A DNA stretch of 35,076 bases from a virus, in IMG/VR virus record IMGVR_UViG_3300037963_001806, positions 1-35,076 of that record; one strand, given 5' to 3'. The first letter of the stretch is position 1. Each line of letters starts with the position of its first letter. Shown here in pieces: positions 1 through 35,076 of the stretch. The notes under the pieces are model-generated. The model was given only the letters and a program-made list of their open reading frames with translations, made no database searches and was not told the DNA's origin. The translations under genes and the position numbers were made by a program.

Positions 1-99
1 GACGATGTCGAGTTCCGTTGTCAGCACAGGGTGCAAATGTTGAAAGCGATTGAGAGGAAGCGAGATGAGCAAGGAAGACGTGCCATCGTTCGGGAAATC
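1..99. repeat. 99-bp terminal direct repeat (left copy)
   Basis: Bases 1-99 are identical to 34978-35076, the last bases of the window. A gene starting at 34576 continues in frame through either copy and stops at 117, so the sequence is circular or circularly permuted. An exact 99-bp overlap is typical of a de Bruijn assembly with odd k. A true virion terminal repeat is less likely, because the repeat lies inside coding sequence. Confidence 0.95.
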
Positions 100-117
100 C
101 AACAACGCTCCGCCTAG
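1..117 (+). CDS. 3' end of replication partner protein (continues from 34576)
   Basis: This is the C-terminal part (about 38 codons plus a TAG stop at 115-117) of the 172-aa protein that starts at 34576 and runs across the circular join. Position 1 is the first base of a codon. The end overlaps the start of the next gene (ATG 65) by about 50 bp in another frame. See the entry at 34576 for function. Confidence 0.8.
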   Translation, partial: DDVEFRCQHRVQMLKAIERKRDEQGRRAIVREIQQRSA

Positions 118-790
118 CTTTTTCGGTCGAGTGCCGACGAGAGCGACATGGGATGTTAAAAGGCCAGGGAAGCGCAACAAGGGCAAAGGTCTGAACTTTG
201 GTGATTACCATATCCTGACCATCCTTTGCGCTTATGCGAACAACCAGGGCTTCACTTGGCCTAATGCCGCAACCATTGCAGAACTGGCAGGGACAGACCG
301 GCCAAACGTCACCAGGGCATTAAGTAGGGCGGAGAAGCTGGGGTATATCGAAAAAGTCAGCACGTATAGGAGCCATCCAAAATGGCGGCACGTCATGGGA
401 ACGGTATGGCGGATCATCTATGACGATAGGTTGGATCAGGAAGAGCTTATCGATGGCATGAACAATGAAGATCCAGCGCCAATAATTGAGGAGGATCTGC
501 CGACAGTGGATGAGGTGGCTGAGAGCGATACCGGTAACCAGACATCACAGAGTGAGGAGGAGGAACTAGCTTTGGCTCTTGTGGTGGCAAGATGGTATGC
601 GAGGGCGGCGGAGGACGCGACCGGCGAACTGAGGCTGGTGAACCCCAGGGCCGTGGAGCTTGCATTGCAGTGCGTGACCGATCGTGGCCTGAGTAAGGAA
701 CAGGTGATCACCAGGGCGGAAGCTGTACTGGCTGAGTGCCGCAAGCAACGGAGGTCAACGCCACCTCACCTTGGTTTCCTTTTGAATTGA
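65..790 (+). CDS. Winged-helix DNA-binding protein, replication region
   Basis: A 241-aa protein. Residues about 40-115 form a winged-helix domain: a helix followed by a stretch resembling 'WPNAATIAELAG' and 'NVTRALSRAEKLGYI', the usual recognition-helix and wing pattern of MarR/phage replication wHTH proteins. The middle (about 130-170) is acidic, and the C-terminal 70 residues are helical and basic at the end. The ATG at 65 is chosen over the TTG at 50 because GAGAGGAAG lies 4-5 nt upstream. It is the last gene of the rightward replication operon, after the O-like gene, so a role in replication or in the early/late switch is likely. The exact function is not recognised. Confidence 0.75.
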   Translation: MSKEDVPSFGKSNNAPPSFFGRVPTRATWDVKRPGKRNKGKGLNFGDYHILTILCAYANNQGFTWPNAATIAELAGTDRPNVTRALSRAEKLGYIEKVSTYRSHPKWRHVMGTVWRIIYDDRLDQEELIDGMNNEDPAPIIEEDLPTVDEVAESDTGNQTSQSEEEELALALVVARWYARAAEDATGELRLVNPRAVELALQCVTDRGLSKEQVITRAEAVLAECRKQRRSTPPHLGFLLN

Positions 791-946
791 CCGGTGTGTC
801 ACATGGCTATACGTTCGGTTGCCTGTGTGACGCCCATGGCGCAGGGGAAAAATAAAAACGCCGCCGGCCACGAAAAGCGACCCTTCCCCCCCCTACCCTG
901 CCCGGTGCGTAGGGGGGACATCACAAAAATATTTCGGAGTTTTTTC
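791..946. promoter_or_regulatory. Structured non-coding region between replication and packaging genes
   Basis: This 156-bp gap holds two inverted repeats. GTCACA (798-803) pairs with TGTGAC (826-831). A C-run/G-run stem, CCCCCCTAC (888-896) with GTAGGGGGG (909-917), has a 12-nt loop. There is no T-tract after the second stem, so it is not a normal intrinsic terminator. Lying just upstream of the terminase cluster, it is a sensible place for a late promoter or a packaging (cos/pac) signal, but neither is proven. I see no convincing -35/-10 pair. Confidence 0.45.
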
Positions 947-1162
947 ATGAATTTCGCATCTGCCATCACCACCGCCCTATCTGCCCTCCCAGAGGCCAAG
1001 CGTTTAGACATGGCCGTTGCCCTGGCCGCGCACTTTATTGGCCTGTATGTGGCGACAGAGCGGCATGTATCGGCCGGCTATGCGCGAAAAGACCCCGACC
1101 GTAAGGCGGTGCCCATTGGTGACATCATTGCCAAGGCCAGTGAGGCTGCCCGTCATGGATGA
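947..1162 (+). CDS. Small hypothetical protein, 71 aa
   Basis: The ATG at 947 has CGGAG seven bases upstream. A longer in-frame reading from about 794 crosses the structured non-coding region and lacks a ribosome-binding site. The protein begins with an amphipathic alanine/leucine-rich helix and contains no recognised domain. It is the first gene of the packaging-side operon, and its end overlaps the start of the next gene (ATG 1155). Confidence 0.6.
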   Translation: MNFASAITTALSALPEAKRLDMAVALAAHFIGLYVATERHVSAGYARKDPDRKAVPIGDIIAKASEAARHG

Positions 1163-1547
1163 TTTGCGATGCGCCATAATGTTGGCAGTGGGCGAGAAGC
1201 GGATTTCGCTTCGCAAACTATCGTTAATGTTGGGCAAGAACGCCGGTTATTTTCATCACTTTGTAAATTCTGAACGCAAATATTTGAACGAATACGATGC
1301 AATGAGGGTCCGAATGATATTAGCAACTGGCAAGGATAACGGAGTTTTATGTCGAACCTCTGACCCTGTAGTCAATCGTGTGATCCAGCGTTTTGTCGAA
1401 CGTTCAGCGGTTGGGATGGCGCGCTTTGGCGTATCGATGGAGGCGAATGATCAACCGGCGTTGCATTGGATTGAGAACGCCCAGGAGGAGTTGATGGACG
1501 GAATTTTGTACCTGGAGAGACTGAAAGGAGAATTGAGCGATGGCTGA
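1155..1547 (+). CDS. HTH protein with MazG-like C-terminal helix
   Basis: A 130-aa protein starting at ATG 1155. The N-terminal half (about 5-60) looks like a Cro/CI-type helix-turn-helix: 'ISLRKLSLMLGKNAGY' followed by a second helix. The C-terminal helix (about 95-128) has a conserved-looking IENAQEELMD...LERL pattern, with an EExxD motif resembling half of the MazG metal site. That motif recurs in small phage proteins I recall, but a complete MazG active site is absent. It overlaps the gene before (947-1162) and the gene after (1540). It could supply the DNA-binding function that the small terminase here appears to lack. Confidence 0.7.
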   Translation: MDDLRCAIMLAVGEKRISLRKLSLMLGKNAGYFHHFVNSERKYLNEYDAMRVRMILATGKDNGVLCRTSDPVVNRVIQRFVERSAVGMARFGVSMEANDQPALHWIENAQEELMDGILYLERLKGELSDG

Positions 1548-1803
1548 AAGATATGATTTGAAGGTGGTCCGCAAGGGCAAAGATGGAAAGTCGTACAGTA
1601 GCAAGATCGGGTCGGCGTGGCCGTGGCGATCCGGTAAGGACGGTTTCAATTTGACGTTTGACGCCTTGCCCATGGCACAGATGCGTGACGACGGCACGTT
1701 GAGTTGTGACGTGATGATGGCGGAACCGTACAAGGATGACAGCCAGCAACCCCGGCGAAATCCGGACCCACATGCGCCCCTGGATGACGATATTCCGTTT
1801 TGA
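1540..1803 (+). CDS. Small protein with SSB-like acidic C-terminal tip
   Basis: An 87-aa protein starting at ATG 1540 and overlapping the preceding stop. The first 60 residues form a compact beta-rich domain (KVVRKGKDGKSY, IGSAWPWRSGKDGFN, LTFDALP) of a family seen in proteobacterial mobile elements. The last residues are proline-rich and then acidic, ending in DDDIPF. This matches the C-terminal tip of bacterial single-strand DNA-binding protein, which recruits host repair and replication proteins. No OB fold is evident. Binding of host SSB partners is inferred from the tip alone. Confidence 0.75.
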   Translation: MAERYDLKVVRKGKDGKSYSSKIGSAWPWRSGKDGFNLTFDALPMAQMRDDGTLSCDVMMAEPYKDDSQQPRRNPDPHAPLDDDIPF

Positions 1804-1982
1804 TGAATATTACAGATGAGGCACGTCGGAAGGGCCAGGAACAGTTCCGGAAGAACCTCGACCTGGTGCCTAAAGGCGGCATTGCCAATCCAATGAGGGC
1901 GAATGAGGAGTTTGATCGTCTGATTGGTAACCGATGTTTTTGCAACGCCGTTTGTAAGTGCGGGAAGAGGCAAGCGGCATGA
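1803..1982 (+). CDS. Small hypothetical protein, 59 aa
   Basis: The ATG at 1803 overlaps the previous stop (TGATG), and the stop overlaps the next start (ATGA), so it sits tightly coupled between its neighbours. It has an N-terminal charged helix and a cysteine-containing end (CFCNAVCKC) that could bind a metal. The function is not recognised. Confidence 0.6.
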   Translation: MNITDEARRKGQEQFRKNLDLVPKGGIANPMRANEEFDRLIGNRCFCNAVCKCGKRQAA

Positions 1983-2422
1983 GTGGATCACCCAACCCGA
2001 CCGGTCGTTTCGGCGGCGTGAAGAGATTGGAGGACCGTCTAAAGGGCCGGTCGGAGGTGATTGCCCACAACAAGGAGGGTATCGCCCAGACCCTGATCGA
2101 TATCGCCAGGGCGAATTTGACGGATGTAATTACCTGGGATGACCAGGGCAATGTGAAGGTCAAACCGTCGGATCAGATTCCCAATTCGGTTGCGGCCGCT
2201 ATTAAGAAAATCAGGGTGACGAAAAGCAAGGACGGTGATCCGACGCTGGAACTTGAGTTGCATGACAAGGTCAGCGTCTTGCGTGTCCTGGCGAAGAGTG
2301 CCGGCCTGTTGGAGCCGCCGAAAGAGGACGTGGCCGCGCCTTCTGTGGTGGGTATTACGATGCACGGACCCGAAGTGGTAGAGGTGAAGAAGGATGGACG
2401 AGACAGCAAGTCTGAACCTTGA
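1979..2422 (+). CDS. terS: Terminase small subunit
   Basis: A 147-aa protein starting at ATG 1979 (ATGA overlap with the upstream gene). Its central and C-terminal parts (about 60-115: 'DVITWDDQGNVKVKP', 'IKKIRVTK', 'LELHDKVSVLRVLAK') match the C-terminal half of the Terminase_2-type small subunit. The usual N-terminal HTH for DNA recognition is absent or very divergent, and the N-terminus is a short basic region instead. It lies directly upstream of, and overlaps, the large subunit gene. Its role is to recognise viral DNA and regulate the packaging motor. Confidence 0.85.
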   Translation: MSGSPNPTGRFGGVKRLEDRLKGRSEVIAHNKEGIAQTLIDIARANLTDVITWDDQGNVKVKPSDQIPNSVAAAIKKIRVTKSKDGDPTLELELHDKVSVLRVLAKSAGLLEPPKEDVAAPSVVGITMHGPEVVEVKKDGRDSKSEP

Positions 2423-3914
2423 TTTCAAGACCGCGCCGAATGTCTGGAAGTTCCTCCAGGATAATTCCTTTGTGCGTGGCCTGATGGGCCCGGTCGGCAG
2501 TGGGAAGAGTTACGCCTGTGCCGCTGAGATTATGTTGAGGGCCGTCAAACAGAAACCCTCTCCCCGTGACGGTATTCGCTATAGCCGATTCGCTGTTGTC
2601 CGGAACAGCTATCCCATGTTGCGAACGACCACGCTGAAGACATGGATGGAATTGTTTCCTGAAAACATCTGGGGCCGTGCCCACTGGTCCCCACCGATCA
2701 CCCATCACATTAAGCTGCCGTCGAGAGGTGACGCCCATGGCGTCGATTGCGAAGTGATCTTTCTGGCCCTCGACCAGCCGAAGGACGTGCGGAAGTTGCT
2801 ATCGCTGGAACTGACCGGGGCCTGGATCAATGAAGCCAGGGAACTGCCGGCGGCGATCCTGGCGGGACTGTCGCACCGTGTCGGCCGCTACCCGACCAAG
2901 GCCGATGGTGGCGCAAGCTGGCGCGGCATTTGGATGGACACCAACCCGATGGATGATGACCATTGGTATTATAAATATTCGGAGAAGGGTGAAGCGCCGA
3001 AAGGTAAATTCGCCTGGAAGTTTTTCCGCCAACCGGGCGGCGTCCTGGAAGCTGACGCTTCAGAGCTACCGGACGAACCGGAGTTCAATGGGTTCATTCA
3101 GTCTGCCGGTCGCTGGTGGATGACCAATCCCAGCGCGGAGAACTTGCCCAACTTGCCAGCCGGCTACTATGACCAACTGGTCGGCGGCAAGAACCTGGAT
3201 TGGATCAGGTGCTATGCCAAAGGCGAATATACCTTTGTCCAGGAAGGCCGGCCCATCACGCCTGAGTATGACGACGAAGCCATGTCCGTCGACGGCCTGG
3301 AGTTCGACAAATCGTTGCCGCTTCAGATCGGCTTGGACTTTGGACTGACGCCGGCGGCCGTCTTTGGACAGAAACATCCCAGCGGTCAGTGGCGGATCTT
3401 GCATGAGCTTGTGACCTTCGACATGGGCCTGGAGCGGTTCGGCAATCAGTTGAAGTCGGAAATTGAAATTATGTTCCCCAATTCGGAGGTGATTGTCTGG
3501 GGTGACCCGGCCGGTCAGCAACGCGATCAGATATTCGAGGTCACGGCCTTCGACCATTTGAAGACCCTGGGCCTCTTGGCAAGACCGGCGGCGACCAACG
3601 ATTGGAAGACCCGCCGGGAAGCCATGGCCGCACCGATGATCCGGTACTATGACAAAAAGCCGGGATTGATGATCGACAAGAAATGCCAGCGCACCCGCAA
3701 GGCCCTGGCCGGCGGCTATTACTTCAGCCGTGTAGCAATGGGATCAGGCCAGGAACGGTTTCGGGACGTTCCGACAAAGAACGAGCATAGCCACGTTGGT
3801 GACGCATACGGCTATCTGGTTCTCCAGGGTGAACACAAGCGCATGACCAAACGGCCGATGGCGTTTTCTCGTATGCCGGTGGCGTCGTCGGACTTCGATG
3901 TCTTTGCTCAGTGA
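2394..3914 (+). CDS. terL: Terminase large subunit (packaging ATPase/nuclease)
   Basis: A 506-aa protein of normal family length. The ATPase Walker A motif GPVGSGKS is at residues about 32-39, a Walker B-type 'TGAWINEARE' at about 141-150, and a DTNP coupling motif near 182-185. The RNase H-like nuclease domain shows acidic motifs in 'IGLDFGLTP' (about 312-320), 'VIVWGDPAG' (about 366-374) and 'HSHVGDAYG' (about 465-473). It cuts concatemeric DNA and pumps it into the prohead through the portal at 4849. It starts inside the end of terS, so the two are translationally coupled. Confidence 0.95.
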   Translation: MDETASLNLDFKTAPNVWKFLQDNSFVRGLMGPVGSGKSYACAAEIMLRAVKQKPSPRDGIRYSRFAVVRNSYPMLRTTTLKTWMELFPENIWGRAHWSPPITHHIKLPSRGDAHGVDCEVIFLALDQPKDVRKLLSLELTGAWINEARELPAAILAGLSHRVGRYPTKADGGASWRGIWMDTNPMDDDHWYYKYSEKGEAPKGKFAWKFFRQPGGVLEADASELPDEPEFNGFIQSAGRWWMTNPSAENLPNLPAGYYDQLVGGKNLDWIRCYAKGEYTFVQEGRPITPEYDDEAMSVDGLEFDKSLPLQIGLDFGLTPAAVFGQKHPSGQWRILHELVTFDMGLERFGNQLKSEIEIMFPNSEVIVWGDPAGQQRDQIFEVTAFDHLKTLGLLARPAATNDWKTRREAMAAPMIRYYDKKPGLMIDKKCQRTRKALAGGYYFSRVAMGSGQERFRDVPTKNEHSHVGDAYGYLVLQGEHKRMTKRPMAFSRMPVASSDFDVFAQ

Positions 3915-4392
3915 CATCGTCGCTCTTAACGAGGCGGCCAAACTGCAAGCGGATTATAAGCTGATCGACTTTGAGCCGGCCCTGGTGCCGATGCTAACTC
4001 CACGGGGCACCGACGCCACGTTCTTTGACACCATACCCAACTTTCCCGGCATCCTGGCTGGCTATGCGTCGATGGGCCCCGCCTTCATGGGCTGCCACAA
4101 AGGTCAGGTAATTTGCATGTTCGGTTGCATACCGCTTTGGGATGGCGTGGCCGAATGTTGGTTGATTACCGATGTCAGTTTACCGGACCATGCGCGGCCG
4201 TTTCACCGTGTCACCAAGCTGGTTTTAGACAGTTTTATGTCAGAGTTACAGCTTGTTCGCCTTCAGATCACTGTCCATTCGGACAATTTTCTGGCTCTCA
4301 AATGGGCGAAAGTTCTCTACTTTCGAGAGGAAGGGGTTTTGCGAAAGTTCGGCCCTGACGGCAAAGATTTTCACATGATGGCGAGGACATAA
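3898..4392 (+). CDS. GNAT-like protein related to T7 gp13 (internal virion protein A type)
   Basis: A 164-aa protein beginning with ATG 3898, overlapping the terL stop. The pattern resembles an N-acetyltransferase fold: a beta strand with 'CMFGCIPLWDGVAECWLITD' character, then 'LQITVHSDNFLALKWAKVLYFREEGVLRKFG', like the C-terminal part of GNAT proteins. T7 gp13-type proteins in podoviruses share this fold and help virion morphogenesis. The acetyl-CoA site is not clear, so the enzyme may be inactive. Its place next to terL and before the portal fits the family. Confidence 0.7.
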   Translation: MSLLSDIVALNEAAKLQADYKLIDFEPALVPMLTPRGTDATFFDTIPNFPGILAGYASMGPAFMGCHKGQVICMFGCIPLWDGVAECWLITDVSLPDHARPFHRVTKLVLDSFMSELQLVRLQITVHSDNFLALKWAKVLYFREEGVLRKFGPDGKDFHMMART

Positions 4393-4661
4393 TGGGCGGC
4401 ATTTTTTCGGCACCTAAACCTCCACCTCCACCTCCCGGACCTGATCCGGAGATGTTGAGGGCGCAGCGCGAACAGGAAGCGCGGCTGGAAGCGCGGGAAG
4501 CACAAAGCCAGCGCGAGATCTCAGCGCGGAAACGGGCACGGCGCACCGGCGGTACTCGAATGTTATTAGCGCAGCGTGACAATCCGTTTTTGGGTGTGCC
4601 GTCGCAAACAACCTTGGGCCCATCCGGATATTCGAGGAGCCAATCCGGAACCAATAGATGA
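4392..4661 (+). CDS. Small proline-rich virion-associated protein
   Basis: An 89-aa protein whose ATG overlaps the previous stop (TAATG). The N-terminus is 'MGGIFSAPKP' followed by a proline run, then a charged Arg/Glu-rich helix (about 20-50). The C-terminus (GGTRMLLAQRDNPFLG..TTLG) resembles a tail motif of small proteins found beside portal genes in many podoviruses. It is probably a minor structural protein; the precise role is unknown. Confidence 0.7.
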   Translation: MGGIFSAPKPPPPPPGPDPEMLRAQREQEARLEAREAQSQREISARKRARRTGGTRMLLAQRDNPFLGVPSQTTLGPSGYSRSQSGTNR

Positions 4662-4852
4662 AAATATTTTTCTTCATTTGGTCCCGGCGTCTGATGCGGC
4701 TGGTCCGTTGGCGTTCCCGGTTTGAGAAGAAAGTCAGTGACGCCGACATCCGGTTTACGATGGATTGGGACAAGGACGAGGCAGCCGAATTGTTCGGCGT
4801 CCATGTGAATACGATAACCCGCCGTCGCGCCCAGTTGGAGGCCAACCCGTGA
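4658..4852 (+). CDS. Small HTH-like protein, 64 aa
   Basis: The ATG at 4658 overlaps the previous stop (ATGA), and the stop overlaps the GTG of the portal gene. The N-terminus is hydrophobic and basic (MKIFFFIWSRRLMRLVRW). The C-terminal half, 'DEAAELFGVHVNTITRRRAQLE', looks like a helix-turn-helix. It may be membrane-associated or a small DNA-binding protein. No specific family is recognised. Confidence 0.6.
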   Translation: MKIFFFIWSRRLMRLVRWRSRFEKKVSDADIRFTMDWDKDEAAELFGVHVNTITRRRAQLEANP

Positions 4853-6396
4853 AGCTCAGTCCGGAACATCTTTCCAAACGATACAAGGCCGCATGGACCC
4901 GCAAGGATCATTGGCGGTCTTTATACGAGACTTGTTACCAATACGCCCTGCCCCAGAGAAACCTCTATGACGGTTACTATGAGGGCGGCGTCCCTGGTCG
5001 GGTCAAGAACCTCCAGGTCTTTGACAGCACCGCCGTGCATGGTGTGCAACGATTTGCAAACCGCATCCAGTCGGGATTGTTCCCGCCCGACAAGGACTGG
5101 ATGAGTCTACATCCTGGAACGGAAATTCCGGAGGAAGCCAGGAACGAGGTCCGTGAGGGACTGCAAAATTACACCAACAAGTTCTTCTCGATACTTCGCC
5201 AGACCAACTTCGACCTGGCGATGGGTGAATTTCTCTTAGACCTCTCTATCGGCACCGGCGTCATGCTGATCCAACCCGGTGACGATCTTCAGCCCATCCG
5301 CTTCCAGGCCATCCCCCAGGCACTGGTCGCTATGGAGGAGGGGCCTCAGGGCACCGTCGAGAACGTCTATCGGAAAATGCGGGTAGCGGCTGAAAACATT
5401 ACCCAGATCTGGGACGATGCGGAACTGCCCGAAATCCTCCAGAAGCTGGTCGAAGACAAACCCCAGGAGATGGTCAACCTCCAGGAAAGCACGATCCTCG
5501 ACGTGAACGACGGCGGCTATGGCTACTATGTTTGCTACAAAGGCGAAGACGACGCCGAAACGATGCTGGTCTATCGCCGGTTGAAAATCTCTCCGTGGGT
5601 GGTCTCTCGATATACTAAGATTGCCGGCGAGGTCATGGGACGTGGTCCGGTCATCTCTGCGCTTGGTGACATTCTGACGCTGAACAAGGCCGTCGAACTT
5701 CTGTTGAAGAACGCCAGCCTAAACATTAGTGGCGTCTATACGGCCGTTGATGACGGCGTCCTCAACCCGCAATCGATACGGGTGGTGCCCGGTGCCATCA
5801 TTCCGGTGGCATCCAACGGCGGTGCCCGTGGCCCGTCCCTGCAACCGCTGCCCCGTGCCAGTGATCTGCAACTGACACAGATTGTCCTCCAGGATCTCCG
5901 CATGGCGATCAAGCAAACGCTCCTGGATGACAGTCTGCCGCCCGATAACATGTCGGCCAGATCCGCTACAGAAATCGTGGAGCGGATGCGTTTGCTGGCA
6001 ACCAACATGGGTTCAGCGTTCGGCCGGCTCATTACCGAAACGATGGTGCCTTTGGTGCGGCGTTCCATGCAGATCATGGACGACCGTGGCTTGATCAATC
6101 TACCGCTCCGCATAAACGGCCTGGAGGTCAGGGTCATTCCCGTTTCGCCATTGGCGAAAGCGCAGAACCTGGACGACATCCAGGACGTAATGCAGTGGGC
6201 GCAGATCTCCTCCAGCCTGGGCCCGGTCGCGCAATCAACGGTGAAACAAGATGCTATCGCTGACTTTGTGGCCGACAAGCTGGGCGTTCCGATTGACCTC
6301 CGCACGTCCGATGAGGAACGTCAGGAACTGGAACAGCAAATCGGTCAGATGCTGCAAGCGCAACAGCAAATGCCGCCAGAGGCCCCGCCACAATGA
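4849..6396 (+). CDS. Portal / head-to-tail connector protein (podovirus type)
   Basis: A 515-aa protein beginning at GTG 4849, which overlaps the previous stop (GTGA) and has GGAG 8-10 nt upstream. An upstream reading from 4765 is a shadow of the preceding gene. 'YQYALPQRNLY', 'GVQRFANRIQSGLFPPDKDWMSLHPG', 'DLSIGTGVMLIQPGDD' and 'TATEIVERM'-type stretches ('SARSATEIVERM') are typical of the T7 gp8/Head-tail_con family. The C-terminus ends in a Gln/Pro-rich tail. Twelve copies form the ring at the portal vertex that docks the terminase and later the tail. Confidence 0.95.
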   Translation: MKLSPEHLSKRYKAAWTRKDHWRSLYETCYQYALPQRNLYDGYYEGGVPGRVKNLQVFDSTAVHGVQRFANRIQSGLFPPDKDWMSLHPGTEIPEEARNEVREGLQNYTNKFFSILRQTNFDLAMGEFLLDLSIGTGVMLIQPGDDLQPIRFQAIPQALVAMEEGPQGTVENVYRKMRVAAENITQIWDDAELPEILQKLVEDKPQEMVNLQESTILDVNDGGYGYYVCYKGEDDAETMLVYRRLKISPWVVSRYTKIAGEVMGRGPVISALGDILTLNKAVELLLKNASLNISGVYTAVDDGVLNPQSIRVVPGAIIPVASNGGARGPSLQPLPRASDLQLTQIVLQDLRMAIKQTLLDDSLPPDNMSARSATEIVERMRLLATNMGSAFGRLITETMVPLVRRSMQIMDDRGLINLPLRINGLEVRVIPVSPLAKAQNLDDIQDVMQWAQISSSLGPVAQSTVKQDAIADFVADKLGVPIDLRTSDEERQELEQQIGQMLQAQQQMPPEAPPQ

Positions 6397-6716
6397 AGAG
6401 CCCCGCCTGGACGCGCAAAGCTGGGCAGAACCCCAAAGGCGGCTTAAACGCCAAAGGCCGTGCCAGTTATAAGGCGCAGACCGGGGGCACGTTGAAAGCG
6501 CCGGTGAAGAAGGCGGCGAAGACACCGCAACAGAAACGCCGCAAGGGTTCGTTCTTGGTTCGCATGGGTTCGGGCAAGGGCCCGTTGATGAAAGACGGGA
6601 AGAAGACACGGCTAAAATTGTCACTGGAGGCATGGGGTCATCGAGGTGACAAAGCGTCTGCCGTTCGTAAAGGTCGCAATCTTCTAAAATCTTACAAGCT
6701 ATCGAAGGAGGCTTAG
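6393..6716 (+). CDS. Basic DUF6321-like protein
   Basis: A 107-aa protein, very rich in Lys, Arg and Gly, whose ATG overlaps the portal stop (ATGA). The start 'PAWTRKAGQNPKGGLNAKGRASY' and the segment 'GTLKAPVKK' match the DUF6321 family, which I recall as common in marine podoviruses next to portal genes. The rest is basic and low in hydrophobic residues, suggesting nucleic-acid contact or a virion-internal role. The function is unknown. Confidence 0.8.
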   Translation: MKSPAWTRKAGQNPKGGLNAKGRASYKAQTGGTLKAPVKKAAKTPQQKRRKGSFLVRMGSGKGPLMKDGKKTRLKLSLEAWGHRGDKASAVRKGRNLLKSYKLSKEA

Positions 6717-6839
6717 ATGCCAAAAGTTGGTGGGAAGACATACGGATATGGAAAGAAAGGCATGGCGGCGGCAAAGAAAGCCAGCGCCAAATCAGGCAAG
6801 CCAATGAAAATGGCGAAGCCAAAGCGAGGCAAAAAGTAA
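6717..6839 (+). CDS. Tiny basic protein, 40 aa
   Basis: The ATG at 6717 lies 5 nt after GAAGGAGGC, a strong ribosome-binding site. The reading begins MPKVGGKTYGYGKKG and is otherwise Lys/Ala-rich, with TAA at 6837-6839. Similar 'MPxVGGKxYxY' peptides sit in this position in other podoviruses. The composition suggests DNA or capsid-interior binding. Confidence 0.75.
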   Translation: MPKVGGKTYGYGKKGMAAAKKASAKSGKPMKMAKPKRGKK

Positions 6840-6982
6840 TGGCAAAAAAACCAGGGCTGTATGCCAACATCAACAAGCGCCGCGCTGCCGGCACCAGCCG
6901 GCCAAAAAGCAAATCAACGATAAGCCCAAAGGCGTATGCCAACATGAAAGCTGGGTTTCCGAAGAAAAAAAAGAAAAAGTGA
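6839..6982 (+). CDS. Tiny basic protein, 47 aa
   Basis: The ATG at 6839 overlaps the previous TAA (TAATG) and the TGA overlaps the next ATG. It begins MAKKPGLYANINKRRAAG, a signature of a small phage protein family I recall from podo- and siphovirus structural regions, and ends in a poly-lysine tail. It is the third consecutive basic polypeptide between portal and scaffold. Confidence 0.75.
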   Translation: MAKKPGLYANINKRRAAGTSRPKSKSTISPKAYANMKAGFPKKKKKK

Positions 6983-7269
6983 TGGCGGATATTATTGACA
7001 TGACGACTCCCGGCTGGGAGGGCGTCAATGCGGAAAGCCCGTTGCCGCCGGCGGAGTCGGAACAGTTCCAGACGGAACTGGACAGAAGCATAGCGCGGAT
7101 ATCCCAAACCGACGACGGCAAGCGGATGCTCGATTGGTTATGCGGAGCGTTTCTGCACCAACCAACCTGGGCACCTGGTTACACAACGGACTATGGGTTT
7201 TTCCGTGAAGGTCAAAATACATTGATCAGAGAAATTCTATTGAGATCGGAGAGAGCGCAAGATGGCTGA
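6982..7269 (+). CDS. Bbp19-like structural protein
   Basis: A 95-aa protein; ATG 6982 is preferred over GTG 6979 because of the ATGA coupling. The region 'TDDGKRMLDWLCGAFLHQPTWAPG...YGFFREGQNTLIREILLRSE' matches the short Bbp19-like phage domain found just upstream of scaffold genes. It is probably a minor virion protein; the biochemical role is unknown. Confidence 0.75.
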   Translation: MADIIDMTTPGWEGVNAESPLPPAESEQFQTELDRSIARISQTDDGKRMLDWLCGAFLHQPTWAPGYTTDYGFFREGQNTLIREILLRSERAQDG

Positions 7270-8029
7270 AGAAGTGCAAGCACAGGAAGAACCGGCAACC
7301 GGGTTGCTGGATAACGCCAAGATTGAGGAACCGGAACCGGAGGTCGAGGAGGAAGAGCTTGACCACCTGGATAAAGCCGCCAGCGGTGAACGGCCCGAAT
7401 GGTTGCCAGAGCGGTTTTGGGATGACGACAAAGGTGCCGACTACGAGGGATTGGCAAAGTCTCAGCAAGAACTCTACAAAAAATTGCGCGGCGGGAAGCA
7501 CGATGCCCCTGAAGACGGAAACTACGATTTGAAATTTGTCGGTGACAAAATTGCTGAAGATGATGAATTGATGGCTAAGTTTAAAACGATGGCGTCAGAC
7601 CGTGGCCTAACCCAGGACGATTTTGAATCTATCGTCGGCTTGGTCCTGGATACCATGCCAGAGGCTCAAGAAGCACCCGAAGAAAAGTTCGACATGGATG
7701 CGGAGATGGCGAAGCTGGGACCCAATGCGGAAGCGATCACCAACGGTTTGGTCAAGTGGGCGGAGGGTCTGGTGCGCCAGGGTGCCTGGACCGGCGAGGA
7801 CTTTGAAGAGTTCAAGGTATTCGGTGGCACGGCCAACGGCATCCGCGCACTCAACCGGCTTCGCAATTACTATGGCGAAAAAGACATTCCGGTCCACGTC
7901 ACGCCCGATGCGGAAGCGATGCCGACGGAAGGTGAATTGCGCGAGATGGTGGCAGATCCCCGGTATAATACGGACAGTGCATACCGTCGAAAAGTGACCG
8001 AAGCGTTTGCGGCCGTCTATCCGGACTAG
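7262..8029 (+). CDS. Capsid scaffolding protein
   Basis: A 255-aa protein with an acidic, disordered N-terminus (about 1-60, rich in Glu and Pro), followed by 'PEWLPERFWDDDKGADYEGLAKSQQELYKKL' and helical repeats. This pattern is typical of T7-like capsid assembly/scaffold proteins, which often carry the 'ERF/Y...K' entry motif. The C-terminus, 'DPRYNTDSAYRRKVTEAFAAVY', is basic and would contact coat subunits. It lies between portal and coat as in T7. It assembles the prohead and then leaves. Confidence 0.85.
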   Translation: MAEEVQAQEEPATGLLDNAKIEEPEPEVEEEELDHLDKAASGERPEWLPERFWDDDKGADYEGLAKSQQELYKKLRGGKHDAPEDGNYDLKFVGDKIAEDDELMAKFKTMASDRGLTQDDFESIVGLVLDTMPEAQEAPEEKFDMDAEMAKLGPNAEAITNGLVKWAEGLVRQGAWTGEDFEEFKVFGGTANGIRALNRLRNYYGEKDIPVHVTPDAEAMPTEGELREMVADPRYNTDSAYRRKVTEAFAAVYPD

Positions 8030-8060
8030 TGTCTCAACGCTATATATTGTCGCAAGCCAC

Positions 8061-8090
8061 TTGACACTCGCTACGCTTTGTGTCTAAAAC
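8061..8090 (+). promoter_or_regulatory. Possible promoter upstream of capsid gene
   Basis: A perfect TTGACA (8061-8066) is followed after 18 nt by TAAAAC (8085-8090), a 4/6 match to the -10 consensus. It lies in the 163-bp gap before the coat gene, where extra transcription would be useful. The weak -10 and long spacer keep this tentative. Confidence 0.35.
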
Positions 8091-8138
8091 AATTTTGACC
8101 CTACCCTCTGTTGAGGCCGGTCGGTTTTGATAACAGCC

Positions 8139-8153
8139 GACTAAAATTTAGTC
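8139..8153. promoter_or_regulatory. Near-perfect palindrome before the capsid gene
   Basis: GACTAAA/TTTAGTC with one central base (8139-8153), about 50 bp upstream of the coat start. It could be an operator or a small hairpin in the leader RNA. Its protein partner is not known. Confidence 0.35.
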
Positions 8154-8204
8154 CTACCTGTTCAGCACTAAATTCACTCAACAAATGAGGGCATGGTTCT
8201 CAAA

Positions 8205-9044
8205 ATGGCACAAACACTTTCACAACAGTTCGTGAAACGGTTCGAGGCCGAAGTTCACCACATATACCAAAGTGAGCGGAAGCTGGCCGGCACGATCCGG
8301 ACTCGCACTGGTGTTCAATCCAGTACAGTCCAGTTCCCGAAACTCGCAAGCGCACAGGCCCAGGTGGTCGTACCGCAATCCGAAGTATCGGCATTAAACG
8401 TCACCCACTCAAACGCCACGGCTACTTTGACCGATTATGCGGCACCTGAGTACACGTCGATGTTTGACAACGCCAAAGTCAACTTTGACGAGCGTCAAGA
8501 ACTGACACAGACGCTAGGCAAAGCTATTGGTCGCAGAGCCGACCAAATTGTCTTGGACGCCCTGGCGGCATCATCCACTTCGTTGACGGTAGCCAATTCC
8601 ATTGGCGGATCGAATACGAATATTAATGTGGCTAAAGTTCTTGAAGCGGCCCGACTCCTCAATGCGAAGGGGGTCCCTTCAACGGATCGTCATATGGCAA
8701 TCAGCGCCGACGGTCTTGCCGCATTGCTTGCTGAAGAAAAAGCGGCATCTCAGGACTATGTCCTCCACAAAGCCATGACCGATGGGCGGATCGACAACTT
8801 CCTTGGTTTCGCTCTGCATATGATCGGTGACATGGATGAGGGTGGCCTTGCCATTGATGGCAGTTCCGACCGGACTTGTTTTGCATGGCACAAAGACTCC
8901 GTCGGTTACGCCGAAGGCATCTCCCCGAAAACGGAAATCAATTACGTTCCGGAGCGGATGTCCTGGTTGACCAACTGTGTCTTATCGGCCGGCGCAATCG
9001 CAATCGATGCCACCGGCATCGTTTCGATAACGGCCAGAGAGTAA
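8205..9044 (+). CDS. Major capsid protein
   Basis: A 279-aa protein from ATG 8205 (an in-frame ATG at 8193 would add four residues; the GAGGG at 8187-8191 is 1 nt from one start and 13 nt from the other, so the choice is open). It lies directly after the scaffold and has features of podovirus coat proteins with an HK97-like fold: 'FVKRFEAEVHHIYQSERKLAGTIRTRTGV', 'YTSMFDNAKVNFDERQELTQTLGKAIGRRADQIVLDAL', and a late beta-rich part. Its position in a T7-type order and its size support the call. Confidence 0.85.
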   Translation: MAQTLSQQFVKRFEAEVHHIYQSERKLAGTIRTRTGVQSSTVQFPKLASAQAQVVVPQSEVSALNVTHSNATATLTDYAAPEYTSMFDNAKVNFDERQELTQTLGKAIGRRADQIVLDALAASSTSLTVANSIGGSNTNINVAKVLEAARLLNAKGVPSTDRHMAISADGLAALLAEEKAASQDYVLHKAMTDGRIDNFLGFALHMIGDMDEGGLAIDGSSDRTCFAWHKDSVGYAEGISPKTEINYVPERMSWLTNCVLSAGAIAIDATGIVSITARE

Positions 9045-9055
9045 GGAGACACACA

Positions 9056-9331
9056 ATGGCTTATTCTAAAGACGGGCTGAACCTCATTGGTGGAGGGGGA
9101 AAGGCTGGATCTGCACCCCAGGTCTGGACCTACACCTCAACCGATGCAATCGCTACGGTGAACACGGCGGGTTATTTTAACAGCGCATCGACGTTGTTAA
9201 ATGTGCGTGACATCATGTTCATCGTGGACTCAAACACTCCAACCCTCCACATCGTGAGCGTCCTCTCCAACGCTTCCGGAGTGGTGGACATCAGCGACGG
9301 CACCGCCGTTGCAGAAACCGACTCCGACTGA
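9056..9331 (+). CDS. Small capsid-associated (decoration/fibre-like) protein
   Basis: A 91-aa protein starting at ATG 9056 with AAGGAG seven bases upstream. Glycine-rich N-terminus ('GLNLIGGGGKAG'), then 'VWTYTSTDAIATVNTAGYFN' and a beta-strand pattern with 'DIMFIVDS'. Small proteins with the YFN/DxxF motif follow coat genes in many phages and are thought to decorate the head or act as short head fibres. It is followed by a strong terminator, so it is probably made in large amounts together with the coat protein. Confidence 0.65.
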   Translation: MAYSKDGLNLIGGGGKAGSAPQVWTYTSTDAIATVNTAGYFNSASTLLNVRDIMFIVDSNTPTLHIVSVLSNASGVVDISDGTAVAETDSD

Positions 9332-9343
9332 GTGGGTCACACA

Positions 9344-9375
9344 GATCGGCGGGGGTCCTCCTAACCCCGCCGGTC
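9344..9375 (+). terminator. Rho-independent terminator after capsid genes
   Basis: Stem CGGCGGGG (9347-9354) / CCCCGCCG (9365-9372) with a 10-nt loop, extendable to 11 bp including one G-U pair, followed by ATCTTTCT. The tail is only moderately U-rich, so partial read-through to the tail genes is likely. This would favour coat over tail expression. Confidence 0.7.
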
Positions 9376-9394
9376 ATCTTTCTGGAGTAGGTCA

Positions 9395-10024
9395 GTGGCA
9401 GTCAACGACACCGACGTTACCATTTGCAGTCATGCCCTGACCCTCTTGGGGGAGAATACGATTTCCTCGTTTGCCGACGGCACCGTCCAGGCAAACATCT
9501 GCGCGGAACTTTATCCCGACATCAGAGATATGTGCATCACCATGTATCCCTGGTCCTTCTCTATCGTGAAAGTCGATCTCGCTCAGTCCAGTACCGCACC
9601 GGTCAATGAATGGACTTATGCCTATCCTTTGCCGGCCGACGCTATTACCAAGATTCCACGGGCAGTGTTTAATTCATCTGCCGTTGGCGCGGCACCGATT
9701 ACGAGTGGTTGGGAGATTTACGAGGGTGCCGTTCTAACGGACTCCACGACAATCACCATTGATTACCAAGCGCGACCGCTGGAGGCGGAGATGCCCAGCT
9801 ATTTTGTGCAGTTGCTTAAATACGCTGTTGCAATGCACATAGCGGAACCGGTTACAGACCAACTGTCTAAGGCGCAGCATTATGAACGGCTGGCTTTTGG
9901 TAATCCGGTCGAGGGTGGACGAGGCGGATACTTCCGCCAAGCGGCGGCTATCGATGGGATGGGCAGCGGCACCACATTTATTGGTGATTATCCGTTGATC
10001 GACTCCAGACTGACATTGAGTTAG
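9395..10024 (+). CDS. Tail tubular protein A (T7 gp11-like)
   Basis: A 209-aa protein starting at GTG 9395 with GGAG seven bases upstream. The opening 'VTICSHALTLLGENTISSFADGT' and 'ICAELYPDIRDMCITMYPWSFSIVKVDL', with later 'YVQLLKYAVAMHIA'-like helices, are hallmarks of the T7 gp11 adaptor family. Twelve subunits sit below the portal and join it to the nozzle protein. The next gene, as in T7, is the tubular B protein. Confidence 0.9.
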   Translation: MAVNDTDVTICSHALTLLGENTISSFADGTVQANICAELYPDIRDMCITMYPWSFSIVKVDLAQSSTAPVNEWTYAYPLPADAITKIPRAVFNSSAVGAAPITSGWEIYEGAVLTDSTTITIDYQARPLEAEMPSYFVQLLKYAVAMHIAEPVTDQLSKAQHYERLAFGNPVEGGRGGYFRQAAAIDGMGSGTTFIGDYPLIDSRLTLS

Positions 10025-10026
10025 TC

Positions 10027-12642
10027 ATGCCCAGGGTCATCAAAGTCCAAACCAATTTCAGTGTCGGTGAGATCAATCCGGAACTGCGCGGACGCATCGA
10101 CCTTCAGCAATATGAAAGCGCTTTGGAACGGGCGAGAAATGTTATTTGCAAGCCGCACGGATCGGTCGAGCGCCGGCCCGGTCTAAAGTACATCTACACG
10201 GTGCCGTCGGCCGCTGCACCACAAAGCGGCGTCCGGTTGGTGCCGTTCAGCTTTTCCACCACCCAGGTCTATATGCTGCTATTTAGTGGCACCCGTATGA
10301 TGGTGTTCAAGAACGGCACACAGGTCACCAACATCAATGGCAGCGGCAATGACTATCTGGATGTATCTTCCAGTGTCAGCGGTGTAACCGATGGCCTGAC
10401 CTCCGCACGGTTGTCAAATCTTTGGTACACGCAATCTGCCGACACGTTATTGCTGTTTGAAGAAACCATGACGCCGGTCAAGATTGTCAGGGGAGCTACA
10501 GACGCCACCTGGACGATCAGCGACATTGCGTTTGAAAACGTACCGCGCTTTGCCTTTACGCTTACAGAAACCAGCCCCGGCACAACGCTGACGCCTGATA
10601 GCGTTAGCGGTAACATCAAGCTGACTTGCGGTGCGGCTACATGGCATAGCGGTCGATCCAATACAGCCCAGGCCGGCGGGTCCGACACAATCACGCTCGA
10701 CAGTGGCGCGTCTAGTACCAACGATATTTTCAACGGGTCTATTATTCGGACCACCGGCGGCACAGGCTCCGGTCAGACCAGAGCGATCTCCGATTACGAT
10801 GGTTCATCCAAAGTGGCAACCGTATCCGTAGCGTGGACCACGCAACCGGCAAGCGATACGACCTTCACCATTGATTCTCACGTCGGCCAGTACGTCGAAA
10901 ACTCAGAGAATTTCGGTCGGGCCCGTATTACCACAGTGGACAGTTCGACCGTTGCCAGAGCAATCACAGATGTGCCGTTCCATAACACAGATGCCATCAG
11001 TTCGGGTAATTGGGTTCTGGAAGCTGGATACGAAGATGAATGGTCATCGACCAGGAACTGGCCGCGCACGGCAACTTTCCATGAGGGCCGTCTGATCATT
11101 GGCGGATCTTACAGCCGGCCGTCCACGATCTGGGGCAGCCGGGTCGGTGACTTCTTTGACTTCGACCCCGGTCAATCCCTGGACGACGAGGGTATGTCGG
11201 CAACCATCGATACCAACCAGGTCAATGCGGTGGTCGGTGTGTTTAGTGGTCGAGATCTCCAGATCTTCACAACCGGCACAGAGTTTATCTGCCCACAGAA
11301 CGATGGATCACCGCTGACGCCGACCTCGTTCATCTTTAAACCCATGACGACCAGGGGCAGCAAGCAGGGCGCTCATCCGGTTTCGACTGAGGGCGGGACG
11401 CTCTATGTGCAACGTGGCGGCAAAGCTATTCGTGAATTTCTGTTCAGCGATGTTGAAGGCTCTTATGTATCCAACGACATCAGTATGCTGTCGTCGCATC
11501 TGTTGCAGACACCGACACGCATGTCGATGCGCCGTGGCACCAATGTGGACGAGGGTGATTTAATGCTGATCACCAATAGTGGTGATGGGTCCATTGCGGC
11601 GTTCAGCATCCTCCGGTCGCAAAATGTCGTCGCGCCAAGTCTGTTCACGACAGATGGCTTGTTCCAGGATTGTCAGGTCGAGGATGCGGACGATCCGGTT
11701 GTTTATACAGTGGTGAAAAGAACACTGCCTAATGAATCAACTTGCACGATTGTGGTTTCGGACTATGCCAATGTTGCCGTTGGCTCCACAATTGTTCTGA
11801 AGACTTCTTCCGGTGTGGCCGTCACATTTACCAGCGCCGGGTCCGCTGGCACCAACCAATGGCAAAGCGTTACGTCGAACAACCAGACGGCAACGAACTT
11901 GGCAGCGGCAATCAATGGCAATGCGGCCTTTTCGGCCAGTGCGTCAACGGCAACGGTAACCGTAACCCGTGCCGCAATTGGAAAAGAAAACCTGACCGTC
12001 ACGTCATCAGACACCACCCGTTTGACGACAACCGACTTCACCAATACGGAGGTCTATTATGTGGAGGCGTTTAGCGCCGACCATACGACCGATTGCTCCA
12101 TTCAATATACAGCCAGCGGGGGCAACCTACCGGCCTCAACGACCGTCGGGTCTTTGTCCTTTCTTGAAGACCAGACAGTCAAAGTAATTGCCGACGATAA
12201 TATGCTGGCCGACCAGACCGTGGCGTCGAATCAGATTACAACTGATCGTGTAGCAACCACCTATCTGGAGCTTGGTCTGGAATACCCAAGTTTCACCGAC
12301 ACGCTGGCAGACGATGCGACAAAGACGACACCGTTGATCCGCACCATGCCGGTCGAGACTAGGCTGCCATCCGGTCCCGTCACCGGTAACAAAAAGCGGA
12401 TCGTTAAGGCATCGTTGATCCTGGATAACACCCAGAACATCAAGATCAACGGATCGGAAGTGCCGATGCGCCAACTGGGTGCGGACTTCCTCGACCAAGG
12501 TATCGATAAATTCACTGGCACCAAAAGCGTGGGGCCGTTTCTAGGGTTCGACCTAAAAGGCCAAATTGAAATTACACAGAGCCAACCAATGTTTATGACC
12601 TTACTTAATCTTGACTATCGCGTCAGCGTGGCAACCGACTGA
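10027..12642 (+). CDS. Tail tubular protein B (nozzle, T7 gp12-like)
   Basis: An 871-aa beta-rich protein. The N-terminus 'FSVGEINPELRGRIDLQQYESALERARNVI' and 'GSVERRPGLKYI' are highly typical of the nozzle family, followed by 'STTQVYMLLFSGTRMMVF', 'ADTLLLFEETMTPVKI' and 'FHEGRLIIGGSYSRPSTIWGSRVGDFFDF'. An inserted Thr/Ser-rich region (about 560-680) may be an added Ig-like or fibre-docking domain. It forms the tip of the tail tube that closes the channel and binds the fibres. Confidence 0.92.
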   Translation: MPRVIKVQTNFSVGEINPELRGRIDLQQYESALERARNVICKPHGSVERRPGLKYIYTVPSAAAPQSGVRLVPFSFSTTQVYMLLFSGTRMMVFKNGTQVTNINGSGNDYLDVSSSVSGVTDGLTSARLSNLWYTQSADTLLLFEETMTPVKIVRGATDATWTISDIAFENVPRFAFTLTETSPGTTLTPDSVSGNIKLTCGAATWHSGRSNTAQAGGSDTITLDSGASSTNDIFNGSIIRTTGGTGSGQTRAISDYDGSSKVATVSVAWTTQPASDTTFTIDSHVGQYVENSENFGRARITTVDSSTVARAITDVPFHNTDAISSGNWVLEAGYEDEWSSTRNWPRTATFHEGRLIIGGSYSRPSTIWGSRVGDFFDFDPGQSLDDEGMSATIDTNQVNAVVGVFSGRDLQIFTTGTEFICPQNDGSPLTPTSFIFKPMTTRGSKQGAHPVSTEGGTLYVQRGGKAIREFLFSDVEGSYVSNDISMLSSHLLQTPTRMSMRRGTNVDEGDLMLITNSGDGSIAAFSILRSQNVVAPSLFTTDGLFQDCQVEDADDPVVYTVVKRTLPNESTCTIVVSDYANVAVGSTIVLKTSSGVAVTFTSAGSAGTNQWQSVTSNNQTATNLAAAINGNAAFSASASTATVTVTRAAIGKENLTVTSSDTTRLTTTDFTNTEVYYVEAFSADHTTDCSIQYTASGGNLPASTTVGSLSFLEDQTVKVIADDNMLADQTVASNQITTDRVATTYLELGLEYPSFTDTLADDATKTTPLIRTMPVETRLPSGPVTGNKKRIVKASLILDNTQNIKINGSEVPMRQLGADFLDQGIDKFTGTKSVGPFLGFDLKGQIEITQSQPMFMTLLNLDYRVSVATD

Positions 12643-13292
12643 TGGCCGGTATTGGATTAGCTTTAGCGACGGCCTCTGCCTTTATGCAATACAGGCAGGG
12701 CCAAGCCCAGCAAGCTATGTTTGAAGGCCAAGCCCAAGGTCTGGAAGTCCAAGCGGAATACACGCGCTTCAATGCCAAGGGTGAATCGCTCAAACGTAAA
12801 AAAGAAGCAGTTGATAGTTTAGTCGTCAATTTAAACCAGATGGCTCAGATCACTGCGGCTGCCGGGGCTGGTTATATGGACCCGTTCAGCGGCAATCCAT
12901 TCGGCCTCAATATTCGCGCCCTTGACGTGGGTGGCACCAACTTTGCCATGGCTTCCCTCAACGAAAAAATTACCCTCCTGACCGGCGAAAGTCAGGCGAG
13001 GATGCAACTCTATCAAGCGGCCCGTGCCCGTGCGGCCGGCAAGAGTGCCAAGCAAATGGGTATTATGGGAGCCGCCCTGTCACTAGGTGCCGGCGCGTTC
13101 GGTTACTTCCAGACCGCTATCCCCTCAACCACGGTGCCAACTACTGGCGCGGGTGCATTTAGTAGTGGCGGCGGATTTGCTGCGCCGGCAGCATCGATGT
13201 CAGCGCCCGTCACAGGTGCCGCCGGCATCCCTCCCGCATTTATGCCTAGCTATTACGGCACATATGTCAGACCTGGAGTCTATGGCCTCTAA
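12642..13292 (+). CDS. Internal virion protein B-like (T7 gp14-type)
   Basis: A 216-aa protein starting where the nozzle gene stops (TGATG overlap). A small apolar N-terminus (MAGIGLALATASAFMQY) is followed by a long Gln/Ala-rich helix (about 15-130), then a Gly/Ala/Pro-rich hydrophobic tail. Helix-then-hydrophobic layout and position between the nozzle and large ejection proteins match T7 gp14, which is injected and inserts in the outer membrane. Confidence 0.75.
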   Translation: MAGIGLALATASAFMQYRQGQAQQAMFEGQAQGLEVQAEYTRFNAKGESLKRKKEAVDSLVVNLNQMAQITAAAGAGYMDPFSGNPFGLNIRALDVGGTNFAMASLNEKITLLTGESQARMQLYQAARARAAGKSAKQMGIMGAALSLGAGAFGYFQTAIPSTTVPTTGAGAFSSGGGFAAPAASMSAPVTGAAGIPPAFMPSYYGTYVRPGVYGL

Positions 13293-15220
13293 TGGTTCAA
13301 AGATTTAACCGCGCCAGTTTGCTGCAAGGATCGGTCGCTCCCGTAGCCGGCGGAAATGTGCGTGTGCCCACCGATGATCCTCAGAACAGGGTGCTTGCCC
13401 AGGGTTACAATAGTCTGGCAAACCGGCTGGATACGTTTAAAGCGACAGCGTTTAAAGTAGCGGGTGAACGTGCCAAGACCTTGGGCACGTTGTACGGTGC
13501 ATCAACCGCACCGACGCAAGACCAGTTGTTGAAAGCTCAACAGACCGGCGAGGTCATTGACCTTCCCGGCGATGCTTCCAGCCTAAACATTTTTAACCAG
13601 GCGGCCTATGCCGGCAGCTTGTCTGTAATTGAGGATCGTGTCGAGATTGCCGGCCGGCGTTCGTTGACTCAAGCCATGGCGGAGGCAGCCGCTGATCCCA
13701 ACATGGACCCGCAAACCTTTACGGCAAAGCTGGATACTGTTGTCAGGGAATACTCTGCACAGATGGCAACGGTCAGTCCCACGTCGGCGGCTAAGATTAA
13801 CAGTAGTCTAGGGTTGGTAGCGAACTCGCAAGTCGTCAGCTTTAGCCGGGAGTTTATGACCAAGGCTATTAAGCAGCAAACCAATGTCGCTAAAGAAAGC
13901 GCCAACGTCATTATCGATGATGCGCCGGCAGTAATCACCGGTCATCAATCGGCTGGTAATGTGACTTTGTTGGAGTCGTTGAAGACGCAACGCTCTCGCG
14001 TCCGGTCAATCCTGGAAAAGGCTACCGGCGTCACTGAAGATTATATCCTTCGCGCAGAAAAGCGGTTTGATACTAAGATCAGAAAAGCCCAAGAGGCGGT
14101 GGTTTTGAATTGGGCGCGGTCTACGGAAGCATTTACGAAGAACCCAACGGCAGCCGCCAGGGAACTTCTAAAACATAACTCCAATAAACAATCGACCTTG
14201 CCCCAGCATATTAAAGACGTTTGGGACGTGACCGACGTTGAAACGCGAAACACAGTTTTTAAAAGCATTTCGTCCCTGGCCGGCGAACTAAACAAGCTCG
14301 ACCAGATTGATACGGCGCGAGGCAAACAGGACCGTGATCAAGCCATCCTTGAACAGACATCAGCATTTGCTAGAGCGCGGACGACAGGTGAAACATGGCC
14401 GCAAAAACAAAGAGGCATGGAAGCTGCAATCCTTACGCTGAACGCTTTGGGTTACGATACAACGGATATGCAAGAAATCGTAGACCGTGGTCCGATTACG
14501 CGCATGGAAAGCAATATCCAGGATAAAACACGTCTAACTAAAATGGTATCGATGGGGGCGCTTACATATAAAGCCATCAACGACGCGCAATTGAACGAAG
14601 ACGATACCGCTGCATTTGTGATGAAGCTGGAAAACCAGCGCGACAGTAATGTTAAAGAAGCATTGATTACGGTCAAAAATGATCCGCTATTTGCCGACGT
14701 CGATTTTAGCGGCAGTCCGGACTTGGACGGCACAAAGGCCGCGAAATTGCGTCGGCGCTATAATCAAGTGCAAGACATTGTTGAAAAAAGCAAACTGCAA
14801 TTTGAGCGCAAGTTGCAAGATAAGATTCGGCGTGGCGCAGAGATTACGAGCGACGATTATTTTGATGCCAACGCCGTAGCCGAAGAGGCCGTGAAAACAA
14901 TCCGCACTGAAATATTGAATAAAGAATTAGGCGAACAACAAAAGAAGGTCGAGAACGCATACAAGATTTTAGACAAAGCAAACGCTGGAGGGGCCCGTTT
15001 TGAGCGGACCCCACAAGGTCTGCGCCGGTTATTGGAAAGCACTGTGCCTGGAACTGTTGAATCTGTAACTGGTTACGCTGGGCTTGGTCGCAATCCGCGC
15101 TATCAAAAAAACATTGACGGAACTTACCTTGGCGATGGGCGCAAGATAAGTGGTGCGCTTAAAACCATAAGACATATTGAGGACATTCAACGCAAACTGA
15201 GCGACCTGGAGGCAGACTGA
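13292..15220 (+). CDS. Internal virion protein C-like (T7 gp15-type)
   Basis: A 642-aa, almost wholly helical protein starting at ATG 13292 overlapping the previous stop region. The N-terminus 'RFNRASLLQGSVAPVAGG' is followed by many Ala/Lys/Glu helices without membrane segments. Its size, position and helical content fit the T7 gp15 role: part of the channel ejected across the periplasm. Sequence motifs are weak, so the assignment relies partly on order. Confidence 0.7.
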   Translation: MVQRFNRASLLQGSVAPVAGGNVRVPTDDPQNRVLAQGYNSLANRLDTFKATAFKVAGERAKTLGTLYGASTAPTQDQLLKAQQTGEVIDLPGDASSLNIFNQAAYAGSLSVIEDRVEIAGRRSLTQAMAEAAADPNMDPQTFTAKLDTVVREYSAQMATVSPTSAAKINSSLGLVANSQVVSFSREFMTKAIKQQTNVAKESANVIIDDAPAVITGHQSAGNVTLLESLKTQRSRVRSILEKATGVTEDYILRAEKRFDTKIRKAQEAVVLNWARSTEAFTKNPTAAARELLKHNSNKQSTLPQHIKDVWDVTDVETRNTVFKSISSLAGELNKLDQIDTARGKQDRDQAILEQTSAFARARTTGETWPQKQRGMEAAILTLNALGYDTTDMQEIVDRGPITRMESNIQDKTRLTKMVSMGALTYKAINDAQLNEDDTAAFVMKLENQRDSNVKEALITVKNDPLFADVDFSGSPDLDGTKAAKLRRRYNQVQDIVEKSKLQFERKLQDKIRRGAEITSDDYFDANAVAEEAVKTIRTEILNKELGEQQKKVENAYKILDKANAGGARFERTPQGLRRLLESTVPGTVESVTGYAGLGRNPRYQKNIDGTYLGDGRKISGALKTIRHIEDIQRKLSDLEAD

Positions 15221-18138
15221 TGCCTAGCTGGGACGCGATATCCAACTTCATGGTCGAGCGCCAGGAGAACCGCGAAATGGGTCAGTTTGATCACGTTCGC
15301 ATGGGAGCCCAGGGTTACGTCTATCCGGAGCAACAACCACTGGAGTTGAGTGAAGACCAGCCAGACCAGTTTGGCTTGCCGGGAATAATCACGGCTGGCG
15401 GCGGCCTGGACGAGCAACTGGATACGCGCCCTAGTGCCACGGCTGTGGAGCCGACCATGCGCGACGATCTGCGCGTCGGCACGATGGACTTTCTCCAAGA
15501 ACAGTTTGGCATGGATAAGTTCCAGGCACGTCGGTTTTCAGAACAACTGATCGGCAGTGCCGGCGAACTGTCAGCGACCGCACTAGGTATAGGCGTGGCG
15601 GATCTACTGCCAATTACAGCGGCCCCGCTAACGATGCAAGAAGGTGCCCAGCAATTTCGCGAAGGCATGGAAACCGGTAGCGGTACGGACATGGCGGTTG
15701 GTGGAGTCATCAGCGCATTTGGTGCGCTGGAGTCGTTACCTGTTTTCGGGGCCGGCTTTAAAATGATGAACAAGGCCGCGCAATCGGAGATCCTCCGCGA
15801 GTTTATCGGAACGGCCGCTAACGCCTTTAGGCAAACCGGTGAGGTCACACAGGACACATTGATCGAAGCCGGTGAAGCGGCCCAGGCACGGCTCGACAGT
15901 ATGATGTCAGGAACGACCTTGTCCGCCAATCCTGTTGGCGCGGCTGGTGATGCGATGATTGCCGGTGCCGGTAGGATGGCATCCAAGTTAAGGACCAATG
16001 TTGATGAGGGACTTAATAAACTCGCAGAAGTTGGACAGGTCGATAATGTAAAACGTCGAACCCTGGCCGACCTTCATCAGAGGATACCGCAAGACATGCG
16101 GGTCGCTAAAGATTATGTGCCCGGTGAAAAAATGCGACCGGTATCAGGTGGTCGGTTTTCTGATCTTGATTTAGACGCTCCAGGGCAAGGCTTTACCGGA
16201 ACACAAGATGACCTGGACCGCCTGTGGGCGGAGAGTGTTTCAGAGAGTGGTTCCGTAGCGGGGAAAACAGTCGATCGGCTGAGAATGTCACCTAGGCAAT
16301 TGAAGTTTTGGGATGATGCTTTGCGGTTATCTGCCAGGGGTAGATATTGGTATGAAGTATCGACAGAGTCTTTTAAGGATTTGTTGCCTGATTTATCTCC
16401 AGAAGAGCTAAAGAAATTTATATCTGTCGTCGCTGCAACATCCCCGGTGGCGAATCCTTTCCAGAATATGCAGAGAACAGTTGCTGCATTTTCCGCATAT
16501 TTAAGAGGCGCACCCATTGATAGCGATCTGGTCATCCCTCGCGCTGTTAGAGATGCGCTTGAAACAGGTGACCTTGAGGGCCTAAAGACAGGATCGTTTG
16601 GCGGCACTATGCAATTCATAGACGGCCTTACTGATGTTGCACCATTGTCAACTAATGATCGACAGGTGGCATCCTCATTTGGAGTTAGCGGGGATGATAT
16701 TTCCAGCAACCCAGAATTGTACGAGGTTCTAAGCCGGTTCTATACAAAATTGCGTGATGACTTGAACGCAAAATTACCTCCAGGTGCGGAGCCCTATGAG
16801 ACTTGGCAATTGCAAGCGTTGGGATGGATACAAGAGCGGACCCTATCAGGGAACCCTTTCAATGATGACTATCTGGATGCGCTTACGAAAATAGATCCAA
16901 GTGCGTCTTTAGACCGCAAAAGTGTTTTACAGTTACTAGAAGAGGGCGGCGTCGATGTCCCTGGGGGAATAATTACCAGGGATGTTTTGATGGACCCAAG
17001 GGTAACAGACATTCTTTCCCCGACGACACCACCATTCAGAGAAGCGCCTATCGCTACTATTGAGATTAACACTGTGCAGACAATGGCTGGGGCACGGGCT
17101 TCCGACTTGTTACAAATGGCGGTGGACCAAGGTGATGATGTTGCCGTCACTGCATTTAATAAGATGGTTACAGGTGCCCTCTATAAAGCTTCGCGGGGAG
17201 CAACCTCTCCATTTACTCCATTGATTTCCGCCGTTGTTGGTAAAAAGGTAAAGCCTTCACGGATCGAAGTGCCAACTTCTGATCGTCCGTTCGATGTTGC
17301 TGGAACCTATAAAGGAGAGATGTCACCAAATATTAGGGTGCCGCTGCAAGGTCTAAGCAATGACGAGATCAATGTCGTTATGGCTGGGATGGCGAAGGCG
17401 TGGAAACAGGAAGGCGTACCGGCAACTAGATTTACAACTGCCCTGCCCGACTCTGCACCGGCAGAAGGGTCAATCCGCACCTATTCAGTTTTTGTTGAAA
17501 CGACTGATGATTTATCTGGAGATAATTGGCTCAAGTTTGCGGATGCTCTGCCAGAAGTGAACGAGATTTCTGTCAGACGAGTGCCAAACGGCTACGTTCT
17601 CGACATTCACCCTGACTATGAAAATGGGGTTGGCCCCGTTGCAGAAGCGGTTGAGGACGCAGTCTTCAATAGCCTTGGTGACCTTGCAAAGAAATCAAGC
17701 GTAATGTATCGTGATGTTACGCCGTTCAGTTACGAAACACTGTCTGGTGCCGACGATACTATCAACGCCTGGAAACAGGGGATCAAAGAAGATGCCGTCA
17801 GAAAAATCACTGCCAGATCAGGACTTGACGCAGATGCCGCCGGCCGATTCTACGACGGCGACGATGGGGCAATTCAAGAGATTGCCAGTTCTAGGCGAAA
17901 GCAGATTGAGAGAATTAGGACTCTTGGGCAACGACGAGCTAGTGATTACGACAAGGGCGTCGAACAAGCCCAAGACCTCGGCGGCTCCCTAGCGGAAGGT
18001 CAGCGCAAATGGGCTGAGAAATTTGGCCCACGGCTTGAAGGCACGGACAAACCAAAAGCAGTAAAAAGTACCCCAGCGGTTCAACGGTTCCTCACGGAAC
18101 CGCAAGGCCGTTCTTTGCCTATGACGGGGAGTCCATAG
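15220..18138 (+). CDS. Large ejection/virion protein with a central foreign-looking block
   Basis: A 972-aa protein with ATG at 15220 (TGATG overlap). The N-terminal part (about 1-340) is helical and resembles other ejection proteins ('FLQEQFGMDKFQARRFSEQLIGSAGELSATALGIG', a hydrophobic 'LESLPVFGAGFKM'). From about residue 350 to 560 there is a compact helical domain with 'SARGRYWYEVSTESF', 'FISVVAATSPVANPFQNMQR', 'GLKTGSFGGTMQFIDGL' and 'STNDRQVASSFG'. It loosely recalls DUF7178-type, DNA-glycosylase-like domains in viruses. Residues about 560-860 are mixed alpha/beta. The DNA from about 16240 to 17900 is visibly more AT-rich, with different codon choice. It is probably injected with the genome; function is inferred. 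Confidence 0.65.
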   Translation: MPSWDAISNFMVERQENREMGQFDHVRMGAQGYVYPEQQPLELSEDQPDQFGLPGIITAGGGLDEQLDTRPSATAVEPTMRDDLRVGTMDFLQEQFGMDKFQARRFSEQLIGSAGELSATALGIGVADLLPITAAPLTMQEGAQQFREGMETGSGTDMAVGGVISAFGALESLPVFGAGFKMMNKAAQSEILREFIGTAANAFRQTGEVTQDTLIEAGEAAQARLDSMMSGTTLSANPVGAAGDAMIAGAGRMASKLRTNVDEGLNKLAEVGQVDNVKRRTLADLHQRIPQDMRVAKDYVPGEKMRPVSGGRFSDLDLDAPGQGFTGTQDDLDRLWAESVSESGSVAGKTVDRLRMSPRQLKFWDDALRLSARGRYWYEVSTESFKDLLPDLSPEELKKFISVVAATSPVANPFQNMQRTVAAFSAYLRGAPIDSDLVIPRAVRDALETGDLEGLKTGSFGGTMQFIDGLTDVAPLSTNDRQVASSFGVSGDDISSNPELYEVLSRFYTKLRDDLNAKLPPGAEPYETWQLQALGWIQERTLSGNPFNDDYLDALTKIDPSASLDRKSVLQLLEEGGVDVPGGIITRDVLMDPRVTDILSPTTPPFREAPIATIEINTVQTMAGARASDLLQMAVDQGDDVAVTAFNKMVTGALYKASRGATSPFTPLISAVVGKKVKPSRIEVPTSDRPFDVAGTYKGEMSPNIRVPLQGLSNDEINVVMAGMAKAWKQEGVPATRFTTALPDSAPAEGSIRTYSVFVETTDDLSGDNWLKFADALPEVNEISVRRVPNGYVLDIHPDYENGVGPVAEAVEDAVFNSLGDLAKKSSVMYRDVTPFSYETLSGADDTINAWKQGIKEDAVRKITARSGLDADAAGRFYDGDDGAIQEIASSRRKQIERIRTLGQRRASDYDKGVEQAQDLGGSLAEGQRKWAEKFGPRLEGTDKPKAVKSTPAVQRFLTEPQGRSLPMTGSP

Positions 18139-20976
18139 ATGGCAACTGATCCCAATTTACTTGTGGAAGACCCGCAACCGGAACTGGCACTGGAGCCGGT
18201 CATGGATGCTGGTGCCCTGCCGGTCGAGGACGTGGCACCAGTACCACAACCGGCACCGGACGAGGTCGAGGTCGCTGGATTGGGCAAAGGTATCGGTGCC
18301 CTTGTGAAGACAGCGCGTAAGGCCGCTGACGATATTGTTGACACGACACAGGAACCGGTCACGCCTAAACCGCCACCGATTAGCGAAGTGGTCGAGGGCG
18401 AAATCGTTCTTCAGCGTGTGCCCGAAGCAACGGCGCAGAGACTCCGTGACTTGATGCATCTGCCCGAAGACTTCGATGTCAAACTGCCCAACATGACCAG
18501 GACGATGCCTGATGGCACGGTGGTCAATGTAATGAACACGGAAGACGGTGCCGTTGATTTTATCAATAATATGCATCGTGTGTTTGATGAACAGATTGCG
18601 GCGGCCACCCGTGGCGAAAGGTCACTGGATCAAATAGCGTTGTCGGCCAAATCGATGGGTATGCATGAGGCGATGCTGGAGTTGATGGGCCGCCAGGTCG
18701 GTGACGCATTTAACTCAGAACAGATGTATCGGGCTTTGTGGGTGCGAAGCGCCATGGCAACGGAGATGGACCGTGTCATGCGCGAAGGCACAGACGAGGA
18801 CGTGTTGCGGATGCTTCCGTTCGCTGCCAGCATTGAGGTGCAAACCTCCGGAGCCATAGCGGAGTTCGGCAGAACTGGTGCGGTTCTATCTCACGCCGGC
18901 AAGCTGCATATAACAGATGCATCAATCAAGAAGCTGCCCGACATTATTCGGGCGTATGGCATTACAGAGGAAACCGTCGGCAATATCCGTGCGGCCTATA
19001 ACGCCGTGCCAGAGCCGGCGGGTAAAATGCAGTTCCTACGGGTTCTGGCAACCAAGGGCATGAACTCCTGGGCCGAAGCATTTATGAGCAGTCTGCTTAG
19101 TTCACCCGTGACCCATGCGGTGAACATCCTGGGCAACACAATATTCGGGGCCATTCAAGTTCCGGAAAGATTTGTTGCCGGCATGGTTGGCGCGGTGCGA
19201 ACGAATGTCTTCAGAGGACTGGGCGGCAAGGACCGGGTCTATATGGGGGAAGCCTGGGAGCAACTGCAAAGCCTATCGGATGGTGTGCCGGCCGGCCTCC
19301 GTGCCGCCTATCGCGCCCTGCGCCATGAGGAAGGTACGTTCGGCGGTCCTAGCGCTACCAAGGTTGATGGGCGAGTAGATCGTGCGATCAGCGCCGAATA
19401 TTGGAACGTCGATCCTAAGAGTGCCCTGGGCCGGTTCCTGGATACCACAGGCGTCCTTACTCGCTTTATGGGTTCACGGATGTTGTTGGCGGAAGACGAG
19501 TTCGCCAAAGGCGTGACGTTCCATATGGAACTACGGTCCCAGGCACGGCGCGTAATGACCCGTCAAATTGAGGAAGGCATGGACCCAGCCGAAGTTGTTA
19601 AGAACGGGGCAAGGATACTGGCCGGCCAGGACGCGCAAGTTGTAAAGAACGCTGAAGACTTTGCAGTGCGGACAACCTTCCAGGGCGATTTGGGTGTGGT
19701 TGGGTCTTATTTCAATAAAATGTTTTCGCATCCAATTATGAAAATATGGGTGCCGTTCTTTAAAACGCCGACCAACATTGTAAAAGAAACGATGCAACGG
19801 ACGCCGTTGGGTTTGATTCCTGGCAGTGGATTTTACACAGAAATGCGAAAGGGCGGTGCGGCTGCCGACGCTGCCATGGGACGCATGATCTTTGGCACTG
19901 GCGTTTTCGCCACCGTGTCATCAATGGCAACCGGTCAAATGGTCGATGGATTTATGATCACCGGTGCCGCGCCACAGGACAAAAATGCGGCGGCGGCGTG
20001 GAAGCGTAACGGGTGGCAACCTTATGCGTTTTGCATTAGGCAATCCGATGGCACCTGGAAAAATTATGACTATGGGCGGCTGGCTCCGGTCGCTGGTATT
20101 TTCGCCATGGCTGCCGACTACGCGCATTACTCGCAATATTCAGAGTCTGACAGTGAAATTGAAGATCTGTTTATGAGTGCCGGCATGGGCATGTATAACG
20201 TGATGTCTGAATTGCCAATGCTCCAGGGCATATTCAGCATTACCGAATTGGCCGGGTCAGAATATGAAGGGTTTGAGAAGAAGTTCGATCGGGCCTATCA
20301 GTTGCTAGTCAAGCAAGCGACCGGCGCAGCGATCACGTCAATACCCCTGGCACCTACCGGATCTCTCACGGCTACAGTTGAGAGGACGTTGAACCCATTA
20401 GCCAGTGACGTAAAGCCATCCACGATGGACACACAGAACGCCTTGCAGACCAGTAATACGGCTAAAGGTTTTTACGAGGCGTTGAACCGGGCCAAGTCAC
20501 GCAACCCGTTTTTTTCCAAAGACGTGCCGCCCAAGTTAAACCTATACGGCGAACCCATGCAGCAATGCCCGAACGGCGCATGGTGTTTTATCTCACCGGT
20601 TCGGGTGCAGACGACGAAAGGGAATGTTGTTGATCAGGAAATAGTCAAGCTGGGTTTAGGGCTAAAGATGCCGTCACGGACGCAACGTGGCGTGAAGCTC
20701 ACGTCGGATCAGTACAACGAAATGATCCTTCGCATCAATGATCACGGCGGCACTACCATGCTGGAAGAGATGGAAGAACAGATCGAAACATCTATCTATC
20801 AAGAGGCACCGATTGGTGGTGAGGGTGGCAAGCTGGAACAACTCAAATCGATATTGACCAAACGTAAGACAGACGTTCTGGATGAGATGTTCGAGGACGA
20901 GGATTTCGGTTTGGGCGAAAAGAAACAAGCGTTGGACGATTATATGACCGAAACCGGCAAGCGGCTGAAGCAATGA
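18139..20976 (+). CDS. Internal virion protein D-like, membrane-active ejection protein
   Basis: A 945-aa protein starting immediately after the previous stop. The N-terminal 100 residues are acidic and Pro-rich. The central part has 'ATKGMNSWAEAFMSSLLSSPVTHAVNILGNTIFGAI', then 'MFSHPIMKIWVPFFKTPTNIVKETMQRTPLGLIPG' and an apolar 'MGRMIFGTGVFATVSSMATGQ', motifs shared by large ejected podovirus proteins. It probably acts like T7 gp16 in making the DNA channel in the inner membrane. No lytic transglycosylase domain is visible in it or its neighbours, unlike in T7. Confidence 0.75.
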   Translation: MATDPNLLVEDPQPELALEPVMDAGALPVEDVAPVPQPAPDEVEVAGLGKGIGALVKTARKAADDIVDTTQEPVTPKPPPISEVVEGEIVLQRVPEATAQRLRDLMHLPEDFDVKLPNMTRTMPDGTVVNVMNTEDGAVDFINNMHRVFDEQIAAATRGERSLDQIALSAKSMGMHEAMLELMGRQVGDAFNSEQMYRALWVRSAMATEMDRVMREGTDEDVLRMLPFAASIEVQTSGAIAEFGRTGAVLSHAGKLHITDASIKKLPDIIRAYGITEETVGNIRAAYNAVPEPAGKMQFLRVLATKGMNSWAEAFMSSLLSSPVTHAVNILGNTIFGAIQVPERFVAGMVGAVRTNVFRGLGGKDRVYMGEAWEQLQSLSDGVPAGLRAAYRALRHEEGTFGGPSATKVDGRVDRAISAEYWNVDPKSALGRFLDTTGVLTRFMGSRMLLAEDEFAKGVTFHMELRSQARRVMTRQIEEGMDPAEVVKNGARILAGQDAQVVKNAEDFAVRTTFQGDLGVVGSYFNKMFSHPIMKIWVPFFKTPTNIVKETMQRTPLGLIPGSGFYTEMRKGGAAADAAMGRMIFGTGVFATVSSMATGQMVDGFMITGAAPQDKNAAAAWKRNGWQPYAFCIRQSDGTWKNYDYGRLAPVAGIFAMAADYAHYSQYSESDSEIEDLFMSAGMGMYNVMSELPMLQGIFSITELAGSEYEGFEKKFDRAYQLLVKQATGAAITSIPLAPTGSLTATVERTLNPLASDVKPSTMDTQNALQTSNTAKGFYEALNRAKSRNPFFSKDVPPKLNLYGEPMQQCPNGAWCFISPVRVQTTKGNVVDQEIVKLGLGLKMPSRTQRGVKLTSDQYNEMILRINDHGGTTMLEEMEEQIETSIYQEAPIGGEGGKLEQLKSILTKRKTDVLDEMFEDEDFGLGEKKQALDDYMTETGKRLKQ

Positions 20977-20982
20977 TTTTTT

Positions 20983-21011
20983 TTAACACTTACGTCAAAA
21001 GGGTATATAAC
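20983..21011 (+). promoter_or_regulatory. Sigma70-like promoter for the tail-fibre module
   Basis: TTAACA (20983-20988) and TATAAC (21006-21011) are each 5/6 matches to consensus, with an ideal 17-nt spacer. Transcription would begin near 21018, right at the AGAGG ribosome-binding site of the next gene (ATG 21029), giving a very short leader. Confidence 0.55.
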
Positions 21012-21028
21012 CCATATAGAGGTCCGAC

Positions 21029-21748
21029 ATGGCGATAACAGTAGAAGCAGTCCACCGGAAAGTGCAGTACACCTCGACCGGATCGGCGGGGCCTTATGCA
21101 TTTTCGTTCAAGGTTCTGGCAGCGACTGACATCAAGGTCAGCGTCGATGCCACTTTGAAAACCGTCACTACGCATTACACCACGGCGTACAATAGCGACG
21201 GCACAGGATCGGTGACATTCACCAGCGGCAACGAGCCGGCCTCCGATACACTGGTGACTATCGAATCAGATCAAGCTATTGCCAGGACGACCGACTATTC
21301 GACGGGCGGCGATTTTACGGCGGCATCGATTAATGACGCGCTGGATCGGCTCACGATTAACGATCAACAAATCGAAACAGAATTGTCCCGCAACATTCAG
21401 TTAGCATCTACGACCAAGCGGACGACATCAGGCACCGGCACATCTGGACCGCTGATCTTCCCATACGATGCAACGGTCAGCAATAACGCCAGCAAGCTGA
21501 TTGCGTTCGACTCGAATGGCACCGCCTTAGAAACCACAGACGGCAGGGTTGTCAGCACCAGCGCAACAGCTAGCGGATTGAGCGCCGGGGCTAGTCCGAC
21601 AGTGAGCGTTAGCTTCACAGCATCATCCGGTGCCCTGGCGTTTACGTTTGGAATCCCTGCCGGGGCAACCGGGGCAACCGGCGCGGCTGGCAGTGATGGC
21701 GAAGTTTCAACGGCAGACGCCACTGCCTTAGCAATAGCTCTAGGTTAG
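21029..21748 (+). CDS. Tail fibre adaptor (T7 gp17 N-terminal domain) with collagen-like end
   Basis: A 239-aa protein. Residues about 8-120 ('VQYTSTGSAGPYAFSF', 'YNSDGTGSVTF', 'ASINDALDRL', 'ELSRNIQL') match the N-terminal domain by which T7-type fibres attach to the tail. The C-terminal part is Ser/Thr-rich and ends with Gly-x-y repeats (GIPAGATGATGAAGSDGE), a triple-helix-like linker. The receptor-binding end is missing, so it likely carries other fibres encoded downstream. Confidence 0.85.
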   Translation: MAITVEAVHRKVQYTSTGSAGPYAFSFKVLAATDIKVSVDATLKTVTTHYTTAYNSDGTGSVTFTSGNEPASDTLVTIESDQAIARTTDYSTGGDFTAASINDALDRLTINDQQIETELSRNIQLASTTKRTTSGTGTSGPLIFPYDATVSNNASKLIAFDSNGTALETTDGRVVSTSATASGLSAGASPTVSVSFTASSGALAFTFGIPAGATGATGAAGSDGEVSTADATALAIALG

Positions 21749-21758
21749 GAGAAACCAC

Positions 21759-22124
21759 ATGGCAAACACGTTTAAACTTTTCACGATTGCCGACGTGGCA
21801 GTCGATAGTGGCACATATTCCACAATCTATACGGTAGCCAGTTCGACCACAGGCATCGTCCTTGGCCTTGCGCTCGCTAATAAAATCAATGCTGCAAGGA
21901 CAGTCACGGTCAAAATTACGAGTGACACGGCCAACCGCACCGGCGCAAACAATGCGGCTAATCAAAGCGTTACGCTGTTGAATGAGGTGACAATCCCAGC
22001 CGACACCACGCTTGAACTATTTGAAGGCCAGAAACTGGTGCTTGAGGCAACGGATGTAATGACAATCGGTTGTTCTGTGGCGTCTAGCGTCGATGCCGCT
22101 CTATCAGTCATGGAGCAAACCTGA
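21759..22124 (+). CDS. Small beta-rich structural protein
   Basis: A 121-aa protein with TAGGAG nine bases before ATG 21759. Alternating hydrophobic and Thr/Ser strands ('FTIADVAVDSGTYSTIYTVASSTTGIVLGLALAN', 'LELFEGQKLVLEATDVMTIGCSVASSVDAALSVMEQT') recall small phage proteins that cap or decorate fibres. It overlaps the next fibre gene by one base (TGATG). Confidence 0.65.
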   Translation: MANTFKLFTIADVAVDSGTYSTIYTVASSTTGIVLGLALANKINAARTVTVKITSDTANRTGANNAANQSVTLLNEVTIPADTTLELFEGQKLVLEATDVMTIGCSVASSVDAALSVMEQT

Positions 22125-22972
22125 TGGGCTATTTTGGAAATCAACCCGCTGAAGTCGCACTAACGACGGGTGACTTGGGCGATGACATCGTTACCGAAGC
22201 GAAGATGGCGAACGACGCCGTTGGCCTCGCTGAATTAAAAGCGGGAACCGACGGCGAGTTAATCACATGGGATGCTTCTGGTAACCCAGCAACGGTTGCT
22301 GTCGGTACTGCAACGCATGTTTTAACCAGTAATGGCGCAGGGGCGGCACCGACGTTTCAGGCCGCCGGGGGCGCGTATTCCGTTATTACGTCAGGCACGG
22401 CAACAAACGCTTCCGATGTTGAATTTACAAGTATGACCCATGATATCCATGTTCTGGACCTCTGGTGCGTAGAAACTGCCTCAACCACGGCAATAGAGCT
22501 ACACTTCAGCGCAGATAATGGAAGTAGTTATCTGTCCGCTCAATACGACAATTATTTTGTTCAAATGTATGCCAAGGGAGGAGGCACTTCGGCACAAGGC
22601 GCTCGATATGGAGCCGATAACACCAGCGATTACGGAATCGGCCAACTTTATACCCAAGGCGGCAACAATAATGTAGAGCTTTCGTTGGTTGGAGCCGCCG
22701 CACGTACCAGTAGTGAACAAGACCCGATGTCCAACAACAGCACTGGCAGCGCTATGATGACCATTACCTTTGACCGTAACAAAGACGGCGCTCACATTCC
22801 CTATGGTCATGCCATATGTAGCTGGGAGCCAGCAGGGTACGCTCCAGCAATCGGACTTACCGGGTTTAAATGTAATCTCAGTGCCGGTAACGACATCGAC
22901 GCAATGAAAGTTATCCCGGCTACTGGGAATTTCGACAAGCTGAAATACCGCTTAATTGGATACAGTATTTAA
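22124..22972 (+). CDS. Tail fibre / receptor-binding protein 1
   Basis: A 282-aa protein. The N-terminus 'MGYFGNQPAEVAL' is a short docking motif, followed by a linker ('AVGLAELKAGTDGELITWDASGNPA', 'HVLTSNGAGAAPTFQA') common in marine phage fibres. From about residue 85 to the end is a beta-sandwich-like tip domain, likely the receptor-binding part. It sits between the fibre adaptor and the chaperone. Confidence 0.75.
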   Translation: MGYFGNQPAEVALTTGDLGDDIVTEAKMANDAVGLAELKAGTDGELITWDASGNPATVAVGTATHVLTSNGAGAAPTFQAAGGAYSVITSGTATNASDVEFTSMTHDIHVLDLWCVETASTTAIELHFSADNGSSYLSAQYDNYFVQMYAKGGGTSAQGARYGADNTSDYGIGQLYTQGGNNNVELSLVGAAARTSSEQDPMSNNSTGSAMMTITFDRNKDGAHIPYGHAICSWEPAGYAPAIGLTGFKCNLSAGNDIDAMKVIPATGNFDKLKYRLIGYSI

Positions 22973-22982
22973 GGAGGGAATA

Positions 22983-23351
22983 ATGGCGGTAAATTATAAA
23001 AATCGAGTCGTTGTTAATTGTGCTACGCAAACGGCAGAAACGATTAATCTTACTGATGAAGAAATTGCAGCCTTCGTTGCCCGCGACAAGGAACATAATG
23101 ACGCGCTAGAAAAAAACGCGCCAGATCATGCTTGGGTAGTTATTAGGCGAGAACGCAATAACCGTTTGGCCGCAACAGACTATTTCAGCTTAAACGATAT
23201 GACGCTTACCGATGAGATGAAAGCGTATCGCGTTGCGTTGCGTGACCTACCGGCAAACACGTCGGACCCTGTGGCTTTTCAGAACCAATGGGATCAATTT
23301 GAACAAGGTAAGGACGGCGTATCTGATCCTTGGCCTAGTAAACCGGAGTAA
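22983..23351 (+). CDS. Phage tail (fibre) assembly chaperone
   Basis: A 122-aa protein; ATG 22983 follows AAGGAGGG at good spacing. The C-terminal half 'IRRERNNRLAATDYFSLNDMTLTDEMKAYRVALRDLPA...DP' matches the Phage_tail_APC family (RxxRNxLLAxTDW...YRQALRDLP). Its place between two fibre genes suggests that it helps fold or attach them. Confidence 0.85.
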   Translation: MAVNYKNRVVVNCATQTAETINLTDEEIAAFVARDKEHNDALEKNAPDHAWVVIRRERNNRLAATDYFSLNDMTLTDEMKAYRVALRDLPANTSDPVAFQNQWDQFEQGKDGVSDPWPSKPE

Positions 23352-23356
23352 TTGAT

Positions 23357-24406
23357 ATGCCATATTTAGGATCATCCCCAGCCCGTGGATTGGTCGGTAG
23401 CTCCCACATCGATGACCTGGCTATCACGACATCAAAGATTGCGGCGGCGGCTGTCACTTCTGCTAAGACAAGCGGCGTTCCAGCCGACAAAGATATAAGG
23501 GCGCTGGCGCTTGAGGTAAGTGATGTCAAAGGTGCTGCGCTCAACTTCAACAATGGTGCCGCTGACCCGTTTGACAGCGATACATTAGCCACAAAAACCA
23601 ACGCAACGTATGATGCTAGTTCTGACTATTATCACAATCCGGGTACGGGATACACGGACAGTTTCATCACCAGCGGCCTGACGTACACCGCTGGTTCGGG
23701 CGCTGTTACCAACCTTGGGAACCTTGCCGACAACGACACCGGCACTGAAGCTGGTTTGCAGGTGCCACTGCCCAACAGTTCAGTCTTTTTCACCGTTGAT
23801 GTTGGCAGTGGCGTGACAAAGACGGCAACCAAAATGTCCATCCATTGGATGAACCATTCGGACATCGCTAATTATATCCTGGGCGTAAAGGTCGAAGGGT
23901 CCAACAATAACTCTGACTTCACGTCATTAATTGATGAGAGTACTGGAGCTACCGGCAACGCGACCAAGGACTACACTTGGTCAAACACTACCGCATATCG
24001 GTATTACAAGATTACCGTAAAATCCAAGAACACCTCATCTGGCGCTGCCAACGGCAACATCATCGAACTCGATATGTATGAAACAAACACCACGCAAAAC
24101 ATGACGTTAATTAGCAATGCTTTGACCGCATCGTCAGCGCCAAGCACTGGATTCATCACGGTACAGGCCGACCCCGTCGATTCGGTGAGTGCAAATACCG
24201 ACATCAAGGCTTTCATCTCGCGTGATTCGGGGAGCAATTTTACCGAGGTAACGCTTGCGGCAGGGGCTGAGAACTCAAATTTCATCAATTATGAGGGCTC
24301 GGTCGATATCAGCGGTCAGCCCAGTGGCACCGCGATGAAATACAAAGTGACGACTCACAACACTAAAGAAATTCGCGTTAGTGGCGTTGTGCTGCGCTGG
24401 GCGTAA
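23357..24406 (+). CDS. Tail fibre / receptor-binding protein 2 with discoidin-like domain
   Basis: A 349-aa protein. The N-terminus 'MPYLGSSPARGLVGSSHIDDLAITTSKI' shares the docking pattern of the 22124 fibre. Residues about 115-240 ('ADNDTGTEAGLQVPLPNSSVFFTVDVG', 'WSNTTAYRYYKITVKSKN', 'NIIELDMYE') look like an F5/8 type C (discoidin) carbohydrate-binding sandwich, followed by a second beta domain ('FISRDSGSNFTEVTL', 'MKYKVTTHNTKEIRVSGVVLRW'). It probably binds surface sugars of the host. Confidence 0.75.
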   Translation: MPYLGSSPARGLVGSSHIDDLAITTSKIAAAAVTSAKTSGVPADKDIRALALEVSDVKGAALNFNNGAADPFDSDTLATKTNATYDASSDYYHNPGTGYTDSFITSGLTYTAGSGAVTNLGNLADNDTGTEAGLQVPLPNSSVFFTVDVGSGVTKTATKMSIHWMNHSDIANYILGVKVEGSNNNSDFTSLIDESTGATGNATKDYTWSNTTAYRYYKITVKSKNTSSGAANGNIIELDMYETNTTQNMTLISNALTASSAPSTGFITVQADPVDSVSANTDIKAFISRDSGSNFTEVTLAAGAENSNFINYEGSVDISGQPSGTAMKYKVTTHNTKEIRVSGVVLRWA

Positions 24407-24418
24407 GGTAGGTGCGCC

Positions 24419-24961
24419 ATCGATCCTGTAACTCTCGCCGCTTCGTATGCAACCGCGAAGACTGCTATTGCTGCTTGCAAGAGCGCCCTCGAAACAGCGG
24501 ATGATCTGTCGGCAATCGGCGGGCACCTGGATGCAATCTTTGGCGCGAATAGCGAGGTTAAGAAAAATAAAAAGGCCGTCGAGCGAAGCCATAATGAGAA
24601 GGTGGTCGAAAGCCGACTCGGAGAACAAGACGGATCTGTTGACGACCCGACTACTTTGGCGGGTGCTATGCGCGAACAGGTGGCCCACGAGGAGCATGAA
24701 GAGGCTCTTAACTCTCTACGCAAAGCCCTGGAAGCCCGTTTTGGCGAAGGCACTTGGAACGCCATCCTTGAACGCCAAAGGATAGCGATTGCAGAAAAAA
24801 AGAAACGCGCTGAAGCTGCCCGCGAACGTGAACTGGAACGCCAGGAGCGTAATAGAAAAATTCTTTTGGAGTGCGGCAAAGGGGTCGGTGTTCTTTTTTG
24901 TGCGGCCCTGATTGGCTACTGGCTCTGGTATGCCGCAACCCAAGGCGGGGCGATCAAATAA
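24419..24961 (+). CDS. Coiled-coil membrane protein, apparent ATC start codon
   Basis: The open frame after the fibre gene begins with ATC GAT CCT GTA ACT (I-D-P-V-T), where relatives I recall begin M-D-P-V-T. AAGGTAGG lies six bases before this ATC. The first standard start in frame (GTG 24602) would remove the first 61 residues, including the conserved N-terminus. The 180-aa product has an Ala-rich N-terminal helix, a long charged coiled coil (about 85-145) and one C-terminal membrane segment (VGVLFCAALIGYWLWYA). A non-AUG start, or a G-to-C change or error, is implied. It lies at the head of the lysis region. Confidence 0.6.
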   Translation: MDPVTLAASYATAKTAIAACKSALETADDLSAIGGHLDAIFGANSEVKKNKKAVERSHNEKVVESRLGEQDGSVDDPTTLAGAMREQVAHEEHEEALNSLRKALEARFGEGTWNAILERQRIAIAEKKKRAEAARERELERQERNRKILLECGKGVGVLFCAALIGYWLWYAATQGGAIK

Positions 24962-24962
24962 T

Positions 24963-25313
24963 ATGGAACTTACAGCATCACACGCGATCCAGGGAGTAAT
25001 GCTGTTGGCTACTATTGCCGGCGGCTACGCTGTTGTTAAGTCGAACCTCCAAAGGGTAATGGAAGACCTCGAAATTTTTCACAAAAATTTTGACAAGTTC
25101 AAAAGCAATTTCGATGCGCGGCTCGACGATGCCGAATCACAACGCGCCGTATTTTCCAGCCAGATCGATGTTTTAAAAGACATCAATAGCGTGTCCGCTT
25201 TGGAGCGACGAAATCGGGAAATAGCAACCATGCAAGCAGAGCTTAAAGTGCTTCGTCAGATGACTGAACACTTAATGCACATCCACAATTCTAAACATCC
25301 AAAGCTGGAGTAA
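24963..25313 (+). CDS. Single-TM coiled-coil protein (lysis region)
   Basis: A 116-aa protein starting at ATG 24963, right after the previous stop. Residues about 7-25 (HAIQGVMLLATIAGGYAVV) form one membrane segment, followed by a Lys/Glu-rich coiled coil to the C-terminus. This layout is that of an inner-membrane spanin or a holin/antiholin helper, but no family is clear. A longer reading from 24912 runs through the previous gene and is rejected. Confidence 0.65.
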   Translation: MELTASHAIQGVMLLATIAGGYAVVKSNLQRVMEDLEIFHKNFDKFKSNFDARLDDAESQRAVFSSQIDVLKDINSVSALERRNREIATMQAELKVLRQMTEHLMHIHNSKHPKLE

Positions 25314-25316
25314 GCC

Positions 25317-25403
25317 ATGCGACAGACAATTACACTGTTGGCTATCACCATTTTACTAGGCGCGTGTCGCTGGCGGATGCCAGTGGATTGGTTCGGATAC
25401 TAA
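25317..25403 (+). CDS. Tiny lipoprotein, 28 aa
   Basis: ATG 25317 to TAA 25401-25403. A basic start and hydrophobic stretch end in LLGAC, a usable lipobox with Cys17; the mature peptide would be only 12 residues. The TAA overlaps the ATG of the endopeptidase (TAATG). It could be a remnant or minimal outer-membrane lysis peptide (o-spanin position), or a leader that couples translation. Confidence 0.5.
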   Translation: MRQTITLLAITILLGACRWRMPVDWFGY

Positions 25404-25777
25404 TGCTGTTCGATCACTACAACGAGATTCCATTGAACGGTTGGCCTTATCTCTATTTTAAACCTGACGAGGTTGCGTGTCGGGGCACGGGCAAGATCCT
25501 CATCAACGAAACTGCCCTGGCCGCTCTGGATGCTCTTCGCTCCCGTCTTGGTCATTCTATCAATCTATCTTCCGCATACCGTTCGCCATATCACAATGCC
25601 CGTATTGGCGGCGCTCCGCGATCCAGCCACCTCGAAGGTCACGCCTTCGATGTCAGGTTGCAGGGGCGTGACAAAGAAACTATCCGCAAGGTAGCGCAGG
25701 ACGTTGGATTCAAGGGTTTCGGCATGAGATATCAGACGTTTATTCACATTGATATGGGGCGGAGTCGGAGGTGGTAG
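25403..25777 (+). CDS. Peptidase M15-type endolysin (D-Ala-D-Ala/L-Ala-D-Glu peptidase)
   Basis: A 124-aa protein. The zinc motifs of the peptidase M15A fold are clear: 'SAYRSPYHNARIGG' then 'SSHLEGHAFDV' (H76, D83) and 'FIHIDM' (H115). It cuts peptide crosslinks in the cell wall at lysis. ATG 25403 overlaps the previous stop; a start at 25364 would overlap the tiny lipoprotein fully. There is no signal peptide, so release depends on the holin gene that follows. Confidence 0.9.
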   Translation: MLFDHYNEIPLNGWPYLYFKPDEVACRGTGKILINETALAALDALRSRLGHSINLSSAYRSPYHNARIGGAPRSSHLEGHAFDVRLQGRDKETIRKVAQDVGFKGFGMRYQTFIHIDMGRSRRW

Positions 25778-25781
25778 TAAA

Positions 25782-26240
25782 ATGATGGACATGATCTTTT
25801 CAGTTTTGACCGGCGGAGCCACCGGCATACTAGGGTCCGTTCTGGGCAAGGCATTTAATTTCGTTGATATGTATGTCGAAGAGAAGAAGGCGGCCGGCGA
25901 ACACACACGCACTATGGAGATGCACCGGCTGCAAGCGGAATTGAGAGCCGACGAATTGGAAAACGAACGCGCCATTGTTGCGGAACAATCTGCCGGCGCG
26001 GCCCGTGTCGCATCGTATTCCATGATGACCGGCGTCGAGGTTCCCTACCCCTGGGTGGCGGCTTGCCTCAGACTGATGCGGCCTTTATTGACCGTCATGT
26101 TGGTGGCAATTGTTTGGTATATCTACTCGACCAGTGATGACCTGGCGCAGCAAGAGATCATAATTCAATCGGTAATTTACATGGCATCGACTGCTGTCTT
26201 GTGGTGGTTCGGTGACCGTGCCATGAGGCCAAAGAAATGA
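25782..26240 (+). CDS. Holin, three-TM gene-transfer-agent type
   Basis: A 152-aa protein; GGAGGTGG lies just upstream of ATG 25782 (ATG 25785 is also possible). It has an apolar N-terminus (FSVLTGGATGILGSVLG), a charged coiled coil (about 35-75), and two strong membrane segments ('LTVMLVAIVWYIY' and 'SVIYMASTAVLWWFGDRAM'). The order and the 'PYPWVAACLRLMRPLLT...WWFGDRA' pattern fit the GTA_holin_3TM family. It makes the lesion that lets the peptidase reach the wall. Confidence 0.85.
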   Translation: MMDMIFSVLTGGATGILGSVLGKAFNFVDMYVEEKKAAGEHTRTMEMHRLQAELRADELENERAIVAEQSAGAARVASYSMMTGVEVPYPWVAACLRLMRPLLTVMLVAIVWYIYSTSDDLAQQEIIIQSVIYMASTAVLWWFGDRAMRPKK

Positions 26241-26572
26241 GAGCGGCCACGGTCACGCTGATGGGGATGTTGCTTTCTGGATGCAGTGCCGTGGCTGAAC
26301 CTGAGCCGGTCGGCGTGATGCATATGAGCTTGCTATGCATAGATGCCAAGTCGGCGGAAAGGACGTTGGTCAATGTCCACAAAGAAACGCCGAAAATGCT
26401 GGGTGTGACCAAGGACGAATCTGCAATGATGGAATTGTGGACCGATGGTAAGGGCGATAGATGGACTTTGATATTGCACCGGACTAAGCCAGTGCATAGT
26501 CGGTGCATGGTGTTCTCCGGTCAGGGCATCGTGGACACAAAGAACTTTATCGAAACTGGGCTGGCACGTTAG
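26237..26572 (+). CDS. Lipoprotein of the lysis region
   Basis: A 111-aa protein overlapping the holin stop (ATGA). The signal ends with the lipobox LLSGC (Cys16). The mature part is a small folded domain ('HMSLLCIDAKSAERTLVNV', 'WTDGKGDRWTLILHR', 'SRCMVFSGQGI') with two more cysteines. Similar lipoproteins follow holins in marine phages, but I cannot name a function; outer-membrane spanin-like help or superinfection exclusion are both possible. Confidence 0.7.
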   Translation: MRAATVTLMGMLLSGCSAVAEPEPVGVMHMSLLCIDAKSAERTLVNVHKETPKMLGVTKDESAMMELWTDGKGDRWTLILHRTKPVHSRCMVFSGQGIVDTKNFIETGLAR

Positions 26573-26589
26573 CACCAGCCCCATAGTTT
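26553..26589. terminator. Bidirectional terminator between convergent operons
   Basis: Stem GGGCTGG (26558-26564) / CCAGCCC (26575-26581), flanked by AAACT (26553-26557) and AGTTT (26585-26589), which can extend it past a three-base bulge. The lipoprotein gene ends inside it from the left and the leftward LexA-like gene ends at its right edge, so it separates late and leftward transcription. Confidence 0.7.
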
Positions 26590-26816
26590 CAGTCGATCAG
26601 TGTTAACGATCTTGGTTGACCTGGAAGCAGTTGCAAGTGGCCTCTCGCCACCAAGTGATGGATGATGCGATGCACGGCACTGGTTGACCGCAAGTTCGAC
26701 AACGTCATCAGTTCTTCATAGGAAGGCGCGTGACCGTTTTCGTCGGTGAACGTCTTAATCAGCGTCTTCATATGTTGCTGCTTGGGCGTCAGGCCCAGCT
26801 TGGTTGGCGCGTTCAT
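26589..26816 (-). CDS. LexA-type winged-helix protein without protease domain
   Basis: A 75-aa protein. 'LTPKQQHMKTLIKTFTDENGHAPSYEELMTLSNLRSTSAVHRIIHHLVARGHLQLLPGQPRSL' follows the LexA N-terminal DNA-binding domain closely (start helix, 'G.APSYEEL', recognition helix, wing). The self-cleavage domain of LexA is missing. It is the last gene of the leftward operon and overlaps the annealing-protein gene (ATGA). It may bind SOS-like operators or control its own operon. Confidence 0.8.
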   Translation of the reverse strand: MNAPTKLGLTPKQQHMKTLIKTFTDENGHAPSYEELMTLSNLRSTSAVHRIIHHLVARGHLQLLPGQPRSLTLID

Positions 26817-27640
26817 TTCTTGGCCCCTAAAATTTTGTTGTACCCTTTACGCTTGAGTTCCAACTTGTTTTTGCCAGTCTCAGGGATGGAGTTAAGACCC
26901 TCCATGTTAGCCTCCATGAATTTTTTCATGGCTGTCATCCGGTCGCGTGAACTAATACCCTCATCCTTGTAGATTTTATCCAATTCATCTAGGTAATCTT
27001 TATAGAATTGATGCGAATCGTCATACGCCAGTTTTAAGGGCTCTACAGGCACATCCTCCTCGTCGGGTAGGTCGGGTCCAGAAGGTGGCGAGTTGTCAAT
27101 CTGGGGCAATTCTGGGGCACCGTTTTTGAGATCGTCTGGAAAAAGTTCGTCCAAAGTATGCTTAACGCTCTTTCCAGGGATGTCATCTGCCTCGACCTCG
27201 TCAATCCATCCTAAACCACATATCGACAGCGTCACCCGTCGCTTGGCCTTGGTGATTGCCTTGAGAATAGCATTGGCACGGGCCTCACCTTTCAGCCCAG
27301 CAATCGAAACCGCACCAGTGTCCTCATCGTGACGGCCGTATTTATTCTGAGCCGCTACGCTGACGATGTAGACCCCGTCAATCTCTTCTTTGGAGATCAC
27401 CTTAATGCTGACCCCATGCAGGGCCCGAAGCTGATCAGCGCAATCACGCTTGGCATAGAGCGTCAGCTTGCCGCTCAACTTGATGTAGTCAAAAGGCTTG
27501 GTCATAGGATTAAGACTGAGCGATTCGCAAACAGTCTTATAATAGGTGACCCGTTCTTGTTCATTCAGTTGTGCAAGATCACCACGAATCATGACGCCCT
27601 CCAAAATTTTGGCAGGGTCTTGAATTGCAACTTGGTTCAT
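26813..27640 (-). CDS. Single-strand annealing protein (RecT-like)
   Basis: A 275-aa protein. ATG at 27640 is preferred, since it overlaps the upstream stop (ATGA) and has GGAG nine bases before it; ATG 27655 would add five residues. The core, 'LSLNPMTKPFDYIKLSGKLTLYAKRDCADQLRALHGV' and 'GLKGEARANAILKAITKAKRRVTLSICGLGW', is typical of a phage annealing-protein family often called RecT. The C-terminus is acidic, then basic. Together with the YqaJ-type exonuclease two genes upstream it would form a recombination pair like Red alpha/beta. Confidence 0.75.
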   Translation of the reverse strand: MNQVAIQDPAKILEGVMIRGDLAQLNEQERVTYYKTVCESLSLNPMTKPFDYIKLSGKLTLYAKRDCADQLRALHGVSIKVISKEEIDGVYIVSVAAQNKYGRHDEDTGAVSIAGLKGEARANAILKAITKAKRRVTLSICGLGWIDEVEADDIPGKSVKHTLDELFPDDLKNGAPELPQIDNSPPSGPDLPDEEDVPVEPLKLAYDDSHQFYKDYLDELDKIYKDEGISSRDRMTAMKKFMEANMEGLNSIPETGKNKLELKRKGYNKILGAKK

Positions 27641-27960
27641 TGTTCTAATCTCCATACTTTGATTTCTCTTGCGTGGGCCGATGGCCGGCGCGACTTGACA
27701 CGGTCACCAGTGAACTTCCAACGCTTGCCGGCGAAGATGGAGCCAGCGGCATTGCCTAGATCACCGTATTTGTGACCCAGCATCTGCATCCGCATGGCAA
27801 CGTCATCAGATGTGCAAGTGCCATAGCCGTTGCCATAGGTTGCCACCCATTCAGCCGCATCCCTCGCGACCTGGAGGAGTTCCGCCTGGTGCATGGCAGC
27901 CGCTTCCATGCCCTCAGTCTTGAGCGCGTTGCCACTGGCAAAATCAAACAGGTCACCCAT
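27637..27960 (-). CDS. Small protein between recombination genes
   Basis: A 107-aa protein overlapping the genes on both sides. The N-terminus is Ala/Glu-rich helical; the C-terminal half, 'GNAAGSIFAGKRWKFTGDRVKSRRPSAHAREIKVWRLE', is basic and looks like a small conserved phage fold. It is always likely to be co-made with the exonuclease and annealing protein; the function is not recognised. Confidence 0.65.
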   Translation of the reverse strand: MGDLFDFASGNALKTEGMEAAAMHQAELLQVARDAAEWVATYGNGYGTCTSDDVAMRMQMLGHKYGDLGNAAGSIFAGKRWKFTGDRVKSRRPSAHAREIKVWRLEQ

Positions 27961-28915
27961 TGGCTGCCTCCTTTACACTGAGGCGTCGGCCGGTACGCGC
28001 TGGCTTGGCCGGCGTAACCTTTTCCGGTTGCGATTTATATTCAGTCGTCACATGCCCGACCGTAATGCCGTCGGGTAGCTTGATCTTTTCCATGCCACCC
28101 ATGATAGCCTTGATATTAAGACCGGCACTTTCCATGGCTGCCTTCGATGCCTTATTGGCACGTTGGGCACTGATATATTTGTCGGTCGCATCGATCAGGT
28201 CTTGATACTGATGCGCATCCAGACCGTTCGTTGGACCGTCGGTCATATCATGTGGTTCGGGTTGACGATTGCCACCAATGAGGCGTGACGCCTCCGACGA
28301 GGTGACCGGTTCATAATCCGTGTCATACTTCATATGATGCCAGAACAAATCAACCGCCTCATGGCTAGCCTGGATAGTCTGTTCATGGCGTTCAACAATC
28401 GCGACTCGCCATGTGCAGTCCATTCGCGCCAGTTCAGCGATGACCGCATATTCAGCGTCACAGCAATCCATCTGCGCTTGCACCTGGATCACGCGCTCCA
28501 GGCTATCAGTCGGTTTGCTGGGACGTGTCGGGATCTTACACTCCCAGACAGAACCGGCAGGGATCACAGTTCCCTCGAAAGTCCAGTCGTCGGCAAACAG
28601 ACCATCAAGTGATGCAACGAGGTTGCAATATTTATTGCGATAACCTTTTTTTGGATGCGTAAGCTTTGCACCAAACTCGTCCATGAACCATTGCCGTGCG
28701 CCATCTTCAAAATAGTTGCCGGCCTTCATGTAGCCTGTGGCTTCTTCTGTTTCACCGCTAATGCCTTCCATTGGGGCTAGAGCCAGGGCGGCACGATGCT
28801 TGGCAAGCGTGTCGTTCGGCGTGATGCCGTAGGGGCATAGGTATTCCCCTTGCACTTGCAAGATGAACGGAAGGTCGGAGGCTCCGCTCTCCTTGCCTGT
28901 CACTGAATATTTCAT
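27953..28915 (-). CDS. YqaJ-like viral recombinase exonuclease
   Basis: A 320-aa protein. ATG at 28915 is chosen because it overlaps the stop of a small upstream gene (ATGA); a longer start at 28951 has no better signal. Nuclease motifs are visible: 'KAGNYFEDGARQWF' (conserved Glu), 'NLVASLDGLFADD' (D of motif II), 'VWECKIPTRPS' (ExK) and 'VIQVQAQMDCCDAEYAVI' (Q/A-rich helix). It resects 5' ends to give the single strands bound by the annealing protein. The C-terminal 100 residues are helical, extra to the core. Confidence 0.85.
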   Translation of the reverse strand: MKYSVTGKESGASDLPFILQVQGEYLCPYGITPNDTLAKHRAALALAPMEGISGETEEATGYMKAGNYFEDGARQWFMDEFGAKLTHPKKGYRNKYCNLVASLDGLFADDWTFEGTVIPAGSVWECKIPTRPSKPTDSLERVIQVQAQMDCCDAEYAVIAELARMDCTWRVAIVERHEQTIQASHEAVDLFWHHMKYDTDYEPVTSSEASRLIGGNRQPEPHDMTDGPTNGLDAHQYQDLIDATDKYISAQRANKASKAAMESAGLNIKAIMGGMEKIKLPDGITVGHVTTEYKSQPEKVTPAKPARTGRRLSVKEAANG

Positions 28916-29007
28916 TGGGCACCGCCAATCACCAGGGCTACCCAGAAGCACCCAAACATGGCAATGACGGTGAGGAACTCAGCTAAGAGTGTTAGTCGTT
29001 TTCTCAA
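28912..29007 (-). CDS. Tiny single-TM peptide, 31 aa, TTG start
   Basis: TTG at 29007 has AGGAG seven bases upstream. The peptide starts with basic residues (MRKRLTLL) and continues as one hydrophobic membrane segment (FLTVIAMFGCFWVALVIGG). Its TGA overlaps the ATG of the YqaJ gene, which supports translation coupling. The function is unknown. Confidence 0.5.
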   Translation of the reverse strand: MRKRLTLLAEFLTVIAMFGCFWVALVIGGAQ

Positions 29008-29033
29008 GGTCTTTCTCCTGTGTTAGAGCGACC

Positions 29034-29108
29034 TTGTCTTGTTTTGTCTTGATTTTCGGCGTAAGTAGTTGAATCAATTGACTTGATTCACTCCGCCCCT
29101 GGGCACCA
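29034..29108. other. attP: Putative phage attachment site (attP) with arm and core repeats
   Basis: ACTCCGCCCCTGGGCACCA (29090-29108) equals the 3' end of a tRNA gene: T-stem CCGCC, acceptor half CCTGGGC, then ACCA. It best resembles alphaproteobacterial tRNA-Phe. The rest of a tRNA is missing, as expected for an attP core. Abutting it is an inverted repeat TGAATCAA (29070-29077) / TTGATTCA (29083-29090), and TTGTCTTG occurs twice (29034-29041, 29044-29051), like integrase core and arm sites. The int gene ends about 95 bp away. Confidence 0.7.
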
Positions 29109-29189
29109 CTCCTCTCTGGAAGTGGCTGAAATCCAAGACTTAGGTCGCAGGGTTTATTGTCGTAAGACAAATTCATGTTCTATATATTT

Positions 29190-29217
29190 TCTATAATCGA
29201 TTCTATTTTCTTAACAA
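29190..29217 (-). promoter_or_regulatory. Possible promoter for the leftward recombination operon
   Basis: Reading leftward, TTGTTA (29217-29212) and TATAGA (29195-29190) are separated by 16 nt; each is a 4/6 match. It overlaps the end of int and would read through attP into the small TM peptide, exonuclease and annealing genes. The surrounding AT-rich stretch (29170-29215) supports a control region. Confidence 0.35.
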
Positions 29218-30252
29218 GTGCATTGACTCTCTTGCCAGCCGATTGCGTTCGGCGGCTCTGGTATAGTGTTCAGCCATCTTGCTAGAGTCCCATCCGAAGA
29301 TAGCCATTAGTTGACTGGTGGTGGCTCCGCCCATGGCTGCCTTGACGGCGGCCGCTTTGCGTATCCCGTGGGCACTGCAATGCTCAAGGCCGGCTTCGCG
29401 GCACCGCTTCTTGAACCAGTTGCCGAAACCCCAGCGCGAGAACGGGCGTTTGAATTGTGTGACTAGGTAAGTAAATTTCCCGGTCGGCGTGGCATCGATG
29501 CTGCGACGTAGCTCTGGCAGTATCGGGATAATCCTCTCTTTAGGTTGCCGCTCCCGATTTTTCTGTTCGGTAAATTCCAGCATCCCGTGCCGCTCATGCG
29601 GCGGCCCCAGGAGGACGGCATCTGATCGACGCACTCCGGTGAACTGGAGGATGTCAATAGCCAGCCGTGGCACGGTGCCGATTTCATGCACCGATTCGTA
29701 TAGTTCAATCTCCGCTTCTGTCCAAGTATGAAAACCATGCGGATTGTTTGACGGCAAATAAGGCACGTTGGCGGCTGGGTTGATTTCAGATAGATCACAA
29801 CTGACTGCCCACTTGTAGACCTGGCGCAATGCTTTGACCCTGGCGTTGGCTGCCTCCGGGCGATCGGCCATGCTATCACGGAGGGCGCGAACCTCGCCCG
29901 TGACGACGGAGTTGAATGACCGGGTGCGGCCTAAATGGTCAGCGCAGTGGCTCAGAATAGAAGCGCGAACCTTGCGGGTGCTTTCGCCCAAGCTGCGATA
30001 CTCCGGTGATCTCATGTAAGACATCAGCAACCACCCCAGATCGTGTCCTGGAAGGCGTTGGCTCGACGCACCCATGATGAGCCGCGCATCTTCGATCTCA
30101 TCATAATAAGCTTGGGTGCCGGCCTCCGCATGTATGCGGATAGAACGCTTGCCCTCACGCTTCTGGCTTTCAGTCGGGCGCAGATAGGTGCGGCCGCCAT
30201 CGACCTTGATATTCTTCTCACGGCTATCTTTTTTAATTGGCATGACATCCAT
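29203..30252 (-). CDS. int: Tyrosine integrase
   Basis: A 349-aa protein. The SAM-like core-binding domain covers about 65-160. The catalytic set is visible: Arg in 'TGVRRSD' (208/209), Lys in 'FTEQKNRE' (231), 'HGIRK' (H295, R298), Trp321 in place of the second His (GWDSSKMAEHYTR) and nucleophile Tyr330. It joins phage attP to a host tRNA gene. The N-terminal 60 residues are basic and probably bind arm sites. ATG 30252 is used; ATG 30243 is also possible. Confidence 0.92.
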   Translation of the reverse strand: MDVMPIKKDSREKNIKVDGGRTYLRPTESQKREGKRSIRIHAEAGTQAYYDEIEDARLIMGASSQRLPGHDLGWLLMSYMRSPEYRSLGESTRKVRASILSHCADHLGRTRSFNSVVTGEVRALRDSMADRPEAANARVKALRQVYKWAVSCDLSEINPAANVPYLPSNNPHGFHTWTEAEIELYESVHEIGTVPRLAIDILQFTGVRRSDAVLLGPPHERHGMLEFTEQKNRERQPKERIIPILPELRRSIDATPTGKFTYLVTQFKRPFSRWGFGNWFKKRCREAGLEHCSAHGIRKAAAVKAAMGGATTSQLMAIFGWDSSKMAEHYTRAAERNRLARESMHLLRK

Positions 30253-30284
30253 AATCCTAAGTCGAATAGGAAGTGAAACAAAAA

Positions 30285-30320
30285 TGGTAAATTCCCATGT
30301 TCAACTATGGTTTTTTACCA
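30285..30320. promoter_or_regulatory. Operator pair before int
   Basis: Two 13-bp sites 23 bp apart: TGGTAAATTCCCA (30285-30297) and, on the other strand, TGGTAAAAAACCA (30308-30320). The second is identical to both sites before the regulator gene; the first matches 10 of 13. They lie 30-70 bp upstream of the int start, and the second overlaps the last codons of the regulator gene. They are the likely binding site of the wHTH regulator. Confidence 0.6.
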
Positions 30321-30796
30321 CTTTTTCTATCCGCTTCTGCGAGTTGTTCTGTCATGCGCGCCAGCATGTTCGACCCGACTATCGATCGTGCAAGATGCAG
30401 CAAATTGATGTCCGTGAGGACAGCCATAACGCCCGCATGAAATTCGTCTTCGAGTTGCTTCGTTGGCCGCATTTCTTCATCGAGAAAACCCGCCGCTTGC
30501 GCCTCACGAATCGTCTTTTGAGCGTTTGAATAATCAATGGCTTTGGAGCTACACTCCGCAGAGACGTTGAGTTCTTCGCCCGTCCAATGCGCGGCCATGA
30601 TGGAATAGAGCAACCCGCGACGTGATAAACTTTTTCTGAAAAAATTGAGCGCCGGGTATCTTTTCGAGCTGCCAATTCGTTTTTGAAAACTGTTGATGAA
30701 TTTTGTGAAATGCAGCACTGCACCTTGGCGCATGGCATCAGAAAATTCGCGTGTTCGCGGATGTTTGGATTCTGGGATTGCCTCAAATTTAAACAT
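30305..30796 (-). CDS. Winged-helix regulator (MarR-like), candidate lysogeny regulator
   Basis: A 163-aa protein; AGGAG lies six bases before ATG 30796. The N-terminal half is basic and helical ('AVLHFTKFINSFQKRIG', 'LNFFRKSLSRRGLLYSIMAAHWTGEELNVSAECSSKAIDYSNAQKTIREAQAAGFL'), reading as a MarR-type wHTH with the recognition helix near 'KAIDYSNAQKTI'. The C-terminus is an amphipathic helical dimer region. It sits between the serine recombinase and int, with paired identical operators before itself and before int, so it likely represses both. No cI-type protease domain is present. Confidence 0.65.
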   Translation of the reverse strand: MFKFEAIPESKHPRTREFSDAMRQGAVLHFTKFINSFQKRIGSSKRYPALNFFRKSLSRRGLLYSIMAAHWTGEELNVSAECSSKAIDYSNAQKTIREAQAAGFLDEEMRPTKQLEDEFHAGVMAVLTDINLLHLARSIVGSNMLARMTEQLAEADRKSGKKP

Positions 30797-30810
30797 TTTT
30801 TGCTCCTAAA

Positions 30811-30849
30811 AAAGTGGTAAAAAACCACTTTAGTTGTGGTAAAAAACCA
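30811..30849. promoter_or_regulatory. Operator pair before the wHTH regulator
   Basis: TGGTAAAAAACCA occurs at 30815-30827 and 30837-30849, starts 22 bp apart. The first is inside a perfect 7-bp-arm palindrome (AAAGTGG...CCACTTT). The pair lies between the serine-recombinase stop and the ribosome-binding site of the regulator. In leftward RNA the first palindrome is followed by a short U-run, so it could alternatively work as a terminator for the recombinase gene. Confidence 0.65.
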
Positions 30850-30862
30850 TTTTGCCTGTGGA

Positions 30863-31699
30863 TTACTTTTTGTTTTTCGCCTGGGCGATAACTCTTTTTA
30901 CGGTTTCCGGACCCCATTGCGTCGGTTTGCGATCCGATTTGGCCCGTTTGACGCCATCAATATCGCTGGCATCCGAATCGGCCTGGAAGGTGAGAACGCC
31001 ACGGGCATTAAGCGCCTTGGCAATACCGCGCAATGAAGTAATACCGGCCGCCTCGATTTCCTGGATGATCGGATAGGTGCGTTTGGCGAACTCTCTGGCG
31101 TTACGCTTCATAGCCGCGCCACCCTTCTTGTAGACCTTGTCGATGTTTGGGTTCCCCAGGCTGGTGATCTTGCGCGACGGGATGACCTCCGTGCCGACCT
31201 TCTTTTCATTGGTCATGTAAAAGCCCTGTTCCCTGATGTCGTCCTGTGCCTTTTTAAGTCCGCGCTTGGTACGCTCTCGCGTTTGCTCGACCTCCAGTTC
31301 CGCAACGGCCGCCATGATGCGCCAGATGAACTTGGTCTGGGCTGGATCTGACAATTGGGGCACGTCACAGGCCACGATGCCGATGCCATGCCTTTCGGAC
31401 AGGTCGGCAATGTGTGACATGAAATTAAAGTTACGGGTCAAGCGGCTCATGGCAGCGACGATGACAACGGCACCAGTGTCAATTGCCATGTTCATCATCT
31501 TGACGAACTCCGGACGCTTATTTTTGCGTCCGCTCTCGACCTCCTTGAAGACGCCTATGACCTCAAGGCCCAGTTCGGCGGCCTTGGTACGAGCCATATC
31601 CTCCTGGGCTTTTGTGCCAAGGCCATCAACACCCTGTTTCCCCGTGGACACACGAAGATACAGGACACAGACCTTGGCGTTGTTTCTAGCCGCAATCAT
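30863..31699 (-). CDS. Serine recombinase (resolvase/invertase family)
   Basis: A 278-aa protein with GGAGGGG before ATG 31699. The catalytic domain has 'YLRVSTGKQG' (Ser18, Arg16), 'EVESGRKNKRPEF' and 'MSRLTRN' (about 84-90), and the E-helix region 'IWRIMAAVAELEVEQTRERTKRGL'. The C-terminal part (about 170-278) contains a recombinase-type HTH ('GITSLRGIAKALNARGVLT...WGPETVKRVIAQ'). It is shorter than large serine integrases and lacks their zinc and coiled-coil domains. As the phage already has a tyrosine integrase, this enzyme may invert or resolve DNA. Confidence 0.88.
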   Translation of the reverse strand: MIAARNNAKVCVLYLRVSTGKQGVDGLGTKAQEDMARTKAAELGLEVIGVFKEVESGRKNKRPEFVKMMNMAIDTGAVVIVAAMSRLTRNFNFMSHIADLSERHGIGIVACDVPQLSDPAQTKFIWRIMAAVAELEVEQTRERTKRGLKKAQDDIREQGFYMTNEKKVGTEVIPSRKITSLGNPNIDKVYKKGGAAMKRNAREFAKRTYPIIQEIEAAGITSLRGIAKALNARGVLTFQADSDASDIDGVKRAKSDRKPTQWGPETVKRVIAQAKNKK

Positions 31700-31862
31700 T
31701 GATGTCCCCTCCGGTTAGAACGCCAACAAAATCAAGCTGGCTTAATGCGATGTTTCTGATGTAGCCCTTAACGTCATCTCTAACTTCATTGCGGTTCGTT
31801 CCGTAATTTAATTCCCAGGCATCTGGGTCAACATCGACGGTGAACTCTATTTTAATTTTCAT
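31686..31862 (-). CDS. Small conserved phage protein, 58 aa
   Basis: ATG 31862 follows AGGAGGAGAG. The protein 'KIKIEFTVDVDPDAWELNYG' with 'VRDDVKGYIRN' is acidic and small, like short early proteins in phages that start with beta strands and a DxDPxAW motif. Its end overlaps the serine-recombinase start. A longer start at 31910 would run through the hairpin leader and is rejected. Confidence 0.7.
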   Translation of the reverse strand: MKIKIEFTVDVDPDAWELNYGTNRNEVRDDVKGYIRNIALSQLDFVGVLTGGDINDCG

Positions 31863-31939
31863 CTCTCTCCTCCTAGAGTTTGCACCGCTGAAGCCCCGCC
31901 ACTTTTTCAAGCCGGGGCAGTGGGGCGCTGCTGCGCGAT
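31863..31939 (-). repeat. Hairpin leader, copy A
   Basis: Between the 94-aa and 58-aa genes. It contains stem GCCCCG (31893-31898) / CGGGGC (31913-31918) with a 14-nt loop, and CGCGAT at 31934-31939. The same layout, loop size and flanks recur at 32235-32311. There is no U-run after the stem, so it is more likely an RNA processing, stability or translation element than a terminator. Confidence 0.6.
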
Positions 31940-31949
31940 AGGTCAGGCA

Positions 31950-32234
31950 TCATCCCCACTTAGTAATGAACGAGGTAAGCTGACGCTTATCACGGTTATA
32001 GATTTTCCAATCTTCGGGCCAACCTTCTTTCGAGATGGAGTCTAGTTGATCTTGAACTAACGAAAGGCGGTTCTTTGCCTCGCCCACTAAATAAGAGTCA
32101 TCGTATTTGTCATTGACCTCTCTAATTGACGCCGTGACTAGGTAACCGTCAGGAACGTCGATTTCTTCAAACTGGTGGACAAGCTCATCGACTTTAAAAG
32201 CGGCCTTTACGATGGGGCGTATTTTGTTAGCCAT
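31950..32234 (-). CDS. Small hypothetical early protein, 94 aa
   Basis: ATG 32234 follows AAGGAGAG. It is acidic and mixed alpha/beta ('KAAFKVDELVHQFEEIDVPDGYLVTASIREV', 'EAKNRLSLVQDQLDSIS', 'WPEDWKIYNRDKRQLTSFITKWG'). No family is recognised. It sits in the leftward early operon between the two copies of the hairpin leader. Confidence 0.65.
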   Translation of the reverse strand: MANKIRPIVKAAFKVDELVHQFEEIDVPDGYLVTASIREVNDKYDDSYLVGEAKNRLSLVQDQLDSISKEGWPEDWKIYNRDKRQLTSFITKWG

Positions 32235-32311
32235 TTTCTCTCTCCTTGTTGCTCTCACCCCGAAGGCCCCGCCATCTTTTCAGACCGGGGCTAGGGGCGA
32301 TGCTTCGCGAT
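32235..32311 (-). repeat. Hairpin leader, copy B
   Basis: Upstream of the 94-aa gene. Stem GCCCCG (32266-32271) / CGGGGC (32286-32291), 14-nt loop and CGCGAT (32306-32311), as in copy A. The two copies precede two different small genes, so the element was duplicated with a gene or is a general leader module. Confidence 0.6.
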
Positions 32312-32321
32312 GGGGGGGGTA

Positions 32322-32510
32322 TTACTTCGCCATGACCCATTTGACATAGGCTTTTTCTACGGCTTCCTCGCGCTGCATTAGAGCGGGTATTTTGAACTTC
32401 TCGCCATTAATGGTGACAATCCAACCATTGTAGTTTCCGCAATAATGAGAAGGGCGGCTTTTAATCGTGATCTTTTCGCCATCAACGGTGAATGTTCTTT
32501 GTTTCTGCAT
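32322..32510 (-). CDS. Small early protein, 62 aa
   Basis: The first gene of the leftward early operon; ATG 32510 is preceded by GTAGAGAG. It is beta-rich ('QRTFTVDGEKITIKSRPSHYCGNYNGWIVTINGEKFKIPALMQREEAVEKAYVKWVMAK') with one helix at the end. It is unrecognised. The longer reading from 32642 crosses the divergent promoter region and is rejected. Confidence 0.6.
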   Translation of the reverse strand: MQKQRTFTVDGEKITIKSRPSHYCGNYNGWIVTINGEKFKIPALMQREEAVEKAYVKWVMAK

Positions 32511-32617
32511 TTTCTCTCTACTTTCTGAAAGGTTTCTCTGTCCATTCACCTTACAAGTAATGCCATTTGCTGATAGTGTCAATACGCTAAACGATTCTTT
32601 TTGACATAGGAATCCCC
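32511..32617. promoter_or_regulatory. Divergent early control region
   Basis: A 107-bp gap between the leftward and rightward early genes. Reading leftward, TTGACA (32582-32577) has a weak TACTTG 17 nt later (32559-32554), placing a start near 32547, about 37 bp before the 62-aa gene. TGTCAA (32577-32582) and TTGACA (32601-32606) form an inverted repeat 18 bp apart. AGTGTC/GACACT also flank the region. It probably houses the early promoters and the operators of the RHH protein. Confidence 0.45.
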
Positions 32618-32824
32618 ATGGACACTGAATATCACCAGACAACTTTGCGTATGCCGGCGGATCTAATTGCTAGGCTCAAATCACAAGCGGCCCTGGAACG
32701 TCGGTCGATGACGCAACTGATTGCCGACCTTTGTGCCTTGGGTTTGGAAGCCAGGGCGGAGTCAAACGAGCGGCGGCTGGATGAGTTCCGCAAGCTTGTA
32801 CGGAGCGCCGGCAGTGTCGCATGA
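32618..32824 (+). CDS. Arc-type ribbon-helix-helix regulator
   Basis: A 68-aa protein with AGGA upstream of ATG 32618. 'HQTTLRMPADLIARLKSQAALERRSMTQLIADLCALGLEARA' is a clear RHH fold: beta strand 'TTLRMP', helix A, the turn 'RRSM' and helix B. As the first rightward gene it is placed like Cro/Arc and would bind the divergent region. It overlaps rusA (ATGA). Confidence 0.85.
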   Translation: MDTEYHQTTLRMPADLIARLKSQAALERRSMTQLIADLCALGLEARAESNERRLDEFRKLVRSAGSVA

Positions 32825-33195
32825 CAGAAAGAACCGTTCTGCTTCCGTATCCGCCAAGTACGAACAGACTATGGCGCTACACCAAACGTGGCGTTTATCG
32901 AACGTCCATATATGTCGCGTACCTCAACGAGTGCGCGGCTTTGCATATGTATCCGGAGCCGCCTCTGGATACACCTGTAAAGATGGAAATCCTGGCGTGT
33001 CCTCCGGATCGGCGCCGGCGCGACTTGGACAACTTGTCGAAGTGTCTTTGTGACACAGCGGTGCAAATCGGACTGCTAGAGGACGACCATTGGATACACG
33101 ACCTTCACATGAAGTGGGACCGGGAGAACGTCCAGAACGGCGTCTTGATGATGATAGCGCCTTTAACTGCGCCCGATGCGGAGATGCAGGGATGA
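32821..33195 (+). CDS. rusA: RusA-like Holliday junction resolvase
   Basis: A 124-aa protein. 'LPYPPSTNRLWRYTKRGVYRT' and 'PPDRRRRDLDNLSKCLCDTA...LLEDDHWIHDLHMKWD' carry the RusA residues (D68/D70/N71, K74, D88/D89). It resolves recombination junctions before packaging and works with the annealing protein and exonuclease. Its start overlaps the RHH gene and its 3' end overlaps the zinc protein frame. Confidence 0.92.
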   Translation: MTERTVLLPYPPSTNRLWRYTKRGVYRTSIYVAYLNECAALHMYPEPPLDTPVKMEILACPPDRRRRDLDNLSKCLCDTAVQIGLLEDDHWIHDLHMKWDRENVQNGVLMMIAPLTAPDAEMQG

Positions 33196-33374
33196 TCTGG
33201 CGGGAGGAGCGACTAATCGACACTACGGTCACACGGACGATTTACGATCTGTATGAGCTAAAGATTTTGGATATCCAGGAAGAGGAAGTCCAAACAATCG
33301 GCGGCTGGGACATTTGCCCGGTGTGCGTGAAGCGCAGTGAGATGGAATGGAGTGTCCAATGCAATACAAAGTGA
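33090..33374 (+). CDS. Small zinc-ribbon protein, start inside rusA
   Basis: Frame with CxxC pairs at 'NCARCGDAGM' and 'DICPVC', separated by about 38 residues ('IYDLYELKILDIQEEEVQTIGGWD'). TTG 33090 has TAGAGGA at good spacing and gives 94 aa. ATG 33192 has the ATGA overlap usual in this operon but would lose the first CxxC pair. I prefer the longer form because of the zinc pair; the true start is uncertain. The function is unknown. Confidence 0.55.
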   Translation: MDTRPSHEVGPGERPERRLDDDSAFNCARCGDAGMIWREERLIDTTVTRTIYDLYELKILDIQEEEVQTIGGWDICPVCVKRSEMEWSVQCNTK

Positions 33375-33892
33375 TCCTGGCTGACCCGCCATGGTCATGG
33401 AAGTCTTGGAGCGCGAAGGGGGAGGGGCGCAGTGCGAAGAACCACTATACTGTTATGGAACCGGTCGATCTTTGTGACCTTCCTGTTGCTGATCATGCCG
33501 CCACTGACTCTGTGCTTTTTATGTGGTGCATTAGTTCGATGCTTGGTGACGCTCTCAGGCTTATTAACGCTTGGGGATTCGCATACAAGACGGTTGGTTT
33601 CGCGTGGGTTAAGACGAACCATAAATCCGGTTCTCTCTTCTGGGGATTAGGCTATCACACACGCCAAAATGCGGAGCTATGTCTACTGGCAACCAGGGGC
33701 AAGCCAAAGCGCAAGTCTGGCGGCGTCCACCAAGTCATCATGTCACCGCGCCGGCAGCATAGCCGAAAGCCCGACGAGATATATGAGCGGATAGAGGCGC
33801 TGTATCCAGGTCCGTATCTGGAGATGTTCAGCCGCACCGATCGTGATGGCTGGGATGCCATGGGCAATGAAGCTGGGCGGTGGTCGGCATGA
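33359..33892 (+). CDS. MT-A70-family adenine N6-methyltransferase
   Basis: A 177-aa protein; ATG 33359 has GGAG six bases upstream. DPPW at residues 9-12 is the catalytic motif, with 'HYTVMEPVDLCDLPV', 'SVLFMWCISSMLGDALRLINAWGFAYKTVGFAWVKT', 'GLGYHTRQNAELCLLATRGKP' and 'HSRKPDEIYERIEALYPGPYLEMFSR' typical of phage MT-A70 enzymes. It likely methylates adenine in phage DNA against host restriction or to time replication and packaging. Confidence 0.93.
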   Translation: MQYKVILADPPWSWKSWSAKGEGRSAKNHYTVMEPVDLCDLPVADHAATDSVLFMWCISSMLGDALRLINAWGFAYKTVGFAWVKTNHKSGSLFWGLGYHTRQNAELCLLATRGKPKRKSGGVHQVIMSPRRQHSRKPDEIYERIEALYPGPYLEMFSRTDRDGWDAMGNEAGRWSA

Positions 33893-34017
33893 CTTGTCCG
33901 GAGTGTCATGGCGATGGCTACGTCGAGCGGGAGGGGCCTAACGGGCCCTACGAGGAGCCGTGTCGGCATTGCTATGGCGGCCTGGGAGAGGTGCGTGATG
34001 AGCTGGAGGATGAATGA
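33889..34017 (+). CDS. Tiny DnaJ-like zinc-knuckle protein, 42 aa
   Basis: ATG 33889 overlaps the methyltransferase stop and TGA overlaps the next ATG (ATGA). Two CxxCxGxG-like knuckles are seen, 'CPECHGDGY' and 'CRHCYGGLG', as in the DnaJ zinc domain. The rest is acidic. Similar mini zinc proteins occur in phage replication operons; a role as a chaperone-like or zinc adaptor is only a guess. Confidence 0.75.
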   Translation: MTCPECHGDGYVEREGPNGPYEEPCRHCYGGLGEVRDELEDE

Positions 34018-34688
34018 GCGTTAAGCTGATGAATAGGGTCTGGAAGCACTCCAGGGCCAAGGGAACGGCACGGCTGGTGCTTCTGGCTATTGCTGACCAT
34101 TGCAATACGGCCGGCGTGGCATGGCCGTCGCTGACGAGGCTGGCAAGCTATGTGAATGTCAATAGGCGAAATACAATCAACGCTATAAATCAACTGGTCA
34201 AAATGGGTGAATTGACACGGGTTCACAATGGTCAAACCGGTCGCGCAACGACCTATAAAGTCACTCTAGGTAGTGTCGCTACCGACACCGGTGTCGCTAC
34301 CGACACTAGTGTCGGAGGAGACACGGGGGGAGTGTCGGAGGAGACACCCCAACCACCATTGAACCGTCAAGAGTCTTTATTAGGGGAAAGCAATTTCGAC
34401 GCATTTTGGAAAGCATATCCGAAGAAGGTCGGAAAGGGTGCGGCCGTCAAAGCCTACGATAAAGCACTCAAGGGAACACCCCACGACATCATCATGGAAG
34501 GGCTGGAAAGGTACGATCCTGACCCTGGCTATATTTGCAACCCAGCCACGTGGCTGAATGAGATGAGGTATTTTGATGAACCAACTGACTATACGAAAAC
34601 CGCCAGACGCAATCAGGACCGACAAGGCGGTGGTGAAATCATTGATGCTTACAGCCGGTTTATCAATCGAAGAGAGACTATCAACTGA
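34014..34688 (+). CDS. Replication initiator, lambda O-like, with iterons in the gene
   Basis: A 224-aa protein. The N-terminal wHTH (about 1-80: 'LMNRVWKHSRAKGTARLVLLAIADHCNTAGVAWPSLTRLASYVNVNRRNTINAINQLVKMGELTRV') is of the phage replication type. A linker of Thr/Gly/Asp (about 85-110) is encoded by four iterons. The C-terminal part 'FDAFWKAYPKKVGKGAAVKAYDKAL...DPDPGYICNPATWLNEMRYFD' is the domain found in O/DnaT-like initiators. It would bind the iterons and load host helicase with the next gene product. Confidence 0.88.
   Translation: MSVKLMNRVWKHSRAKGTARLVLLAIADHCNTAGVAWPSLTRLASYVNVNRRNTINAINQLVKMGELTRVHNGQTGRATTYKVTLGSVATDTGVATDTSVGGDTGGVSEETPQPPLNRQESLLGESNFDAFWKAYPKKVGKGAAVKAYDKALKGTPHDIIMEGLERYDPDPGYICNPATWLNEMRYFDEPTDYTKTARRNQDRQGGGEIIDAYSRFINRRETIN
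34273..34347. other. ori: Replication origin iterons (four GTGTC-N6-GACAC sites)
   Basis: Four 16-bp sites: GTGTCGCTACCGACAC at 34273-34288 and 34291-34306, GTGTCGGAGGAGACAC at 34309-34324 and 34332-34347. Starts are 18, 18 and 23 bp apart. Each is a palindrome with 5-6-bp arms. They lie within the O-like gene in its linker, as the lambda origin lies in gene O. Confidence 0.75.
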
Positions 34689-35076
34689 GTTCGACTTCCA
34701 GGGCTACATCATCACCAGCCACGTCGGTGACGATGAACTGGCCGAAGCACACAAGGCATTGTCTGCAACGATGATCCCGGCTGAAGACAATCAGATAGCC
34801 AAGGCGCTGCTGAAGCTGAGAGCGTTGACCTCGCATAGGAATGAAGGGGCCGACATCGATATCATCTTGGAGGCTTATGTCGAGAAGCTCAGAGAATATC
34901 CCAGGGATGCCGTCCTGGAGAGCCTGGGCAAGATGTCGGATCAATCAAAGTGGTTCCCAAGCTGGATAGAGATCAAGGACGATGTCGAGTTCCGTTGTCA
35001 GCACAGGGTGCAAATGTTGAAAGCGATTGAGAGGAAGCGAGATGAGCAAGGAAGACGTGCCATCGTTCGGGAAATC
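34576..35076 (+). CDS. Replication partner protein (helicase-loader position), crosses the join
   Basis: ATG 34576 has GAGGT seven bases upstream and overlaps the O-like gene by 113 bp. The frame continues through the circle join to a TAG at 117, giving 172 aa. It is helical: 'IPAEDNQIAKALLKLRALTSH', then 'ILEAYVEKLREYPRDAVLESLGKMSDQSKWFPSWIEIKDDV', a pattern common in small phage proteins placed after O-like initiators. The position suggests a lambda P/DnaC-like role, but there is no Walker motif, so the job is inferred from context. Confidence 0.7.
   Translation, partial: MNQLTIRKPPDAIRTDKAVVKSLMLTAGLSIEERLSTEFDFQGYIITSHVGDDELAEAHKALSATMIPAEDNQIAKALLKLRALTSHRNEGADIDIILEAYVEKLREYPRDAVLESLGKMSDQSKWFPSWIEIKDDVEFRCQHRVQMLKAIERKRDEQGRRAIVREI
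34978..35076. repeat. 99-bp terminal direct repeat (right copy)
   Basis: Identical to bases 1-99; see the left copy. It lies within the coding sequence of the gene starting at 34576. Removing one copy gives a closed circle of 34,977 bp with all reading frames intact. Confidence 0.95.

Follow-up and report, generated by a model that had tools for sequence, protein, structure and literature searches.

A viral regulator gene bordered by paired palindromes, with alleles exchanged between phages

Paired palindromes at both ends of a regulator gene

The window, by which we mean the whole 35,076-bp stretch of viral DNA analyzed here, begins and ends with the same 99 bp (positions 1-99 and 34978-35076), implying that the genome is probably complete, with a circular map of 34,977 bp. 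Its minus strand carries the open reading frame of a 163-aa regulator (30305..30796) with a predicted MarR-like winged helix, conserved in seven viral contigs and preceded by an AGGAG Shine-Dalgarno sequence at 30803-30807. Upstream lies a serine recombinase/resolvase gene (30863..31699, minus strand; Resolvase, E 5.9e-29). Downstream is a tyrosine integrase gene, int (29203..30252, minus strand; Phage_integrase, E 1.2e-9; phrog_1, E 1.1e-24). Replication initiator genes are also present, apart from this region; one of them (phrog_270; 34014-34688, plus strand) contains four repeats at 34273-34347, in two pairs of palindromic-looking elements, GTGTCGCTACCGACAC twice and AGTGTCGGAGGAGACAC twice, which are a probable phage replication origin.

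A preliminary description of this DNA had proposed that three exact copies and one 10/13 copy of a 13-bp motif form two pairs, with start spacings of 23 and 22 bp, one pair before the regulator gene and the other before int. All four copies and both spacings were reproduced and the layout was confirmed; moreover, the pairs accompany the regulator in every relative found. At the 5' end, the outer site (30837..30849, minus strand, TGGTTTTTTACCA; -53 to -41 from the regulator start codon) and the inner site (30815..30827, minus strand, TGGTTTTTTACCA; -31 to -19) start 22 bp apart, and each is an exact copy of the 13-mer on the plus strand. At the 3' end, where the spacing is 23 bp, the proximal site (30308..30320, minus strand, TGGTAAAAAACCA; +476) is an exact copy as the reverse complement, reading TGGTTTTTTACCA on the plus strand. 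The distal site (30285..30297, minus strand, TGGGAATTTACCA; +499, 32 bp before int) reads TGGTAAATTCCCA on the plus strand and differs at three of the 13 positions, although only one mismatch is left when just the 4+4 arm bases are scored. Every site is a palindrome of the form TGGT-N5-ACCA with an A/T-rich center, TGGT-A5-ACCA in the exact copies, so the strand on which it is read is nearly irrelevant. The proximal 3' site is part of the regulator gene itself, forming its last 13 coding bases and abutting the stop codon.

The three exact sites account for every occurrence of the 13-mer in the whole 35,076-bp record. Counts of 13-mers with up to three mismatches, 14 in the window against 8.8 expected, are weak evidence when taken alone. 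A site matrix was built from the relatives' sites only, with those of the window excluded. Run over the window, this matrix ranked the four sites first to fourth (19.8, 19.8, 19.8, and 16.9), the next best match scoring 10.4, and the two pairs scored 39.6 and 36.7, whereas no pair in 30 simulated sequences scored above 19.5. In the genome-wide motif scan that the preliminary description had suggested, then, the four sites come out on top and no crowd of random matches appears elsewhere in the window; by the same matrix, the rest of the window is free of comparable sites, with none at the divergent early region near 32.6 kb.

A further conserved element, the box TAATCCACA (TNATYCACA; 30857..30865, minus strand), lies 7 bp outside the 5' pair and contains the resolvase stop codon. 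The box is found at exactly this distance in all six aligned cassettes, and in five of the six it spans the stop codon of the upstream gene. It may serve as a -35 element or as a DnaA box.

The regulator protein and its relatives

The 163-aa protein has no useful match in Pfam, PHROG, or NCBIfam, and a profile search of PDB sequences with it found none. A MarR profile match is absent both in this protein (0 Pfam families) and in the four homologs tested. Nor does it match HTH_3/HTH_26 or S24 domains, whereas the gene neighboring the homolog in contig L014 has both. Searches of named phages and plasmids with tblastn gave no match. Two pattern-based scans of bacterial genome contigs yielded no relative, a kind of search that would not prove absence; Rfam and tRNA scans were also without matches.

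An AlphaFold2 model from five sequences has a pLDDT of 69.9, its best part (above 85) being around residues 91-120. The model's helices (residues 13-43, 48-54, 57-72, 78-84, 89-101, 113-127, and 130-159) follow the helix order of a MarR protein, and the winged helix, with a very short wing, is the best-modeled part. MarR chains lead both the Foldseek search with the first model, at E 0.13, and the VIA-align comparison, at Z 8.9 and 3.2 Å over 105 residues, a score to be read with the tool's own warning that Z values of 7-8 are common. A fold search of BFVD returned a best E of 4e-3, with no informative named match. These predictions suggest, but do not prove, a MarR-like fold, which we assign with moderate confidence. 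The view in the preliminary description that the regulator is unlike CI and lacks a protease domain holds up, inasmuch as no S24 domain is found and the predicted fold is a MarR-like winged helix. With MarR regulators such as TcaR, SlyA, and MexR, the protein by prediction shares helix order and winged helix, and it has palindromic operator-like sites beside its own gene, as they do; it differs in having no Pfam MarR sequence match and a very short wing, and its model is of moderate confidence.

Homologs were found in seven IMG/VR contigs, representing five distinct proteins with 80% (L004), 81% (L010), 58% (L032/L029), 58% (L039), and 53% (L014/L015) identity. Extending the motif scan to these relatives, as had also been suggested, located sites at both ends of the gene in all of them, in degraded form in L014. 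In the window, L004, L010, and L032, the sites are of the N5 type, and their offsets differ by no more than 1 bp. The 5' sites of L039 are of an N6 type (TGGTGTTTTTACCG and TGGTGGTTTTACCA), still spaced 22 bp apart. In L014, the proximal 3' site (TGGTTTGAAACCA) is good and the distal one (TGGTTTATTACAT) weaker, whereas the 5' sites are poor. The distal 3' site is identical in the window, L004, L010, and L039. In L014, the regulator gene ends ahead of the 3' pair, implying that what is conserved is a DNA site rather than the C-terminal peptide that the same DNA encodes elsewhere.

When each site may have up to one arm mismatch and the spacing may be 21-25 bp, a pair is present at ten of the twelve ends of six cassettes, versus 7 among 22,508 stretches drawn at random from these loci. 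A blind scan of viral contigs for two TGGT-N5-ACCA palindromes separated by 9-10 bp returned 21 contigs. In four of these, the regulator gene lies precisely at the sites; two of the four (L029 and L032) were new. In the other 17, the pairs fall mostly in unrelated genes; some lie inside replication genes, and most of the rest look like chance occurrences.

Two side observations belong here. Paired TGGT-N5-ACCA palindromes occur inside replication-type genes in L020 (2800-2835), L025 (6755-6789), and L009 (6572-6608), those of L020 and L025 being Phage_rep_O genes; these pairs are probably iterons, the same site format reused in another role. Within the regulator gene, codons 118-129 (window 30410-30445) are 12 consecutive codons identical at the DNA level in the window, L004, and L010 (shuffle p 0.0007). 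The rest of the gene has many synonymous changes, and L032 does not share this conservation; the stretch may reflect either recent gene conversion or a DNA or RNA signal.

Gene neighbors and allele exchange

The cassette sits in three kinds of neighborhood. In the window, L004, and L039, it has resolvase on one side and int on the other; in L014 and L032, its neighbors are int and an S24 CI-like gene; and in L010, it separates a divergent XRE repressor gene from a small XRE gene. The next gene starts 32-67 bp beyond the distal 3' site. Across three phage lineages, the sites stay with the regulator while the neighbors differ. Because it is the regulator that the pairs track, rather than int, resolvase, cI, or XRE genes, we infer that the regulator is the likeliest protein to bind them.

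The phages that share the cassette are not all related. The portal and terminase proteins of the window match those of the L004 phage at 77%-83% and have no match in the L010, L014, and L029 phages, which means that the cassette is common to unrelated phages; between the window and L010, DNA similarity is confined to the cassette. Around similar integrases in two named phages, no neighboring gene is annotated as a regulator. Methylophilales phage MEP301 (L047), a relative by its portal (55.6%), has recombinase, YqaJ, and ERF genes (935-3055) in the same order as in the window, with no annotated regulator or int between them. Gene order here is consistent with regulator and int having been added, as a lysogeny module, to the window's backbone.

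Two backbones each occur with two alleles of the cassette, L032 versus L014 and L004 versus L039. Over most of their length, the flanks are at least about 90% identical (74%-100% in single 50-bp bins), versus 40%-80% identity between alleles from the TNATYCACA box to the 3' pair in both backbones; the breakpoints fall at the pairs. L004 and L039 have the same 3' pair despite their different proteins, so the exchanged unit is the gene with its 5' pair; the resolvase gene upstream of the cassette in the window lies outside this unit.

A local regulatory model and its alternatives

A scan of the window from 29.1 to 33.0 kb found no consensus promoter, and the placement of promoters therefore rests on the relatives. 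At the 5' end, L010 has a candidate promoter, TCCACA-18-CATAAT (9/12), with the TCCACA lying within the TNATYCACA box; the outer 5' site falls across the -10 element and the inner site at the transcription start, a geometry of repression. The other cassettes have no good -10 element at this end. At the 3' end of L014 and L032, a candidate promoter, TTGACA-18-TAATCT (9/12), starts one base past the distal site, which would thus be centered near -43, with its partner near -66. These positions are comparable to those of lambda CI at PRM.

We propose that the 163-aa protein would act as a dimeric, MarR-like winged-helix transcription regulator with TGGT-N5-ACCA as its operator, and that each pair would hold two dimers side by side, two helical turns apart. 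Occupation of the 5' pair would repress the regulator's own promoter. Occupation of the 3' pair would control the next gene: int in the window, L004, and L039, the S24 CI-like repressor in L014 and L032, and the small XRE gene in L010. The gene and its 5' pair are traded between phages as one unit. What the sequences show directly is the sites with their spacing, the linkage of these sites to the gene, and the exchange of alleles between conserved flanks; like the binding itself, the autorepression and the sign of action on the neighbor are what we infer. In L014 and L032, the distal site abuts the TTGACA of the -35 element, the place of an activator, and activation of the neighbor, a CII-like logic, is slightly preferred there over repression. 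Counting against this scheme, the int start 32 bp past the distal site would leave an activator-type promoter little room for a leader. The poor 5' sites of L014, the moderate confidence of the fold model, the lack of a MarR sequence match, and the failure of the promoter scan to find a consensus promoter in the window also weigh against it. Overall, we regard it as reasonably probable that the protein is a dimeric winged-helix autoregulator, acting at the 5' pair to repress itself and at the 3' pair to control the adjacent gene.

The first alternative to weigh is that the protein is the phage's equivalent of CI, with the pairs as its key operators and allele exchange as a change of superinfection immunity. 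The swapping of regulator and 5' operators between conserved flanks does resemble the exchange of an immunity region, and the window proteins that were tested include no S24 repressor. However, the protein is unlikely to be a whole-phage repressor of the CI type, given that the window has no sites near 32.6 kb, at the divergent early region, or anywhere else outside the cassette; L014 and L032 have an S24 repressor of their own beside the cassette, just as L010 has an XRE repressor; and L004 and L039 have identical 3' pairs although their proteins differ. The suggestion in the preliminary description of an unfamiliar lysogeny switch is thus unsupported in the CI sense, a reading that we consider improbable, and a local autoregulator of lysogeny-module genes fits better. 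Lambda controls lysogeny through CI and CII, with an autoregulated DNA-binding protein and tandem operators. The proposed cassette would have in common with it the autoregulated DNA-binding protein with its tandem operators, a site near -43 of the neighboring cI promoter (L014 and L032), and the immunity-like exchange of regulator and operators, but its protein has another predicted fold and no S24 domain, and there are no sites at other phage promoters. Elsewhere, the window encodes two other candidate regulators, a 75-aa LexA-type DNA-binding domain without a protease (26589-26816, minus strand) and, at the divergent early region, an Arc-like ribbon-helix-helix protein (32618-32824, plus strand); either might be the real early switch.

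A second possibility, to which we give slightly less credence, is that only the 5' pair binds protein and that the 3' pair, operator-like in appearance, is an RNA element such as an intrinsic terminator or attenuator. Indeed, the 3' pair folds as RNA, with z scores of -3.7 to -4.2 in the window, L004, and L032 and of -2.1 in L010 and L014, and T-rich sequence follows the fold. Nevertheless, such folding is built into two palindromes that share one motif, the hairpin does not form from that motif at the 5' end, and a terminator scan makes no call at the 3' pair. L014 keeps a perfect palindromic site, but there different arms pair and no T-run comes right after the stem.

Repeats spaced 22 bp apart next to a DnaA-box-like TNATYCACA would also suit an iteron-type replication or partition site with its initiator, and similar palindrome pairs do lie inside the Phage_rep_O genes of other phages. 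We think this very unlikely: the protein matches no replication family, the window has replication initiator genes of its own, including the one with a repeat array at 34273-34347, and the sites flank the regulator gene rather than lying inside it. Less probable still is a mobile element, with the pairs as its ends and the protein as its mobility factor. The cassette does occur in unrelated phages, with identity ending at the pairs, but the protein matches no transposase or nuclease family, and, as the 3' pair stays with the backbone in the swaps, homologous recombination suffices. Finally, we reject a role for the pairs as recombinase binding sites (int arm or core sites, or resolvase res sites), the least credible reading, because, although those of the window sit between a serine recombinase and a tyrosine integrase, the pairs remain with the regulator when the recombinases differ, being kept in L010, where neither recombinase is directly adjacent, and in L014 and L032, where a different integrase is on the other side.

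Returning to the local autoregulator, we compared it with arrangements described in other phages. The nearest is that of temperate T7-like phages such as LUZ100, for which the account in PMC10134795, citing Boeckman et al., 2022, places a MarR-like regulator directly upstream of int and proposes a part for it in the lysis-lysogeny decision. As in that account, the regulator is directly upstream of int on the same strand in the window, L004, and L039, although it is MarR-like here by predicted fold only. The same account proposes binding sites that flank a phage RNA polymerase promoter (PMC10134795), whereas here the sites flank the regulator itself. The present cassette, moreover, also occurs beside repressor genes instead of int, and no RNA polymerase match was found in the subset of large window ORFs tested. 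The stoperators of cluster A mycobacteriophages, asymmetric 13-bp sites that are bound by a monomer, number more than 20 per genome, and lie in some cases between genes (PMC9283540), are similar in their length and in that some sites are intergenic; they differ in that the window has four sites only, all palindromic.

More broadly, and tentatively, the cassettes may belong to an undescribed portable family in which a winged-helix regulator, bordered on either side by an operator pair, plugs into an adjoining int, cI, or XRE gene and has alleles that are traded within and between unrelated phages; it would repress itself and activate the neighboring gene, so that an unrelated protein would fill a CII-like role; we hold this fuller version to be possible but doubtful. 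For annotation, a gene of about 490 bp with a pair of TGGT-N5-ACCA sites at either end is a signature for a protein that current profile libraries miss. An unclassified regulator family is thus defined together with its probable operator, and the pairing is directly testable by gel shift and reporters. The natural swaps in two backbones provide ready-made pairs for examining the effect of the cassette on the expression of integrase or repressor and on the compatibility of co-infecting phages.
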